Source: Comamonadaceae bacterium ALPHA2B
GTDB lineage: Bacteria > Pseudomonadota > Gammaproteobacteria > Burkholderiales > Burkholderiaceae_C
Assembly: GCA_005503065.1 (NCBI GenBank)
Contig: SCOE01000005.1
Coordinates: 186,001 to 250,000, forward strand
Direction of reading: 5' to 3'
DNA: 64,000 bases
The first letter of the stretch is position 1, and each line of letters begins with the position of its first letter. Positions 1 to 64,000 of the stretch are shown piece by piece. The position numbers were made by a program, and so were the translations under genes. The notes beneath the pieces are model-generated. The model had not been told where the DNA came from, made no database searches, and saw only the letters and a list, made by a program, of their open reading frames with translations.

Positions 1-1
1 C

Positions 2-661
2 GGCAAGACGGCCACCTTCATGCCCAAGCCCTACGCTGGCGACAACGGTTCGGGCATGCACGTGCACCAGTCGATCTGGAAGGACGGCAAGAACCTGTTC
101 GCCGGCGACGGCTATGCCGGCCTGTCGGACACGGCCCTGTACTACATCGGCGGCATCATCAAGCACGCCCGCGCGCTGAACGCCATCACCAACCCCGGTA
201 CCAACAGCTACAAGCGCCTGGTGCCTGGCTTCGAAGCCCCGGTGAAGCTGGCCTACTCGGCCAAGAACCGCTCGGCCTCGATCCGCATCCCGTTCGTGAG
301 CAACCCCAAGGGCCGCCGCATCGAGGCGCGCTTCCCCGATCCGTCGTCCAACCCCTACCTGTGCTTCTCGGCCCTGCTGATGGCCGGCCTGGACGGCATC
401 GAGAACAAGATCCACCCGGGCGAAGCCGCCACCAAGGACCTGTACCACCTGCCGCCGGAAGAAGACGCGCTGGTGCCCACCGTGTGCCACAGCCTCGACC
501 AGGCCCTGGAGTACCTCGACAAGGACCGTGCATTCCTGACCAAGGGCGGCGTGTTCACCGACTCGATGCTCGACGCCTACATCGACCTCAAGATGACCGA
601 GGTGACGCGCTTCCGCATGGCGCCGCATCCGGTCGAGTTCGACATGTACTACTCGCTGTAA
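2..661 (+). CDS. glnA: Glutamine synthetase type I, C-terminal part (cut by window edge)
   Basis: ATP-dependent ligation of ammonia to glutamate, the main cytoplasmic ammonia-assimilating step. Only the last 220 or so of about 470 residues are inside the window. Visible are the conserved [13 protein letters not shown] stretch, the NRSASIRIP segment, and [10 protein letters not shown], whose tyrosine corresponds to the adenylylation site of bacterial GSI. The C-terminus EFDMYYSL is typical. It lies upstream of ntrB-ntrC in the same direction, the classic nitrogen-regulation arrangement. A strong hairpin with a T-run follows, so most transcription should stop before ntrB. Confidence 0.97.
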
Positions 662-688
662 TCGAAGGATCTCCTTCCAGCGTTCCAG

Positions 689-716
689 AAGGACGGCCTC
701 GGCCGTCCTTTTTTCT
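689..716 (+). terminator. Rho-independent terminator after glnA
   Basis: Self-complementary arms AAGGACGGCC and GGCCGTCCTT separated by TC, followed at once by a run of six T residues. It sits 28 bases after the glnA stop. It separates glnA transcription from the downstream sensor/regulator genes, as is common when glnA is transcribed far more strongly than ntrBC. Confidence 0.9.
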
Positions 717-797
717 TTGCAGGGGAACCGCCGGGAGGGCCCGTCGTCGAATTGCAAGAAAATGCAAGGCTCGATGCCTCCCACCGACCCGACGACC

Positions 798-1307
798 ATG
801 AAGACCTTGACCCTTGCCATCGCGCTGTTCGCAGCGCTGGCCGGCCCGAGCGCGCAGGCGCAGGAGCGCGTCTGGCGCTGCGGCAACGAATACACGAACA
901 ACGCCACCGATGCGCAACGCCGGGGCTGCAAGCCGATGGAAGGCGGCAACATCACCGTGGTCCAGGGCACGCGGCCTTCGGGCGCATCCACCGCGTCGGC
1001 CGGCGGCTCCACGGGCAGTGCCGCGCGCGCGCCCGCCGGCAGCCCGCGCGTCGAGAGTGCCGACCAGCGTGCACGCGACAGCGACGCGCGCGCGGTGCTC
1101 GAGTCCGAGCTCAAGAAGGCGCAAGCCCGCCAGGCCGAACTGCTCAAGGAATACAACAACGGCGAGCCCGAGAAGCAGGGCAGCGAGGCCAAGAACTACC
1201 AGAAGTACCTGGATCGCGTGGCCGACATGAAAGCCCAGATCGCGCGCAACGAAAGCGATATCGCCGGCCTGCAGCGCGAGATCGGCCGCCTGCCGGCCAA
1301 CCGCTGA
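798..1307 (+). CDS. Exported DUF4124-like protein with coiled-coil C-terminus
   Basis: A protein of 169 residues. It has an N-terminal signal peptide ending near AQAQ (about residue 20), then a short conserved section with WRCGNEY and a second cysteine (RRGCKP) that could form a disulfide. A low-complexity Ala/Ser/Gly linker follows, then a charged helical stretch (about residues 95-165, ESELKKAQARQAELLKEY) likely to be coiled coil. It resembles DUF4124 periplasmic proteins. The start was chosen at the ATG before the signal peptide. Its stop overlaps the ntrB start (TGATG), so the two are translationally coupled. Function unknown. Confidence 0.8.
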   Translation: MKTLTLAIALFAALAGPSAQAQERVWRCGNEYTNNATDAQRRGCKPMEGGNITVVQGTRPSGASTASAGGSTGSAARAPAGSPRVESADQRARDSDARAVLESELKKAQARQAELLKEYNNGEPEKQGSEAKNYQKYLDRVADMKAQIARNESDIAGLQREIGRLPANR

Positions 1308-2383
1308 TGGCCTTCGGTAAGCCGGCGCCGGCCAGCAAGCGCTTCCAGGCCTTCGACCTGCTGTCGACGTTGATCGCCGTCATCCGCGGCGACGGTGCGC
1401 TGCTGTTCGCCAACTCGGCGCTCGAAGATGCGATGGGCATCTCGCGGCGCACGCTCGAGGGTGCGCCGTTCAGCCAGAGCTTCATGGAGCCCAACGTGCT
1501 GCTCACGGCCATCGCGGGCGCCCGCAGCAACGACTTCGCGACGCTGCGCTACGAGGCCTTCCTGCGCCGCGGCACGCAGGAGCCGCTGCCGGTGCAGGTC
1601 ACGCTCGCGCAGACCGACCGCGCGGGTGAGTTGGTCGTCGAGATGTCACCGCAGGAGCAGCAGGCGCGGCAGGACCGTGAAGAACGCCTGCTGGGCCAGG
1701 CGCAGGCCAACAAGGAACTGATCCGCAACCTCGCGCACGAGATCAAGAACCCGCTCGGCGGCATCCGTGGTGCCGCGCAGCTGCTGCAGATGGAGGTCGA
1801 CTCGCGCGACCTCGTGGAATACACGCAGGTCATCATCCACGAGGCCGACCGACTGCAGACCCTGGTCGACCGCCTGCTGGCGCCGCATCGCAGGCCGCAC
1901 GTGGTGGGTGACGTGAACGTGCACGAGGTGTGCGAGCGCGTGCGCTCGGTGCTGCTGGCCGAGTTTCCGCACGACCTGGAGATCGAGCGCGATTTCGATC
2001 CATCGATCCCCGAGTTCCGCGGCGACCGCGAGCAGCTCATCCAGGCCACGCTCAACATCGCGCACAACGCGGCGCAGGCGCTGGCCGAACGCCGCGCAGC
2101 GGGCGACGCGAAGATCATCTTCCGTACCCGCGTTGCTCGTCAGGTCATCCTCAACAAGCAGTGGTACCGACTGGCACTGGAATTGCATGTCATCGACAAC
2201 GGACCGGGCGTGCCGGACGGCCTCAAGGACCGCATCTTCTACCCCCTCGTATCGGGGCGCGAAGGCGGAACGGGACTGGGGCTGACCCTGGCGCAGACTT
2301 TCGTACAACAACACCATGGCGTGATCGAGTGCGACAGCGTCCCGGGCCGAACGGATTTCAAGATCACCATCCCATTGCCCTAG
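1307..2383 (+). CDS. glnL: Nitrogen regulation sensor histidine kinase NtrB
   Basis: Cytoplasmic two-component kinase/phosphatase of 358 residues that controls NtrC according to nitrogen status through the PII protein. An N-terminal PAS-like domain (about 20-120) lacks membrane segments. The phospho-acceptor His is near residue 144 in NLAHEIKNPLGG, the N-box NIAHNAAQAL is near 250, and the G-box GREGGTGLGL is near 319. The ATG overlaps the stop of the preceding gene. ntrC starts 25 bases downstream, so the two form the standard pair. Confidence 0.96.
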   Translation: MAFGKPAPASKRFQAFDLLSTLIAVIRGDGALLFANSALEDAMGISRRTLEGAPFSQSFMEPNVLLTAIAGARSNDFATLRYEAFLRRGTQEPLPVQVTLAQTDRAGELVVEMSPQEQQARQDREERLLGQAQANKELIRNLAHEIKNPLGGIRGAAQLLQMEVDSRDLVEYTQVIIHEADRLQTLVDRLLAPHRRPHVVGDVNVHEVCERVRSVLLAEFPHDLEIERDFDPSIPEFRGDREQLIQATLNIAHNAAQALAERRAAGDAKIIFRTRVARQVILNKQWYRLALELHVIDNGPGVPDGLKDRIFYPLVSGREGGTGLGLTLAQTFVQQHHGVIECDSVPGRTDFKITIPLP

Positions 2384-2407
2384 CGAAGAAGGACCACAAG
2401 GAGCTGC

Positions 2408-3958
2408 ATGAAGCCGATCTGGATAGTGGATGACGACCAATCGATACGCTTCGTGCTCGAGAAGGCTCTCCTGCGTGAAGACCTGCCCACGCGCAGCTTC
2501 ACCAACACGCGCGAGGTGCTGGCCGCACTCGACGCCGCCAACGACGACGAGATGCAGGGCCCGCAGGTCCTGGTGAGCGACATCCGCATGCCCGGCGGCT
2601 CGGGCCTGGACCTGCTGGACAAGATCAAGGCCAAGCATCCCGGCCTGCCCGTCATCATCATGACGGCCTTCAGCGACCTGGACAGCGCCGTCTCGGCCTT
2701 CCAGGGCGGCGCCTTCGAATACCTGCCCAAGCCCTTCGACCTGCCGCGCGCGGTCGAGTTGATCCGCCGCGCGGTCGACGAGAGCCAGCGCGAGGAAGTC
2801 GCCGAGGAACGCATGCAGGCCGCGCCCGAGATGCTCGGCCAGGCGCCCGCGATGCAGGACGTGTTCCGCGCCATCGGCCGGCTGTCGCAGAGCAACGTCA
2901 CGGTGCTCATCACCGGTGAATCCGGCTCGGGCAAGGAGCTGGTCGCGCGTGCGCTGCACAAGCACTCGCCGCGTGCGAACGGGCCCTTCGTCGCCATCAA
3001 CACGGCGGCCATTCCCAAGGACCTGCTGGAGAGCGAACTCTTCGGCCATGAGCGCGGCGCCTTCACCGGTGCGCAGACCATGCGGCGCGGCCGCTTCGAG
3101 CAGGCCGAGGGCGGCACGCTCTTCCTCGATGAAATCGGCGACATGCCCTTCGACCTGCAGACGCGCCTGCTGCGCGTGCTCAGCGACGGGCACTTCTACC
3201 GCGTGGGCGGGCACAACGCCGTGAAGGCCAACGTGCGCGTGATCGCCGCCACGCACCAGGACCTGGAGCAGCGCGTCAAGCAGGGCGCCTTCCGCGAAGA
3301 CCTGTTCCACCGCCTCAACGTGATCCGCCTGCGCCTGCCGGCGCTGCGCGAGCGCAAGGAAGACGTGCCTTCGCTCACGCGGCACTTCCTGCAGCAAAGC
3401 GCCAAGCAGCTCGGCGTGGAGCCCAAGCGCATCTCCGATGCCGCGCTGTCGCAGCTGTCGGCCTTCAACTTCCCGGGCAACGTGCGGCAGCTGGAGAACA
3501 TCTGCCACTGGCTCACGGTCATGGCGCCGGCGCAGCTCATCGAGCCCAAGGACCTGCCACCGGAGGTGATGAGCAATGCGCCGGTCGAGGGGTCGGTCGC
3601 TGCCGTACCGATGTCGGTCACACCTACACCGGCCGCGCCGGTGCTGGCCCCGGAGGTCGCCGAGGCCGTGCCGGCCGCGGTTCCCATGGCCGTCGCGCCG
3701 GTGGTCCTGCCTGCGGCCGCCGCGCCCCAGGGCGCGAACTGGGAGAGTGGCCTCGAGCACGAGGCGCAGGCCCTGCTGGCCGAAGGCCGCACCGACGTGT
3801 GGGACGTGCTTTCGCGCCGCTTCGAGTCGCGCCTGATCCTCACCGCGCTGGGCTTCACGCGCGGCCGCCGCATCGAGGCGGCGCAGAAGCTGGGCATCGG
3901 GCGCAACACCATCACGCGCAAGATCGCCGAGCTCGACCTGGACCGCGACGGCGCCTGA
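2408..3958 (+). CDS. glnG: Nitrogen regulation response regulator NtrC (sigma-54 activator)
   Basis: A 516-residue sigma-54-dependent enhancer-binding protein. The receiver domain carries the phospho-acceptor Asp58 in VSDIRMPGGSG. The AAA+ domain has Walker A GESGSGKE near 171 and the sigma-54-contacting GAFTGA loop near 217. A Fis-type helix-turn-helix at the C-terminus ends in KLGIGRNTITRKI. An Ala/Pro/Val-rich linker (about 395-445) between the AAA+ and DNA-binding parts is longer than in enteric NtrC. It is phosphorylated by the adjacent NtrB and activates glnA and other nitrogen genes. Confidence 0.97.
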   Translation: MKPIWIVDDDQSIRFVLEKALLREDLPTRSFTNTREVLAALDAANDDEMQGPQVLVSDIRMPGGSGLDLLDKIKAKHPGLPVIIMTAFSDLDSAVSAFQGGAFEYLPKPFDLPRAVELIRRAVDESQREEVAEERMQAAPEMLGQAPAMQDVFRAIGRLSQSNVTVLITGESGSGKELVARALHKHSPRANGPFVAINTAAIPKDLLESELFGHERGAFTGAQTMRRGRFEQAEGGTLFLDEIGDMPFDLQTRLLRVLSDGHFYRVGGHNAVKANVRVIAATHQDLEQRVKQGAFREDLFHRLNVIRLRLPALRERKEDVPSLTRHFLQQSAKQLGVEPKRISDAALSQLSAFNFPGNVRQLENICHWLTVMAPAQLIEPKDLPPEVMSNAPVEGSVAAVPMSVTPTPAAPVLAPEVAEAVPAAVPMAVAPVVLPAAAAPQGANWESGLEHEAQALLAEGRTDVWDVLSRRFESRLILTALGFTRGRRIEAAQKLGIGRNTITRKIAELDLDRDGA

Positions 3959-4005
3959 AAGCGCTGGTCCAGGGCGCGGCCGCCTTCGAAATCACAAAGT
4001 GCAAT

Positions 4006-4041
4006 CGGCCTGCAGCGCCCGTCTGGCGGGCGCTGCGGCCG
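4006..4041. terminator. Long GC hairpin between convergent ntrC and tonB-like gene
   Basis: Perfect arms GCAGCGCCCG and CGGGCGCTGC with a 5-base loop, extended outward by CGGCC/GGCCG. There is no T-run on either side, so intrinsic termination is uncertain. Its place between two converging genes suggests a bidirectional terminator or mRNA 3'-end protector. Confidence 0.5.
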
Positions 4042-4144
4042 AATTCGTCACAAACGTGACGATCTGGCGGGCGAGTCTTGCCGGGTGGTCACGCGGGATG
4101 CCGCAAATAGGGCGAGTGCCGCGAGGCGGCATGGGGCACCCGAG

Positions 4145-4669
4145 TTATCGGCTGCGCTGGCCCTTGGTGAGCGTGTCGAGCTGGAAATTGCCGCTCTTGT
4201 CCCACAGCCAAGTCTCGACGTAGGTGTGCGCGCCGAGCTTGCCGGGATTGGGCAGCGGCGAAGCGGCGCGGACCAGCTCGGCAATCTTCGGCGGCACCTC
4301 CGGTGCATGGCTGGGCACGCGGCTGAAGGTCACGTTCGTCACGTTGCCCTGGGCATCGATGTCGGTCTCCACCACCACCACGGCGTACACGAGCGGCGGA
4401 ATGCGGCCACGGTAGATGCGCTTGGGGTACTTCTTGTAGATCGCCTCGGCGCCCAGCTTGCGGTACGCGCGCACCGCCGGTGTTTGTGCCGTGATGAGGC
4501 GAACCGAGGCCACGGGGTTGGAGGGCGGCGCCGTCTCGGGCGGAGGCGTCTCCGCTCGCGCGGGTTCGTCGGTCGTGGGTTTGTCCATCAAGGCGCAGCC
4601 GCCCAGGGCCAGCGCAATGAGGGCCGGCGGCAAGGCGCGGCGCAAGTGGTCGAAGCAGGGAAGCATCAT
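4145..4669 (-). CDS. TonB C-terminal-domain-like lipoprotein
   Basis: About 174 residues with a lipoprotein signal (hydrophobic ALALGG then Cys), a Pro/Glu-rich linker (EPARAETPPPETAPP) and a C-terminal TonB-like fold region containing VVVVETDIDAQGNVTNVTFSRV. The D-x-x-G-x-V pattern and terminal beta-strands are typical of energy-transducer TonB family proteins. A lipoprotein signal instead of a membrane anchor means it is probably not a true energy transducer. The start could also be the ATG at 4675. It is read towards xthA's tail in the same direction, with a 13-20 base gap. Confidence 0.75.
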   Translation of the reverse strand: MMLPCFDHLRRALPPALIALALGGCALMDKPTTDEPARAETPPPETAPPSNPVASVRLITAQTPAVRAYRKLGAEAIYKKYPKRIYRGRIPPLVYAVVVVETDIDAQGNVTNVTFSRVPSHAPEVPPKIAELVRAASPLPNPGKLGAHTYVETWLWDKSGNFQLDTLTKGQRSR

Positions 4670-4688
4670 GGGCAAGAGGGGCTTCGTT

Positions 4689-5474
4689 TCACGCAGCGGG
4701 GCCGAGCTCGAGCACCACGGGTGCGTGGTCGCTCGGCTTCTCCCACTTGCGCGGCACGCGGTCGATGGTGCTGCTTCGAACGCGCGGCACCAGCGGCTGG
4801 CTGACCAGGATGTGGTCGATGCGCAGGCCGCGGTTCTTCTGATAGCCCAGCATGCGGTAGTCCCACCAGGAATAGCTTTTTTCAGGCTGGTCGAAGAGGC
4901 GGAAGCTGTCAGTCAGCCCGAGCTCGAGCAGTGCCTTGAAATGCGCGCGCTCCTCGCTCGTGTGGTGGATCGTCTCCGCCAGCCCCACGGGATCGAAGCT
5001 GTCGCGGTCCTCGGGCGCGATGTTGAAGTCGCCCAGCAGCACCAGCTCCGGGTGCGCCGTCATCTCGGCGCGCAGCCATTCGCGCAGGGCCGCGAGCCAG
5101 TTCATCTTGTAGGCGAACTTGTCCGAGCCCGGCGCCTGTCCGTTGACGAAGTAGCCGTTGACCACGCGCAGCGGCCCCTCGGCCGTGTCGACCGTGGCGC
5201 TGATCACGCGTGAGTGCTCATCGGTGAAGCCGCCGATGTTGCGGGCCACGTCGCGCACGGGCTGCAGGCTCAGGATCGCGACGCCGTTGTAGGTTTTCTG
5301 GCCGAACACGGCCGCGTGGTAGCCGGCCGATTGCAGCACTTCGAGCGGGAACTTGTCGTCGCTCATCTTCAGTTCCTGGAGGCACAGGACGTCGACAGGG
5401 TTGGCGATGAGCCAGTCCAGCACGTGCTGGAGGCGGGCGGTGAGGGAGTTGACGTTCCAGGTGGCTATGCGCAT
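4689..5474 (-). CDS. xthA: Exodeoxyribonuclease III (AP endonuclease)
   Basis: Base-excision repair enzyme that cuts DNA at abasic sites and degrades 3' ends. The 261 residues match the Xth/ExoIII family: start MRIATWNVNSL, catalytic Glu in LCLQELK, GDFNIAPEDRD, and the final SDHAPVVLEL with the catalytic Asp-His. The start was set at the ATG giving MRIATWNV. Its upstream (promoter) side faces the left end of the genomic island, so insertion may have replaced its native promoter region. Confidence 0.96.
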   Translation of the reverse strand: MRIATWNVNSLTARLQHVLDWLIANPVDVLCLQELKMSDDKFPLEVLQSAGYHAAVFGQKTYNGVAILSLQPVRDVARNIGGFTDEHSRVISATVDTAEGPLRVVNGYFVNGQAPGSDKFAYKMNWLAALREWLRAEMTAHPELVLLGDFNIAPEDRDSFDPVGLAETIHHTSEERAHFKALLELGLTDSFRLFDQPEKSYSWWDYRMLGYQKNRGLRIDHILVSQPLVPRVRSSTIDRVPRKWEKPSDHAPVVLELGPAA

Positions 5475-5993
5475 TTTTACTCTAAGTTGTTGTCGCAAAT
5501 AGACTTTTTATCAGTTTTCTCAAACTATACCCCAATAGGTACCCTTTCTTGCTCTGACTCCACCTGTTCCACAACGCGGTGGGGGCTAGCGTACCCCAAC
5601 GCCGCTCCCGCCCATGGCCGCATGGGGCCACGTCGGCAGGCCTGCGCTGCGCGCTCAGCCGCAAATGCCACCCAGCCCACGCCGGCGCAATACCCTTTTG
5701 ACGCTTTTTGTTACATTTCGACCAGCTCAGACCCAGGCGGCCGCCAGCAATATGTCCAAAAACTGGCATTTTTTGAGCTATAATTTATCCGGGTAATATT
5801 GCTTGGTGCCAGCCAGGTAAGCCCATGCCCAAAACCCGGCCGCCCCGGCTGGGGGCCGCCAACAGCCACCGCACACTCACACGGTGCGCCTTTGGCCGGC
5901 AACCTTCACCACCCGCCCCGTACAGCGCTACGCGCCTGAGCCAACTCGGCCCAGGCGCGCCGCCGCATGGGCATTTCACTTTTTGAGGTTCAC
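5475..5993. other. Gene-free left junction of the island
   Basis: The first 60 bases are AT-rich (likely xthA promoter or junction DNA). Then come GTACCC/TACCCC motifs (5526-5546, 5588-5598), a TATAAT-like block near 5780, and a GC-rich leader of about 150 bases with a CCCGGCCGCCCC/GGCCGCC self-complementary section just before the small protein gene at 5994. I see no credible coding sequence. The leader is a candidate 5' UTR with structure. Confidence 0.5.
5526..5546 (+). repeat. Candidate left integrase arm/att repeat
   Basis: The sequence reads TACCCCAA, a short spacer, then GGTACCCT. The intergenic DNA directly upstream of the integrase (61749-61768) reads TACCCCAA, a short spacer, then CGTACCCT. 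Matched, similarly spaced motifs at both ends of the island fit integrase-binding arm sites or diverged attachment sites. Confidence 0.4.
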
Positions 5994-6356
5994 ATGACTG
6001 CGGATACCCGTATCGAAGCCGACCCGCCAAGCAAGCACCTGTTCTCGCTCGGAAGGGTGGTTGCCACATCAGGCGCCATCGAGCTCATGCGCCTGACCGA
6101 GACAGACCCGCGCGTACTGCTGGTGCGCCACATCTCAGGCGACTGGGGCGATATCCATCCCGAGGACATCGGCGTCAACGAAGAAGCGCTCGAGCACGGC
6201 TGGCGTCTGCTGTCGGTCTACCGGTTGCCGCTTCGCGACCCGTCGACACCGGCGGAGAACCTGCCGCCGATAGGTGAGGCCACCGACGACTGCGTGTGGC
6301 TCATCACTGAGGCTGACCGGTCAGTGACCACGATCCTCTTGCCCGAGGAGTACTGA
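5994..6356 (+). CDS. Small island protein, family member A (orphan copy)
   Basis: 120 residues. Shares with the proteins at 10173 and 11684 the pattern FxLGxVV..., LxxRHxxGDWG, a central Asp..NE, a ...RxxSxYxL section, and a C-terminal VxxxxDRxxTxxxLPxE tail (here ITEADRSVTTILLPEE). The start was chosen at MTADTRIE because GAGG lies just upstream. In the other two copies the gene overlaps a tyrosine recombinase start; here an ATG follows one base after the stop but no recombinase is present. Function unknown; there are no membrane segments. Confidence 0.75.
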   Translation: MTADTRIEADPPSKHLFSLGRVVATSGAIELMRLTETDPRVLLVRHISGDWGDIHPEDIGVNEEALEHGWRLLSVYRLPLRDPSTPAENLPPIGEATDDCVWLITEADRSVTTILLPEEY

Positions 6357-6372
6357 GATGAAAATTTCGGCG

Positions 6373-6702
6373 CTACTTGCGTGGGCGTCTCACTGCTACG
6401 CGTGGCTCGCTCGTGCGAGGCACTCTAAGGATCGACGGGTCGAACCCCCGCTCTTTCGCCAACAGCGGACTCATGAGTTCGTGCGCCGGGATGCGCAGTG
6501 CCTTGGCAACCACTTCGATGTTGTCGAGCGAGATGTTTCGGATGCCTTGTTCGAGGCTGCCGATGAAGGTGCGATCCAGTCCGGACTCGAGCGCCAGCCG
6601 TTCTTGGGAAAGGCCGATGTGAATGCGCGCCATGCGCACATTCCGAGCAAACACCATCCGAAGACTTGTGCCGGCCTTCTTGCCAGCGTCAGACCCAACC
6701 AT
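6373..6702 (-). CDS. XRE-family DNA-binding regulator
   Basis: About 109 residues from the chosen ATG. A Cro/CI-type helix-turn-helix spans about residues 20-75 (ARIHIGLSQERLALESGLD then RTFIGSLEQGIRNISLDNIEVVAKALRI, read as separate helices). A short Arg-rich tail follows. It lies antisense between the small protein at 5994 and the exported protein at 6856, so it could repress its divergent neighbour. An in-frame GTG/ATG further upstream would add up to 36 residues of unconvincing sequence. Confidence 0.8.
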   Translation of the reverse strand: MVGSDAGKKAGTSLRMVFARNVRMARIHIGLSQERLALESGLDRTFIGSLEQGIRNISLDNIEVVAKALRIPAHELMSPLLAKERGFDPSILRVPRTSEPRVAVRRPRK

Positions 6703-6855
6703 TTCACGGATGGTCGAGATCTGATGAGTTTGAAGCGACGGTGTTTGAATATCATTAGATGCGAACTGCTGAGCAACGTTGTGCACTGCTGTGCTGCCCG
6801 TCGGCAACAAAGTTGCGCTCAGAAAAGATACGCAAATACATCATTTGGAGGGGCC

Positions 6856-7656
6856 ATGAATCTTGTTCTTCGAGCCGCTGCGTGTGCAGGCGCGACTGTC
6901 TCTCGCTATGGATGGGTAATCGCATTGAGCATTGGCACTGTGCCGGCAATGGGCGCCGATCTCACGGGAACGATGGCTTGCGGCGCATCCTTGGTCCAAC
7001 CGCCGGAGCCGGCATTCGCCGTGCCCGCGTCGGTACAGATACAGGGCAACACGCTGACCTGGACTCGAGAAGCGTTGGGGATGCGCGAAGTGGTGTCTGC
7101 GCCCATCGTCCACGGCGTCGCTGCCCTCGATGGCTACGGAGGCAGCGTTTCTGCCAACACCCGTCAGGCATTCTGGGACTGGCGGCTGCAGGGCAAGTTG
7201 ACGGTCGGCAATGACGGCGTCGCTGGAGAGCTGCAACTTCTCACCAAGGACGGAAGGACGCTGCAGCGGCGATGCAACTTCGCGACTGCCCGGCCGACCG
7301 TGGCGACGCCTGTTCCTGCCATTGCTGCTCCGACGGCGCCGGCAGCACCGCCAGTGGTTGGGCCTCCCACATCAGCAGCGCCGGCGATGACACCTGCGCC
7401 GACGGCAGCCGCCTCGCCCGTGCAACCTCCTGCAAAGGCGGACACCACAGCCAGAGAGGAAGAGCTGCGACAGCGCGAAGAAGCCTTGGCGCGTCGAGAG
7501 CGGTCGGTCACTCGGCGCGAGCGCGCATTGGCCCAGCCGGCCAAACCCAATGCTGTGGCGCCCGCTCCCGCACCAAAGGCCGCAACCGCTCCACCAGCGC
7601 CGGCTCCACAGCCAACTGCCAAGCCCGCCGCGCCCGCTGCGTTGGGCGACATCTGA
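6856..7656 (+). CDS. Exported protein with Pro/Ala-rich C-terminal half
   Basis: 266 residues preceded by a good GGAGG site. A signal peptide ends near MGAD (about residue 35). A compact domain of about 100 residues follows, with cysteines in TMACGASL and QRRCNF likely forming a disulfide. A long Ala/Pro linker (about 145-265) is interrupted by a charged helix EEELRQREEALARRERS. This architecture suggests a periplasmic or cell-wall-associated protein. Stop and next start are 11 bases apart, so it is co-transcribed with the lipoprotein at 7668. Function unknown. Confidence 0.7.
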   Translation: MNLVLRAAACAGATVSRYGWVIALSIGTVPAMGADLTGTMACGASLVQPPEPAFAVPASVQIQGNTLTWTREALGMREVVSAPIVHGVAALDGYGGSVSANTRQAFWDWRLQGKLTVGNDGVAGELQLLTKDGRTLQRRCNFATARPTVATPVPAIAAPTAPAAPPVVGPPTSAAPAMTPAPTAAASPVQPPAKADTTAREEELRQREEALARRERSVTRRERALAQPAKPNAVAPAPAPKAATAPPAPAPQPTAKPAAPAALGDI

Positions 7657-7667
7657 GCGAGACGACC

Positions 7668-8990
7668 ATGAAGACTCAAGTCAAGACCATCTACGGACGC
7701 GTTGCGTCATCGGTCGCGGTGCTGATAGGTGCCCTGGTCCTAGCCGGCTGCGGGCCAGAGGCACCGCCTTGCACAGAGGCCTCCGTCCTCGACACGGTGC
7801 GTGACATTGCTCTTCAACAATTCGAAGAGAAGCTCGGCGGCAAGGCAAAGCCCACTGATATGGCGACCTTTGCGCTGGATGGCGCCCATGTCACGGCTTA
7901 CGACGACAAGCTCAAGGTCCGCTCGTGCACTGTGAACCTCGCACTGACTTTGAAGCCCGATCGGCTGAAAGGGGTGCAAGAGGGTATGGAAACCTTTGGC
8001 CGCAGTGTCCGGACACTGGGCAGCCTGGGGGTTCCGTGGTCCAGTGCTCCGCAGGTCCAGCAGATTCAAAGTGATTGGGCGGCGTTTCAGGTCTGGAACG
8101 GAGGCCCACTTGATGCCGGGCCGATTCGTACAAAAATTCAATACCGCGTTCAGCCGCGCGATGCAGGTCGCGACTTCGAGGTCGTGGCCAGCATTGATCC
8201 CGCCGGCATTGTTCCGCTACTGCGCACCACTGCCACCGTCACTGCCTTGCGGAAGGAGTACGCAGAGCAAGAAGCCAAAAGCAATGCAGAAGCAGAGGCC
8301 AGAAAGGCTCAGGTCGAAAGGCAGCTAGCCAGCGGCCGTTGGCGCAAGCCAGTGTTCATCGACCGCTTCTCTGGCTACAACTGCTACGAGCGGCGCAAAT
8401 TCTGCTTTGAAGGTCGAGACAGCCTCGATGGACACGATTTCATGTTCTACGAGATCGATGCCGAGAAGGTGTCTCAGGCCGATAAAACAGCCTGGATCGA
8501 CCTGCTGCGAGCGAAGAAGCCGGTCTGCCTGGTGAACGTGCGCAAGACGGATCAGCCGGATCGCTTCACCTTCTATGGCTGGTCTGCGGTGAGGAACGAT
8601 AAAGGCGAGCTGGTCGACTGCCTTCCGGGCGCGGAGAACACAGACTGGGACGCGACGGTGGCCAAGAGCAGGGGTGACGTGGGGCAGGGCACGCAAATCG
8701 CCTCGTCGTCACCTCCTACGCAACCGGTGTCGCCGGCCCCGCCCGCCATAAAAACACCGGCAACGCAGAACCTGACATCCGTCATTCAGCGCTACGAGCC
8801 GTGCGGCGGCGAGGCGATGTGTCTCTACACGGCCCGCGGCAACATGATTGTGATGAACGTTGCTGCCCTGGGCAACGCTGGCATCGCATTGCTAGACGGC
8901 CACATCAAAAGCCAGGAGCCCCTGTGCCTAAAAGATGTGTCCAAAGACGGCAACGAGTATGGAGCGGAAGGCGTCGCTTCGCGCTGCTGA
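7668..8990 (+). CDS. Large predicted lipoprotein of unknown function
   Basis: 440 residues with a lipobox (VLAGCG near residue 27). The region after the lipobox resembles a soluble periplasmic domain with paired cysteines (PPCTEAS, RSCTVNL). A helical QEAKSNAEAEARKAQVE stretch lies near residue 205, followed by a Cys-rich middle (YNCYERRKFCFEG), a Ser/Pro linker near 350, and a final domain with four cysteines (EPCGGEAMCLYT, PLCLKD, ASRC). It forms a two-gene unit with the exported protein upstream. No family recognised. Confidence 0.7.
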   Translation: MKTQVKTIYGRVASSVAVLIGALVLAGCGPEAPPCTEASVLDTVRDIALQQFEEKLGGKAKPTDMATFALDGAHVTAYDDKLKVRSCTVNLALTLKPDRLKGVQEGMETFGRSVRTLGSLGVPWSSAPQVQQIQSDWAAFQVWNGGPLDAGPIRTKIQYRVQPRDAGRDFEVVASIDPAGIVPLLRTTATVTALRKEYAEQEAKSNAEAEARKAQVERQLASGRWRKPVFIDRFSGYNCYERRKFCFEGRDSLDGHDFMFYEIDAEKVSQADKTAWIDLLRAKKPVCLVNVRKTDQPDRFTFYGWSAVRNDKGELVDCLPGAENTDWDATVAKSRGDVGQGTQIASSSPPTQPVSPAPPAIKTPATQNLTSVIQRYEPCGGEAMCLYTARGNMIVMNVAALGNAGIALLDGHIKSQEPLCLKDVSKDGNEYGAEGVASRC

Positions 8991-9065
8991 CCAGTTCCTA
9001 CGGCGGCTAGTTCCGCCACAGCTTCGATAGCCCCGGCGTCATTGACGACCTGAGGGCGAGCCAAA

Positions 9066-9098
9066 AGCGCCGCACCGGTGATTTGCCAGTGCGGCGCT
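9066..9098 (+). terminator. Hairpin downstream of the lipoprotein gene
   Basis: Ten-base perfect arms AGCGCCGCAC and GTGCGGCGCT with a 13-base loop, about 75 bases after the lipoprotein stop. No T-run follows, so it may be a Rho-type or 3'-end-stabilising hairpin. The rest of 8991-9288 shows no gene. Confidence 0.5.
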
Positions 9099-9288
9099 GT
9101 TGCATTCAGACCTTTGTGCACGTCGCAGCAAAGCGCCGCTTGCTGCCAGCCGCGGCGCGGCTCGCCTCACCTTCTTCATGACTCCGCATTGATTCACGTC
9201 GGTGCGGCGTCTTCCTTTCTACCTGTTTTCTTACGGATGCCATCTACAGGCATCCGCATTCCGCCGGGCACACCGGAAGGAACTTCCA

Positions 9289-10173
9289 ATGAACTTCGAC
9301 AGCAGCGCTTCCCGTCCAACGGGAATCGAATCCGTGCGTCTGATCGGCTTTGGCCAAGCAGCCGCGCGTTTCATCAATGAGTTGCGCGAGCTTGCGCCTG
9401 AGCCGCTGGTGCCGCTACTGACCGACCACCCGGCCTGGATGGAGGCCAATGGCCGGCGTATTGGCACCGACCTCAAAGGCTTGGCATTCCTCTTCATGGT
9501 CATTGGCGTGGATGCCACCGAGCGAGAAGTGAGCGATGCACTGACCCTTGCGTTCAGAGCACAACAGGACGATGTGACCACCATCGGTGCGTTCTTGCAC
9601 ACGGAAAGGGATGGACCAGATGCAACGCCCCTTCAACCCCTTGCGGAGGATTCGGTGTCGATGCCGATGCTCATGGACATGGTGGCCGGCTATGTCGATG
9701 TCCCATGCCGCGAGTGGGTCGATCAGCTTGACGCGCTGCGGTGGCTGGCGACCACCCTGCGGAGATTGCACGAAGAAGAGATCATGGTCCTCGAGCCTGC
9801 GTGGGATCTGTACGACTTGCTCGAGACCCTGGACCTCCCGGGCGCGTCGTTGAAGCTTCTCACGAGGACTGTTCCGGTAGGCGAACCCGCGACCGCTGCT
9901 GTGGGGCAGGCACTCGACGACTTGATTGCGAACGGTGCTGATTTGAATCTGGCCAGCGGGCTGCTGCTCGTGCTTTGGCAATCCGGCAAACGTCGCCTCA
10001 AGCTTTCGGAGGTGCGTGCAGCGGGGTGGACTGCTTCTCAGGCGCTGGGGCCAGGTGGCCAGCACATGGTGTTGGTCGCACGCGCCGGACCTGATTGGGA
10101 TGGTGTGGGCGCCTGTGCCACCGTCGTGTGTAGCTGGCGGCGCTGGATCCCGGACCTGGACGGGGAGTGGTGA
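9289..10173 (+). CDS. Unknown protein, possibly a divergent FtsZ/tubulin-like fold
   Basis: 294 residues. It begins with a glycine-containing beta-turn (VRLIGFGQAAARFINEL, about 16-32) that recalls the nucleotide-binding start of FtsZ (I-x-G-x-G-x-x-G-x-x-x-I). Near the C-terminus QALDDLIANGADLNLASG then LKLSEV and TVVCSWRR are laid out like the FtsZ C-terminal domain. The signature GGGTGTG loop is absent, so GTP binding is doubtful. Its stop overlaps the start of the small protein at 10173 (TGATG), placing it in one operon with the recombinase module. Confidence 0.55.
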   Translation: MNFDSSASRPTGIESVRLIGFGQAAARFINELRELAPEPLVPLLTDHPAWMEANGRRIGTDLKGLAFLFMVIGVDATEREVSDALTLAFRAQQDDVTTIGAFLHTERDGPDATPLQPLAEDSVSMPMLMDMVAGYVDVPCREWVDQLDALRWLATTLRRLHEEEIMVLEPAWDLYDLLETLDLPGASLKLLTRTVPVGEPATAAVGQALDDLIANGADLNLASGLLLVLWQSGKRRLKLSEVRAAGWTASQALGPGGQHMVLVARAGPDWDGVGACATVVCSWRRWIPDLDGEW

Positions 10174-10556
10174 TGCGCTGGTCATGGCGGCGTCGCCAGC
10201 GGACGCACCAACCGCTGTTCCAGTTGGGCGCGGTTGTCGTTTCGGCGCCTGCGCGCGAGGCGCTGCGAGACGCACGCGTCGTCCTCGGTGATTTGCTGGC
10301 ACGCCATCAGTGCGGCGACTGGGGCCAAGTCGATGAGATCGACGCCAAGCAGAACGAACTTGGGCTGCGCATGCCTATGCGCATTCGATCGATCTACACG
10401 CTGCCGACAGAAGGCGGCGAAGGCTCGATCAGCAGCTTCAACCTCCTGGGGCTAGGCGGAGCCATTGGAGGTGACGATGTCTGGGTGGTGACCTCGCCAG
10501 ATCGGACGACGACGCGTGTATTTCTTCCACGGGAGATCTTTGATGAGCAAGGCTAA
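10173..10556 (+). CDS. Small island protein, family member B (overlaps recombinase remnant)
   Basis: 127 residues, same family as 5994-6356 and 11684-12046. It has QLGAVVVSAPAREALR, LLARHQCGDWG, KQNELGLR and a VVTSPDRTTTRVFLPRE tail. An Arg-rich N-terminus (MRWSWRRRQR) is shared in style with the copy at 11684. The gene end overlaps the recombinase start by 14 bases, so the two are translationally coupled. Function unknown; constant linkage to a recombinase suggests a partner or regulator of it. Confidence 0.75.
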   Translation: MRWSWRRRQRTHQPLFQLGAVVVSAPAREALRDARVVLGDLLARHQCGDWGQVDEIDAKQNELGLRMPMRIRSIYTLPTEGGEGSISSFNLLGLGGAIGGDDVWVVTSPDRTTTRVFLPREIFDEQG

Positions 10557-11092
10557 GAGCAGGGTGGCGCGGTACCTCGACCAGGCGCTGGCGCCGAACA
10601 CGGTAAGCGCGTACGCGTCAGATCTCAGGCACTTCCGTGCCTGGGGTGGCCGGATCCCGGCGACGCCGCAGTTGGTGGCTCAGTATCTGGCCGATTGCGC
10701 GAGCCACATGAAAGCCAGCACCCTCGCTAGGCGGATCGCGGCCATCCGGCATGCACATGTCGCGATCGGGAGGGCGTCGCCTACCGATTCAGGAATGGTA
10801 AAGCGCACCTTGCGAAGTATTCGACGGGTGCATGGATCGGCCGTGAAGCAGGCGGTTCCCATCACCGTTGAACTACTCCGAAAACTCGTGAGGCCATGTC
10901 CCGCTGACTGCCGCCGCGGTGGCGGGTTCACCGCTTTGGGCTATCCAGCGGCAGACGGGGCATCGGTCGCCCAGTTCAGTTCACCGCTACATCCGGGGCA
11001 CCGAGCACTTCAGGACGAACTCCTATGCAGCAGTAGCGCGCTCGAACGGCCAGCCACGCGCAGGCTTCAGCGGCGCCGCGATGCCAAGGTGA
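10543..11092 (+). pseudogene. Tyrosine recombinase with internal deletion
   Basis: The N-terminal DNA-binding part (ALAPNTVSAYASDLRHF to ITVELLRKLVRP, about 118 residues) aligns with the intact recombinase at 12030. At about 10895 the sequence jumps, in another reading frame, to the C-terminal end of the same family (LTAAAVAGSPLWAIQRQTGH then VHRYIRG). About 145 residues holding the first catalytic Arg, the Lys and the HxxR motif are gone. The tail keeps the late His-Arg and the Tyr. It cannot be an active recombinase. Confidence 0.85.
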
Positions 11093-11134
11093 ATCCCTTT
11101 GTTTGCCGGCAACCGGGACCTCCAACCTTCCACG

Positions 11135-11611
11135 ATGAACACCATGAACGAAGCTATCGATTCGCTTAAGAAGCGCTTTCCGTACCAGTTCGAGCGTTTG
11201 AGAGCTCAATCGGAGATCTACCCCGGTTGGCTTCCGGCGCTCACCCGTGCTTGCGAGCTAGTCGACCAGGCGTTGGGCGTCGACAAGCGGGGATGGCACT
11301 GGACTCAGATCAAGGAGAAGTTCGGAACTGCCAGGTTCTACTACCGCTTTGGTGACAGCGGTCAACCACATCTACGTCTTGAGCTGCTCACCGACCGTGG
11401 GACGGTACGCCTGTCACTACCCACTGCGACTCAAGGAGAGCTAGATGAAAGAATCAGCTATATCGTTGCCGCCGCCGAGGAATGGACCGCTGACAAATGT
11501 ATGGTTTGCGGGCGGCCGGCCGAGGTGCGGCTCTATGACGGTTGGCTGGCTACTCTTTGTGGAGAGCATCGGCGTAAAGATGCAGAGGATGCTCGCTTTC
11601 ATTTGTTCTGA
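11135..11611 (+). CDS. Unknown protein with C-terminal zinc-finger-like cysteines
   Basis: 158 residues, start at MNTMNEAID. A conserved-looking W/Y-rich middle (RGWHWTQIKEKFGTARFYYRF, read in two parts) precedes an alpha/beta section. The C-terminus has CMVCG then a WLATLCGEH section, a C-x2-C...C-x2-H set typical of a small zinc-binding knuckle. It lies between the two small-protein/recombinase modules. No function recognised. It could be cargo of the recombinase module. Confidence 0.65.
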   Translation: MNTMNEAIDSLKKRFPYQFERLRAQSEIYPGWLPALTRACELVDQALGVDKRGWHWTQIKEKFGTARFYYRFGDSGQPHLRLELLTDRGTVRLSLPTATQGELDERISYIVAAAEEWTADKCMVCGRPAEVRLYDGWLATLCGEHRRKDAEDARFHLF

Positions 11612-11683
11612 TCAGACCGTTAAAGCGTGAATCCCATGCTTCGATTTGTCGGCCATGGTAGCGCTAAGGCCGGGCGAATTGTC

Positions 11684-12046
11684 ATGAGCAAGTGGCGCTT
11701 CGGCTTCTTGCGGCAGCGCCCGCCGCTCTTTCAGATGGGCCGCGTCTTGGTCACCGAAGCGGCAGCAGAAGCGCTCCGAGCGCATCATACGACGTTGGGC
11801 GAATTGCTGGCCCGGCACCAGCGCGGCGATTGGGGCTTGGTCGACAACCTCGATCGCAAGCAAAACGAACTGGGCCTACGACTTCGCCTCCGGCTGCGGT
11901 CGATCTACTGCATCCAAAGCCACGATCGACCAGTGGCAGAAAGAAATGACGAGCAGCACACTGAAGTTTGGGTCATCACGACCGCAGACCGTTCCAAGAC
12001 AACCATCCTCTTACCAAGTGAGATCTTTGATGAACCGGCAATCTAA
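11684..12046 (+). CDS. Small island protein, family member C (overlaps intact recombinase)
   Basis: 120 residues with QMGRVLVTEAAAEALR, LLARHQRGDWG, KQNELGLRL and the tail VITTADRSKTTILLPSE shared with the copies at 5994 and 10173. The start was chosen at MSKWRFGF to match the Arg/Trp-rich N-terminus of copy B. The reading frame runs 17 bases into the recombinase gene at 12030, so translation of both is probably coupled. No known domain recognised. Confidence 0.75.
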   Translation: MSKWRFGFLRQRPPLFQMGRVLVTEAAAEALRAHHTTLGELLARHQRGDWGLVDNLDRKQNELGLRLRLRLRSIYCIQSHDRPVAERNDEQHTEVWVITTADRSKTTILLPSEIFDEPAI

Positions 12047-13007
12047 TTCCCAAAGTCTGCAAAACACTGTCCGTGCTCGTGTAAAGAACTACGTGGCCAA
12101 CTCGCTGGCGCCCAACTCTAAGGCCGGCTACCAGTCCGACCTTCGGCACTTCAAGAAATCTGGAGGTCGAATTCCGGCGACCCCAGAAATGGTGGCGCAG
12201 TACCTTGCCAACCTCGCGGGGACTTATAAAGTCAGCACGCTGCGCCGTCGACTCGCTTCAATCTCGCATGCACACCTGGCCGCTCGACACCAGAATCCAG
12301 TACGGTCGGAACTGGTTCGGCGCACGTTGCGAGGCATCATGCGGGTTCACGGCGTTGCGGCGAAACAGGCTAGACCATTGTCTCTAGAGTTGCTTCGCGC
12401 CATTGCAAAGCCGCGTCATGATGTGTCGTTGCTCCGGGACCTTCGAGACCGCGCGCTGCTCCTGCTCGGTTTTGCAGGAGGGTTCAGACGCTCTGAGCTG
12501 GTAGCGTTGAGGCCCGTTGATGTCGAGCTTACAAGCGAAGGCGCAGTCACTACCATTCGGCGCTCCAAGACTGATCCGCATGGAAAGGGGCGCACGGTAG
12601 CGATACCGACCGGGCGTGGCGGACTTTGCGCAGTCCGGACACTGATCCAATGGATGCAGATGCTTCAAAGAATTGATCCCGAAGGAGCAGGCAAGCCAAT
12701 CTTTCGATGTATTGATCGCCATGGAAACGTGGGATCTTGGCTGACGGCAGCGTCCGTAGGTTCTTTGATGAGGCAGCGGCTCTCACTTTGTGGGCTCGAA
12801 ACCAATGGCTTTACCGCCCATAGCCTGCGCGCTGGGCTTGTCACGGCAGCCGCGACGGCGGGTGTGCCAACGTGGGCAATTCAGCGCCACACGGGTCATC
12901 GCGCAGGCGAAGGTATTCATCGGTATGTGCGGGAGATTACGCCGTTTGAGCACAACGCATCTCGTGCAGCAATGAGCAGGGCATACAGTTTTCGTGTCGG
13001 CGGTTGA
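12030..13007 (+). CDS. Tyrosine recombinase/integrase (intact)
   Basis: Site-specific recombinase of 325 residues. The N-terminal SAM-like core-binding domain spans about 15-120. The catalytic domain has all expected residues: Arg153 (GGFRRSEL), Lys180 (RRSKTD), His264 and Arg267 (HSLRAG), His290 (HTGHR) and the nucleophile Tyr299 (IHRYV). The start is at the ATG inside the upstream small-protein gene. It resembles phage-integrase proteins found in catabolic islands and is a plausible agent for acquiring the adjacent methylxanthine genes. Confidence 0.9.
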   Translation: MNRQSNSQSLQNTVRARVKNYVANSLAPNSKAGYQSDLRHFKKSGGRIPATPEMVAQYLANLAGTYKVSTLRRRLASISHAHLAARHQNPVRSELVRRTLRGIMRVHGVAAKQARPLSLELLRAIAKPRHDVSLLRDLRDRALLLLGFAGGFRRSELVALRPVDVELTSEGAVTTIRRSKTDPHGKGRTVAIPTGRGGLCAVRTLIQWMQMLQRIDPEGAGKPIFRCIDRHGNVGSWLTAASVGSLMRQRLSLCGLETNGFTAHSLRAGLVTAAATAGVPTWAIQRHTGHRAGEGIHRYVREITPFEHNASRAAMSRAYSFRVGG

Positions 13008-13388
13008 ACGCGCAAGGCAGGCTGGCGACCCGGACACATCACGAGGCAACGTCACAGGATTTTTTGGCTGAGGCGGTCGAGTCGGCAAGGGGGCCAAAGA
13101 GCACACCATAGAAGTTCTGCGCCGGCGAGTCGTTGTCACCGCCGAAACCGTACTGGACGTGCTTCAAAACGAGATAGGAGCACTCGATCAGGCGCTGGCG
13201 GCTCTCGCTGACTTGCAGATCACCGTCACACCCGAACCGCGTCGCCCATCACCTAGCCGATCAACTATCGAACCAGCGTGGTGCTCAGTGATAGGCGGCT
13301 CAGAAAGTTCTTCTCGATCAAACCACGTCAATCGCGGCATTCGAAGGGCGCCTGATCGACAATGACGCTGCTGCCTCCTCCAGGATAT
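13008..13388. other. Gene-poor stretch between recombinase and catabolic operon
   Basis: Contains an open but unrecognised frame of about 90 codons from near 13090 to 13365 (LRRRVVVTAETVLDVL, then LDQALAALADLQI) that looks like a fragment of a helical protein without a clear start. No promoter or RNA could be supported. Treated as a junction with decayed coding DNA. Confidence 0.4.
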
Positions 13389-13835
13389 TCAATCGAATGT
13401 CACCACAGGAATTTGGGTTGCTGGAGGCAAAACAGTTGAAGTAACGCGCGCGATGTTGCCTTCTGGGTCACTGAAGACGACTTGCCAATGACCGTAATAG
13501 GTCGGGAAAGGTCCTTTTACGATGGCGCCTCCCAGCAATGGGATGGCTTTGGCAACTTGATCTACAAGATATGGGTCTTGCACCACCGAGGTGAACATCG
13601 TTGAAATCGGGAAGACACTGGATTCAGCCTGCTCGCGATCACCCAGCCCCATGAGTTCGTAGGCCCTGATGCCGTTGAAGGCGAGCTGAATGCCGGCGCC
13701 GCTGAGCACACGATAGATCGGAGACGAGTATTCCTTGATTTCTTCCCAGCCGAGCACAGCTTGATAGAACGCGATTTGCCTATCGACGTTGCGGCTGAAG
13801 ATGTTGAACATCGGCTGCACTTGTCCTTTGAGCAT
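13389..13835 (-). CDS. VOC (glyoxalase/dioxygenase-fold) family protein
   Basis: 148 residues with the paired beta-alpha-beta-beta-beta architecture of the vicinal-oxygen-chelate superfamily: FNIFSRNVDRQIAFYQAVLGW at the start and a second half ending GHWQVVFSDPEGNIARV. The C-terminal FSDPEGN motif carries the usual metal-ligand region. Last gene of the leftward methylxanthine row, 10 bases after the TIM-barrel gene. The substrate cannot be read from sequence; a lactoylglutathione-lyase-like or isomerase role is possible. Confidence 0.75.
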   Translation of the reverse strand: MLKGQVQPMFNIFSRNVDRQIAFYQAVLGWEEIKEYSSPIYRVLSGAGIQLAFNGIRAYELMGLGDREQAESSVFPISTMFTSVVQDPYLVDQVAKAIPLLGGAIVKGPFPTYYGHWQVVFSDPEGNIARVTSTVLPPATQIPVVTFD

Positions 13836-13845
13836 GGTTTGTCAC

Positions 13846-14886
13846 CTACTTTGAGACGGTAGCCGCCATGGCGGCGCCGATTGATGCTTCCCGGACTGTC
13901 TGGTCCCATGTCTCACGCAGCCAGATCGCGAGCGCCACATTCTGATCAAACAGCGAGTATTTCGCGTTCTCGCCGTAGTCGGCCATGTCGATCATGTCCG
14001 TCGTAAGGTATTTCAGCGGGCTGGATGGTGTGGCGAGATGGTGCCGGAAGACCTTCCGAACGACTTCCTTGCATGGCTCGAGGCGGTACGCATGCCACTG
14101 TGAATGCCACTCACCCGGCTTTGGCTTTACGAATGGGTACTGGCAGGGGCGGCCGTAGGCGCCGCCGTCATAGCTGTTGTTGTTCTTGATCGCCCAGCGA
14201 TTCTTCGGACCGTTTGGGGACACGGGCCGAACCTGCAGCCAGTGGACCATGTTCATTGCGATCCACCGGTCGATGACATTGCCATCTTCAAACGGGTCGA
14301 GAAGAAGCGAGCCGTTCTCAACATCCTCGCGAATGCCGATGATGTCCTGTTCCTCCGCGTTGTCGATCTTGATCATCACGTGACTGTGATCAAGTACGAA
14401 GTTGAACGGCATGCCACGATCCTGCACCTGGCGGGCAATCGGCTCGATCCGGCGCGGATCCTCTGACCACATGTAGATATGGTTCTCGAAGCCGACCTCG
14501 ATGCCGATGCGCTGGCCGAGCTCATAGGCGAGCGTGTAGAACGCAACCACTTCCTCGTCGCTGACGACCGATCCCTTTGTGTTCTTGATGTGCAACATGA
14601 CATCATGGAATTCGGCGCCACCCTCTTTGCTGATCCTGAGGTTTCGCTCAAGCAGGCCTTCATCCTGGCCGGCGGTGTACCACCAAAGCCCCGTGCGGAT
14701 CGGGATCCCGTGCCGGTTTGCAGCATCGAGGTACTCCTTTTCCTCGCCTGGCTGTGGCATCCGGTCGAAATGGTCGTACACGCCTGCAGACTTCAGCAAG
14801 CGGAACTGTTCGTCGACAGTCATCGGCGTGCCTTCAATGTGGACAACACCGCGACCGTTGCAGCCAAGCGAAAAAGGAAACTTCAT
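13846..14886 (-). CDS. Sugar-phosphate isomerase/epimerase-type TIM-barrel protein
   Basis: 346 residues resembling the AP-endonuclease-2/xylose-isomerase-like TIM-barrel superfamily. Candidate metal-site segments are GIEVGFENHIYMW, VLDHSHVMIKID and the later EWHSQWHAYRLEP. It starts 30 bases downstream of fghA and is followed at 10 bases by the VOC gene, so it is probably in the ndm operon. A role in xanthine or ureide breakdown downstream of demethylation is only an inference; the true substrate is unknown. Confidence 0.65.
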   Translation of the reverse strand: MKFPFSLGCNGRGVVHIEGTPMTVDEQFRLLKSAGVYDHFDRMPQPGEEKEYLDAANRHGIPIRTGLWWYTAGQDEGLLERNLRISKEGGAEFHDVMLHIKNTKGSVVSDEEVVAFYTLAYELGQRIGIEVGFENHIYMWSEDPRRIEPIARQVQDRGMPFNFVLDHSHVMIKIDNAEEQDIIGIREDVENGSLLLDPFEDGNVIDRWIAMNMVHWLQVRPVSPNGPKNRWAIKNNNSYDGGAYGRPCQYPFVKPKPGEWHSQWHAYRLEPCKEVVRKVFRHHLATPSSPLKYLTTDMIDMADYGENAKYSLFDQNVALAIWLRETWDQTVREASIGAAMAATVSK

Positions 14887-14916
14887 GATGGTCTTAGAGC
14901 AGGGTGAATGAACGGG

Positions 14917-15753
14917 TCAGGCAGCGCGAAGAGCCTTCGCGTGATGGGCGAAGTGATCTTCAAGAAAGCTGGCAATGAAGTAGTAGCTGTGGTCGTAGCC
15001 AGAGTGCATGCGCATGGTGATCGGATAGCCGACTTCTTGTGCGGCGCTTTCGAGCAGCTCCGGTCGCAAATGCTGCGTCAGGAATTGATCATCGGCGCCC
15101 TGGTCGACCAGCAGCGGCAGTTGCTCACGTGCGCTGGCGATCAGGGCAACGGCATCCCACTGCTTCCATGAGTCGCGGTCGGCACCGAGATACGCTTCAA
15201 ATGCCTTCTGCCCCCACGGTACTTGCGTGGGCGCGACGATGGGCGAGAAGGCGGAGACACTCTTGTACCGGCCGGGGTTGCGAAAAGCGGTGATCAAAGC
15301 TCCATGGCCGCCCATCGAGTGCCCCGAGATCGCGCGCGCACTACTTGCCGTGAAACTCGTTTCGATCAGATCAGGCAACTCTCGGCTAACGTATGACTGC
15401 ATCTGGAAGTGCTCCTTCCAGGGCGCGGCTGTTGCGTCGAGATAAAAGCCGGCACCTTGACCGAGGTCATAACCGGGGTCGTCTGCGACGCCCTCACCGC
15501 GGGGGCTGGTGTCGGGGGCGACGACGATCAGGCCATGGAGGGCAGCGAGTCTTTGTGCGCCTGCCTTTGTGATGAAGTTCTGCTCTGTGCACGTCAGACC
15601 GGAAAGCCAGTAGAGCACAGGGCAGCGCGCGCCCTCAAGGGCTTGCGGCGGCAGATAGACGGCAAACTTCATCGCGCAGTCAAGCACGGCAGAGTGGTGC
15701 TTCCAAACTTCCTGGCGCCCGCCGAAGCTTGCAAAGGTCTCCGTTTTTTCCAA
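14917..15753 (-). CDS. fghA: S-formylglutathione hydrolase
   Basis: Hydrolyses S-formylglutathione to formate and glutathione, the second step of glutathione-dependent formaldehyde oxidation. The 278 residues fit the esterase D family: CPVLYWLSGLTCTEQNF (oxyanion region), nucleophile Ser in SGHSMGGHGA, acid Asp in QGADDQFL, and catalytic His in SGYDHSYYF. It lies directly after the formaldehyde dehydrogenase gene and downstream of the N-demethylases, whose reaction releases formaldehyde. Confidence 0.94.
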   Translation of the reverse strand: MEKTETFASFGGRQEVWKHHSAVLDCAMKFAVYLPPQALEGARCPVLYWLSGLTCTEQNFITKAGAQRLAALHGLIVVAPDTSPRGEGVADDPGYDLGQGAGFYLDATAAPWKEHFQMQSYVSRELPDLIETSFTASSARAISGHSMGGHGALITAFRNPGRYKSVSAFSPIVAPTQVPWGQKAFEAYLGADRDSWKQWDAVALIASAREQLPLLVDQGADDQFLTQHLRPELLESAAQEVGYPITMRMHSGYDHSYYFIASFLEDHFAHHAKALRAA

Positions 15754-15874
15754 TTGAGTCAGCCTTTCCTGGCATTAATGTTGGGCGCAGCCTGCCTATG
15801 TCTACGCCAAAGGTGAGACGACGCCTGCCCCGAGATAGAGGCGCAGGCTCACCGGAAGCTGGTATGGCTTGGCG

Positions 15875-17670
<1,796 letters not shown>

Positions 17671-17679
17671 GGCGCGCTC

Positions 17680-19437
17680 TTAGAGATCGAGGACGAGCGT
17701 GCCGGATTTGGCACGTGATACGCAGGGCATGATCCAGCGACCGCTCGATCGTTCTGCCTTGGAGAGATAGGCATCATGATGATCGAGCTCGCCCGAGAGG
17801 ACCGGCACCATGCAAGTGCCGCAGACCCCCTGCTCGCAGGATGTTTCGATCTCCACGCCATGTTCTGCGCAGGCTTTGACGACGGTCTTGCCGGCCGGAA
17901 CCTTGAACGTCTTGCCGGACCTGGCAAGCTGGACTTCGAACTCCAGCCCGTCAACGGCACTGTCTTCGTTCTTGAACAGTTCGAAGCGAATGCTGTCATC
18001 CGGAAAGCCCCGCTTTGAGGCCAGCTGGGTAACGGCTTCAATCAGTGGCAATGGGCCGCAGGTGTAGATCTCGTCCTGTCCCGGATCGAGTGCTTCCATT
18101 AGTTCACCGAGCTGAGCCAGCGTTGCCTGGACGTCGAGCGCGCTGTACAGATTCAGCGAACCGCCGAGAGCCTTCAGTCGATCGCCGAAGGGGACGTGCT
18201 TCGGGCTGCGCACAAAGTAGTGCGCCGTGTACGGCAGGCTGCTATGGGCGAGAGCCTGTGCCATCGATAGGATGGGGGTAATACCGATACCTCCAGCGAT
18301 GAGCGTCGGCCGCTTTCCGCTGGCGCGGAGCGGAAACCCGTTGCGCGGAACTGATACGGTCAGCTCCGCGCCAACCTGCACGGATTCGTGCATGGACCTG
18401 GAGCCACCACGGGACGCAGCCTCAAGCTTGACGCCGATGACAAATCCATCGGGCTCGTCTGGCCGGTTGACGACCGAATACTGACGCATGACGCCGCCAG
18501 GTGTATGCACATTGATGTGCATTCCTGCCGTAAGCGACGGCATTGGCCGATCGATCGGCACCAGCCGGAAACTGGCGACGTCCACTCCTTCCTGCGACCG
18601 TGCAACGACCTTGCATTTGAAATCGGTGGACGAAGCCTTCTTGGGCGGAGCAGCGACCTGCGCCGAGGGCGCAGGTGCCGGGATGGCATGGATCGGTATC
18701 ACGCTGGCTTTCACAGGCGCAGACGCGGCAACCTTCTTCTCGAGCTGGCGCCGCATTGCCACGAGGGCCTTGGCAAAACGCAGGCGCACCGAAATGGGCG
18801 CTGTACCGGTAGACGTCAGTAGCGCGTGTGTCGCGGATCGTCCGTCCGCGACAGGCTGAATGTAGAAAAGGATCGATTCCGGACCGGCCGACGTGGAAAG
18901 ACGAACGACGCCCGGGCGAATCTGGTCAGCCGCGATGTTCCCTGAGAGCACGCCTTCGAAGGTGGTCGACTTTTCAAGCAACGCTGCTTCAAGAGTGGCG
19001 GGGCTGACGCTGAACACGAGCGATCGTAGGTTTTGAACCTGATGCATGGCTTCTGCGAGGTCATGGATATCGGCGGCAGGCGTGCCGAGAGCAGACCAGA
19101 CAATTCCATCGCGTTCCCGGACGGGGAACGTAGTGACACAGGCATTGCTCGGATTCGATGACGTGCGGTGCGCCGGCACGTAGGTGCAGGTTCCGGAGCC
19201 GCTTTCGTAGGTCCAGCCGTGGTACTGGCATCGCAGGGTGGAGCCCATATTGCTGCCGAGGGAAAGTCGCACACCGCGATGCGGGCACCGGTTCTCCCAG
19301 GCATTCAGTGCACCATGATCGTCGCGCCAGACGGCCATTTCCTGGCCGCCGAGCGATGCATGGAACACATGACGATCACGCAGATCAGAAACACTCGCGA
19401 TCGGATACCAGCGATCGGGTTCGAATTGAGATGTCAT
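17680..19437 (-). CDS. ndmD: N-demethylase reductase NdmD with extra Rieske centre
   Basis: Supplies NADH electrons to the methylxanthine N-demethylases. The 585 residues have an unusual layout. An N-terminal Rieske [2Fe-2S] domain (C51, H53 in RCPHRG; C70, H73 in CQYHGW) is followed by a linker rich in Ala/Pro (about 325-355), an FMN/NAD reductase module (RQYSVVNRP, IAGGIGITPILS) and a C-terminal plant-type ferredoxin (CEQGVCGTC from residue 534, later Cys in MPCVS). This matches NdmD of P. putida CBB5. The start was set at MTSQFEPDRW. Confidence 0.93.
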   Translation of the reverse strand: MTSQFEPDRWYPIASVSDLRDRHVFHASLGGQEMAVWRDDHGALNAWENRCPHRGVRLSLGSNMGSTLRCQYHGWTYESGSGTCTYVPAHRTSSNPSNACVTTFPVRERDGIVWSALGTPAADIHDLAEAMHQVQNLRSLVFSVSPATLEAALLEKSTTFEGVLSGNIAADQIRPGVVRLSTSAGPESILFYIQPVADGRSATHALLTSTGTAPISVRLRFAKALVAMRRQLEKKVAASAPVKASVIPIHAIPAPAPSAQVAAPPKKASSTDFKCKVVARSQEGVDVASFRLVPIDRPMPSLTAGMHINVHTPGGVMRQYSVVNRPDEPDGFVIGVKLEAASRGGSRSMHESVQVGAELTVSVPRNGFPLRASGKRPTLIAGGIGITPILSMAQALAHSSLPYTAHYFVRSPKHVPFGDRLKALGGSLNLYSALDVQATLAQLGELMEALDPGQDEIYTCGPLPLIEAVTQLASKRGFPDDSIRFELFKNEDSAVDGLEFEVQLARSGKTFKVPAGKTVVKACAEHGVEIETSCEQGVCGTCMVPVLSGELDHHDAYLSKAERSSGRWIMPCVSRAKSGTLVLDL

Positions 19438-19451
19438 GAGGACGCGCCTGT

Positions 19452-20312
19452 TCAGTCTCGGATCGCACCGAACTGGAGGTCGCTGCTGCGGAGCCAGCGC
19501 CGATAGGTTGTTGCGAGCACGTCCGCCTTGACCGGGTTTTCGCGGTGGGGAGCGATTGGCAAACGCTTGGGGACGTGATTGAGCAGGATCATCAGGTCCT
19601 GGCCAAAGATGGTCTGCTGGAAACGTCTGAGCTGCTCGTCCGTGTTGACGTCGTCGATATAGCACATCAGCGTGTGCGCGATACACCATTCCTCATCCGA
19701 AGGCTGAACAAAAAGACAGAGCACATCCCAGCGGGCGGGGTCTGGCGGACAGGTCTTGTAGAGGATTGCCACGTAGGGCCGGGTGACGCGATAGATGTAC
19801 TTTGTCTCGATCGGCTCGAGCGCTGTAGCGGACGCTTTCGGCTGGGCAAAGCGGCACTCGGTCGCGATCACCTCGTTGCGGATCTCGTCGACCTCGACGT
19901 TGTAGGGCAGCACTTCAGTCAATGGCTCCGCGCCCAGGATGTCCGTATGGACAAACGGGAAGTGCGCCATATCGAGAAAGTTCTCGACGGCGCGCAGGCC
20001 TGATACGTTGATGCGCGTCGCGCCAGCGCTGACGACGCGGCGATCCGTTTCCTGAAATTCCGGAATATCGAAGATCGGCTTGGGGTTTGCCGAAAAGGAA
20101 AGCCAGATGGCACCGTATTTCTCCATTGCCGACATCGGCTCAAGGCCGCCGTCATCGCGGTGCCAGTGACCGGAAAGGACACCATCGGCGGTCCGGCCGA
20201 AGGTCACGTTCCGCGCCAGCAAACGGGTCTGCGTCTCCTGCCCTGCATGCAGGTCCTCAGCGGCAGACACCGGATGCCAGTCTTCAAAAATGGATTCGAG
20301 CTGATTGTTCAT
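19452..20312 (-). CDS. ndmC: 7-methylxanthine N7-demethylase catalytic subunit NdmC (no Rieske domain)
   Basis: 286 residues related to ring-hydroxylating oxygenase alpha subunits. The catalytic mononuclear-iron site is present (H117 and H122 in DMAHFPFVH, likely Asp in FGQDLMIL), but there is no CxH...CxxH pair. The expected Rieske segment is collapsed to a short stretch around residues 40-60 (TADGVLSGHWHRDDGG). This is the known oddity of NdmC, whose Rieske function is provided by NdmD. It sits 14 bases upstream of ndmD. Confidence 0.9.
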   Translation of the reverse strand: MNNQLESIFEDWHPVSAAEDLHAGQETQTRLLARNVTFGRTADGVLSGHWHRDDGGLEPMSAMEKYGAIWLSFSANPKPIFDIPEFQETDRRVVSAGATRINVSGLRAVENFLDMAHFPFVHTDILGAEPLTEVLPYNVEVDEIRNEVIATECRFAQPKASATALEPIETKYIYRVTRPYVAILYKTCPPDPARWDVLCLFVQPSDEEWCIAHTLMCYIDDVNTDEQLRRFQQTIFGQDLMILLNHVPKRLPIAPHRENPVKADVLATTYRRWLRSSDLQFGAIRD

Positions 20313-20349
20313 GGGGCACTCTTTCTGGCTTTTGGTGTTCGGATTTGGG

Positions 20350-21411
20350 TTACTCGTCGATCACGTTGCTGCGAAGAGCTGCTTTGAACTCATCAGCGCC
20401 ACGCAAGGCGGCCTGCGAGAGCTCGCGATGCCATTTGCGGTACTGGATCGACACCTTGTCCGTGGCGACCGAGATCTCGGAGGCCGAGATTTCGGCAGGC
20501 CACTGCGACTGGATGATCGGCTGGTCCTCGGCGAGAACCCGCTTTTGAAAAGCCACGTGCGAGTGGTCCGGCTGACCGTCCTTTTCGCGGACGATGATCA
20601 TGAAATTGCGACAGGTATTTGCATCGACCGGACTGGCCGTCGTCCACAGTACGAAGCGCGAGCCGTCACGCCATAGCGTGATCGCCAGGTTCACCGAGTA
20701 AGGCATGGTGCAGCGATAGTCGAAGTCGCCCATCGGCGCCTCTTCGGGAATGCCCTCCATCTCGCGCGGCGGAGCAAGCTTGAACTGCAGCTCGCCGTCT
20801 ACGCGGTGGACATGCACGGTCGGGTGGCTGGCAAAGAACGGGTCGTACAGCGTGCCCGGATGGACGAACGCAAAGTGAGAGAAGTCGGTGAAATTCTCCC
20901 AGCGGCGCTCCGCTACGGTGTTCCAGGTATAGGAGTCGGCAACGATGACCTGCATCGCCTCGTTGTTCCAGTCGCTGAGATACGGGATCTCGGTGCAATC
21001 GAAACTGTTGTCCAGACGGACCCACAGGATTGAATACCGCTCCTCGCATTCATAGGCTGCGAGCTTCGCGCGCGGGGGGATCGGCTTGTCCGCGCAGGCC
21101 GGGATCAGCTTGCATGCACCTTCGGTGTCGTATTGCCATCCGTGATACGGGCACTGCAGATAGTCTGACCCTTCCCGCTTTGCGATGCGCCCGATCGACA
21201 GCTTCGCCGAGCGGTGCGCGCAGCGGTCGGCTGCTGCGATGAACTTGCCGTTCAGCCTGGCGAGGACGAGTGACTCCCCGAGCAACGTCACGCCCATTGG
21301 GCCATGACCAGATGCGTTCGCACGCTCGAACTCATCAACGGTACAGACGGGATGCCAGAAGTGCCGCAGATAGGACTTGTCTTCGAGCAAAGGCTTCGTT
21401 TGATCATTCAT
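20350..21411 (-). CDS. ndmB: Methylxanthine N3-demethylase NdmB (Rieske oxygenase)
   Basis: Rieske non-heme iron monooxygenase removing the N3-methyl group (theobromine to 7-methylxanthine, 3-methylxanthine to xanthine) with release of formaldehyde. The 353 residues contain the Rieske ligands C64/H66 and C87/H90 (CAHRSAKL, CPYHGW) and the iron site H179/H184 (DFSHFAFVH). The N-terminus KPLLEDKSYLRHFWHPVCT and HGPMGVTLLGE are, from memory, closer to NdmB than to NdmA. The assignment of position specificity (N3 rather than N1) is an inference from that resemblance. Confidence 0.82.
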   Translation of the reverse strand: MNDQTKPLLEDKSYLRHFWHPVCTVDEFERANASGHGPMGVTLLGESLVLARLNGKFIAAADRCAHRSAKLSIGRIAKREGSDYLQCPYHGWQYDTEGACKLIPACADKPIPPRAKLAAYECEERYSILWVRLDNSFDCTEIPYLSDWNNEAMQVIVADSYTWNTVAERRWENFTDFSHFAFVHPGTLYDPFFASHPTVHVHRVDGELQFKLAPPREMEGIPEEAPMGDFDYRCTMPYSVNLAITLWRDGSRFVLWTTASPVDANTCRNFMIIVREKDGQPDHSHVAFQKRVLAEDQPIIQSQWPAEISASEISVATDKVSIQYRKWHRELSQAALRGADEFKAALRSNVIDE

Positions 21412-21533
21412 GGTGAGGAAAGTGGTGTTGTGTTGTCGAACGCTTCTGGCGCGGTTGCGCCGCCGAAAGGCCTGAAGATCCGGCAGCAGCGTTATTCACT
21501 GCCTAGCCGGATCCCGCGGACTTGCACGATCGC

Positions 21534-22934
21534 TTACAGGTCTGCCTCGCGTGCGGTTGCTGCGAGCTCCTTTCGCTCCGCCTGTCCGTCGCTGAGGCCG
21601 TTGAAGAAGAGGTTCAGGACGATGGCGCAGATAGCCGTCAGCAGGATCGGGCTTTCGAGAATCGGTCCCATAGACTGCGGGAGCTTCGAGAAGAACTTTG
21701 GCGAAACCACCGGCAGGAGACCAATTGCGATGCTGATTGCGATGACATACAGATTTCGGATGTCGCGCAGATTCACGCGGGTCAGCACTTTGATGCCGCC
21801 GGCCGCAATGATCCCGAACATCACGATGCCGACGCCGCCGAGAACGAATGGCGGGATCGAGGCAACGATCACGGCCATCTTCGGAAACATGCCAAGCATG
21901 AGCAGGACGACGCCGGAGACCGCGCAGACCCAGCGGCTTCGAACGCCGGTGACGCTAACGAGGCCAACGTTCTGCGCGTAGGACGTATAAGGGAAGGTGT
22001 TGAACACCCCGCCCAGCAATGTGCCCGCGCCATCCGCCCGGAAGCCACGCACGAGGTCCTTCTCCGTCAGGGGCTTTTCAACGATCTCTCCGAGCGCGAG
22101 AAACATGCCAGTCGACTCGATGAAGGTCACCAGCATGACGATGCACATGGCCGCGATTGCCCAGAAGCTGAACTTCGGCATGCCGAAGTGAAACGGCAAG
22201 ATCACACCAAACCACGGAGCAGAACTGAGTTCGCCCATCGACACGAGGCCGAGCGCTGCCGAGACGGCGAACCCGAAGAGAAGGCCGAGAAGAATGGCGA
22301 TGTTATTGATGAAACCCTTGGTGAACCGAACGAGAAGAAGAACGGTGACGAGCACCAGCGCGGCGATCGAGAGATAGAGCGGGCTGCCGAAATTGGGGTT
22401 GCCGTAGCCGCCGGCGGACCAGGTCGCAGCAACTCCCATCAGGGAGAGTCCGACAGCCAGAATTTCCGTGCCGGTCACGATTGGCGGGAAGAAGCGAAGC
22501 AGCTTCCCGACAAAGGGCGCAACGATCACGCCAAAGGCGCCCGCCGCGATCGTGGCACCGAAGACGCCTAGCAGTCCTCCCTGCGGATCGGCTCCGATGG
22601 CGATCATGGGACCGATGGCCGTGAAGGTCACGCCCATCATCACCGGCAAGCGGATGCCGAAAGGCCCAACGCCTACGCACTGAATCAGCGTGGCGAGACC
22701 ACAGGCGAACAGGTCCGCGTTGATCAGAAAGGCGATCTGTTCTTTGGGGAGGCCGAGCGCAGCACCAAGCACGAGCGGGATGGCAATCGCTCCTGCGTAC
22801 ATGACCATCACGTGCTGGATGCCCAGCAGTATGAGCGAGGGCGCAGCTGGCCGGGCATCAACATTGTTCACACCGGGCGAGCCGTCTGCCGAGGTGTCGA
22901 CACCCTTCGGCAGGTTGATAGCTGTAGTCATCAC
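21534..22934 (-). CDS. NCS2-family purine/xanthine permease
   Basis: Inner-membrane proton-coupled nucleobase symporter of 466 residues with about 12-14 hydrophobic helices. Typical NCS2 features are SLILLGIQHVMVMYAGAIAIP near the start, QCVGVGPFGIRLPVMMGVTF and a later TFIESTGMFLALGE segment. The C-terminal NVGLVSVTGVRSRWVC also fits uracil-xanthine permeases. It lies 122 bases upstream of ndmB in the same direction, so the likely cargo is a methylxanthine or xanthine. Confidence 0.92.
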   Translation of the reverse strand: MMTTAINLPKGVDTSADGSPGVNNVDARPAAPSLILLGIQHVMVMYAGAIAIPLVLGAALGLPKEQIAFLINADLFACGLATLIQCVGVGPFGIRLPVMMGVTFTAIGPMIAIGADPQGGLLGVFGATIAAGAFGVIVAPFVGKLLRFFPPIVTGTEILAVGLSLMGVAATWSAGGYGNPNFGSPLYLSIAALVLVTVLLLVRFTKGFINNIAILLGLLFGFAVSAALGLVSMGELSSAPWFGVILPFHFGMPKFSFWAIAAMCIVMLVTFIESTGMFLALGEIVEKPLTEKDLVRGFRADGAGTLLGGVFNTFPYTSYAQNVGLVSVTGVRSRWVCAVSGVVLLMLGMFPKMAVIVASIPPFVLGGVGIVMFGIIAAGGIKVLTRVNLRDIRNLYVIAISIAIGLLPVVSPKFFSKLPQSMGPILESPILLTAICAIVLNLFFNGLSDGQAERKELAATAREADL

Positions 22935-22958
22935 TATTCCTTGTTGAAGGCGGCTGGA

Positions 22959-23780
22959 TCAGAAATGGATCTCTGCCCGGAGCGTCGGCGTCGACGTCTT
23001 CGAGCCTGCAACGGTCGGGAGGACGTTGAACTTGTTCTTCACGTACGTGTAGCCCACGCCTGCCATGTACTTCTTGGGAGCGGCTCCGGCGGGCGCGCCG
23101 ACGTCCCAAAGCAGTGCCATCTCGGTCCAGGTTTCCGGATGCATGCCGTTGCCAAAACCGTCCTTGCCGCGCGTGCCGGTATAGGTCGCCCATCCTTTGA
23201 ACGTCGCCGGCAGTCCGAGTGCGAAGTCGAAGCTCCAGCCGAGGGCCAGCCGGTAGGTGACATCGGAGTTCACTTCCACGCCGACGATCGAGTTGTTGCC
23301 GCGATCCTTGAGAGCCAGAAGTGCGAGGGAGAGATAGCCCGGCACTGCAAACTGAACTTCGGGGCCGATCATCAGCTTCTGCTCTGCGCCGCCGAAGGCG
23401 CTGTTTTTTGAGCTGTAGTCGAAGCCTGTCTGGAGGCCGACGTCACGGATCGGACCGAAGCTGTATTCCTTGCCGGTCGTTTTGCTCAGGCTGAGGAAGT
23501 TGCGGTAGACAACATAGACTTCCTGCGCGCCGTGCGTTCCATTGTTGGCCGGGTCGTTCTTGTTGGACTGCAGCATGTCCACATTGAAGAAGTTCGATCC
23601 CCAGCCGTTTGTGCCGAAATAGGAAAGACTGAGAATGTCTTTTTGGACGTTTTTGCTGTTGCCCGGCTCGTGGTAGCGATTGCCATGCGAAAAGCCGATG
23701 GCTGCGTCGCTGAAATCAGCGGCCTGTGCGGCGGTCATCATGCCGGCAAGCGCGAGGCCGAAAAGGATTGCGTGTTTCAT
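22959..23780 (-). CDS. Tsx-like nucleoside-channel outer-membrane protein
   Basis: 273 residues with a clear signal peptide (LFGLALAGMMTAAQAA). It is rich in alternating aromatic/hydrophobic beta-strands (LSLSYFGTNGWGSNFFNVDM, YTYVKNKFNVLP) and ends in a terminal Phe, as in outer-membrane barrels. The pattern resembles the Tsx/nucleoside-specific channel family. It is the first gene of the leftward row and would let methylxanthines cross the outer membrane before the NCS2 permease. Confidence 0.8.
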   Translation of the reverse strand: MKHAILFGLALAGMMTAAQAADFSDAAIGFSHGNRYHEPGNSKNVQKDILSLSYFGTNGWGSNFFNVDMLQSNKNDPANNGTHGAQEVYVVYRNFLSLSKTTGKEYSFGPIRDVGLQTGFDYSSKNSAFGGAEQKLMIGPEVQFAVPGYLSLALLALKDRGNNSIVGVEVNSDVTYRLALGWSFDFALGLPATFKGWATYTGTRGKDGFGNGMHPETWTEMALLWDVGAPAGAAPKKYMAGVGYTYVKNKFNVLPTVAGSKTSTPTLRAEIHF

Positions 23781-24184
23781 TTGAGGAATCGAAATATCGG
23801 GGACGTGACTATTTCTCGCCCCGCGGCGTGAGGATTTAATAATCTGGGATCTGCGCAGCTGATGCGCGGCAGACTGAGGGTGCTACAGCCCTTGTGGAGG
23901 GGCGAACAGCAATATTGAATTCGTATGACGCTGGAGCCGTCGTCACACCGCAAGACCTGAGATCGCACCGCGGCGATCAATTGTCCGGACTACAGCCGCA
24001 GTGGCCGCGCCTTTCCTGGAGCTGTGTACGTCAATTTTTAGGTCGGCCTTTCGGATTGATATTCAGAGTGGGTCGCGACAAGTTCTTGTCACATGGCTGA
24101 AATTTATCCACCCGAAACCATGCACGAAAGATAGACTCAGAGACGGACCGTTCCATTTTTGGAACTAAAGAAAGGGCTTACCCT
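23781..24184. promoter_or_regulatory. Divergent promoter region between tsx-like gene and lysR
   Basis: 404 bases without a gene between the leftward catabolic row and the rightward LysR gene. It includes AT-rich stretches (near 23835, 24030 and 24100) and the inverted repeat at 24150-24165. This is the natural place for inducer-responsive control of the catabolic row. Confidence 0.6.
24150..24165. promoter_or_regulatory. Perfect inverted repeat just upstream of lysR
   Basis: GTTCCA-TTTT-TGGAAC, a perfect 6-4-6 palindrome ending 19 bases before the lysR start codon. LysR regulators usually bind such dyads near their own promoter, so this is a candidate autoregulatory site. Confidence 0.5.
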
Positions 24185-25159
24185 ATGGAGATGGATCTCA
24201 AGCTTGCAGAAGCCTTTGCGCTCATCATGCGATCCGGGAGCCTCACCCGTGCGGAGAGCCAGACCGGAATGGCCAAGGCAACACTCAGTCGCCTGCTGCG
24301 CAAGCTGGAGGAGGATCTGGGGGTGCAACTGGTGCAACGGACGTCGCGCCGCCTTGCGCCGACTGAGGCCGGCCGCGCATTTCATGCCCATTGCGAGGCC
24401 ATGCTTGCTGACGTGAGCGGTCGCTGGAAGGTCGCACGCGATGACGTGCAAGAGATCGCCGCCGGTGCAAAAGGTCGCCTTCGCATCCTCTCGGACAACC
24501 ACTTCACAACAACCTTCGTCTGTCACATCACACGCCTCTTTCTGGAACAGCATCCCAACATTACGTGTGAACTCGATGCCGCAGGACGGGAGGACTCGCC
24601 GCACATTGACGACGTGGATTGTTACATCTGTGCGCAGCCGCCAGACCTTCCGGATCTGGTTGCCAAACGTGTGGGTCAGCTTTCCTACGCTCTCTACGCC
24701 AGCCCTGACTACCTGCGACGCAACCCCGCGCCGATGAGACCGCAAGAGCTCACGGCGCACACATCAATCACGCTGCGCCGACCGGAATTCGCCGGACGCA
24801 CGATCCTGCATTCCAACCAGACCTCGCATCCTTTCGTCTCTCGGTTCTCGATCTCGACGAACGACTACTGGGTGATGAAGACTTTCTGCGTAGACGGCCT
24901 CGGCATCGCGCTCCTGCCGGATTTCTTTGCCAATCCCGAAGTCAAGGTCGGGAGCCTAGTGAAGGTCCTCCCCGAGTGGAAGCCCGAGCTGCGGCGCATC
25001 TATTGCGCCTATCTTCGTCAGCGCTATGCGGCGAAGAAGCTTCAGGCCTTTATCGAACTGCTGAGCGAAAGCATGACCGATCTTGACTCGCTTAACACTT
25101 ACGTGGCGAGCGCGATAGCGCGACCAAATGAAATGACACTGCCGGTCGCGCGCCTCTAA
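24185..25159 (+). CDS. LysR-family transcriptional regulator
   Basis: 324 residues. The N-terminal winged helix-turn-helix (KLAEAFALIMRSGSLTRAE, then LSRLLRKLEEDLGVQLVQR) is characteristic, followed by a substrate-binding domain with a periplasmic-protein-like fold. It is transcribed divergently from the tsx-permease-ndm row, so it is the likely regulator of methylxanthine catabolism. The inducer is not deducible. The C-terminal end converges with the dioxygenase gene 25 bases away. Confidence 0.92.
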   Translation: MEMDLKLAEAFALIMRSGSLTRAESQTGMAKATLSRLLRKLEEDLGVQLVQRTSRRLAPTEAGRAFHAHCEAMLADVSGRWKVARDDVQEIAAGAKGRLRILSDNHFTTTFVCHITRLFLEQHPNITCELDAAGREDSPHIDDVDCYICAQPPDLPDLVAKRVGQLSYALYASPDYLRRNPAPMRPQELTAHTSITLRRPEFAGRTILHSNQTSHPFVSRFSISTNDYWVMKTFCVDGLGIALLPDFFANPEVKVGSLVKVLPEWKPELRRIYCAYLRQRYAAKKLQAFIELLSESMTDLDSLNTYVASAIARPNEMTLPVARL

Positions 25160-25184
25160 GGCGCGTGCCCGGCAAACAAGGCGG

Positions 25185-26147
25185 TCAACCGTAAGTCTGA
25201 GCGTACATCGCAGCGATGTGCTCGCCAACCGTTCGCGAAGCCGCCGGCGTTGGGTTCTCGAGCGGCAGGCCGTCGAGCGGTGTGATCCGGTAGTGATAGT
25301 TCGGGTCGAAGAACGTTGCCACCGAGTACCGATGCCGCTCTGGCGACGAATTCAGCACGCGATGCATGTTTGAGTGGTAAAGGCCGCGCGTCAGCACGGG
25401 AACCATATCACCCAGGTTGACGACGAACGTGTCTTCAACAAACGGCGCCCGCACCCATTCACCTGCGGAATTGCGCACCTCGAGCCCGCCGACGTTGTCT
25501 TGCAAAAGCATCGTCAGCATGCCCCAATCTGTGTGGGCGCCTGCACCAAGCTGGTTTCCGTCTCCAACGCGGGATTGCGGCGGATAGTGCAGAAGGCGGG
25601 TCGTAATCATTGGCTGCTTCAGGCCCTCGGCAAAATAATCCTCTGGCAGTTCCAGCGACAGTGCGAGCAGGCCAAGCAGATGCTTCCCCAGTGCCGTCAG
25701 TGCTTCGATGTATGCCTCGGTCTGGGGGCGCATCTCTCGATAGGCCGCTGGCCACTGGTTGAGGCTGTCATATGCGCCGCCAGTGACGTAAGCCTGACTC
25801 CCGTCGACGCTCGCCATGAACCCCTCTTTCACGTCGGGCTTTGAGCCGTCATCAAGAGTCTGGATCGCCATTGGCTCATACCCGCGCATGGTCGTGGATC
25901 TTGCGACTTGGATCGCATCCTTGACGTCCTGCGGCAATGCGAAGAACGCCCGCGCACAGTCGAGTTGCGCATCAGTGAGTTCCTTAGAGACGCCGTGATT
26001 TGAGACATAAAAAAATCCGGTGTCACGGGCGGCGCGATGGATCTCCCAGGCGACGACCTTCTTCGCTTCGGCGTCGGTTCCAAACGACGCCGAGAGGTCA
26101 ACGATCGGGATTGACTGGGCAGCAGCGGGTGGGGTGTAAAGAATCAT
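25185..26147 (-). CDS. Isopenicillin N synthase-like Fe(II)-dependent dioxygenase
   Basis: 320 residues of the IPNS/2-oxoglutarate-Fe(II) oxygenase family. The N-terminal IPIVDLSASF and FFYVSNHGVS match the DIOX_N region. The iron ligands are His and Asp in GAGAHTDWGML with the distal His in HSNMHRVLN. RHRYSVATFF is the co-substrate-binding R-x-S-type segment. The substrate is unknown. Between lysR and the deacetylase gene, it may act on a purine-derived compound, but this is only context. Confidence 0.85.
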   Translation of the reverse strand: MILYTPPAAAQSIPIVDLSASFGTDAEAKKVVAWEIHRAARDTGFFYVSNHGVSKELTDAQLDCARAFFALPQDVKDAIQVARSTTMRGYEPMAIQTLDDGSKPDVKEGFMASVDGSQAYVTGGAYDSLNQWPAAYREMRPQTEAYIEALTALGKHLLGLLALSLELPEDYFAEGLKQPMITTRLLHYPPQSRVGDGNQLGAGAHTDWGMLTMLLQDNVGGLEVRNSAGEWVRAPFVEDTFVVNLGDMVPVLTRGLYHSNMHRVLNSSPERHRYSVATFFDPNYHYRITPLDGLPLENPTPAASRTVGEHIAAMYAQTYG

Positions 26148-26449
26148 TTGAGGTGCTTTCTGGAGACGTGGTGCGACCGCGGATCACTCATGTAGCTCCG
26201 CGCGACTAGCGACTTGCTTGCTGACCGTCGAACCCTGCGACCGCAAGACGCGTGACTTTGGCGCTCTGTTTGTCAGCGGACGGCGAGGATGCCTCAGCCA
26301 CAACCGCTTTGGCGGTAGTGGGATGGAACGAATCGTCTCACGCGTGAAACAGCGCTTCGATTCAACATAGCACCTGCATCCTGCGCCTTTATGTTGAAAA
26401 GATCAGCTGGCAGGGAAATTGCTAGTCAACATATTTTAAGAAAGACCCG
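26148..26449. promoter_or_regulatory. Divergent intergenic region between dioxygenase and deacetylase genes
   Basis: 302 bases with no coding potential seen. It separates a leftward and a rightward gene and should hold both promoters. An AT-rich patch at 26355-26445 (AACATATTTTAAGAAAG) directly precedes the deacetylase start. Confidence 0.4.
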
Positions 26450-27292
26450 ATGTTTAGCGCTGACGACCTTTATCCCTACGAAGCCATTGTCGATCGGCCG
26501 CCTATCAAGTTTTCAAACGGTGCGCGGATCGCTGTCTGGATTGCGCCGAACATCGAACACTTCCATTTGGAAGCGCCAATTCCGGAAATGCCCTACCCAG
26601 CTCCGGACGTTCGCAACTTCGCGCGGCGCGATTACGGTAACCGCGTTGCTGTGTGGCGAATGATGGAGGTTATGGAGAAATACAAGGCCCGGGGCACAGT
26701 CGCGCTGAATGGTGAGGTCGCTCTTCACTATCCGCGAATAATGCAGGCGTCAATCGACCTGGGTTGGGAGTTCATGGGGCACGCGATGAACAATTCCCAA
26801 TTTCTGATCGGCCTTGAGCCGGATCAGGAGGAAGCGAATATTGCAGGAACGCGCCAGGCCATTGAGAAGTGGGGCAAGAAGATGCATGGCTGGCTTAGTC
26901 CGGCGCTCGGCGAGACCTGGCACACGCTGGAGCTCCTTAAGAAAAATGGCGTCAGTTATGTCGCTGATTGGATCCACGATGACTTGCCGGTGAAGATGAG
27001 CAACGGCCTGTACTCGATTCCTTATTCGCTTGAGCTCAATGACATGCCGCTGTTCGATAAACCGAGCATCAGCATTCAGGATTTTAAGCAGCGCATTTGC
27101 GATGCTTTCGACGTCTTATACGCAGAAGGCAAGACGTCGCCGCGAACGATGTGCATTGCCCTACACCCATTCCTGATCGGCGTACCCCATCGCATCAAGT
27201 ATTTCGAAGAGGCGCTTGCTTATATCGCCTCGCACGACGAAGTCTGGTTCGCGACTGGCAACGAGATCATCGAAGAGATTAAAGGGCAGTAG
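26450..27292 (+). CDS. Polysaccharide deacetylase-family hydrolase (PuuE-like)
   Basis: 280 residues of the NodB/polysaccharide-deacetylase fold, subgroup resembling PuuE-type allantoinases: IAVWIAPNIEHF near the start, RDYGNRVAVWRMMEVMEKY, the GHAMNNSQF section and CIALHPFLIGVPHRIKYFEE near the end. A metal-binding His is likely in GWEFMGHAMNN. It is the first gene of a rightward group followed by an ABC importer, so a hydrolytic step on an imported amide or ureide is plausible. The exact substrate is not known. Confidence 0.75.
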   Translation: MFSADDLYPYEAIVDRPPIKFSNGARIAVWIAPNIEHFHLEAPIPEMPYPAPDVRNFARRDYGNRVAVWRMMEVMEKYKARGTVALNGEVALHYPRIMQASIDLGWEFMGHAMNNSQFLIGLEPDQEEANIAGTRQAIEKWGKKMHGWLSPALGETWHTLELLKKNGVSYVADWIHDDLPVKMSNGLYSIPYSLELNDMPLFDKPSISIQDFKQRICDAFDVLYAEGKTSPRTMCIALHPFLIGVPHRIKYFEEALAYIASHDEVWFATGNEIIEEIKGQ

Positions 27293-27371
27293 CCCGAAAA
27301 CATCCTAAGTCGAATTTGCCTGGCGTCTTTTCGGACGCCGGGGCATCCTTTTATTGTCTTGAAAGTCTGAA

Positions 27372-28997
27372 ATGAAAAAACGCGATCTTTTGAAGCTGTT
27401 GTCCGCGACGTCGTTAGCGCCCGCGGTCACCGGGATGTTTGGTTCGCTGGCATTCGCGCAGAAAAAGGCCGGCATTCTCAGGGTTGCGATGACGGTTGCA
27501 GACATCCCCCTGACGACCGGACAGCCAAGCCAGGGGGGCGAAGGCATCCGGTTCATGGGGATCACGATGTATGACGGACTGACGCGGTGGGATTTGTCCA
27601 AGGCGGATGAGGCATCGCAGATCGTTCCGGACTTGGCGGAGAGCTGGAGCGTCAGCCAGGCCGATCCCCGAACATGGATTTTCAAGCTGAGAAAGGGCGT
27701 TCGCTTCCATGACGGATCTGAGTTCAACGCAGACGCAGTCGTCTGGAACTTTGACAAGCTGCTGAAGAAGGATGCTCCGCAATTCGATCAGGCGCAGGCT
27801 GCGCAGGCCGCCTACTACAGCGCGTCTCTCTCGAGCTGGAAGAAGGTCGACAGCTGGACCGTCGAGATCACGACGAAGACCGCTGATGCAGTGCTGCCCT
27901 ACAACCTTGCGAACCTGTTCATGTCGAGCCCTGCACACTATGCGGAACTCGGCAATAGTTGGGAGAAGTTCGCCCAGTCGCCCTCTGGCACCGGGCCCTG
28001 GAAGATGGCTCTGCTGAAGCCGCGTGAGCGCGCTGAGCTTGTCAGGAATGACGCCTATTGGGATGCAAAGCGGATTCCGAAATCCGAGCGCCTGGTGCTC
28101 CTGCCAATGCCGGACTCCAACACACGGGCTGCGGCTCTGCTGTCTGGGCAGGTCGACTGGATCGAGGCGCCGCCGCCCGACATCATCCCGCGGCTCAAGA
28201 AGCAGGGCATGGTCATCACGACCAATGTCTACCCGCAGATCTGGCCGTACCAGGTCTCCATGCTTGAGGACTCACCTTTCAAGGACATTCGGGTGCGCAA
28301 GGCTGCGAACCTCGCCATTGACCGGGATGGCCTCGTTCAGTTGCTCGGCGGGCTGGCGAAGCCGGCTAAGGGCACGGTCGACGAGAACCATCCCTGGTTT
28401 GGGAAGCCAAGCTTTCAGGTGAAGTACGACCCCGAGCAGGCGAAAAAGCTACTTGCCGAAGCCGGCTACGGTCCGGCGAATCCGGTCAAGGTCAAGTTTA
28501 TGACTTCGGTATCGGGATCCGGTCAGATGCTGCCACTGCCGATGAATGAGTTCATCAAGGACAACTTCAAGAAGGTCGGCATCGAAATGGAGATCGAGGT
28601 GCTCGAGTGGGAGACGCTGCGGCATCGCCGCGCCGTTGGTGCCGAAGGCGCCGAGAACAAAGGTCGGCAGGGCATGAATCATGCGTGGGCCTACTGGGAC
28701 CCTGATCTCGGTTTGATCAACCCAGTCAACTCCGTCAATCGTGCTGGCGTCGGCTACCTCAACTGGGGCAACTTTAAAGACGACAAGGCCGACGAGCTGG
28801 CGAAGAAGGCAAAAGCTGCGTTCGATATGAAAGAGCAGAACCGCCTGCTGGCCGAGCTCCACACGCGCGTGGTTGACCAGGCGATGTGGATCTGGGTTGT
28901 TCATGACCTCAATGCGCGCGCAATGTCTCCTTCGGTCAAAGGTTTTGTGCAGGCGCAGAGCTGGATGCAGGATCTGACGACGGTCACCGTTTCCTGA
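27372..28997 (+). CDS. ABC importer substrate-binding protein, family 5 (peptide/opine type)
   Basis: 541 residues with an N-terminal export signal (KKRDLLKLLSATSLAPAV... ending AFAQ). The SBP_bac_5 core is recognised by the LTRWD, PDLAESW, FKLRKGVRFHDGSEFNADAV and AINLAIDRDG-like (NLAIDRDGLVQLL) segments. Periplasmic; captures peptides, opines or similar molecules for the permeases encoded next. No lipobox seen. Length and order match Dpp/Opp-like systems. Confidence 0.93.
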   Translation: MKKRDLLKLLSATSLAPAVTGMFGSLAFAQKKAGILRVAMTVADIPLTTGQPSQGGEGIRFMGITMYDGLTRWDLSKADEASQIVPDLAESWSVSQADPRTWIFKLRKGVRFHDGSEFNADAVVWNFDKLLKKDAPQFDQAQAAQAAYYSASLSSWKKVDSWTVEITTKTADAVLPYNLANLFMSSPAHYAELGNSWEKFAQSPSGTGPWKMALLKPRERAELVRNDAYWDAKRIPKSERLVLLPMPDSNTRAAALLSGQVDWIEAPPPDIIPRLKKQGMVITTNVYPQIWPYQVSMLEDSPFKDIRVRKAANLAIDRDGLVQLLGGLAKPAKGTVDENHPWFGKPSFQVKYDPEQAKKLLAEAGYGPANPVKVKFMTSVSGSGQMLPLPMNEFIKDNFKKVGIEMEIEVLEWETLRHRRAVGAEGAENKGRQGMNHAWAYWDPDLGLINPVNSVNRAGVGYLNWGNFKDDKADELAKKAKAAFDMKEQNRLLAELHTRVVDQAMWIWVVHDLNARAMSPSVKGFVQAQSWMQDLTTVTVS

Positions 28998-29034
28998 ATG
29001 CGCTGCGGGGCTACGCGCTCCGCCTAAGAACCAC

Positions 29035-29982
29035 ATGATCTTCTACATCTTGCGCCGACTGGGCTACGCCATTCCAATCGCGATTGGTGTCTCGCTCGTT
29101 TGCTTTGCGTTGATGCACATGGCGCCCGGCAGTGCGCTGAGCTCCGTGCTTCCTGATGGCGCTTCTCCGGAGACTGTGGAAGTCATCAAGCGGGCTTACG
29201 GCTTCGACAAGCCTCTTCCGATTCAATATCTGAAGTGGCTTCAGAACGTCCTCTCGGGAGATCTGGGTACATCCATTTCTTCGCGGCGGCCCGTGCTGCT
29301 GGAAGTCGGAAGCGCACTTGCCAACACTCTTGCACTGGCCATGATCGCGTGTTTGCTGAGTTTTGTTCTTGGCACTGCGCTTGGCACTTTCAGTGGCTTT
29401 TTCGCCAACAGGCCTGCCGACCACGCCATCACGGCACTCTCGCTCTCAGGCGTGTCCATCCCTCACTACTGGCTTGGGATGGTTTTGATCATCCTGTTTG
29501 CGGTCAACAACAACTACCTGCCTGCAACGGGTATTGGTCCGAATGGCGCGTTTGGCGCCGACTGGGAGAGCTTGCGTCACCTTGTGCTGCCCAGCATCAC
29601 TTCCGCCGTGATCCCCACGGCAATCATTGCGCGTTCGGTTAGAGGCGCCGTTGTCGACGTGCGTAAGCAGGAATTCATGCAGACCCTGGACGCGTACGGC
29701 CTTCCGTCCGGGCGCGTGATCCTTCACGTCATGAAAAACGTCGCGCCGCTGGTGCTGGCCGTGATGGGATTGCAGCTGTCGCAGCTACTGGGCGGATCGG
29801 TCCTGGTCGAGACTGTTTTTTCATGGCCCGGCACGGGGTTTCTTCTCTACAACGCCATCTTCACCCGTGACTTGCCAGTGATTCAAGGGGCGGTTCTTGT
29901 GCTGGCGATGTTCTTCGTGATGACGAATCTTCTCGTCGATCTTCTCCAATCTACCCTTGACCCCCGCATCAAGCGGTTCTGA
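29035..29982 (+). CDS. ABC importer inner-membrane permease 1 (DppB-like)
   Basis: 315 residues with about six transmembrane helices. Start MIFYILRRLGYAIPIAIGVSL is typical of DppB/OppB. A periplasmic loop (about 35-95) precedes the membrane core, and the EAA-like loop is seen in RGAVVDVRKQEFMQTLDAYGL followed by PSGRVILHVMKN. Second gene of the importer operon, 37 bases after the binding protein. Confidence 0.94.
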   Translation: MIFYILRRLGYAIPIAIGVSLVCFALMHMAPGSALSSVLPDGASPETVEVIKRAYGFDKPLPIQYLKWLQNVLSGDLGTSISSRRPVLLEVGSALANTLALAMIACLLSFVLGTALGTFSGFFANRPADHAITALSLSGVSIPHYWLGMVLIILFAVNNNYLPATGIGPNGAFGADWESLRHLVLPSITSAVIPTAIIARSVRGAVVDVRKQEFMQTLDAYGLPSGRVILHVMKNVAPLVLAVMGLQLSQLLGGSVLVETVFSWPGTGFLLYNAIFTRDLPVIQGAVLVLAMFFVMTNLLVDLLQSTLDPRIKRF

Positions 29983-29983
29983 T

Positions 29984-30895
29984 GTGAATCTTGCCTCGTT
30001 CGCAATGAAACGAAGGGTGCCATCGACTGCGCCAGTCGATCCACTCCCGCCTGTTCGTAAGGGCTACTGGCGTTTGGTCCTTGGCCGCTTGCTCCAAGAC
30101 AGGTCTGGTGCCGCCTGCCTCTTCTTGTTGCTCATCATTATGGGCGCTGCCATCTTTGCGCCGCTCCTTGCACCCTATGACCCGTTCAGTACCAATACTT
30201 TGCGGCGGCTGTCCTCTCCGGAATTCGGACCGCATCTGCTTGGTACTGACGAGCTCGGCCGCGACCTGCTGTCACGCCTTCTCTATGGCGGAAGACTGTC
30301 ACTCTTCATTGGCTTCACGCCCGTGCTCATTGCGACCCTGGTCGGTGCCGGCCTCGGGATCATGGCGGGCTACGCGGGAGGGTTTGCCAACACAGCGATC
30401 ATGCGAACGATCGATGTGTTTTACGCCTTTCCCTCCGTCTTGCTTGCGGTCGCCATCTCCGGGGTGCTGGGCGCAGGCATCGGCAATTCCATCTTGTCGC
30501 TGTCGCTGGTCTTTATCCCGCCGATCGCGCGCGTCGCGGAAGGCGTGACAACTCAGATCCGGTCTCAGGACTATGTCGAGGCGGCGCGCTGCACTGGGGC
30601 AGCGGCACATCGCATCGTCTTCAGTCATATCTTGCCCAACGTGACCGGACCCATCCTCAGCTACGCATCGAGCCTGATCAGCGTCTCGATCGTGCTGGCT
30701 TCCGGTCTGTCGTTTCTGGGTCTTGGCGTCACCCCACCGGATGCTGAGTGGGGATTGATGCTGAATACCCTCCGGCAGGCGATCTATATCGCACCGATCA
30801 ACGCAGTCCTGCCCGGACTTCTCATCTTCGCAACATCGATGTGCTTCAACCTGGTCAGCGATGCCTTGCGCAGCGCGATGGACGTCAAACAATGA
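29984..30895 (+). CDS. ABC importer inner-membrane permease 2 (DppC-like)
   Basis: About 303 residues of the OppC/DppC type: an N-terminal cytoplasmic segment, the first helix AACLFLLLIIMGAAIFAPLLA, the conserved HLLGTDELGRDLLSRLLYGGR, and the EAA loop QDYVEAARCTGAAAHRI. A GTG start at 29984 directly follows the upstream stop; an ATG at 30005 is an alternative. Its stop overlaps the next ATG (ATGA), so the downstream ATPase is coupled. Confidence 0.93.
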   Translation: MNLASFAMKRRVPSTAPVDPLPPVRKGYWRLVLGRLLQDRSGAACLFLLLIIMGAAIFAPLLAPYDPFSTNTLRRLSSPEFGPHLLGTDELGRDLLSRLLYGGRLSLFIGFTPVLIATLVGAGLGIMAGYAGGFANTAIMRTIDVFYAFPSVLLAVAISGVLGAGIGNSILSLSLVFIPPIARVAEGVTTQIRSQDYVEAARCTGAAAHRIVFSHILPNVTGPILSYASSLISVSIVLASGLSFLGLGVTPPDAEWGLMLNTLRQAIYIAPINAVLPGLLIFATSMCFNLVSDALRSAMDVKQ

Positions 30896-31983
30896 GTGGG
30901 ACTGTCAACCCATTGCCGGCTGTGATCCACCGATCGATCGAGGACAAGGATCGCGGCGGTCCGCGCCAACCGCTGCTTATGGTTCGCGGCTTGCGCAAGG
31001 CATTTCATCTGCGCAAGGGCTGGTTCGGGCGCTCGCAAGGAAGCCTCAAGGCCGTAGATGGTGTCGACTTTGAGCTGGCCAAGCAGGAGACACTCGGCAT
31101 CGTCGGCGAATCCGGTTGCGGCAAGTCCACGGTAGCGCGACTTCTGATGCATCTGATGTCAAAAGACGGAGGTGAGATCGTCTTTGACGGCGACCCCGTC
31201 GCGCCGGTCAGCGGCATTGGCGTTGCCGAACTGCGGCGGCAGATGCAGATGGTATTCCAGGATTCGTTTGCGTCCTTGAACCCGCGGATGACGATCGAAG
31301 AAAACCTGACATTCGGACTGCGGTCCCAGCACGTCCAGGCGCGCGTGGCAACCGGTAAGGCCCATGAGATCTTGGGTCTCGTTGGCCTGTCGCCGGCGAC
31401 GTTTGCGCAGCGATATCCACACGAACTATCCGGCGGTCAGCGACAACGCGTGAACATTGCGCGAGCGCTGATTATGAGTCCCCGCCTCGTGATCCTCGAC
31501 GAATCGGTCTCGGCGCTCGACAAGTCAGTCGAGGCGCAGGTGCTCAACCTGTTGAGATCACTGAAGCAATCTCTGGGGTTGACGTACATCTTCATCTCGC
31601 ATGATCTGAATGTGGTGCGATACATCAGCGACCGTGTGATGGTGATGTATCTTGGCAAGGTTGTCGAGGTGGGCGCGGTCGATGAGCTATTCGATCGCCC
31701 GCTGCATCCGTATACAAGGGCGTTGCTCGATTCGCGACCATCGATGAATCCGGCAGAGCGCCGCGTGCGCGTCGCGTTAAAGGGCGACCCACCCAACCCG
31801 ATCGATCCACCCAGCGGGTGTCGGTTCCGGACACGTTGTCCGATTGCCGACAGCGTATGCGAGCGTGAGGAGCCGGCCCTTGAGGCAGCAGAGACGGAGC
31901 ATGCGCACCAGGTTGCCTGCTTCGCGCTCAAACCTCGAAGCGGGCACAGACTGGCGCAGCAGCGAGAGGTTCTTCCAGCATGA
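30892..31983 (+). CDS. ABC importer ATPase 1 (DppF/OppF-like)
   Basis: 363 residues. The nucleotide-binding domain has Walker A GESGCGKST, Q-loop FQDSFASLNPRMT, signature LSGGQRQRV, Walker B LVILDESVSAL and H-loop ISHDLNVV. The C-terminal oligopeptide-family extension has the CRFRTRCPIADSVC cysteine set, which binds an Fe-S cluster in some DppD/OppD homologues. The Walker B Glu is followed by SVSALD, which is normal for this subgroup. Confidence 0.94.
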   Translation: MSGTVNPLPAVIHRSIEDKDRGGPRQPLLMVRGLRKAFHLRKGWFGRSQGSLKAVDGVDFELAKQETLGIVGESGCGKSTVARLLMHLMSKDGGEIVFDGDPVAPVSGIGVAELRRQMQMVFQDSFASLNPRMTIEENLTFGLRSQHVQARVATGKAHEILGLVGLSPATFAQRYPHELSGGQRQRVNIARALIMSPRLVILDESVSALDKSVEAQVLNLLRSLKQSLGLTYIFISHDLNVVRYISDRVMVMYLGKVVEVGAVDELFDRPLHPYTRALLDSRPSMNPAERRVRVALKGDPPNPIDPPSGCRFRTRCPIADSVCEREEPALEAAETEHAHQVACFALKPRSGHRLAQQREVLPA

Positions 31984-32996
31984 GCGGCGCACAGAAGATG
32001 ATAGAGGCGCTGTCGGTGAATCACCTGAGCGTAGAGTTCTTGCGTGGTCGCAGGTACGTCAGGATCGTCGACGATGTGTCGTTCGAACTGACCAAGGGCG
32101 CTTCAATGTGTCTTCTTGGCGAATCAGGGTCGGGCAAGAGCGTAACGCTGCGTGCGCTGCTAAGGCTATTCCCAGCAAATGCTTCGGTTCAGGGATCGAT
32201 CAGGGCCGACGGCAAGGATGTGCTGGCATTCGACAAGGCATCCCTCAGGAACTATCGCGGCAGGGAAGTCGCAATGATTTTCCAGGAGCCGATGACGGCA
32301 CTTGACCCGGTTTTCACAATCGGGGATCAGATTGCCGAAGCCATTGTGGGTCATGAGCACATAGACCGCGGTGAAGCGCGAAAGCGTGCCTTGTCGCTCT
32401 TGGAGCGCGTGCAGGTTCCGTCTGCACGGCGACGACTGGATGCGTATCCACACGAATTGTCCGGCGGTCTGAGGCAGCGCGCCATGATCGCTCTGGCTCT
32501 TTCTTGCAATCCGAAGGTTTTGCTGGCGGATGAGCCGACGACGGCTCTGGACGCAACTGTCCAGATCCAGATTCTTCAACTGCTCGCGGACCTGCGCCGC
32601 GAGCTCCAGATGTCCATGATCTTCGTGACGCACGATTTGGGAGTTGCGTGTGAGGTCGCCGACACGATCGCAGTCATGTATGGGGGGCGTCTTCTTGAGA
32701 CAGGCCCTGTAGCGCAGATCCTCACGCAGCCAAAGCACCCCTACACAGAAGGCCTGCTGCGTTCGACTGTGCAGCCGACGACCAGCCGCGAAGAACTGGA
32801 TCCCATACCCGGTGCACCGCCCGATATCGCTGCGCTTCCACCTGGCTGCAAGTTTGCGCCGCGCTGCAGTTATGCGCAGGGTATCTGCCGGGAATCCGAG
32901 CCAGCTTTCTTGAACTTTGGGACGGATCATGCCGTGCGCTGCTTCAAAGCCGAATTTGGTGCCAGCTTCGCGGATATGTCGGAAGTGCCCTCATAG
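31980..32996 (+). CDS. ABC importer ATPase 2 (DppD/OppD-like)
   Basis: 338 residues with Walker A GESGSGKSV, Q-loop FQEPMTALDPVFT, signature LSGGLRQRA, Walker B VLLADEPTTALD and H-loop VTHDLGVA. The cysteine-rich C-terminal CKFAPRCSYAQGIC matches the oligopeptide-ATPase extension. It overlaps the preceding stop by four bases and completes the five-gene importer. The operon ends against mobile-element debris, so the importer and catabolic genes may have arrived as one block. Confidence 0.94.
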   Translation: MSGAQKMIEALSVNHLSVEFLRGRRYVRIVDDVSFELTKGASMCLLGESGSGKSVTLRALLRLFPANASVQGSIRADGKDVLAFDKASLRNYRGREVAMIFQEPMTALDPVFTIGDQIAEAIVGHEHIDRGEARKRALSLLERVQVPSARRRLDAYPHELSGGLRQRAMIALALSCNPKVLLADEPTTALDATVQIQILQLLADLRRELQMSMIFVTHDLGVACEVADTIAVMYGGRLLETGPVAQILTQPKHPYTEGLLRSTVQPTTSREELDPIPGAPPDIAALPPGCKFAPRCSYAQGICRESEPAFLNFGTDHAVRCFKAEFGASFADMSEVPS

Positions 32997-33133
32997 GCGG
33001 AGTGTCGTGCTTAATGAACGCTTTAGCGCAGTACGTCGCCGGTGGCAGGCCGACGCGAGCGAGATCAGAATAGACGACGTTGGACGAGCGAAGCTCGACA
33101 AAATGTCCTGACATTTCATGGCTGGGCCCTTCG

Positions 33134-33190
33134 AGACCGGTTGATGTCGAGCTCTCGAACGAGGGCGCGATCATCTTCGTCCGCCAGAGC
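33134..33190 (+). pseudogene. Fragment of a second tyrosine recombinase
   Basis: Nineteen codons read RPVDVELSNEGAIIFVRQS, close to RPVDVELTSEGAVTTIRRS in the intact recombinase at 12030. The fragment has no start and no catalytic region. It marks a lost recombinase gene at the right side of the catabolic block, matching the intact one at its left side. Confidence 0.7.
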
Positions 33191-33244
33191 TGACCAACAA
33201 CTTGCAAGCCCGCCGCATGCTGCGGCCGTCAAGATGTGTTAGCC

Positions 33245-33590
33245 GCGTGCTTACGTTGCTGCGGCAGCCAGCCGGGCGTATCCATCGCAGCGGTATCGAT
33301 GGTCCATGGACTGGATTGCCACCGGCGCTGCAGCGCATCGACGCCGTCTATAGCATCGAGCAAGAATTTGCGTCGCTCGCGACGAGCGAATGCCTGCAGG
33401 CGCGCGGCGACGAAGCCGGCCGCTCTGGAATACCCTGCATGCTTGGATGTTCGTCGAACGCCGCAGGGTGCCTGATGGTGGCGGCGCGGCCGCAGCGCTC
33501 GACTACAGCCTCAATCGGTGGAAGGCGCTCGGTCCCTTCCTGGAGGACGGCGAGGTGAGCATCGACAACAACCATTGCGAGAACCTTAGG
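33245..33590 (+). mobile_element. IS66-family transposase remnant
   Basis: Contains pieces of two IS66 genes: QPGVSIAAVSMVHGL of the TnpA type (near 33269) and pieces of the large transposase (LQRIDAVYSIEQEFASLA near 33330, ALDYSLNRWKALGPFLEDG and VSIDNNHCENLR up to about 33590). Frames are broken. It is unrelated to the intact IS66-type transposon at 37145. Confidence 0.75.
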
Positions 33591-33876
33591 CAACGTTTAC
33601 GCGCAGCTCCACAAAAGCTGTCTGACCTTTCAGAACCTAGCCCATCAAAACATGCGTTATGGAGGGTTAGGGCAGTTCTAAGCTGCGCAATGCAGCCTGT
33701 TGGCAGAAGGCTGCGCCAAAGCGGCAATCTTTCGTTGAGTGCCCTCAAGCTCTTCGACGGCGACCGCGTTCGATGACAAACTGATCTGCATGCCCGGGCA
33801 GTGGTGACGTAAACGCCCAATTATGGTGGGTGTGCTCAAATCATGAGCAACTAGTGAAGGCATGTGTGCCCGGTGC

Positions 33877-33931
33877 GGCAAGGCAAGGCAAGGCAAGGCA
33901 AGGCAAGGCAAGGCAAGGCAAGGCAAGGCAA
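33877..33931 (+). repeat. Tandem GGCAA pentanucleotide repeat, 11 copies
   Basis: Eleven perfect back-to-back copies of GGCAA. Five-base units could vary in number by slippage. No open gene spans it convincingly, so phase variation of a protein is not supported; it may alter spacing upstream of the ATPase gene at 34211. Confidence 0.9.
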
Positions 33932-34210
33932 AGCAGTCGGGGCTGAGTTTGCATGCACATAGCGTCGGCCGTCCGCTCTGCAGCAGATGCCGTCTTCGCT
34001 GAAGCGATCACCGACGCCGGCCCTCGTAGCAAAGCAGATCTCTGCGCAAGATCGACCGCTGCGCAGGCGAATCCCTTAGCAGAGACGTAGTGCTGTGACT
34101 CGCGATTCGGAGAGCCTAAACCTGGTTTAACATTTGGATACGTACACGCCTGTGTCGAGGACCCGCTCCCGAGGCAGCCGTCCGCGGTCCGCGCCGCGCC
34201 CGCTGCGCGT

Positions 34211-36840
34211 TTGGCAGAGGAACAGACGTTGACGATCCTTCAAGCAATCCATCATTGGTCCCAGGACTTGCCTGCGTGGCAACAAGATGCCGTTCGCCGG
34301 CTCTACCTCGATCGGGAGCTGACGGCTGCCGACCTCGACGATCTCTACGCGATGGCCAAGGCAGTCCACGGCATCGAAGATCCTGAGAAGCGAACGCCAG
34401 CGGGCTTGGCCGCCGCCCAGGTTGCCGCGCCGCCTGTGCCCAATCGGCTTGTCCAGATCACCGCCATCAAGAACTTGCTAAACGTGAACGCGCTGGCCGA
34501 GGGCCAAATCTTGCCGATCAGCGCCACGGGCCTGACCATCATCTACGGGGAGAACGGGACCGGCAAATCTGGCTACTCGCGGGTGCTCAAAAAGGCTTGC
34601 CGGCCCGCGACCAAGCCGAGGCGATCCTGCCCAACGCCCGCAAGCCTCGCGGGCAACTCGCCGCGCCCGAGGCCACCTTCGACGTCATGGTGAACGGCAC
34701 GCCGACACTGCTCGCGTGGAAGGGCGGCGTGACCTCGCCGGAGCAGTTGTCGGAGATCTCGATCTTCGATTCGCACTGCGCCCGCGCATATTTGGACAAC
34801 GACGGCGACTTCGCTTATGTCCCATACGGCCTTGACATCCTCGAAGCCTTGGTCAAAGCATGCGTCGCAGTCAAGCGCATGGCGATCGCGGAGCAAACTG
34901 CCAACAAAGTCAACCTCGAACCGTTCGCCATACTGTCGAAGACGAGCACCAAGACCGGCCGGCTTCTCGCCAGCCTGTCGCCCGTCACGAAGCCCAAAGA
35001 GATCGAGGAGCTGGCGGCCCTGACACCGGAAGACCTCGAACGGCTCGCCATCCTAAACAAGACGCTGGCGGAGGCCGACCCCAAGCAGAAGGCCCAAGCG
35101 CTCCGGCTGCGGGCCAGCCGCTTCAACGGATTGGCCGGCCGGATCGCGTTTGCACTCGCCATCGTGGACGACTCCAAGATCAAGGCGCTGCGGGATCTGG
35201 TGGAGAAGTCCAACCGCGCGAAGCAAGCCGCCGAACTGGCTTCAAAGCAATTCAAGGCGACGCCGGGCTTGTTGCCCGGAACAGGCTCCGAGCCATGGCA
35301 GGAGCTGTTCGAGGCTGCGCGGAAGTTCTCCGCAACCTCCCACGCTGGCCACGCCTTCCTGTCTTTGCCCGAGGATTCCGCTTGCCCGCTGTGCCAGAAG
35401 ACGCTTGGAGCAGATGGCGTCGCCAAGCTGGCGTCGTTCGACGCGTTCATCCAACAGGAGGCGGAGAAAGCCGCCAAGGTGGCGAAGTCGACGGCGGCGG
35501 CGGCCTATCTCGCGATCAAGGACGCGGCGATTGACTTGTCGATCGACGATGCATTGGGCAAAGAACTCGCGGATGCCTTTCCGGAGACCTCCGCATCGTT
35601 CGAGACGTTCCAGAAGGCGATGCGGGAGCGCCGCGCGTCCGCGATGAGCGCCGCTGGCGGCGCCGTTCCATGGGACAACATCGCTGCGCTGCCGGCCGAT
35701 CCAAGCTCCACACTCGTCGACAAAGCCAAGGCACTTGGGATCGAAGCGAAGGCGCTCGAAGACTCCATGGACGCAAAGGCCAAGGCGGCGCAGGTCGCGG
35801 AACAGGCGGAGCTCGACGCCCGGTCGAAGCTCGCGGAGATCAAGGCGACAGCGTTGGAAGCCGTTGAGAAACTGGTCCTGAACTCCAAGCTGCAAGCATG
35901 CGCGGCGGCGATCGTTACCACCGGAATCTCGCAGAAATCCACCCGGCTCTCGAATGAAATGGCGACGCAAGACGTCGCCGACGCGCTGAACGCGGAGCTG
36001 CGCGCCCTGAACGTCCACGAGCTCCAAGTCGTGATGAAGGCTGAGACCGTCGGGGGGAAAGTCCAATACAAGCTGGCGATGCAGCTCCCCGGCGGCGGCA
36101 AGCCCTCGGCAATACTGAGCGAAGGCGAACAGCGGGCCATCGCGATTGCGTCGTTCCTTGCGGAGGTGAAATTGGGCAAGGGCTTGGGTGGCATCGTCTT
36201 CGATGACCCAGTTTCGTCGCTCGACCACCGGCGGAGGTGGCATGTGGCCACCAGGCTAGCCGAAGAGGCGAAGCACCGGCAGGTGATCGTCTTCACGCAC
36301 GACATTTACTTCCTTTGCATCATCCAGCAGGAGGCCGCTCAAGCAGGCTGCGCCGAGTCGACGCAGTGCATCGGAAGAGGCCAAGCCGGTTTCGGCGTCC
36401 AAGCCAGCCGCCTGCCGTTCGACACGCTCAGCACGTCCAAGCGTGTCAGGGCCCTTCGAACCATGTGCGACGAAGTCTTGCGCGTCCACAAGACTGGCGA
36501 CGAGGCCGAAGCGACGCGGCTCAGCCGGGAAGCCTACTCGCACCTTCGGATGGCTTGGGAGCGCGCCGTGGAAGAGGTTTTATTCCAAGGCGTCGTCACG
36601 CGCTTCGCCGAAGGCGTCTCGACCCAGAGGCTCAAAAGCGTGATCGTCGAAGACAGCGACTACGACGCGATCGACGCCGGCATGACCAAGAGTTCCAAGT
36701 TTTCGGGCCACGATCCCGCCAAGCCCGCGCAGCTCGCGACGTTGCATCCCGACGACCTGCGGGCCGACATCGACAAGCTCGAGATGTGGCGCGCCTCCGT
36801 GGAGGCCCGCAAAGCCGTTGTTGAAGCGCGACGGAAGTAG
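34211..36840 (+). pseudogene. Frameshifted SMC/Rad50-like ATPase (RloC-type, likely defence)
   Basis: Two frames together give about 875 residues. The first (34211-about 34605) has Walker A YGENGTGKSGYSRV; the second continues with RDQAEAILPNA. A missing G in CCGGCCCG near 34605 would rejoin them. The rest has long coiled-coil stretches, a zinc-hook-like CPLCQK, signature LSEGEQRAIAIASF, Walker B GIVFDDPVSSLDHRR and H-loop VIVFTHDIYFL. This layout is seen in RloC/PrrC-like and other defence ATPases. It is inactive as read, unless the shift is a sequencing error. TTG is the apparent start. Confidence 0.75.
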
Positions 36841-36944
36841 ACTTCGCGCGGACGCTAACTATCGATGACCTCGCTCCGGCGCGGTCGCCAGTGGGTCTAC
36901 ACGAAGGCCGGCATCTGCCAATAGCCGTCCGCGAAGCAGCTTAC

Positions 36945-36966
36945 GCGGGCGGATCAACCGGTCGAT
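36945..36966 (+). repeat. Solo IS30-end-like sequence
   Basis: GGCGGAT-CAACCGGTCGATG differs from the IS30 end at 37044 by one missing T. It lies about 95 bases outside the IS30 element in the same orientation. It may be a relic of an older copy, or the kind of end-like target that IS30 elements prefer. The rest of 36841-37043 shows no gene. Confidence 0.6.
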
Positions 36967-37136
36967 GAGTTTGCTCCGTTCGAGTGACCAGTAAGCGCAG
37001 GACCGGTCGTCCAAGACTTCTTTCCTAATAGGCCGCTTTCAGTGGCGGATTCAACCGGTCGATGCAACACACTAACTGCCGCATAGGCGGAAGGAGTGTT
37101 GCAGATGAAGCGACGGCCACGAATCTACTATTCCGA

Positions 37137-37144
37137 GAACCAGA
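37137..37144. repeat. Left 8-bp target-site duplication of the IS66-type transposon
   Basis: GAACCAGA directly before the left terminal repeat, repeated exactly at 42381-42388. Eight-base duplications are characteristic of the IS66 family. Confidence 0.93.
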
Positions 37145-37221
37145 GTAAGCGTCCCGTGAACCCATCTTGAATCGGCGTTAGGAGCAAAGGATGCTCGTGT
37201 CCACTAAGACTTGGTGGACAC

Positions 37222-37632
37222 GTGAACACTATCTCTCCTCAACACACAGGCGATCGGCGGCGTCGCCGCCTGCACAGCGACGAGTTCAAGGCTAACGCCG
37301 TTGCATTGGCTGCGCAGCCCGGCATGTCGATGGCAGCTGTGGCGATGTCTCTCGGTATCAATGCGAATCTGTTGCGTCGCTGGGTGCGTGACGCGGAGAT
37401 CCAGCCGCGTAGGCCCGAGCCAATTGATGTACCAAAGGAATTGCCTGATGCCACCTCAAGCCAGGCAGTCAGCGGATTCGTGCCTGTGCAGTTGCCCGCG
37501 CCGGCTGAGGCGCCTGCGCCTGCAAGCGACATCCGCATGGAGGTGCGCCGCGGCGCAGTGCACGTCGTGGTGACCTGGCCAGCCGCGCTGGCCAGCGAGT
37601 GTGGTGGCTGGCTGCGAGATCTGCTGCGGTGA
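37222..37632 (+). CDS. tnpA: IS66-family accessory transposition protein TnpA
   Basis: 136 residues with a transposase_8-type helix-turn-helix (KANAVALAAQPGMSMAAVAM then LGINANLLRRWVRDAEI) and a Pro-rich linker. It is required with TnpB for transposition in characterised IS66 elements. GTG start after a near-perfect leader; its end overlaps tnpB by four bases (GTGA), typical of the family's coupled translation. Confidence 0.92.
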   Translation: MNTISPQHTGDRRRRRLHSDEFKANAVALAAQPGMSMAAVAMSLGINANLLRRWVRDAEIQPRRPEPIDVPKELPDATSSQAVSGFVPVQLPAPAEAPAPASDIRMEVRRGAVHVVVTWPAALASECGGWLRDLLR

Positions 37633-37961
37633 TCAAGGTCGAGTCCGTCTGGTTGGCCGTCGAGCCGCTGGACATGCGATCGGGCACCGAAGCTGCGCTG
37701 GCGCGGGTCGTGCACGTCTTCGGTGCCGCCAGACCGCACCACGCCTATCTGTTCGCCAACCGCCGCGCCAACCGGATGAAGGTGCTGGTGCACGACGGCA
37801 TCGGGATCTGGCTGGCAGCCAGACGGCTGCACCAGGGCAAGTTCCTCTGGCCCCATGACGCCGCTCCCACGCTCAGCCTGAGCCGTTCCCAGTTCGACGC
37901 CCTGGTGCTGGGCCTGCCGTGGCAGCGCGTCGGCGAGGCCGGCGTGATCCGGGTGATCTAG
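37629..37961 (+). CDS. tnpB: IS66-family accessory transposition protein TnpB (Orf2)
   Basis: 110 residues of the TnpB_IS66 family: VWLAVEPLDMRSGTEAALARV, then the typical FANRRANRMKVLVHDGIGIW and GKFLWP segments. GTG start overlapping the tnpA stop. It lies 57 bases before tnpC. Confidence 0.93.
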   Translation: MIKVESVWLAVEPLDMRSGTEAALARVVHVFGAARPHHAYLFANRRANRMKVLVHDGIGIWLAARRLHQGKFLWPHDAAPTLSLSRSQFDALVLGLPWQRVGEAGVIRVI

Positions 37962-38018
37962 CGCAATTGCCGAAGTTGCTGATGCTCTCCCGGGTGTCCT
38001 GGGGCATCATCACCTTCC

Positions 38019-39602
38019 GTGAGCGACACGGCCACCAACCTCGACCGCCTGGACGCGCAGCAACTGCGTGAGCTGGTGCAGTCGCTCATGGGCCGAGTGG
38101 CGGCCGGTGAACTGGAGATCGAACGGCGCGACCGCGAGATCGCGTTCAAGCAGGCCACCATCGACAAGCTCACGCACGAGATGGCCGTGCTCAAGCGGTT
38201 GAAGTTCGCCTCGAAGTCGGAATCCTTCTCCACTGAGCAGCGGAATCTGCTGGAAGACACTCTCGACGCGGACCTTGCGGCGATGGAGCTGGAGTTGGAG
38301 CAGCTCACACCGGCCAAGGCTGCACCCCAGGGCAAGCAGCAGCCCAAGCGCCAGGTGCTTCCTTCCCATCTACCGCGTCGCGAGATCCACCACGAGCCTC
38401 AAAACGTAATCTGCACGTGTGGCTGCATGCTCAAACGCATAGGTGAGGACATCGCCGAGAAGCTCGACTACCAGCCCGGCGTGTTCACGGTGGAGCGCCA
38501 CGTCCGCGGCAAATGGGTGTGCAACCGATGCGAGACACTGATCCAGGCGCCGGTGGCACCCCACATCATCGACAAGGGCATCCCGACAGCCGGGCTGCTT
38601 GCGCAAGTGCTGGTGGCGAAGTACCTTGATCACCTGCCGCTGTACAGGCAGGAAGCCATCTTCGGCCGAGCGGGCCTCGCCATCCCTCGCTCGACGCTGG
38701 CCGCTTGGGTGGGCCAGTGCGGCGTTCACCTGCAGCCGCTGGTGGATGCGCTCAGGAGCGAGATGCGTCGCAGTCAAGTGCTCCATGCGGACGAGACCCC
38801 CGTGGCCATGCTCAAGCCCGGCCACGGCAAGACGCACCGGGCGTACCTCTGGAGCTACTGCACGACGGCCTACGACGCACTGTCCGCAGTGGTGTTCGAC
38901 TTCGCCGACAGCCGCGGCGGGCAGCATGCCCGGGCCTTCCTTGGGCTTGGCGGCGAGAACGGCTGGCGCGGCACCCTGGTGTGCGATGACTTCTCGGGCT
39001 ACAAGGCCTGCTTCGAGCTCGGTGTCACCGAGGCCGGCTGCTTGGCGCACGCCAGGCGCAAGTTCCATGAGCTGTGGGCCAACCACGGCAGCCCGATCGG
39101 TGAGCAGGCCTTGAAGTTCTTCGGCGAGCTCTACGAGGTTGAACGGGTCGTGGCCGAGCTGGGACCAGAAGACCGCCGGCGCGTGCGCCAGGAGCGCTCA
39201 CGGAAGGTGGCCGATGCGCTCCATCAATGGCTCACCGCGCAGCGGCAGAAGGTGCCCGAGGGCTCGGCGACCGCCAAGGCCATCGACTACAGCCTGAAGC
39301 GCTGGCTGGCGCTCACGCGCTACATCGATGACGCTGATTTACCGGCTGACAACAATCGGGTGGAGAACCAAATCCGACCGATCGCGCTGGGACGTTCCAA
39401 CTGGCTCTTCGCCGGTAGCCTGCGAGCGGGCAAACGTGCCGCAGCCATCATGAGTCTCGTGCACTCGGCGCGCCTGAACGGCCACGAGCCGCACGCGTAC
39501 CTGAAGGATGTCCTTGAGCGCTTGCCCACCCATCCGGCCAGACGCATCACTGATCTGCTGCCGCATCGATGGACGCCAGATAGCCGAAGACCGGACACAT
39601 AG
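38019..39602 (+). CDS. tnpC: IS66-family transposase TnpC
   Basis: 527 residues. It has an N-terminal coiled coil (about 15-95), a zinc-binding CTCGCMLKRIG and CNRCE region (about 125-175), and a DDE catalytic core with Asp in LHADETPVAML, Asp in VCDDFSGYKA and Glu in NNRVENQIRPI. The C-terminal tail (EPHAYLKDVLERLPTHP) is intact. GTG start. Full length and motifs intact, so the transposon looks competent. Confidence 0.95.
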   Translation: MSDTATNLDRLDAQQLRELVQSLMGRVAAGELEIERRDREIAFKQATIDKLTHEMAVLKRLKFASKSESFSTEQRNLLEDTLDADLAAMELELEQLTPAKAAPQGKQQPKRQVLPSHLPRREIHHEPQNVICTCGCMLKRIGEDIAEKLDYQPGVFTVERHVRGKWVCNRCETLIQAPVAPHIIDKGIPTAGLLAQVLVAKYLDHLPLYRQEAIFGRAGLAIPRSTLAAWVGQCGVHLQPLVDALRSEMRRSQVLHADETPVAMLKPGHGKTHRAYLWSYCTTAYDALSAVVFDFADSRGGQHARAFLGLGGENGWRGTLVCDDFSGYKACFELGVTEAGCLAHARRKFHELWANHGSPIGEQALKFFGELYEVERVVAELGPEDRRRVRQERSRKVADALHQWLTAQRQKVPEGSATAKAIDYSLKRWLALTRYIDDADLPADNNRVENQIRPIALGRSNWLFAGSLRAGKRAAAIMSLVHSARLNGHEPHAYLKDVLERLPTHPARRITDLLPHRWTPDSRRPDT

Positions 39603-39647
39603 CCGTCAACATGGAACTGCCAGCAACGAGACGCCAAGCCTTGTCCG

Positions 39648-41732
39648 TCAGAACGTCCAGCGTGCACTCACCCTGGCGCTGCGCGGCTCCATCGGATGGA
39701 CGTGCTTGCCGTCGATGCCGCTGCCACAGTCGCCACGCGCCACCTCGCCTGCGCTGCAAGAGGCATAGTAGTACTCGATGTCGTTGCCCTTCCGGCCGGC
39801 CAGGTTGAACACGTCGAGGCCGAGCGTCAGGTGCTTGTTCACGGCGTAGCGCGCACCGAAGTTCAGCAGCGTGGTCGAGCGTGATCGCACGCTATTGAGC
39901 GTGTCGAGTGCGCGCGGCCCCATGTACCGAAGGCGCAGCGACGCCGTCAACGGGCCGTCCGTATAGGTCACACCCGCCGCGAAAACCCGTTCCACCGCGT
40001 TGTCGATGTAGTTGCCTTCGCCCTCGGGCGCCACGCCCCGAAACCGCGCACGCGAGAGCGCTGCGTCCGCTTCAAGCCGCCAGCGCGAATCGACCTTCCA
40101 ACGCATCGTCGCCTCGATGCCTCTGCGGCTGCTGGCGCGGCCGGGCTCGGTGGTGCCTGCATCACCGACGTAAACCAGCTCGGAGTCGAGCCTGAGCTGC
40201 CACAGGGCGGTGGTGAAGGTGAAGTTCTCGTTGGGCTGGAAACGCCAGCCGATCTCGGCGCCGCGCCCCTTCACGAGCGCAGGCACCCGATCCGCCGGCA
40301 GGCCGCTTTGCGGATCGACGCTGATGGTGGCGCCGCGCACGTCGTTGCTGTGAAAGCCCACGCCCGCGTTCAGATACAGCTCATGGGCCGGCGTCACGGT
40401 GAAGGCCAGCCCGGCCTTCGGGCTGGAGAGCGAGTCATGGCCACGGCCGCTGTTGACCGGCCCATAGACCGGCTCGCGCCCGTCGACCTGGTAGCGCAGC
40501 ATATCCCCGCGCAGGCCCACGTAGCCGCGCCAGCGCACGCTGAAGTTGACCAACTGCTGCCCGTAGACCGAGAACAGATCCTGCGATACCTTGTCGTTGC
40601 GCACGGTGGAGATGCGCTCCCTCGCCACGGTGTTGTACAGCCCGACCTCGCCGATGCGGTCACCGCGCCACTGGGCGCCGAAGCTCAGGATGCCGTCAAG
40701 CCCGGCAATCTTGTTCGGCCGGCTGTGCGAGGCCTGCGCGCCGAAAACCTTGCGGCGGTCGGTCTGTTCGAACTGGTCACCCAGCTCGGGGTTGTTCAGA
40801 AAGTAGGTGAAGTCCGAGAACAGGTCGAAGCGGTAGTCGATGGCGTAGGCGCTGATCTGGGTCTGGCCTTCGGGGCTGTTGTCGAACCACTTCCCCGACA
40901 GGCTGATGCGCCGTGTCTTGCCGCCATCGGTGGTGTTCATCGAGCCGAAGCGCGACAGCTCGCCGCTGTCGACCAGACGCTCGGGGATCTGGTCGGTCGA
41001 GTTCCAGCGGCTCTGGTAGGCCATGCCGGTGATCGTGAAGCCGCGCGCCTGGGAGCCCTGCGAATAGCGCAGCACCGCATTGGCCTTGCGCAAGCGTTCG
41101 GGTGTGTCCCACGGGCCGTTGTTGCCTTCCAACTCGACGGCGCCAAGCCAGGTCTGATCCTGCACGGTGCGCGAACCGGCCGCGAGCAGGCGGCGGAAGT
41201 TGTTGGCGCCCAGCGTGACTTCGGCGAAGGGGGCGTCGAGCGCACTCACATAGTCGAGCGAAGCGCTCCCGGCCAGCGAGAAGTCGCCTGAATCCGCAAA
41301 ATACGGCCCCTTGCGATAGCGCACGCCCGAGACAAGATCGGGGATCAGGAAGTTCAGGTCGGCGAAGCCCTGGCCATGGCCGTGCGTGGGCATGTTGACC
41401 GGCATCCCGTCGACCGTCACGGCAAAGTCGGTGCCGTGGTCGAGATTGAAGCCACGCAGGAAGTACTGGTTGGCCTTGCCATCGCCAGAATGCTGCGTGG
41501 CCACAACGCCAGGCACGGCTTCGACGATGTCCCCCGGTCGCAGCTTGGGGCGCGCCTGGAACGACCCCTTCTCTGCCGCTCCTTCGCTGGCGCTGTCGGC
41601 CGAGCCGATGGTGGCGTCGCGCGGCCCCCGGACCTCCACCTCGGGAAGGTGCCCTTCCTGTGCCCAGGCAGGGGCGCTGGTGAGCAGGGCCGTCATGAAC
41701 AGGCCCGGGGAGCGTCGGAGGATGGCGCGCAC
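39648..41732 (-). CDS. TonB-dependent outer-membrane receptor (probable nickel/metallophore uptake)
   Basis: 694 residues: a signal peptide ending PAWAQ, a plug domain (VEAVPGVVATQHSGDGKANQ, then YFLRGFNLDHGTDF), and a 22-strand-type barrel ending ARWTF with terminal Phe. The region before the end is His/Cys-rich (YYYASC, DGKHVHPMEPRS). A NikR-type operator lies 14 bases upstream and nikR is the next gene, so nickel-controlled uptake of Ni(II) or a nickel chelate is the likely role. It is cargo of the surrounding IS66-type transposon and converges with tnpC. Confidence 0.9.
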   Translation of the reverse strand: MRAILRRSPGLFMTALLTSAPAWAQEGHLPEVEVRGPRDATIGSADSASEGAAEKGSFQARPKLRPGDIVEAVPGVVATQHSGDGKANQYFLRGFNLDHGTDFAVTVDGMPVNMPTHGHGQGFADLNFLIPDLVSGVRYRKGPYFADSGDFSLAGSASLDYVSALDAPFAEVTLGANNFRRLLAAGSRTVQDQTWLGAVELEGNNGPWDTPERLRKANAVLRYSQGSQARGFTITGMAYQSRWNSTDQIPERLVDSGELSRFGSMNTTDGGKTRRISLSGKWFDNSPEGQTQISAYAIDYRFDLFSDFTYFLNNPELGDQFEQTDRRKVFGAQASHSRPNKIAGLDGILSFGAQWRGDRIGEVGLYNTVARERISTVRNDKVSQDLFSVYGQQLVNFSVRWRGYVGLRGDMLRYQVDGREPVYGPVNSGRGHDSLSSPKAGLAFTVTPAHELYLNAGVGFHSNDVRGATISVDPQSGLPADRVPALVKGRGAEIGWRFQPNENFTFTTALWQLRLDSELVYVGDAGTTEPGRASSRRGIEATMRWKVDSRWRLEADAALSRARFRGVAPEGEGNYIDNAVERVFAAGVTYTDGPLTASLRLRYMGPRALDTLNSVRSRSTTLLNFGARYAVNKHLTLGLDVFNLAGRKGNDIEYYYASCSAGEVARGDCGSGIDGKHVHPMEPRSARVSARWTF

Positions 41733-41745
41733 GAGGAATCCCTCT

Positions 41746-41780
41746 TGTTGTATGAGAAATCAGCAATTATTCATACAACA
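41746..41780. promoter_or_regulatory. NikR operator-like palindrome before the receptor gene
   Basis: Perfect 10-base arms TGTTGTATGA and TCATACAACA with a 15-base spacer. The known E. coli NikR operator is GTATGA-N16-TCATAC, so this has the same half-sites with a spacer one base shorter. It lies 14 bases upstream of the receptor start and would block its promoter when nickel-loaded NikR binds. Confidence 0.88.
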
Positions 41781-41820
41781 GGGCGGCCGGGACATACGCC
41801 AATCGGCGCAGGCAGCGGTC

Positions 41821-42291
41821 TCAGTTCATCGGCTTGAAGTGGCGGTGCGGCTTGCTCTTGCCATGGGAATGTTGCTCGCCGACATCCAGCGGCACGAGGT
41901 GCACGTTGCCGTGGCGCACGCCGCGCAGCGCGACCAGTTGCTCGGCGCAGGCCTTCACGGCGTCGACGGGGCCTCGCAGCACCACCGTCTCGAGGCAATG
42001 GTCGTGGTCGAGGTGCGTGTGGAGGCTGGTGATCACCAGGTCGTGGTGATCGTGCTGCAGATCCATCACGCGGGCGGTGACGGTGTGCTCGTGGTGATCG
42101 TAGACGTAGCTGACGTTCGCGACGCACCAGGCCGCGGCGCCCTTGGAGGGCTGGTCGAGCGTGGCGCTGCCCAAGCGTGAGCGGATCAGATCGCGCACGG
42201 CTTCGGAGCGGTTGCCGTATCCCTTGGCGGCGATGAACTCGTCAAACTGCTGGGCGAGTTCGTCGTCGAGGGAGATGGTGAAGCGTTCCAT
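41821..42291 (-). CDS. nikR: Nickel-responsive regulator NikR
   Basis: 156 residues. The N-terminal ribbon-helix-helix MERFTISLDDELAQQFDEFI then YGNRSEAVRDLIR binds DNA; the C-terminal ACT-type domain carries the nickel ligands corresponding to E. coli H76, H87, H89 and C95 (here about H80, H91, H93, C99 in HTHLDHDHC). A His-rich tail is also present. The start was set at MERF. Just upstream of the receptor in the same direction, with the operator between them. Confidence 0.95.
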   Translation of the reverse strand: MERFTISLDDELAQQFDEFIAAKGYGNRSEAVRDLIRSRLGSATLDQPSKGAAAWCVANVSYVYDHHEHTVTARVMDLQHDHHDLVITSLHTHLDHDHCLETVVLRGPVDAVKACAEQLVALRGVRHGNVHLVPLDVGEQHSHGKSKPHRHFKPMN

Positions 42292-42380
42292 GGCTGCGGT
42301 TCCTTTGCGCGCCAGCATGATAGAGGTCCAAATACGCCCGCCCAACTCTAGAAATCAAGGTGTGTTCGCCAGACGCTTAC

Positions 42381-42388
42381 GAACCAGA
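42381..42388. repeat. Right 8-bp target-site duplication of the IS66-type transposon
   Basis: GAACCAGA directly after the right terminal repeat ending GACGCTTAC; identical to the left copy at 37137-37144. After it the IS30 transposase frame resumes. Confidence 0.93.
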
Positions 42389-43560
42389 GGGCGCAGATGT
42401 GGGAGCGCTGGAAGGAAGGTTGGACGCTGCATGAGATCGGCAAGCTCTTCGATCGACCGCACACCTCGATCCACCAGATCCTCGCCCCAACTGGTGGCAT
42501 TCGACCCGCGCAGCGACGTCGTGGAGCTTCAGCGCTGACTTTGGTAGAGCGCGCGGAGATATCGCGCTCGATCGTGGCTGGTGCGTCGATCCGATCCATT
42601 GCAGCGCACCTCGGACGGGCGCCCTCGACGATCAGTCGAGAGATCAAACGCAATGGCGGCCGCGGCGCCTTTCGCGCGAGCCGGGCTGAGGCGGCCGCAT
42701 GGGAGCGGACCCGTCGGCCGAAGCGGTGCAAGTTGACGCACAGCCGCACACTGGCTCGTATCGTGGCCCAGAAGCTTAGGATGCTCTGGTCGCCCGAGCA
42801 GATTGCCGGTTGGCTCAAACAGACTTACCCGGGCGACCAGAGCCATCACGTGTCACACGAGACCATCTACCGCAGCCTCTTCATTCAAGCGCGTGGCGCC
42901 TTGAAGAAGGAACCGCTGGAGCATCTCAGGCGTACTCGCGGCATGAGGCGTTCACGGCACCACACGCAGAAGACCGCGACTCACGGTCAGATTGTCGACG
43001 CCGTTTCGATCAGCGAGCGGCCCGCTAGTGTCGAGGACCGGGCGGTTCCGGGACACTGGGAAGGCGATCTGGTGTTTGGCAGCCACAACAGCCAGATCGC
43101 GACGCTGGTGGAGCGCCAGACACGCTACGTGATGCTGGTCAAGGTGGCCGGCAAGGACACAGAGACTGTGGTCAATGCGTTGATCAAGCACGCGCAGAAG
43201 CTGCCGCAGGAGCTATACAAGTCGTTGACCTGGGATCGTGGCAAAGAGCTCGCGGCTCACAAGCAATTCACCTTGGCCACCGACATCCAGGTTTACTTCT
43301 GTGACCCGAGGAGCCCCTGGCAGCGTGGCAGCAACGAGAACACCAATGGGCTGCTCAGGCAGTACCTGCCCAAGGGTGTGGATGTCTCAGAGCTCTCGCA
43401 GATCAAGCTCAATGCCATTGCGAGACAATTGAACGAGCGGCCAAGGAAGACGTTGGGCTTCCAGACACCGGCTGAGATGTTCAATCAATGTGTTGCATCG
43501 ACCGGTTGAATCCGCCGTCTGAAGCAGACACTCGGAACAAGCGGATGCCCGTCCATGAGA

Positions 43561-44406
43561 TCACCGGGATTGCGCTTCTTGCTCCAGTCGGAAGAGTTGG
43601 TTCAACAACAAGAACTCGGCCAGGCTCTTTTGCATCGATCCACCCGGTGATCGGTGGGCGCGAGGATTGCGGTACGCCATGTAGATGCTGGCGAATAGTT
43701 GAGCTCGGCCTTTCTCCTCCGCCGCGTCCTGACATTTCCAGTAGAGCGGTCCACTGTCGTTGGCGAAGGCTTGAGCGAAAAGCTTGAGGCCGTGCTCGTG
43801 AATGCCAGTTCTCTGCCGAATAATGTCTTCAAGCGCCCGGAACCCGGAGAAGATGGATTGGTCTGGGTCCCGCTCAAAGTCCAGCGCACTCTGAAGCAGT
43901 CTCTCGTCAATAATCGACCACGGCATGACAACCGGCAGGGATTTGATCTCTCGCTCACCGGTCGAATGGGCTCTGTAGGGATAGACGTACTCGTGAATCC
44001 TGTAGGGGCGAACCGGCGGATTCTTCTCGATCAACGCTAAGTCTTTCTGTGTGAGGCGGGCGTTGTTCAGGCGACTCAGAAGATCCTCTGTCACGACGAC
44101 TTCCTCAACCATCTCCGGACGTAGTTGCTCTAGCAGCATCAATGCTTGCGCCAATACTCTGGGGCCCTCGCCCGAATATCCAGAGCTGAAACCACTGCGG
44201 ACAAATGTGACCGCCTTCTCGTCGATGGAGAACTGAAACGCGTGGTAGTTGCCTGCGGTCAAAAGACGAATGTGGCCGATGCGATCGCCGAACTGGACGA
44301 ATCGCTTGATCGCGTCGTAGCAGTCAGCTGAGATCCCCTCGTTGCCGACATACTGTACGAACCCAAGACTTTCAAATTCGTCCGTCCGGCTCAATCGTCT
44401 AAACAT
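43561..44406 (-). CDS. TIGR02391-type protein (possible abortive-infection factor)
   Basis: 281 residues from the chosen ATG, which has GAGGTCGG just upstream. The C-terminal half resembles the TIGR02391 (Ymh) family: FRALEDIIRQRTGIHEHGLKLF, then a K-G-R section and YMAYRNPRAHR near the end. The R-N-P-x-x-H pattern is reminiscent of HEPN-type RNases common in phage-defence genes. The IS30 element ends 45 bases downstream of its stop. Role in defence is inferred. Confidence 0.75.
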   Translation of the reverse strand: MFRRLSRTDEFESLGFVQYVGNEGISADCYDAIKRFVQFGDRIGHIRLLTAGNYHAFQFSIDEKAVTFVRSGFSSGYSGEGPRVLAQALMLLEQLRPEMVEEVVVTEDLLSRLNNARLTQKDLALIEKNPPVRPYRIHEYVYPYRAHSTGEREIKSLPVVMPWSIIDERLLQSALDFERDPDQSIFSGFRALEDIIRQRTGIHEHGLKLFAQAFANDSGPLYWKCQDAAEEKGRAQLFASIYMAYRNPRAHRSPGGSMQKSLAEFLLLNQLFRLEQEAQSR

Positions 44407-44569
44407 TTGACCGACCTCATGTGTGTTCGCTGGAAGTGTAGAGGACCTAGTTTTTGATGATATGCATTGGTGCCATCTGCCTTGGTACGCCGGCGGAGGA
44501 TTTACTGATGCTGGTGCTGCTGTCCGCACTTTGCATGCCGCCGATGCCTAGAGGTTCACAATACCGTCT

Positions 44570-45070
44570 ATGACGAATATTGCATCCGCCCTCAAGGCTG
44601 AGATCTCGCGCGTTGCGCGCAAGGAGGTTCGCAGCGAGATCGAAGGTCTCAGAAAAACTTCCGCTCAGCAGCGTGCCGCTATCGCGCAGCTTCGCCGCGA
44701 GCTCGCCGAGTTGCAGAAGGCACTCAATGATGGCCGTCGCTTGGCAGCTGCTCAAGCTCGCGCGGCGGCCAGAGCCCGACCGATGTCTTCTCCGGCGGCC
44801 ATTGAACGGCTCCAGGACGATGGAACGCCCAGGCGGTTCAGTGCGGCGCGCCTTGAAGCGCATCGCAAGAAGCTTGGACTCTCTGCGGCTGACTACGGCA
44901 AACTAGTCGACATCAGTGGCGCCACGATCTACAACTGGGAGCAAGGCAAGTCACGGCCCTCGCCAGAGCAGGTCCAAGCGCTGGGCCTTGTGAAGCTCAT
45001 GAGTCCAACGGCCTTGAAGGCACGCGTGGTCGAGCTCGCGCAGGGCAAATCGGACGTAGCGAGAGGCTAG
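44570..45070 (+). CDS. XRE-type regulator with N-terminal coiled coil
   Basis: 166 residues. A charged helix (about 5-55, ALKAEISRVARKEVRSEIEG then LRRELAELQKALNDG) probably dimerises the protein. A helix-turn-helix (about 103-150, RKKLGLSAADYGKLVDISG then ATIYNWEQGKSRPSPEQV) follows. It is divergent from the TIGR02391 gene, so it may control it. Similar coiled-coil XRE proteins are common in island regulators. Confidence 0.8.
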   Translation: MTNIASALKAEISRVARKEVRSEIEGLRKTSAQQRAAIAQLRRELAELQKALNDGRRLAAAQARAAARARPMSSPAAIERLQDDGTPRRFSAARLEAHRKKLGLSAADYGKLVDISGATIYNWEQGKSRPSPEQVQALGLVKLMSPTALKARVVELAQGKSDVARG

Positions 45071-45606
45071 GCGTCTAGCGTGACCTTGCGCAACCGCTTA
45101 TCAGGGCCATTGCGCTTGCGCTAGGGAGCCAGAACGCCAAATCATTGTGGGTGTGCACAAGAATTGACTATCTGGCGTTCGGTTGAGTAAGGCGCTTTGC
45201 GTCGAGCACGGCTGGCTGCTTTGCAGCGAAATTCTCCACTCATGACGCAACTCGGAATCGACAGCGGTCGGCCCACAAGCTGAGCTTCGCGGCGGCGCTG
45301 AATTCCGTTCGCTCAGCCAAAGGGTCACCGGATTGCTTTGCCGGCCCGCAGGTAGGCGCTGCAATGTTCATCGTGCAGTACGTGCTGACTGAGATCAGCG
45401 CTCGCAACGCGGGTGAGCGCTTCGTGTGCAATGTGCTGGCTGTGCACTCGGCAGAGCGGATCATAACGACGAAGCCGCCGGCTGCAGCGAAGGCTACTTC
45501 TTCAGGCGGCTCTACTGTTGCCTGACGGCGCCATAGGCCGTACAAAGCGCGAACGGGGCGAGGAGTCGTATGCAGACTATAGTCGGCCGGCGCCAAATGT
45601 CAGAGA
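45071..45606. other. Gene-free stretch before the HEPN-like gene
   Basis: No convincing gene. An 8-base inverted repeat (GAACGCCA, 45132-45139; TGGCGTTC, 45173-45180) encloses GTGGGTGTGCACAA, which resembles GTGGGTGTGCTCAA near 33830. Open frames here have poor composition and no start sites. It may be decayed island DNA. Confidence 0.4.
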
Positions 45607-46896
45607 CTATCTGCCTCCAGAGTGGATCGAATTGAGCCTCTTCGCCTCGTGTCTAACCCGCTCCACGCTCGTGTATCCCAGCCTCTCGAAAGAGATCATG
45701 TTGATCAGCATCCAGGCGACCCACCGACTAAGTTCCGCGGCATCTAGATCAGTCACATGCGTATGTGAGCCTCTGTGCACTGCCCTGGATCTCGCCGCAT
45801 AAAGCTTAGCGACTCGTCTCATAGTTGCTCCGTACTCAGCCACCGAGATGAATTCAAAGCCGCCGAAGACGAGAACCGCCGCCAAGCCAGATGAAACGGA
45901 CTTCGTGATCTCCTTTTGGTCTGCGGAGAAGAACGTTTCTACTGATGACCAATATTTCACCAGCTTCATCGTTGCGATGGTTTCGCGATGCGCCGCTGAG
46001 TACCAGTAAACTGCCCGCGTGATCGCCTCCTGCAGCGGGGTGCGTTCGGCCGCTTCGAACAACGCGCATGCAGCTGTAAGAATCCCAGACTCATCGAACT
46101 GTTTCAGCAGTTCTGCGCTGACCTCAAACGTTTGTTTGCCGAGGAACTTCAGGTGGGTTGTAGCAGCCTTGTGATTTTCTGACCAAGACAGCCATGTTGA
46201 GCGCGCGTGCGCTTGAACTGTAATCGCCACCACGATCCGAAAAGAGTGCGCTCCGTGCTGGTACATGGACGCTGCACTGATCGCCAGCATCCCGGTTAAC
46301 AGCTCTGCGTGTGCGATGAAGCGCTGCTCTGCGACGCCCTTGGTGCCGCGAACAGTTCCGACCAACCAGTAGGCCACATGGTTCAGGGCGGGGCTGACTG
46401 CGTCCTCCTCGAACTGCACGCCGTTGCTCTCTAGGAAGCTCGTGCTCGCAGGAACGATTTTGAACTTACCGAGCGGAAGCTCAGAGAGGCCTAGTAGGCT
46501 TATGCCAAAAATGGGCGCCGCGAACGTCCTCTCGTCTATGCCGGCACGAACACATTCAGACACCATCGAAGCGAGCTCTATCCCGTCGTTCGGTCTTTTG
46601 CCGTTGGACAGGCAGCTCGTGAGGACATCGCGAGTCACCGAGCGTACGTCGGAGTCGCTGGCTTCTTGATTGAACAAGTTCGCGTCGCTCAAGGCTCCGG
46701 CAATCACGTCGAGCTGCCTCAAGCCAAGGTCGGTCATCAGCAGCGTACGACCTTCAGTCAATCGGAGCTCTCTCTTCAATAGATCGGAAACCTTGAAGTC
46801 CTTGATCGACTTCGGGACTGTCCAGGCCCTCATGCTGAAGAACTCATCTAACGCTCGATTGAGCTGCCTCAGTAGCTTTCCCTGAATGGTGTCCAT
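45607..46896 (-). CDS. Large HEPN/Apea-like protein (candidate defence effector)
   Basis: 429 residues without membrane segments. The last third resembles Apea-like HEPN domains: MKLVKYWSSVETFFSADQKE followed by KLYAARSRAVHRGSHTHV, with the R-x4-H HEPN RNase motif seen as RSRAVHRG, and a final conserved RWVAWMLINMISFERLGY helix. HEPN RNases often kill infected cells. It stands alone between two regulator/gap stretches next to Septu. No toxin partner or antitoxin identified. Confidence 0.65.
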   Translation of the reverse strand: MDTIQGKLLRQLNRALDEFFSMRAWTVPKSIKDFKVSDLLKRELRLTEGRTLLMTDLGLRQLDVIAGALSDANLFNQEASDSDVRSVTRDVLTSCLSNGKRPNDGIELASMVSECVRAGIDERTFAAPIFGISLLGLSELPLGKFKIVPASTSFLESNGVQFEEDAVSPALNHVAYWLVGTVRGTKGVAEQRFIAHAELLTGMLAISAASMYQHGAHSFRIVVAITVQAHARSTWLSWSENHKAATTHLKFLGKQTFEVSAELLKQFDESGILTAACALFEAAERTPLQEAITRAVYWYSAAHRETIATMKLVKYWSSVETFFSADQKEITKSVSSGLAAVLVFGGFEFISVAEYGATMRRVAKLYAARSRAVHRGSHTHVTDLDAAELSRWVAWMLINMISFERLGYTSVERVRHEAKRLNSIHSGGR

Positions 46897-47428
46897 CGTG
46901 TACGGCGGAGATCAACGGTCCCCGATTCTCTGCTAGCTGGTCAAGAGACCGAAAGCGGCGCATGCCGCTAGGTCTTATTGCGGCCAATGGCGCTTGCAGC
47001 GCGCCTATGGCCGATGAACGATGTTGGGGAATGCTGTCATTTGCGCGGCCTGACGTTGCCGACGGCCCCCAGTCTGAAGCCGTCGCAGGGGCTGCGTGAG
47101 CGCCCGCACCAGCCGAATCGACAAGGTCGTGCGGCGCAGTGGCGAAGGCGCGCTCGACTTGGCCACCAACTGCTGGGACCGTTGCGCTCGGGATTGCGGT
47201 TGGTAGGGTCTCAGCGGCTTAGCGCGAATACTCGCAGCTCCAGACGAGTGGCTCGGGAAAGTTTAGGTGCCGCATCGCGCGTAGCATTAAACATGAAGGC
47301 CTCTTGGTATCTTTCCAGAGGTCGAATAGCATTCATCCATTTCGGGCCCGTTGAGGTTGGATTGGGCAAAATCCCGCGCTCTGTCGTTCGGTTCGGACTG
47401 AGAATCGCGTAATGTTTTCCTCAGATAT
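46897..47428. other. Gene-free stretch before Septu
   Basis: 532 bases without a supported gene. It changes from GC-rich DNA on the left to AT-rich DNA on the right (from about 47380), marking the left border of a lower-GC insert that carries ptuA-ptuB. A putative promoter is likely in the AT-rich last 60 bases (ATGTTTTCCTCAGATAT). Confidence 0.4.
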
Positions 47429-48880
47429 ATGGCTTTTGTAATTTCTCATGTGTCAATTAAAGGGCAACAATTTTGGACCTATGAATCCAATGATGAGCGG
47501 AACGTTATCACTGTAGTGACAGGGTCTAATGGCGCTGGCAAGACTCGACTGCTCGCTGGGCTAGCAGCGCAGTACGGCAATCGACGTGGTGACACAGCTG
47601 TGTGGGGTAACGCACACTACGGATCAAAAAGTGAGCCGACACGTGTAATTGTCCAAACTTTCAGTCCTTTCTCACGATTCCCAGCTGAGCGCCTAAAACG
47701 AATTTCACTCGAAAATTATCTGCGGCCCGGAATTGAGAAGTACGTCGCGATAGGTTTTACGCGATCAGTTGGCCTACGTGGCTCCGTCTCGAAAGACGCC
47801 ATTAGTCGAATTGCGAGGAAGGTGTTTACAGAGCCGCAACAGGCTGAAGTACTTGCTGCAGCATTACTTTCACTCGATTTCGAGCCGCGCCTCCGTCTGG
47901 AATATGTTAGGTCAACAGTGGCGTCGGCACTTGATCTAGGTGAAACCGATACTGCAAAACTTCGAGCGTCAGTTGTGGAGTTTCTCACTAACTTAAGTGA
48001 AAGATCCTCGAGATCTGGAGAGGAGCTGAGAATCGCTCGAGAGCTCGAGTCTGAACCGTTGGATACTTTGGTCGACCAGTTACTAAACTCCATTGAAGCT
48101 CTCCAAGAGCTGACCTCTCGCCAGCTCGATCCACGACATCGACGAGTTTGGTCAATAGACCTTACTCTAGACCTGAACGCCTGGCGGTACAGGCAAGGGC
48201 TTTCCGGCGCGATAACACTCGCGAGATTAGGATTGCTCCGTGTCGCCGATTGCATAGTCTGGCCTTTGCCCGGCGCAAAGTGGCGTGCACAAATGCAAGA
48301 CGAAGATTTGCAAAGTGGTGTAAGCATCATGGACGCAAGCTCAGGCCAGCAGCAACTTCTAAGCTCGCTTTTTGGGTTGGTTGCGGAACTTCAGGACGAC
48401 TCCCTGGTGCTGCTCGATGAGCCGGAGTTGAGCCTTCATCCGTCGTGGCAGGCACGCTTCTTAGATCTTCTTATCCAAGTGCTTAGTCCCTTCTCCGGCT
48501 GTCACATTTTCGTTGCGACTCACTCCCCACTACTCACCCAGCGCGCGTTGGAATTGGCGCTGCCAATCTTGGCTCTAGACGACAAGCGCCCGCTTCAACC
48601 AAATCGCGATTCAACGGTTTCGGTCGAGCAAACCCTTTTGGATGTCTTCGATTTGCCCGTGCGAGAAAGTACATACATTGGGAGGCTTTTACTTTCGCTA
48701 GTCATGGCAAGCGAGCGCTCAATTGAGGCATCCGTTAGCGCTGTTAAAAAAATTAACGAATTGCGAGCACTTTATCAATCGGCTGCCATCCAGGACGAGA
48801 AGACATTGGCTCTGATTGATGACGCTCTCTCAATCATTCAGAGTACGTCGGACAATGAACGGGCAGGGCGCGCCGAGTGA
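47429..48880 (+). CDS. ptuA: Septu defence ATPase PtuA
   Basis: 483 residues. Walker A is at about residue 32 (TGSNGAGKTRLL). The D-loop/Walker B region near 325 reads VLLDEPELSLHPSWQARFLD and the H-loop VATHSPLLTQ. The fold is an OLD/RecF-like ATPase without a TOPRIM domain, as in type I Septu PtuA. The overlapping partner is an HNH nuclease. Codon use is AT-richer than neighbouring genes, a sign of separate transfer. Phage defence in the cytoplasm is the known role. Confidence 0.88.
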   Translation: MAFVISHVSIKGQQFWTYESNDERNVITVVTGSNGAGKTRLLAGLAAQYGNRRGDTAVWGNAHYGSKSEPTRVIVQTFSPFSRFPAERLKRISLENYLRPGIEKYVAIGFTRSVGLRGSVSKDAISRIARKVFTEPQQAEVLAAALLSLDFEPRLRLEYVRSTVASALDLGETDTAKLRASVVEFLTNLSERSSRSGEELRIARELESEPLDTLVDQLLNSIEALQELTSRQLDPRHRRVWSIDLTLDLNAWRYRQGLSGAITLARLGLLRVADCIVWPLPGAKWRAQMQDEDLQSGVSIMDASSGQQQLLSSLFGLVAELQDDSLVLLDEPELSLHPSWQARFLDLLIQVLSPFSGCHIFVATHSPLLTQRALELALPILALDDKRPLQPNRDSTVSVEQTLLDVFDLPVRESTYIGRLLLSLVMASERSIEASVSAVKKINELRALYQSAAIQDEKTLALIDDALSIIQSTSDNERAGRAE

Positions 48881-49653
48881 CCGCGCGAAAGATTGCGGCC
48901 TATGATCACCACGCGTTGCCGCTGACCGTAGCAGAGATGGGTCAGTTGAGGGAACTTGCGAAACAGCACAAGAATTTGGCCTGGGACCTAGGTGATAAGT
49001 CAAATTTGAAAGATTCCGAAAAAGCTCTAGTCCGCAAGTTTAAGAAGCTTGTAAAAGACCATCTGTATCATTCTGGTCAACGCAACTTTTGCTGTTATTG
49101 CGGTTCAGAATTATCGGATCATCAGGCATCTTACGATTTGGAGCATTGCATTTCGAAGAACGGCATGGCAAGCCTCGTCTTTGAATTCCGCAACTTAGCA
49201 TTATCGTGCAAGCCATGTAACGGGGGGAAGCACGCTGAGCGAATTCGAGTTTTCCCGCTCGACGACTATGCTGATTCCGTAAGCGAAGGTTCGGACAAAT
49301 ATCGGACTGTGCACCCACATTTCGACAAGTGGTCCGAGCATCTCGCGTTTGACGAATATAAGCGCGTCGTTGCGATTGACGGCTTGGGATTGACAAAAGG
49401 ACGTTTGACAATCAAGCTTTTCGGTATCGAAAAGAAAAACGCTACAGCCCTGGCAAATCACTTTGACATGTTTCGAAGCGACGCTTCTTCGCGGAAGGAT
49501 TGGATTGATTTTTATCGGACTTTCAAAAGTGAAGACGTAAAAGAAAAGAAGCAAAAATACAAGTCGTTCTTGGAAAAACTTGTCAGTCTTCCTGGAGATC
49601 CCGCCGCGGACGAGCTTCGTCGCGTTCTCGGACTGACGGTCGATGGCAATTAG
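48877..49653 (+). CDS. ptuB: Septu HNH endonuclease PtuB
   Basis: 258 residues with GTG start overlapping the ptuA stop (GTGA). The HNH nuclease core spans about 70-120: a zinc-ribbon CCYCGSELS, the DLEHCISKN His motif and ALSCKPCNGGKHAERI. It is the DNA-cutting partner of PtuA in Septu. A GC hairpin follows directly. Lower-GC codon use matches ptuA, so both moved together. Confidence 0.88.
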   Translation: MTARKIAAYDHHALPLTVAEMGQLRELAKQHKNLAWDLGDKSNLKDSEKALVRKFKKLVKDHLYHSGQRNFCCYCGSELSDHQASYDLEHCISKNGMASLVFEFRNLALSCKPCNGGKHAERIRVFPLDDYADSVSEGSDKYRTVHPHFDKWSEHLAFDEYKRVVAIDGLGLTKGRLTIKLFGIEKKNATALANHFDMFRSDASSRKDWIDFYRTFKSEDVKEKKQKYKSFLEKLVSLPGDPAADELRRVLGLTVDGN

Positions 49654-49654
49654 G

Positions 49655-49670
49655 GGGCGCTAGTGCGCCC
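49655..49670 (+). terminator. Hairpin after ptuB
   Basis: GGGCGC-TAGT-GCGCCC directly after the ptuB stop. No T-run, so termination strength is uncertain. Confidence 0.5.
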
Positions 49671-49819
49671 AAAGTCTACCGACCGAGAGACGATCTCTTG
49701 ACGGCGATTGCCTTGACTGCGTGGAAAGGCGCCGCGCCAGGCCCGGCAACTGATTTTTGTCAGAGCTTGGTTGCTCATCCGTGTCATAAAATCATGGCCA
49801 TTGAGAAGCGCAACGCGAG

Positions 49820-50047
49820 ATGAACACGATCGAGAAACAGATTTCAGTGCTTAAGCAAGAGCTCTCCGAACTGCATAGGCAGCGGGATGTTGCTCAACTT
49901 GAAGTGGCGAAGTCGTATGCGGACGCGTTCATCCGAAAGCTTGAGGCCGCTGGCATTCCGTTGGCTATTGGCCAACGGGCTTTTCGAGATCTTGCAAAGG
50001 TGAGCGGCAGCCCAGGGCGGGCCGCGGAGAGGCGTCCCGATCGTTGA
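49820..50047 (+). CDS. Small coiled-coil protein of unknown function
   Basis: 75 residues: an amphipathic helix MNTIEKQISVLKQELSEL then HRQRDVAQLEVAKSY, followed by FIRKLEAAGIPLA and a basic tail. It could be a small DNA-binding or H-NS-like protein that has lost its C-terminal part. No partner gene recognised; the gene at 50083 converges on it. Confidence 0.5.
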   Translation: MNTIEKQISVLKQELSELHRQRDVAQLEVAKSYADAFIRKLEAAGIPLAIGQRAFRDLAKVSGSPGRAAERRPDR

Positions 50048-50082
50048 AGCGACGTGAGGGCGAGCGTGATCTCGGACCGCGA

Positions 50083-50934
50083 CTAAGTGGTCTCTGCGTC
50101 GGCCGCGGGTTGATTCCCATCGGTAGTACCGAGCCTGCCCGCGGCTCGCAATCCCTCGAGAAGAAGATGTTGTAGATTGCGGTCGCTAGTGTGCGGCAGC
50201 TCGGGCACTTGCTCACGCAGGTGCTTGGCGATTCGCGCGACCAGGGCTGACCGGTTCAGGTCGCCTTCGCCTTTCAGCAAATACTGCTGATTCCCCTGTC
50301 TAGCAACATCGGCAACGATCGTCGCCAACGCGCCAATCATCGCATGGAGCAGATCCTGGTTCCTAGGCGGCTGCTTCGCCGCAACAAGTTGAGTTCCCCA
50401 GCCCCCTTCGCTCGACGACGACTGATCATTTGACGCGCTGACCGTAAATGTGTTCCGCGCGTTCGGCGCCGCCCGTGGTTCTACCGGCTGCGCAACCTTC
50501 GCGGGCGTCTCATCGCTCCGTTGCGCAGCTCGAGCGTGCATTTCCCGTTGCATACGTTCAAGAGCGTTCAACACGTTCTTCGGAACAGTCCACGCTGACT
50601 CGATCGCGAACTCTAGCGCCCGATGGAGAGGCACGGTCCGAGGCAACGCCTTGTCTGACGACAAGTCCCCGGCCTTATGCGCCGCCACGAACAGCTGTTC
50701 GCGGCGCCTGAACTCGCGCATCCGTCTTGGTCGGTCTTTGAGTGCCGAGACGATCCCAGGAACTGGTGAGATGCCCATGCTCAGCAGCGCCGCCTTCAAC
50801 ACAGACACCGGGCGCTCTGGATTCCACTCGAGCCATTTCGGGGCCCGTACCTGAGCGGATGCCGCTGCACGCGTACGCGCCTTCGTGATGGCCTTCTTTT
50901 TTGCTGGCTGCCGCGCCACCTGCTTCTTGTTCAT
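50083..50934 (-). CDS. Unknown protein with basic N-terminus
   Basis: 283 residues. The first 30 are very rich in Lys/Arg/Ala (KKKAITKARTRAAAS), likely binding nucleic acid. A W-rich ALLSMGISPVPGIV segment and a helical region near 110-140 follow. The middle is low-complexity (Ser/Gln/Pro). The C-terminal RIAKHLREQVPELPHTSDRN looks helical. It is divergent from the excisionase/DUF927/Rep group, with the clustered operators in between, so it may belong to the same control circuit. No family recognised. Confidence 0.65.
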   Translation of the reverse strand: MNKKQVARQPAKKKAITKARTRAAASAQVRAPKWLEWNPERPVSVLKAALLSMGISPVPGIVSALKDRPRRMREFRRREQLFVAAHKAGDLSSDKALPRTVPLHRALEFAIESAWTVPKNVLNALERMQREMHARAAQRSDETPAKVAQPVEPRAAPNARNTFTVSASNDQSSSSEGGWGTQLVAAKQPPRNQDLLHAMIGALATIVADVARQGNQQYLLKGEGDLNRSALVARIAKHLREQVPELPHTSDRNLQHLLLEGLRAAGRLGTTDGNQPAADAETT

Positions 50935-51034
50935 CGCGAGATTCTAGGCAGGGCTGAGCGACGCCCTGCGCGAGCGCGCGAAGCTGTAAATAGCCCATGA
51001 GCCTCCGCCCCGGACGACGCTGAGCGCAGCGGCG

Positions 51035-51109
51035 CTTGCATGGTGCTGCAAGTTGCCAAGCGGTCTCTGCAAGCTTGCAGATTCATTTCTGCAAGTTCGC
51101 ACTTGCAGA
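51035..51109. promoter_or_regulatory. Cluster of TGCAAG/CTTGCA palindromes controlling the replication module
   Basis: Three dyads in 75 bases: CTTGCA-N6-TGCAAG (51035-51052), the perfect 16-base TCTGCAAGCTTGCAGA (51066-51081) and TCTGCAAG-N6-CTTGCAGA (51088-51109). They lie 55-130 bases upstream of the excisionase-like gene and between divergent genes, the position of an operator cluster. The likely binder is a regulator within the island. Confidence 0.75.
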
Positions 51110-51163
51110 TGGGCAGCGGGCGGAAAGTCCAGGCATCGACACCAACCGAGGAGTTTGAAAGCG

Positions 51164-51385
51164 ATGGCAAATGAGATGGAACACCTGACGACCATGTCGT
51201 CGTACAGGCAGGTAGCGGAGCGGCTGGGCCTGAGTTTGCGGGGCGTCCAGGTGCTCGCCGAACAAGGGCATCTGACCGCAGTGCGCGTCGGCAAGCGAAG
51301 CGTCCGAATTCGCGACTGGGAAGTCGAGCAATACATCAGCGGTCGTGCCGCTGAGGCGACGCAGAACCAGAAGGCGAGGAAGTAA
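51164..51385 (+). CDS. Excisionase/MerR-like helix-turn-helix protein
   Basis: 73 residues from an ATG with GAGGAG shortly upstream. A single winged-helix DNA-binding domain (SYRQVAERLGLSLRGVQVL then AEQGHLTAVRVGKRSVRI) is followed by DWEVEQYISGR, the pattern of excisionase-like HTH_17/AlpA proteins. The stop shares its last base with the DUF927 gene start, so they are one operon. It may control island excision or replication. Confidence 0.82.
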   Translation: MANEMEHLTTMSSYRQVAERLGLSLRGVQVLAEQGHLTAVRVGKRSVRIRDWEVEQYISGRAAEATQNQKARK

Positions 51386-53058
51386 TGGCAGCCGCCTCCA
51401 AAAAACTTGAAGCGTCGACGCCGGCGAAGCAGTTCATACCGGGACCAGGCGCGCTGCGGAGCGCAATTGTTTCGGTCCGACGGGCAGTGGACGAAAGAGG
51501 CAAGCACCTCCCCATCGTTCTCATAAAGCTCGGGGCGTCGTGGGTAGAAATTTCCCTGGATGACTTGATCCATCGGCGGACGTCCAGCCTCGTCTCTCTG
51601 GCGGTTGAGCACAGCCTTGACGCCAGCGACTTGGAGGAGGCGGATCTGCGGCAACTGTGCAAGGAGATATTGGCCGCAACCAGGAACAGGGTCGGCGTCT
51701 TGCTGAGAGAGCCCGGGTATCACGAGGTCGCTGTTGGAAGCACGAGAGCCGAATGCTTCGCGTGGAATGGTCAGCTTTTCTGGGTAGGGGAGAAGCCGGA
51801 CATTCGCGTCATCTGCTCCCGCCACCCGGCGCCGGCGCGGGTGGGCACGCTCAAGGAGTGGAAAGCAAATGTCGGGTCCCTGTTTGTGGGACAACACAAC
51901 ATGATCGTGGCATTGGGCGCCACCCTGTGCTCGCTCCTGGTTCGACCGCTGGGCTTGGAGCGACTCACGCTCACGCTTGTGGGGAAGAGCTCGAGCGGGA
52001 AGGGCACGATCCAGCGAGCCTGCGCATCGGCAATCCGTAGCGGTGCGCTGCTGGACAGCGCCTCAGGCACACCGATCGGCCTGCATCAGCGCCTGGCCGA
52101 ATATGTCGACCAGCCGTACTTCGCTGATGAGCTGCAACAGCTGGGGAGTGTCGAGGGGCTGTTCCGCTTGATCTACGACATGGGCAACCAGGCTGAGCGC
52201 GTGGTGGGCACCGCAGGGCAGCGAGCAACCGTTGCGAAGCCGTTGACGTGCACATTCATTGGCTCTGACGAATTGTCGTTCGCAGAGCGGTGCCGACAAG
52301 AGCGTGGTGCTCGCTTCGCGGATGGAGTCAGCGCCCGCGTCTTTGAAATTCGAATTAATGAGGCGAACGGCGCGTTTAACGACATACCAGAGAGCCTGAC
52401 CGCAGCTCAGTTTGCTGAGCGCGTCAAAGACAGAGCCAGTCGGTTCTATGGCGCGCTTTGGCCGAAATGGATTCGATTGGTAGCTGCCGATCTGCCCGCG
52501 ATCAGAGAAAGAGCTACTCGCGTGCTGCCTCAAATTCGAGCGAAATTAGAAGAAATTGCAGCTGTTCAAGATCAAATCACGAAGCGAATGATCCATGGCT
52601 ACGCGGGATGGTACTTGGCGCTCGTCATTGCCGCTGATGACGACCTCATCCCGATCACGAGGGAGCAAATTGGCGAGGCAATGAAGGCAACGTTGGTCAA
52701 GCAACTGAAACTGCGCGAATCGCCTGAGTCGCAGCTAGATATTGAAGTACTTGCTGCAGTTCGCGATTCGATCGACCGCAATGCTGCAATGTTCGTGGAT
52801 ATCGAGCAGAGCACGTCAGCTACAAGAAAATTTTGGGGTTACATGCGAGGCATGGGAGACGAACTGCAATATTTGGTCTTTCCAGACGCCCTTACTGAAC
52901 TAGCGCCTCGCTTTGAGAAGGAGTTGATTGCTGGGGCACTGGATCGAAGCGGGCTATTGCAGCGTAACAAGGACGGGCTATCGCTCTCCGTGCGGCTCCC
53001 AAGGCATCCGGTCAAGCGCTTTTACGCGATTAGTGCGCGCATTCGGGCCGACGGGTGA
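51385..53058 (+). CDS. DUF927-type ATPase (replication helicase-like)
   Basis: 557 residues. An N-terminal unknown region (about 1-140) precedes a core resembling DUF927/phage replication ATPases: Walker A near 200 (LVGKSSSGKGTIQ), Walker B-like PYFADELQQLG near 250, and CTFIGSDELSFAE with ARFADGVSARVFEIR following. Proteins of this type act as DNA helicase/primase partners in plasmid and phage-like replication. The placement just before a candidate origin and Rep supports that use. Confidence 0.75.
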   Translation: MAAASKKLEASTPAKQFIPGPGALRSAIVSVRRAVDERGKHLPIVLIKLGASWVEISLDDLIHRRTSSLVSLAVEHSLDASDLEEADLRQLCKEILAATRNRVGVLLREPGYHEVAVGSTRAECFAWNGQLFWVGEKPDIRVICSRHPAPARVGTLKEWKANVGSLFVGQHNMIVALGATLCSLLVRPLGLERLTLTLVGKSSSGKGTIQRACASAIRSGALLDSASGTPIGLHQRLAEYVDQPYFADELQQLGSVEGLFRLIYDMGNQAERVVGTAGQRATVAKPLTCTFIGSDELSFAERCRQERGARFADGVSARVFEIRINEANGAFNDIPESLTAAQFAERVKDRASRFYGALWPKWIRLVAADLPAIRERATRVLPQIRAKLEEIAAVQDQITKRMIHGYAGWYLALVIAADDDLIPITREQIGEAMKATLVKQLKLRESPESQLDIEVLAAVRDSIDRNAAMFVDIEQSTSATRKFWGYMRGMGDELQYLVFPDALTELAPRFEKELIAGALDRSGLLQRNKDGLSLSVRLPRHPVKRFYAISARIRADG

Positions 53059-53427
53059 CCCGTTGCGGTGTTACGCGTAACAGCGCAACTGCGCAGATAC
53101 GCCTCATTCGGTCGCTAGGGTGGGGTTCAGGAGGATGGTTGAAGATAGGTAATACCCACCAACAACCAATTCCTTTACTTAGATCCTTTGCCTCCTCATT
53201 TCTATCAACCTTGACTCAATCCTTGTCATCCTCATAGGTTGGTTCCCTGGAGCAGATCCACCTTGATCCCTTGATCCTTTGATCCTTTCAGATCGATAGA
53301 TCCGCCTGATCAACTGATATATAGATCCCCGGATACCTAAATCCCTGGATACATAGATCCAGGATCAAACTTCATCTCAACTGTTATCGATCGAATGTCT
53401 TTATAAGGACAGCCGAAGGAGAAGCTC
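53059..53427. other. AT-rich intergenic DNA before rep, containing the candidate origin
   Basis: 369 bases without a gene. It has a purine/pyrimidine-biased start, then the GATC-dense block (53255-53392), and a promoter-like end (TCTTTATAAGGACAGCCGAAGGAG) leading to the Rep start at 53428. Confidence 0.6.
53255..53392. repeat. GATC-dense block, candidate replication origin
   Basis: Eleven GATC sites in 138 bases; less than one would be expected by chance. Several sit in repeated TTGATCC or TAGATCC contexts at 8- to 10-base spacing, like iterons. It lies immediately upstream of a replication-initiator gene. Confidence 0.7.
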
Positions 53428-54870
53428 ATGCCAAAAACAATGAAAAGCGCAGATCAATTGCCGTCAGGCACTGATCGAAAAGGTATCCAAAAGTCGAATC
53501 CAGCGTCTAAAAAGAACGCGGTCAAGGCTCCTAAGTTCTCAAAGGCCGAAGGCCAGCAGGACAGAGGCCAGCAGGACAGAGGCCAGCAGGACAGAGGCCA
53601 GCAGGACAGAGGCCAGCAGGACAAAAAGCGGCCTAAGGACCCTCAACCAGAGCAAAAGCAAAAGCAAACGCAAGGGGTCAAAGGCGGTCGCGTCAAAGGC
53701 CAGCGGGTCAAAAGTCAGCGAGGCGAGAGCCGCGACCTCATCGACCAAAAGACTCTGCAAAACGGATTCAAGTCCTCCCTAGTAGATACCGTAAAGGTCA
53801 AATTTGAGCTCACCGCCAAGCAGCATCAAGCCCTCCTAGAGTCCAACCTCAAACACGATGGCGCCGTGTACGTCGTGCCCGGGCCCTATCCGAAGTGCAG
53901 CGCCACCATCTTCGCTCGGGGCACCACGCGCTCCGTGTACGTCGAAGGTAGCCCCAAGTACCTCACCGGGCAGAACCTGATCGGCACCGAAAACGTCGCT
54001 CAGTTCGCCTCTCAGCTCCTTCTGGCCGTCCTCCAACGCGCCGGCCTGAACGTTGGGCCCAAGACTCGCGCCCGGATCGACCAGCTCGACTTCGAGCTGA
54101 TGCGCGTCGACTCTGCCGCCCATTGCGACTGCCGAACCGAAGCCGCCGCTCGCACCGTAATGGTGGCGCTTCGCCGGTTAGCCGTCGCCTCGGTCCGTGA
54201 AGTTGCCCTCTACGGGTTCGACGAGTCCATCTACATCGGCCTTCGCAGCAGTCGCTCCACCCTAAAGATCTACCGCAAAGGCGCAGAGCTCCAACACAAC
54301 CCCATTGCCGCCGGTGTGCCCGGTGCTCAGCAGCTGGCTCAACTAGCCATCGGGCTCGTTCGCTTCGAGTACGTCCTGCGCTCGTCCGAACTGAAACGGC
54401 TGGGCCTCCACAAGCCTGAAAAGTGGCAGCCCAACACCGGGCGCGACCTTCTTCAGCGCCACTTCGACCAGGCAACTCGTGCGCAGGGCCAAGTGCCCAA
54501 CGTGCACCACATCGACCGGTTGACCCCCACGCTCCAGCTCAAGCTCCGCGCCTGGCTGCTTGGCGACATGAATGCGTTTCTCGGCTCGCCCACCACCGCC
54601 GCCAGCAGCCGTCGGCAGGTGCTGGACGTAACCGGTATCGACGTGGGTAGTCCGCTGTCGGCCGCTGCTCAGAGGGCCGCAGTTCTGCAAGTCCGCGACG
54701 TGCTGGCCGCCGGCTTCGGGTTCCGCACGCACCCTGAGGCGTGGGCCCGGTTGCTGAACGGAGCACCTGTTTCTGCTGATTGCGACGATGCAGTTGCCGC
54801 AAAGCCCTTAGCTTTGCCAAGTGTCGATAAGCCGGCGCGCCGCCGCTCGACGAGCCATACCGACCGATGA
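53428..54870 (+). CDS. Phage/plasmid replication initiator (gene II/X-type Rep)
   Basis: 480 residues. A long basic, low-complexity N-terminus (about 1-110) contains five copies of GQQDR. The core (about 115-460) resembles the gene II/X (Phage_CRI) rolling-circle initiator family: YVEGSPKYLTGQNLIGTENV and later STLKIYRKGAELQ, where the Tyr is a possible catalytic nucleophile, then VRFEYVLRS. A preceding RBS AAGGAGAAG fits the ATG at 53428. It should nick the adjacent origin. Confidence 0.82.
   Translation: MPKTMKSADQLPSGTDRKGIQKSNPASKKNAVKAPKFSKAEGQQDRGQQDRGQQDRGQQDRGQQDKKRPKDPQPEQKQKQTQGVKGGRVKGQRVKSQRGESRDLIDQKTLQNGFKSSLVDTVKVKFELTAKQHQALLESNLKHDGAVYVVPGPYPKCSATIFARGTTRSVYVEGSPKYLTGQNLIGTENVAQFASQLLLAVLQRAGLNVGPKTRARIDQLDFELMRVDSAAHCDCRTEAAARTVMVALRRLAVASVREVALYGFDESIYIGLRSSRSTLKIYRKGAELQHNPIAAGVPGAQQLAQLAIGLVRFEYVLRSSELKRLGLHKPEKWQPNTGRDLLQRHFDQATRAQGQVPNVHHIDRLTPTLQLKLRAWLLGDMNAFLGSPTTAASSRRQVLDVTGIDVGSPLSAAAQRAAVLQVRDVLAAGFGFRTHPEAWARLLNGAPVSADCDDAVAAKPLALPSVDKPARRRSTSHTDR
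53551..53625 (+). repeat. Five 15-base tandem repeats inside rep
   Basis: Consecutive copies of GGCCAGCAGGACAGA encode GQQDR five times (the last copy changes to GQQDK). They lie in the disordered, charged N-terminal region. A whole-unit change would stay in frame. Confidence 0.9.
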
Positions 54871-55155
54871 GATCAAGTCGCAGTCGATCGACGACAAGTC
54901 GCTTCCAGTTTCGTGCGCGCGAACCTCCGCCGACAACATTCGTCTCTTCAGCGTTTGTGCATTTGTGCGTTTGTGCGTACGTGCCTCCGCGATCGGGCGG
55001 CCTCGCAGCGGAGCCTGATTGGGATGAACTGTTTGAGCGCCAAAGAAGAAAAGAAACGACGCACCTGGAGCACGCGCTATGGGCCACCGCCTAGTCCGCA
55101 TGCAACGCAGTCGCACGACGACTTCCATTTCAACTAGATCTTAAGACTTATCCAA
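54871..55155. other. Intergenic DNA after rep
   Basis: 285 bases with no supported gene. It includes a run of TTTGTGC/TTCGTGC-type short repeats (54955-54985: CATTTGTGCGTTTGTGCGTACGTGC). Confidence 0.4.
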
Positions 55156-55785
55156 ATGACCATCGAACTCAACGACCGACAGCTCGACAAGCTGCGCGCC
55201 AATCGTGTCTCTCCCGAAGCAGCCACTGATCCCGATACGCTCGATAACATTAAACCCGTCCTTGCTATCGTTTCGCCGGCCACGGTGTCCCGCGACTTAG
55301 AGCGAAATGGGGCGGGCGGCGTTGCAATGCCCGAGCTCATGCTGATTGCATATGAAATCGATCCAGCAAACCCATGCGAAATCCTTGGCCTTCTTCAGAC
55401 TGGCAAGCGATACTTCGGATGGGGTTGGTTTGACTTGAACGACATGTACGAAACAGCTCGCAAGCGTGGCGAATCGACCGAGGTAATCGATCTTACCGGT
55501 CAATATCCTTCTCAAATGCAGGCCAAGATGTGTGCCGTGCTGCAAAAACGCTTTCTGGATCAATGCGAAAGAGGATACCTAGTCGACAATATTAACTATG
55601 AGATGAATTTCGAGTTTGTACTGCGGTTGGCATCTATTCGCACAAGTTCGACGTCGCTGCTTGCATCAGTCGACCTAGCCAAGATGGATGAGCAACGCAT
55701 GCAAGAAGTTCGTCCACTGGCTACACGCAACGCTCGCAGCCAACCGCGCACGGCAGCAGGTAGGTCACGACGCAAACACCGTTGA
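55156..55785 (+). CDS. Unknown cytoplasmic protein
   Basis: 209 residues, no signal or membrane segment. Recognisable features are a GYFGWGWFDL-like aromatic section (RYFGWGWFDLNDMY), a helical middle (SQMQAKMCAVLQKRFLDQCE) and a basic C-terminal tail (SQPRTAAGRSRRKHR). It sits between rep and mrr in the same direction. No family assigned. Confidence 0.55.
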   Translation: MTIELNDRQLDKLRANRVSPEAATDPDTLDNIKPVLAIVSPATVSRDLERNGAGGVAMPELMLIAYEIDPANPCEILGLLQTGKRYFGWGWFDLNDMYETARKRGESTEVIDLTGQYPSQMQAKMCAVLQKRFLDQCERGYLVDNINYEMNFEFVLRLASIRTSSTSLLASVDLAKMDEQRMQEVRPLATRNARSQPRTAAGRSRRKHR

Positions 55786-55949
55786 GCGATCTTTGAGGCC
55801 TGCAGGTCGTTGCCCGCAGGCCTTCTGCCGAAGGAGTCACATGGCTCAGCTGGCGTTTGATGCTCACGAGGGCATGTTGCGTAGCGCATTGACTTTTTTA
55901 TGCAATCTGGACCGGTTGGCTACCATTGCGTCCAACTTGAGGAGAACAG

Positions 55950-56885
55950 ATGGCCGTCCCGCCGTTTCAAGACTTCATGCTGCCATTCCTGCAGCACATC
56001 AGCGATGGTCAAGAGCACCGCATCACAGAGCTGTTCGACCATCTCGCGCTGCAGTTCAAACTCTCTGATGATGAGTTGAAGGAGTTGCTGCCGAGCGGGC
56101 GGGAGACACGGTTCAAGAACCGTGTGTACTGGACACGTGTGCACCTTGGCCAAGCCAAGCTGCTCGATTCCACGGGCCGGGGCCGCTTCAAGATCACGCC
56201 CCGTGGACTCGATCTTCTGAAATCGAAGCCAAAGCGAATCGACCTCAAGGTTCTGTCGCAGTACCCAGAGTTTCAGGAGTTCAGAAGCCGCTCGTCATCA
56301 GACGAGCCAACTTCTCCAGCAACGTCGATTGCATCTGCGCAGCCGGAGTTGCCGCTGTCCGCGCAGAGCCCGGAAGAACAGTTGGAGAGTAGCTATCAAG
56401 TCCTTCGACAACAGCTAGGGCAAAGCCTTCTCGCCAACATACTGAAGTCGCCGCCGGACTTCTTCGAACAATTGGTTGTAGACCTCCTGGTGGCGATGGG
56501 CTACGGGGGTTCACGCGTAGATGCTGGGCAAGCCATTGGCCAGAGCAATGACGGTGGCATCGACGGCATCATCAAAGAGGATAGGCTTGGCCTAGACATC
56601 GTGTACCTCCAGGCCAAGCGATGGGAATCAGCCGTAGGCAGCCCTGAGGTTCGCAACTTCACTGGAAGCCTTGAAGGCCATGGTGCGCAGAAGGGAGTGC
56701 TCATCACTACCTCGAAGTTCACCAAAGAAGCAATTGAGTTCGCAAAGCGCTTGCAACAGAAGAAGCTGGTACTCATCGACGGCGCGCTGCTGGCCGAGCT
56801 GATGATGGACTTCGGCGTGGGGGTGAGTAAGGTCGCAACATACACCGTCCAGAAGATTGATCCGGACTACTTTGGCGACGAGTAG
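55950..56885 (+). CDS. mrr: Mrr-type restriction endonuclease (type IV)
   Basis: 311 residues. The N-terminal winged domain (Mrr_N-like, about 1-95: KNRVYWTRVHLGQAKLLD) recognises DNA, and the C-terminal PD-(D/E)xK nuclease domain has the typical GYGG...SNDGGIDGIIKED (Asp near 205) and DIVYLQAKRW (QAK near 222) motifs, then NFTGSLEGHGAQKGVLITTS. It cuts modified foreign DNA. RBS GAGGAG fits the start. A standalone gene, next to other defence candidates. Confidence 0.93.
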   Translation: MAVPPFQDFMLPFLQHISDGQEHRITELFDHLALQFKLSDDELKELLPSGRETRFKNRVYWTRVHLGQAKLLDSTGRGRFKITPRGLDLLKSKPKRIDLKVLSQYPEFQEFRSRSSSDEPTSPATSIASAQPELPLSAQSPEEQLESSYQVLRQQLGQSLLANILKSPPDFFEQLVVDLLVAMGYGGSRVDAGQAIGQSNDGGIDGIIKEDRLGLDIVYLQAKRWESAVGSPEVRNFTGSLEGHGAQKGVLITTSKFTKEAIEFAKRLQQKKLVLIDGALLAELMMDFGVGVSKVATYTVQKIDPDYFGDE

Positions 56886-57105
56886 GGCGTGCTCCTGACT
56901 GGCACCGTAAGCAGAGGGCGCCAAAGATTCTCAGTCGTAAAGGCGTTCGAGCAATCGGCCTCCGAGTCCCTGCGCAGCAAGGCACCGCTCCAGAGTCTGT
57001 AACCTCCTGCTCCCTATCAGCGTCGCCTTCCTCCGCTGTATTGTCGCCCGTTCTTTTGTACAGATCTCGGCCTACACTTCTGCGACATCTCGAGGAGAAG
57101 CTTTC

Positions 57106-57702
57106 ATGTTTGGCTTCGGCAGGCCCGCGAGGGAAAGGGCTGTCATCAACCAAGTGGCGACAGAGCTGCAAGGCGCAGGCATTGCGCCTGACGCAGCAAA
57201 AACGGCCGCGACGAATTCTGTCGATGAGGTGCTCGCGCTTCTCAAGCAGCGGAACATCGACCCCTTCCGCGAGAACCAGGGCGACATCTATGCGTCTGAT
57301 GAGGCGTTCTGCGCACCTCGACTGGCCGAGGGCGTTACGCTGGACGACATCCGGTATCACTGGAATCGTCCACTCCTGATCCTCGGCGTCGAGGAGAAGA
57401 TTCGACAGCTCGTGAACTTTCTTGTTGTGGACGTGGTCCGGCAGCAAGGAGGTGACGTGAAGGCGGCGAGCGACCGCTTCAAGAAGACGTCCATCAGGTA
57501 CGGCGACACCGCTGCATGGAACCCGAACGAGAAGTACAACGAGGGCCTGCGAGCAGAGGACGCCGACCTGTACGTCGAGTTCGCCCGGCGCATCGACGAG
57601 TGGCGTGGTCGGCAGAGCCAAGCTCAGCTTGACCAGTTCATCGAGCGGAACGGCACGCTGAATGCGGCAGTCCGCGCAATGGTCCGGAACAAGGTCATCT
57701 GA
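57106..57702 (+). CDS. Unknown protein, first gene of a pair next to mrr
   Basis: 198 residues, cytoplasmic. An N-terminal helical region (RERAVINQVATELQGAGIAPD) is followed by KIRQLVNFLVVDVVRQQGGD and a C-terminal ARRIDEWRGRQSQAQLDQFI segment. A GAGGAG sequence sits before the ATG. The next gene begins 33 bases later in the same direction, suggesting one operon. No family recognised. Confidence 0.6.
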   Translation: MFGFGRPARERAVINQVATELQGAGIAPDAAKTAATNSVDEVLALLKQRNIDPFRENQGDIYASDEAFCAPRLAEGVTLDDIRYHWNRPLLILGVEEKIRQLVNFLVVDVVRQQGGDVKAASDRFKKTSIRYGDTAAWNPNEKYNEGLRAEDADLYVEFARRIDEWRGRQSQAQLDQFIERNGTLNAAVRAMVRNKVI

Positions 57703-57735
57703 CCCGGTCGCTGCCCAAATTCCAGGGGTAGGACC

Positions 57736-58557
57736 TTGCAGCAAGTCTCAGTGTGGACGTACTTCATCGGTCCCTTCGCCGGTGCCTTCCTCGCATTCTT
57801 CTTGGCTCGCATTTACGACGCGAACCGCCGGTATTTGGAGCGCCTCGCTGCAGCGAATTTCGCGCTGATGACGCTGAAGAATCAGTTCAACGACTTCACG
57901 CTGTTTAGGCGAAACTTCTATGAGGAGTGCAGCCGAGCCGCGAAGTCGAAGCACACGCCAGTGTGGGCACTCATTCGACCGAGCGTCATGGAGTACGGCG
58001 AGTACACCTTCGACTACGAAGCGATCTCTTTCCTGTTTGAGTCAGGCACTCGCCCGTACGTCTTTGAAGCCATCGAGCTTGCGCAGATCGTGCACCGCGA
58101 CTTCCAGAAGTTGGACAAGCACCGCACCGAAACAGCCCTTCAGGTCCAACGGTTGCTGGCGAAAGAGGACAAGAACAGCGAAATGACGCTCCAGCAAGCA
58201 GAGGGCGTCATTGGCAAGGCGTACTTGATCGAACTCGACATGCTTGCGCACGGGCTTGCAATGAGGGCGTCCGACAACGAAGAGACGTATCTAAAGGCGT
58301 TCAAGGGGTTGCGAGCGGCGCTCCGGTGCCACTTCAAGTCCACGTGGCGATACCGCATCGGATACCTCTGGCGTTGCCGGCATGACTTAACCATCGAGAA
58401 GCAGCTCGTGCAACAGCGGCCTCGCCTCGAACCCGGCTTTAATCTCGACGAATTGCCGCCGTTCCCTGCGCAGCTTCAAGCACGGGTTGAAGCGACCCAT
58501 GCAGAGCGGAAGGCCATGAAGGTGAAGTTCGTGCCGAAGGCCGAGGGTGTGACGTGA
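57736..58557 (+). CDS. Unknown membrane-anchored protein, second gene of the pair
   Basis: 273 residues starting at TTG with GGGGTAGGA upstream. One N-terminal membrane helix (WTYFIGPFAGAFLAFFLARI, about 8-27) is followed by a long mostly helical cytoplasmic part (EMTLQQAEGVIGKAYLIELD). Such single-anchor proteins often serve as membrane effectors of defence pairs, but no characterised family is recognised. Confidence 0.6.
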   Translation: MQQVSVWTYFIGPFAGAFLAFFLARIYDANRRYLERLAAANFALMTLKNQFNDFTLFRRNFYEECSRAAKSKHTPVWALIRPSVMEYGEYTFDYEAISFLFESGTRPYVFEAIELAQIVHRDFQKLDKHRTETALQVQRLLAKEDKNSEMTLQQAEGVIGKAYLIELDMLAHGLAMRASDNEETYLKAFKGLRAALRCHFKSTWRYRIGYLWRCRHDLTIEKQLVQQRPRLEPGFNLDELPPFPAQLQARVEATHAERKAMKVKFVPKAEGVT

Positions 58558-58713
58558 GCCTTCCAGGGCCTACCAACAGAGCGAACGAAACACGTTCGTG
58601 AGGCACTAGTACCTGGATCGCTAGATCAGTGTCGCCTCTCTGAGACATTTCGTTGCAATTAGGCGCGACAGCGGCGAACATTGCACGTTCAGACCCCGTT
58701 CATCCGAGACGCT

Positions 58714-59100
58714 ATGAAGTCCCTTGCTCGTGTCGTGCTGGTGTGTGCAGGCATTTGCTTTATCCAGCCTGCGCTCGCTCAGACGCAGCCCAGCCACTCC
58801 TCTGTCTGCAAGGCGGCAATCGGCGCCATCATGGGCAGGGACCCAGCAATCATTTCTGCAGAACCCTCAGGCGACATCGTCTCTTGGAACTACGTCCGGC
58901 CAAACGACAAGACAGTATGGGGCGGCCGGTGCCGCATAGCTGGAAACACGATCGTTTGGCAAACCACCAACGGTCGCTGGCGAGACCATCCTGCTGACGA
59001 ACTCATCACCTGGCGGCTCGCTGGCTCGCAAGTCGTCATCCGCCAAAAATTCAGTGATGGCTCCATTGTTGACAAATCTTTCGATCGGTCGACCCTGTGA
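58714..59100 (+). CDS. Small exported protein
   Basis: 128 residues with a clear signal peptide (SLARVVLVCAGICFIQPALAQ). The mature part has Cys in SVCKAAIG and GGRCRIAGN, a possible disulfide, and a beta-rich pattern (NTIVWQTTNGRWRDHPAD). Its stop overlaps the next gene's GTG start. It looks like cargo with a possible periplasmic role. Confidence 0.7.
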   Translation: MKSLARVVLVCAGICFIQPALAQTQPSHSSVCKAAIGAIMGRDPAIISAEPSGDIVSWNYVRPNDKTVWGGRCRIAGNTIVWQTTNGRWRDHPADELITWRLAGSQVVIRQKFSDGSIVDKSFDRSTL

Positions 59101-59651
59101 GGAGCGCAATCGTCTGCGTTCTGCTTTTGGCGCTACTCGGGTGCGAACGAAAGCCAGTGGAGCTAGGGCCAAACCCAGCTGAACTCCAGCGTGAGCGCGA
59201 GGCGAAGGCAGCGTTCGAAGCGAAGGAACGAGAGGAAGCGGCGGCCGAACTAAAGCTCAAGTGCGTGGACCGTGTTGGGGCGCTGATGCGAACGGCGCGC
59301 GCATCCATCAAAAGTGGCAGAGCCGAAGACGCTGTCTCCGAGCTCGACTCATGCGGAGATCACCTGCAGAAGTCAAAGGAAGCGGTGGCGCTGCTCGAAA
59401 CTGCGAAGAAAGCCAAGGTACAGCAGTGGGATAAGGCGCAGAAGGAAGCCGACCGCATATACAAAGCTCGCAAAAAGAAAGAGGGCGTTCGTATCGGCAT
59501 GACCCAGCAGGATGTACTCGACAGCATGTGGGGCAGGCCGGAGCGCGTTAACCGCACGATCAGTGCGAGAGGCGTTCATGAGCAGTGGGTGTACGGCAGC
59601 GGCGGCTACCTATACTTCGAAGACGGCATCCTTACAACCGTACAGAACTGA
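59097..59651 (+). CDS. Small lipoprotein with BamE/OmlA-like C-terminus
   Basis: 184 residues. A lipobox (LLLALLGC) follows the GTG start. A charged helix (EREAKAAFEAKEREEAAAEL) spans about 35-110, and the C-terminal GMTQQDVLDSMWGRPERVNR then EQWVYGSGGYLYFEDG resembles the SmpA/OmlA/BamE fold. It overlaps the stop of the small exported gene upstream, so the two are co-translated. Confidence 0.75.
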   Translation: MRSAIVCVLLLALLGCERKPVELGPNPAELQREREAKAAFEAKEREEAAAELKLKCVDRVGALMRTARASIKSGRAEDAVSELDSCGDHLQKSKEAVALLETAKKAKVQQWDKAQKEADRIYKARKKKEGVRIGMTQQDVLDSMWGRPERVNRTISARGVHEQWVYGSGGYLYFEDGILTTVQN

Positions 59652-59767
59652 CTTGGCACTCGATCGCCCACATCGAAAGTCCCGACTCCGACTTCACTGG
59701 GGCGATGCCGGATCAGTGTGACTAGCATTCGCGCCGCCAACCGGCGAGACTAGAGAGCGAGGGGGGA

Positions 59768-60292
59768 CTATGCTTGACGCCAATCACCGCTTCCATACAA
59801 ATCAAAAGTTTTGTCGGCTTCGCCATTCCAGAAGTGCCTGGAGAGGCTAGCGCTGTTGCTTCTGTTCTGTATCCCGACCAACTGCGCCCAGTCTTGAAGG
59901 CTTACGGCCACCTGCCCTAGATTGGCTTCGTCCCTGACGATGGAACCGATGAGAACTTCCCCGTCGCGGAATGTTGCGGCGGTGATATAGATGACAAAGT
60001 CTTCCAAGAAGGCACGAGTCGAGTAAGTGATGCGGTGCTCGAAACTGATTCGTCCGTCGCTTGAAACAACGGGCTCAGGGCCGCCGGCTTTGAAGGTGAC
60101 GCCGTTCGCCAGCTCGCGATAGTTGAGCAGGCGCCGTGTCGAAGCCGCGTCGGCCATGCGCATATACATGGCGTGGCATGCATCGGGATCGAGCCATGCA
60201 TACTCAGACTTCCAATTTTCGAGCTCTTTCAGTTCTCGCAGGCGAAGATACTGGCTGAGGGGGATGCCATTGAAGTAAACGCCAGACTGCAT
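59768..60292 (-). CDS. Unknown protein
   Basis: 174 residues from ATG at 60292 (a GTG at 60310 would add six). No membrane segment. It has an N-terminal YFNGIPLSQYLRLRELKELE helix, a beta-rich core (ISFEHRITYSTRAFLEDF, FVIYITAATFRDGEV) and an acidic C-terminus. Convergent with the lipoprotein gene at 59097. Function not recognised. Confidence 0.55.
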   Translation of the reverse strand: MQSGVYFNGIPLSQYLRLRELKELENWKSEYAWLDPDACHAMYMRMADAASTRRLLNYRELANGVTFKAGGPEPVVSSDGRISFEHRITYSTRAFLEDFVIYITAATFRDGEVLIGSIVRDEANLGQVAVSLQDWAQLVGIQNRSNSASLSRHFWNGEADKTFDLYGSGDWRQA

Positions 60293-60463
60293 GCGAAGAT
60301 CCGAGTGCACTAAGATGCAGCATCATAGATGCGCTATCGAAGCTAGCGGCGCGTCGTGATGGGCCCGCCTGCCGGTCGGCGGCAATGCCCGTTCATTCTC
60401 AAGAACACGCATCGCGCGCCCCTGCAGTCGAGTGGCGCTGCGCTGTTGATGCCGTCAGCAGAT

Positions 60464-61729
60464 TTAGTTGCCGCTCAAATTTTGCCGTGCCGCATCAGCA
60501 TGGTCAGCCCACTCTTGCAACATCGCTCGGCGCTCGACCTTGTATTGGTGCCGGTTGTACGCCGCCCTGATGGCGTTCGGTGGTGCGTGCGCGAGGCAGT
60601 GTTCAATTACGTCGACACTCGCGCCAAGTTTGTTGAAATGCGTGCTGAAAAGCGCTCGCATACCATGGGGTGTGCCGATCTGCTGGAATCCAAGGCGCGT
60701 AAAGAGAGCGTTGATCGATCTAGCAGCCATTGGGCGTCCGGGGTCACGGCGGTTTGGGAACACGTGCTTCACGCCTTGCTCTCTGCTGGATCTCAATGAT
60801 CGGAGAAGCTCAAGGGCCTGTGCCGGCAGCGGTACCCAATGCTCTCGGTCGGCCTTCATGCGCTCGCGGGGTATCGTCCATTCCCCAGTTTCGAGGTCAA
60901 ATTCTGACCATTCCGCTCCAATTGCTTCCGCCTTTCGACACGCGGTCAACAGCATCAGCTGCATCGCGGCTTTAGTCTCAACGCTTGCTGTCGACTGCGA
61001 GAGGCTGTTCAGGAAACGCCCAAGCTCACTACTTGGCAGCGCGCGGTGGTGACCTGGCCGCCGCGATTGAAAAAGGCGGCGCGGCGGAGTGGGGTTTGTC
61101 TCCACCAGGCCCACGTCTATGCCGTGTTCGAAGGCCGCATTCAGATGCGTGCGCAGGTTGCGCGCGGTCTCCGGTGCCCGCTTTTCTACCGTCCGAAGGT
61201 GGTCGAGCAACTCCATGCGAGTGATCTGAGAAAGCCGACGGTGTCCGAACTTTGGCAGTAGATCGTTTTTGATCTCCCGCTCCCGTTGCGCCACGCTAAT
61301 CTTTCGCAGTTTGCTGTCGGTGGTTGTGCGCCAGCTGGCAATTAGCGCGCCGAAAGTTGCGAAGCCTTCTTTCAAGCGTTCTTGCTGACGGCTGTGTACC
61401 GGATCCAAGCCCGATGCCACCAGCCTTCTTGCTTCAGCATGCAGTTCGCGGGCTCGCTTGAGTCCCACGTCTGGATATTTGCCCAGCGCCATGAGATTGG
61501 CCTTGCCATACAGCCGAAATCTAAAGCGCCACAACTTCGAGCCGTTGGGCATCACCATCAGAACTAAGTCGCCTGGGTCATAAAGCTTGTACGGCTTCTC
61601 CTGCGGCTTGGCGTTCTTGATCTGCGTGTCTGTGAGCTGTGTGGCCTTGCCCCTTGTTCTCTGCGGTCGCCTTTCTGTATTCGGCGGGTTGGGCAGGGTG
61701 CTGGCGGGCGTCTCGAGGGTGCTTTGCAC
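60464..61729 (-). CDS. int: P4-type tyrosine integrase of the island
   Basis: 421 residues. The N-terminal DUF4102-type arm-binding domain (LTDTQIKNAKPQEKPYKLYD, GSKLWRFRFRLYGKANLMALG) is followed by the core-binding and catalytic domains with all residues: Arg265 (TACRKAEA), His355 and Arg358 (TPHGMRAL), His381 (LAHAPPNA) and nucleophile Tyr391 (RAAYNRH). It points away from the right chromosome junction, with short GTACCC repeats directly upstream. This is the best candidate for the enzyme that mobilised the island. Start at GTG. Confidence 0.93.
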   Translation of the reverse strand: MQSTLETPASTLPNPPNTERRPQRTRGKATQLTDTQIKNAKPQEKPYKLYDPGDLVLMVMPNGSKLWRFRFRLYGKANLMALGKYPDVGLKRARELHAEARRLVASGLDPVHSRQQERLKEGFATFGALIASWRTTTDSKLRKISVAQREREIKNDLLPKFGHRRLSQITRMELLDHLRTVEKRAPETARNLRTHLNAAFEHGIDVGLVETNPTPPRRLFQSRRPGHHRALPSSELGRFLNSLSQSTASVETKAAMQLMLLTACRKAEAIGAEWSEFDLETGEWTIPRERMKADREHWVPLPAQALELLRSLRSSREQGVKHVFPNRRDPGRPMAARSINALFTRLGFQQIGTPHGMRALFSTHFNKLGASVDVIEHCLAHAPPNAIRAAYNRHQYKVERRAMLQEWADHADAARQNLSGN

Positions 61730-62134
61730 GGCTGGGGCTTTAGGGTACGTACCCCAAAGCGTACCCTATAAATGGCCGGCTACCAAGGAAATGCACCGAG
61801 ATGCAGGAGTGTGCTTTTGAGTATAACTTGTTGTTTTTATTGAGGTTTTTCTGGCTCTACAGCATGCATAGCAGTGCGCCAAGCTGCAAGAAAAACCGAA
61901 TGCACATTTCAGGTGGCGATGCGCATGGGTGTTCCGTGGGGGCGAGGGGCGTCGGGAAGGCGCCTGCCGGCGCGCAGCCGGGTTTATAGCCTGCCGTGCT
62001 CCCGACCTGCAGGCCGGCGGACGGGCGGGTGGCGCCCCCGTCGGCGCGCGGCGATGGTTGGCGGGCGATGCCACGGCTTAAGATGCCCCGTCGCCGTTTG
62101 CGCACTTCCGGGCACCGCGGCGGCCCTTCACAGC
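61730..62134. other. Right junction of the island
   Basis: 405 bases without a gene. Starts with GGGTACGTACCCC and GCGTACCCT repeats (61741-61768), then AT-rich DNA (61810-61860), then very GC-rich DNA that could be the native leader of the dehydrogenase gene. It holds likely integrase-binding sites and the chromosomal promoter. Confidence 0.5.
61741..61768 (+). repeat. Right integrase arm/att-like repeats
   Basis: GGGTACGTACCCC is a near-palindrome around GTACGTAC, and GCGTACCCT follows. The similar TACCCCAA-spacer-GTACCCT arrangement occurs at 5526-5546 at the other end of the island. They probably bind the integrase. Confidence 0.45.
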
Positions 62135-63133
62135 ATGGCAGCCCCCGGAACATCCATCGTCCCCGACACCTTCGAAGCGCTCTGGACCGAGGCCCACGGC
62201 CGCGCGGCGATGCGCAAAGGCACCCTGGCTGCGGCCGAAGCCGGCCAGGTGCAGGTGCGCACCCTGCACAGCGCCGTGAGCCGCGGGACCGAGCTGCTGG
62301 TGTTCCGCGGCGAAGTGCCGCCCAGCGAGTACGGCCGCATGCGTGCACCGTTCCAGGAGGGCGATTTCCCGTTCCCCGTGAAATACGGCTATGCCAGCGT
62401 GGGCCGCGTCGAAGCCGGGTCGCCGGCTTGGCTGGGGCGCACGGTGTTCTGCCTGCATCCCCACCAGACCCGCTACGTCGTGCCGGCGGCGTCCGTGCAC
62501 CCGGTGCCCGACGACGTGCCGTCGGCGCGCGCGGTGCTGGCCGCCAACATGGAAACGGCCGTCAACGCCCTCTGGGATGCCGCTGCGCGCGTGGGTGACC
62601 GCATCGCGGTCGTGGGCGGGGGCGTGGTGGGCTTGCTGGTGGCCTGGCTCGCCGCGCGGATTCCGGGCTGCGCGGTGGAACTGATCGACACGCATGCCGC
62701 TCGCGCTGCTGTCGCGGCACGGCTGGGCCTGCGCTTCTCAACTCCCGGAACGGCGACGCCGGACGCCGACCTCGTGGTACACGCCAGCGGGCAGCCAGCG
62801 GGGCTCGTGACCGCGCTCTCGCTGGCCGGCTTCGAGGCCACCGTGCTCGAATTGAGCTGGTACGGCCAGCGGGCCGTCAGCCTGCCGCTGGGCGAGGCCT
62901 TCCATGCCCGGCGCCTGAGCCTGCGCAGCTCGCAGGTGGGCCATGTCGCCGCTGCGCAGCGCAGCCGCTGGGACCATGGCCGCCGCATGGCGCTCGCGCT
63001 CTCGCTGCTGGCGGCGCCGGAGCTCGACGCGCTGATCACCGACCATGCACCCTTCGCCGAGCTGCCCGCCGTGCTCGAGCGGCTCGCCGCCGGCGCGCCC
63101 GACACGCTGTGCCAGCGCATCGACTACGCTTGA
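62135..63133 (+). CDS. Zinc-less alcohol dehydrogenase-like oxidoreductase
   Basis: 332 residues of the MDR/zinc-type dehydrogenase superfamily: N-terminal catalytic part with [35 protein letters not shown], and a Rossmann motif [14 protein letters not shown] near 165. The usual catalytic Cys/His zinc pair and the structural zinc cysteines are not obvious. It is followed by a 6-pyruvoyl-tetrahydropterin synthase homologue and a glycosyltransferase, a conserved three-gene neighbourhood in related bacteria. Substrate unknown. Confidence 0.8.
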
Positions 63134-63156
63134 ATTTGCCAACCTCCTTCCTGCCC

Positions 63157-63573
63157 ATGTACAGCGTCAACGTCCGGGACCATTTCATGATCGCCCACAG
63201 CTTCCGCGGCGAGGCCTTCGGGCCGGCGCAACGCTTGCACGGGGCCACCTACGTGGTCGATGCGGAGTTCCGCCGCCCCGCGCTCGACCCCGATGGCATG
63301 GTGGTCGACATTGCGCGCGCCACCGAAGTGCTGCGCGTGGTGCTGGGCGAGCTCAACCTGCGCAACCTCGACGACGACCCCGCCTTCGCAGGCCGCAACA
63401 CCACCACCGAATTCATGGCGCGGGTCGTCTTCGACCGCATCGCCGACCGCGTCGTCGCCGGTGAACTCGGGCCGCACGCGGCGGGGCTCACGCACCTGCG
63501 CGTGCGGCTGCACGAGTCGCACATCGCGTGGGCGGCGTACGAAGGGACGCTGCCACGCCCGGTGGGCGGCTGA
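63157..63573 (+). CDS. 6-pyruvoyl-tetrahydropterin synthase/QueD-family protein
   Basis: 138 residues from [10 protein letters not shown]. The zinc ligands expected in this family are present in part: [11 protein letters not shown] near residue 10 and a later [13 protein letters not shown]. The second His pair that normally lies near residue 30 is reduced to [12 protein letters not shown], still with one His. It probably makes a pterin-type intermediate or acts in an unrelated pathway together with its neighbours. Start at 63157; a longer frame upstream is possible. Confidence 0.8.
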
Positions 63574-63589
63574 GCCGGCGTCGCGCGCC

Positions 63590-64000
63590 ATGGCCCGGGC
63601 CTGCGTCTTCCTCGTGCCGGGCGACTGGAACAGCCGCACCGGCGGCTACCTCTACGACCGCCGCATCGTGGCCGAACTGCGCGCGCGCGGGTGGCAGGTG
63701 GAGGTGCTCTCGCCCGGCGACGGCTATCCCTTTCCCGACGCCGACGACCTGGCCCGGGCGGCAAGGGTGGTCGGCGCCTTGCCCGACGGCGCTTGCGTGG
63801 TGGCCGACGGCCTGGGCTTCGGGGCGCTGCCCGATCTCGCCGAGCGCCATGTGCAGCGCCTGTGCTGGGTCGCGCTGGTGCACCATCCGCTGGCGCTGGA
63901 GACCGGCCTCACGCCGGCGCAGCAGCGCCAGTTCGTCGACAGCGAGCACCGGGCGCTGGCCTGCGCGCGCGGTGTGGTCGTCACCAGCCCCTCGACCGCG
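63590..64000 (+). CDS. Glycosyltransferase (GT4-like), N-terminal part cut by window edge
   Basis: The reading frame stays open to the window end and begins MARACVFLVPGDWNSRTGGY then LYDRRIVAELRARGW, the typical GT-B N-terminus in which a G-G-x-x-x-Y-D pattern binds the donor side. A WVALVHHPLALETGL segment follows. It overlaps none of its neighbours but is 16 bases from the preceding stop, so it is likely co-transcribed. Only about 137 residues are visible. Confidence 0.8.
   Translation, partial: MARACVFLVPGDWNSRTGGYLYDRRIVAELRARGWQVEVLSPGDGYPFPDADDLARAARVVGALPDGACVVADGLGFGALPDLAERHVQRLCWVALVHHPLALETGLTPAQQRQFVDSEHRALACARGVVVTSPSTA

Follow-up and report, generated by a model that had tools for sequence, protein, structure and literature searches.

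Does the DNA between positions 37145 and 42380 of the window form a complete insertion sequence that has enclosed a nickel-responsive uptake function, or do ordinary neighboring genes happen to lie between repeats? The window, a stretch of 64,000 nucleotides, lies within contig C55 of a 6.0-Mb genome of 91 contigs. The sequence-only reading had described a complete element with both ends and an 8-bp duplication, and this description holds up. The IS66-family element occupies 5236 bp and is flanked by two identical copies (8/8) of the target site duplication GAACCAGA, at 37137-37144 and 42381-42388, the length seen in IS66 members. Its 26-bp terminal inverted repeats lie at 37145-37170 on the forward strand and at 42355-42380 on the reverse strand, and non-IS sequence starts directly inside the right repeat. 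IS66 ends are terminal inverted repeats of about 20-30 bp that start with GTAA. Those of the window element have this start and resemble the ends of bare relatives; they are imperfect, with 21 of 26 positions identical, which we count against our preferred explanation.

As a control for the end search, 300 arm pairs from IS66-free loci were subjected to the same kind of search. The net score was 21 for the window and at most 14 for the decoys (n = 300), placing the duplication and repeats far above what the decoys produced. We found no point in support of the reading that there is no element and that a chance duplication surrounds ordinary neighboring genes. The exact duplication with its 21/26 repeats, which none of the 300 decoys comes near, and the IS30 reading frame interrupted at the site both speak against it; the decoy comparison rules it out, and we assign it a practically negligible probability. 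These data support the assignment of window positions 37145-42380 as a complete IS66-family element enclosing nikR, a TonB-dependent receptor gene, and a NikR-type operator.

The target of the insertion is a gene for an IS30-family transposase on the forward strand, whose 5' end lies at 37106-37144 and whose remainder lies at 42389-43509 (NF033563, E = 5e-88). In silico removal of the element together with one copy of the duplication yields a single open IS30 transposase frame in which MKRRPRIYYSENQ is joined to RAQMWERW. An exact empty site was not found in the genus, where the best IS30 match was 70% identical over 442 bp, in addition to one 70-bp stretch at 90%. Because the genus thus lacks a close IS30 copy, plasmid homologues were used for the empty site. 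Three plasmid-borne IS30 homologues, two from Variovorax and one from Janthinobacterium (72-78% identical), align through the insertion point without the element, one of the three alignments having a compensating pair of one-base gaps near that point. A perfect 28-bp inverted match between window positions 37044-37071 and 43489-43516 probably represents the ends of the target IS30 copy. The open joined frame, the plasmid homologues, and the 28-bp match together indicate that the IS66 element is nested in an IS30 copy.

The transposition genes occur in the order expected of the IS66 family, tnpA-tnpB-tnpC, on the forward strand. tnpA (37222-37632, HTH_Tnp_1, E = 5e-12) has a GTG start, tnpB (37629-37961, TnpB_IS66, E = 5e-27) overlaps the end of tnpA, and tnpC (38019-39602, DDE_Tnp_IS66, E = 5e-98) is an open frame of 527 amino acids encoding the DDE transposase. 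TnpC and TnpB score above the NCBIfam cut-offs; TnpA falls just below that of NF047595 (70.7 versus 74 bits) and is above the Pfam one. The presence of tnpA-B-C inside the element, as first read, is thereby confirmed by profiles from Pfam and NCBIfam. TnpC contains the motifs ADETP, DDFSGY, and NNRVENQIRP, which we take to have a catalytic role.

Among delimited elements, the closest TnpC (86% identical, with TnpB at 93%) belongs to an IS66 element on plasmid 3 of Variovorax sp. RA8 (L007). It resembles the window element in end type and in having an 8-bp duplication, its own being GGAGCAAC. Unlike the window element, it is 2494 bp long and carries no passenger, and its TnpA is only 64% identical. 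It exemplifies the cargo-free relatives that have the same end type and their own 8-bp duplications. At the right end, what the window element has in common with the RA8 element and four other relatives is confined to roughly the 26-bp repeat. The initial 460 bp of the element recur at 89% identity in a sibling species (G304:C47), where the terminus of a different IS66 type comes next.

Between tnpC and the right end lie the two cargo genes, both on the strand opposite to tnpA-B-C. The TonB-dependent receptor gene (39648-41732, reverse strand, an open frame of 694 amino acids) ends 45 bp from the tnpC stop, and nikR (41821-42291, reverse strand) encodes a nickel-responsive repressor of 156 amino acids from an ATG; a TTG at 42345 would give 174 amino acids. 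TnpA, TnpB, TnpC, the receptor, and NikR are all open frames recognized by Pfam, in keeping with the earlier proposal that the element also holds nikR and a TonB-dependent receptor between its ends. NikR has the ribbon-helix-helix and NikR_C domains with the His/His/His/Cys site. It scores above two equivalog models and one subfamily model, lies below the TIGR02793 cut-off (138.8 versus 175.45), and fails PRK00630. It aligns to E. coli NikR (1q5v) over residues 1-135 (E = 4e-32) and the residues matching E. coli H76, H87, H89, and C95 are retained; in this numbering, these are presumably the nickel ligands.

The receptor has a plug domain and a β-barrel, as judged from Pfam domains and a predicted barrel. 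Its structure, predicted from a 26-sequence alignment, has a mean pLDDT of 85.6 and a pTM of 0.86. A comparison of the model with the PDB gave 323 matches at E ≤ 0.001; the best 50 of the 323 are all TonB receptors, headed by PqqU (9c4o, E = 1.7e-37, 17% identity); the copper receptor OprC comes 33rd. Two histidines of a PTHGHGQG stretch, H117 and H119, show no variation among the 26 sequences of the alignment, and we can only guess at a role for them in metal handling. Relative to Pseudacidovorax intermedius NS331, the receptor gene has 73, 35, and 261 differences at codon positions 1, 2, and 3, and nikR has 11, 9, and 51, a pattern expected for genes that have been kept working.

A NikR-type operator had also been placed in the element. 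We locate it at 41748-41778, between nikR and the receptor gene, as TTGTATGA-N15-TCATACAA, with the spacer refined to 15. In the E. coli NikR site, GTATGA and TCATAC are separated by a 16-bp gap. That gap was rejected for the present site, the separation being 15 in the element and also at related receptor loci. The half-sites in front of the receptor gene, GTATGA and TCATAC, thus give a 27-bp repeat, which is within the range of 27-28 bp given for the inverted repeats of NikR sites, the enterobacterial form being GTATGAT-N13/14-ATCATAC, in the published account (PMC545781). Across 87 receptor-locus rows, in which some loci occur twice, and with 11 spacings allowed, the best site reached at least 12/16 in 25 rows; the spacer was 15 in 22 of these, 11 in two, and 14 in one. 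The association with nikR was assessed at 81 of 82 loci, L091 being dropped for its short upstream region. A spacer-15 site was present at 8 of 11 loci with nikR directly upstream and at 9 of 70 without it (Fisher p = 9e-5, only a guide, as the loci are related to one another). The operator is absent from 3 of the 11 receptors with an adjacent nikR, which weighs against our explanation, as does the lack of any sigma-70-like consensus promoter for nikR or the receptor within 41600-42450, which leaves transcription of nikR from within the right end presumptive.

The putative NikR site appears both in the element and, conserved, at related receptor loci, and the receptor is probably controlled by the NikR of the cargo; by extension, its repression would depend on nickel. 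In the 6 Mb of the host, TGTATGA-N15-TCATACA has two perfect occurrences, one inside the element and one preceding the second nikR-linked receptor of the host; allowing two mismatches adds two more places, compared with one place for a reversed control. The host has two NikR_C genes, one for each nikR-receptor unit, and so the cargo NikR and the resident NikR can each probably act on both receptors. No inner-membrane permease is carried in the element, and the cargo therefore represents one regulated outer-membrane step and not a whole uptake system. Of the self-regulated nickel-uptake unit in the sequence-only reading, the receptor, repressor, and operator stand; the unit is not self-sufficient, as TonB/ExbBD and a permease must be supplied by the host.

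That nickel is the substrate we infer from NikR and from neighboring genes. Four plasmid contexts were hand-picked from 83 plasmid records with a match. On plasmid p1 of Paraburkholderia acidisoli, a receptor homologue (44% identical) is found downstream of the gene for a HoxN-type nickel transporter, with nikR divergent in front, and on C. necator pHG1 the distance from a 46% identical homologue to hoxN is 4.4 kb, hoxN itself coming after the genes of the regulatory NiFe hydrogenase. No nickel gene is annotated within 5 kb of the homologue in Indioceanicola, and the one on Methylorubrum pCMU01 is near cobalamin genes, contexts which suggest that substrates may vary in the wider receptor family. 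The host encodes a urease; its genome gave no match for a NiFe hydrogenase, a point counted against our explanation. The element could be as described and the receptor could nevertheless import cobalt, a corrinoid, or a metallophore complex. The sequence of a TonB receptor does not reveal its substrate, sequence comparison points to BtuB, one homologue is the one near cobalamin genes, and the closest solved folds, PqqU and siderophore receptors at 12-17% identity (best 50 of 323 matches), also tell against our explanation. Opposed to this alternative are the related loci that have the operator upstream and nikR adjacent, the homologues linked to hoxN, and a precedent: FrpB4 of Helicobacter pylori is described as a TonB-dependent outer-membrane nickel receptor repressed by NikR with nickel, which by that description resembles the logic proposed for the cargo (PMC3856676). 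On balance we consider a substrate other than nickel unlikely, and retain nickel as the preferred substrate. We know of no insertion sequence that carries FrpB4.

Where might the cargo have come from? P. intermedius NS331 and Pseudacidovorax sp. NFM-22 have nikR-receptor pairs whose NikR is 88-90% and whose receptor is 89% identical to that of the cargo, in the same gene order and with the operator between the genes; unlike the cargo pair, they showed no IS66 genes in their 6-kb flanks. None of 80 receptor loci from the protein search (80/80) has an IS66 gene in its available flanks (up to 6 kb, often less), and a receptor with nikR at the position of the element and lacking its ends was not found among them. 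In a 48-row tree, the cargo receptor falls in a set of seven (98/93) comprising the cargo, Variovorax WS11, P. intermedius NS331, NFM-22, two more Pseudacidovorax assemblies, and the long-branched G283 row. The host's own receptor (G000:C1:107226-109263), with nikR 2.4 kb away, is in a different supported set (99/95). This rules out that the cargo was copied from the host's own chromosome, and means that, besides its resident unit, the host has a second one that originated elsewhere.

A second element with the same cargo was found neither in 14 other genomes of the genus nor in 72,556 plasmid records, nor among the matches listed for genomes of the family, including two overlapping samples of 299 and 399; two candidates were scored per genome in these two samples and no more than three in any family-wide scan, with receptor/TnpC adjacency compared by eye on the listed rows. 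The earlier proposal that the unit transfers in one hop is consequently upheld in part: the ends and the duplication it requires are present, and no second copy with this cargo was seen in the genus, the family samples, or the plasmids. That the element moved together with nikR and the receptor is suggested by the ends and the duplication of the one copy found.

Having non-transposition genes inside its ends, the element qualifies as a tIS66, the named kind of passenger-bearing IS66; passengers are given for 7 of the 25 IS66 entries that ISfinder has from Pseudomonas (PMC12888890). 'Transporter ISs' also exists as a named term (PMC3129680), and the relevant passages of a further article deal with passengers of Tn3-type only (PMC7371123). 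According to the source on tIS66, ISPa75 shares with the window element tnpA-B-C, a passenger (fosZ) downstream of tnpC, 8-bp duplications, and GTAA-type ends, and has a predicted passenger promoter between the right end and the gene; its fosZ is thought to have been captured from a related species, and the window cargo likewise points to relatives (PMC12888890). In contrast, ISPa75 carries one antibiotic-resistance gene in 2,996 bp and is reported from 159 strains, whereas the window element carries a two-gene regulated metal cassette in 5,236 bp and is known from one copy (PMC12888890). We found no report of an IS66 with nikR or a TonB receptor among the listings of an open-access literature search. 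The claim that passenger-bearing IS66 elements are known and this cargo is undescribed agrees with these findings, and only the cargo is new.

To place the element among its kind, we drew on 100 stretches, most of them around IS66 TnpC matches and some of them receptor loci, chosen non-randomly and mostly among the best rows. Adding the window and L007 brings the total to 102 loci, 90 of which gave 97 TnpC matches: 46 without resolved ends (including elements whose left arm exceeds 1.6 kb, for example L147, L167, L174, and L187), 35 bare, and 16 with more than 150 bp between the tnpC stop and the right end. Leaving out the window and L197, whose extra DNA is a second, nested IS66, extra DNA of this size occurs in 14 of 50 other delimited TnpC matches, L168 and L169 among the 14 being one element type. 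An element with an SMR multidrug protein gene occupies two sites in a single genome, with differing duplications, GTTGCTCT and ACTGCGCA, its two copies being 94.4% identical in the transposase part and 95.9% in the cargo part; passengers do, then, travel with such elements.

These figures bear on the order of events. A bare IS66 could have hit the IS30 gene first and acquired nikR and the receptor later between tnpC and the right end, never having moved with its cargo; only one copy is known, and the duplication is silent on order. Against this, a simple test found no exact repeat of more than 8 bp common to the two cargo borders, and so no sign of a second pair of ends at these positions; extra DNA occupies the same slot in the 14 of 50 other matches; and one such cargo type sits at two sites with different duplications. 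We regard later addition of the cargo as quite improbable, and consider it likely that the element is a complete tIS66 whose space between tnpC and the right end was filled by a nikR-receptor cassette from a Pseudacidovorax/Variovorax relative, and that it moves as a unit and supplies a nickel-regulated uptake step.

Starting from the observed ends, duplication, open genes, operator sequence, and target gene, this likely course would run as follows. The cassette would have been taken from a relative in the Pseudacidovorax/Variovorax group into the slot between tnpC and the right end; TnpC, with TnpA and TnpB, would act on the 26-bp ends, insert the whole 5.2-kb unit, and make the 8-bp duplications, the unit having presumably landed in the IS30 transposase gene in this way. 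Nickel-bound NikR would occupy the 27-bp operator and shut off the receptor; when nickel is scarce, repression would lift and the receptor would bring a nickel complex across the outer membrane by means of the host TonB. What this insertion sequence carries is not a resistance gene but one for nutrient uptake, apparently together with the switch that governs it. Mobility of such units, if real, could allow environmental bacteria to pass on outer-membrane nickel uptake already under regulation. The element also offers a clean object for asking how IS66 loads cargo beside one end.

Other metal-handling genes occur in two of the 14 elements with extra DNA. L179 encodes MerR and HMA/cation-efflux proteins, and L176 encodes HupE/UreJ_2, DUF6488, and a His-rich EamA transporter (all by Pfam). 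We raise, as a tentative and rather doubtful idea, that Burkholderiales regularly trade small metal-handling cassettes with their own regulators (nikR-receptor, L179, and L176) by way of cargo-bearing IS66 elements, all of the cassettes being loaded at one common position between tnpC and the right end; a newly arrived receptor would be kept tame, as both NikRs would read its operator. Passenger identification by Pfam covered the 14 elements except L248, L249, and L265. The open reading frames of L150, L170, and L172, and of L175, which lies below the count threshold, gave no Pfam match. The SMR multidrug protein is the passenger of L168, L177 carries a TonB-C-like protein, L178 a Crp-type regulator, and L181 PRiA4_ORF3; L157, the host's own second tIS66, carries DUF3597 and a weak holin match.

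The host genome also holds another passenger-bearing IS66 element (L157, at G000:C29:6000-24000), which is of a type distant from the nikR- and receptor-carrying IS66 element of the window. This second element is 6379 bp long, its ends match at 26/26 positions and its target duplication is GAGCAGGA. Its passengers comprise a DUF3597 protein, a protein that only weakly matches holin and proteins of unknown kind. In a sibling species, a locus at G304:C47:8439-8892 shows an 89% match to the left 460 bp of the nikR-carrying element; the matching left part is followed by an IS66 end, with 26 bp identical to the end of the L157 element.

Among the IS66 elements surveyed in other genomes, a 5244 bp element (L176, G386:C3) carries genes for HupE/UreJ_2 and DUF6488 proteins and for an EamA transporter rich in His, and these passengers are a metal-type cargo. 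A further element of 4066 bp (L179, G187:C77) carries divergently arranged genes for a MerR regulator and a cation-efflux protein with an HMA tag.

Within the window, a separate IS66 DDE transposase domain fragment (33378-33584, Pfam model positions 193-261) lies a few kb to the left of the nikR-carrying element. The IS30/IS66 nest is adjoined by an AAA_13-type ATPase gene (34597-36840), for which a role in defence or repair is only a guess. Helix-turn-helix proteins that by eye resemble one another are encoded near both nikR units of the host, one to the right of the interrupted IS30 copy (44570-45070) near the element-borne unit, and the other adjoining the chromosomal nikR (L156:13245-13673).
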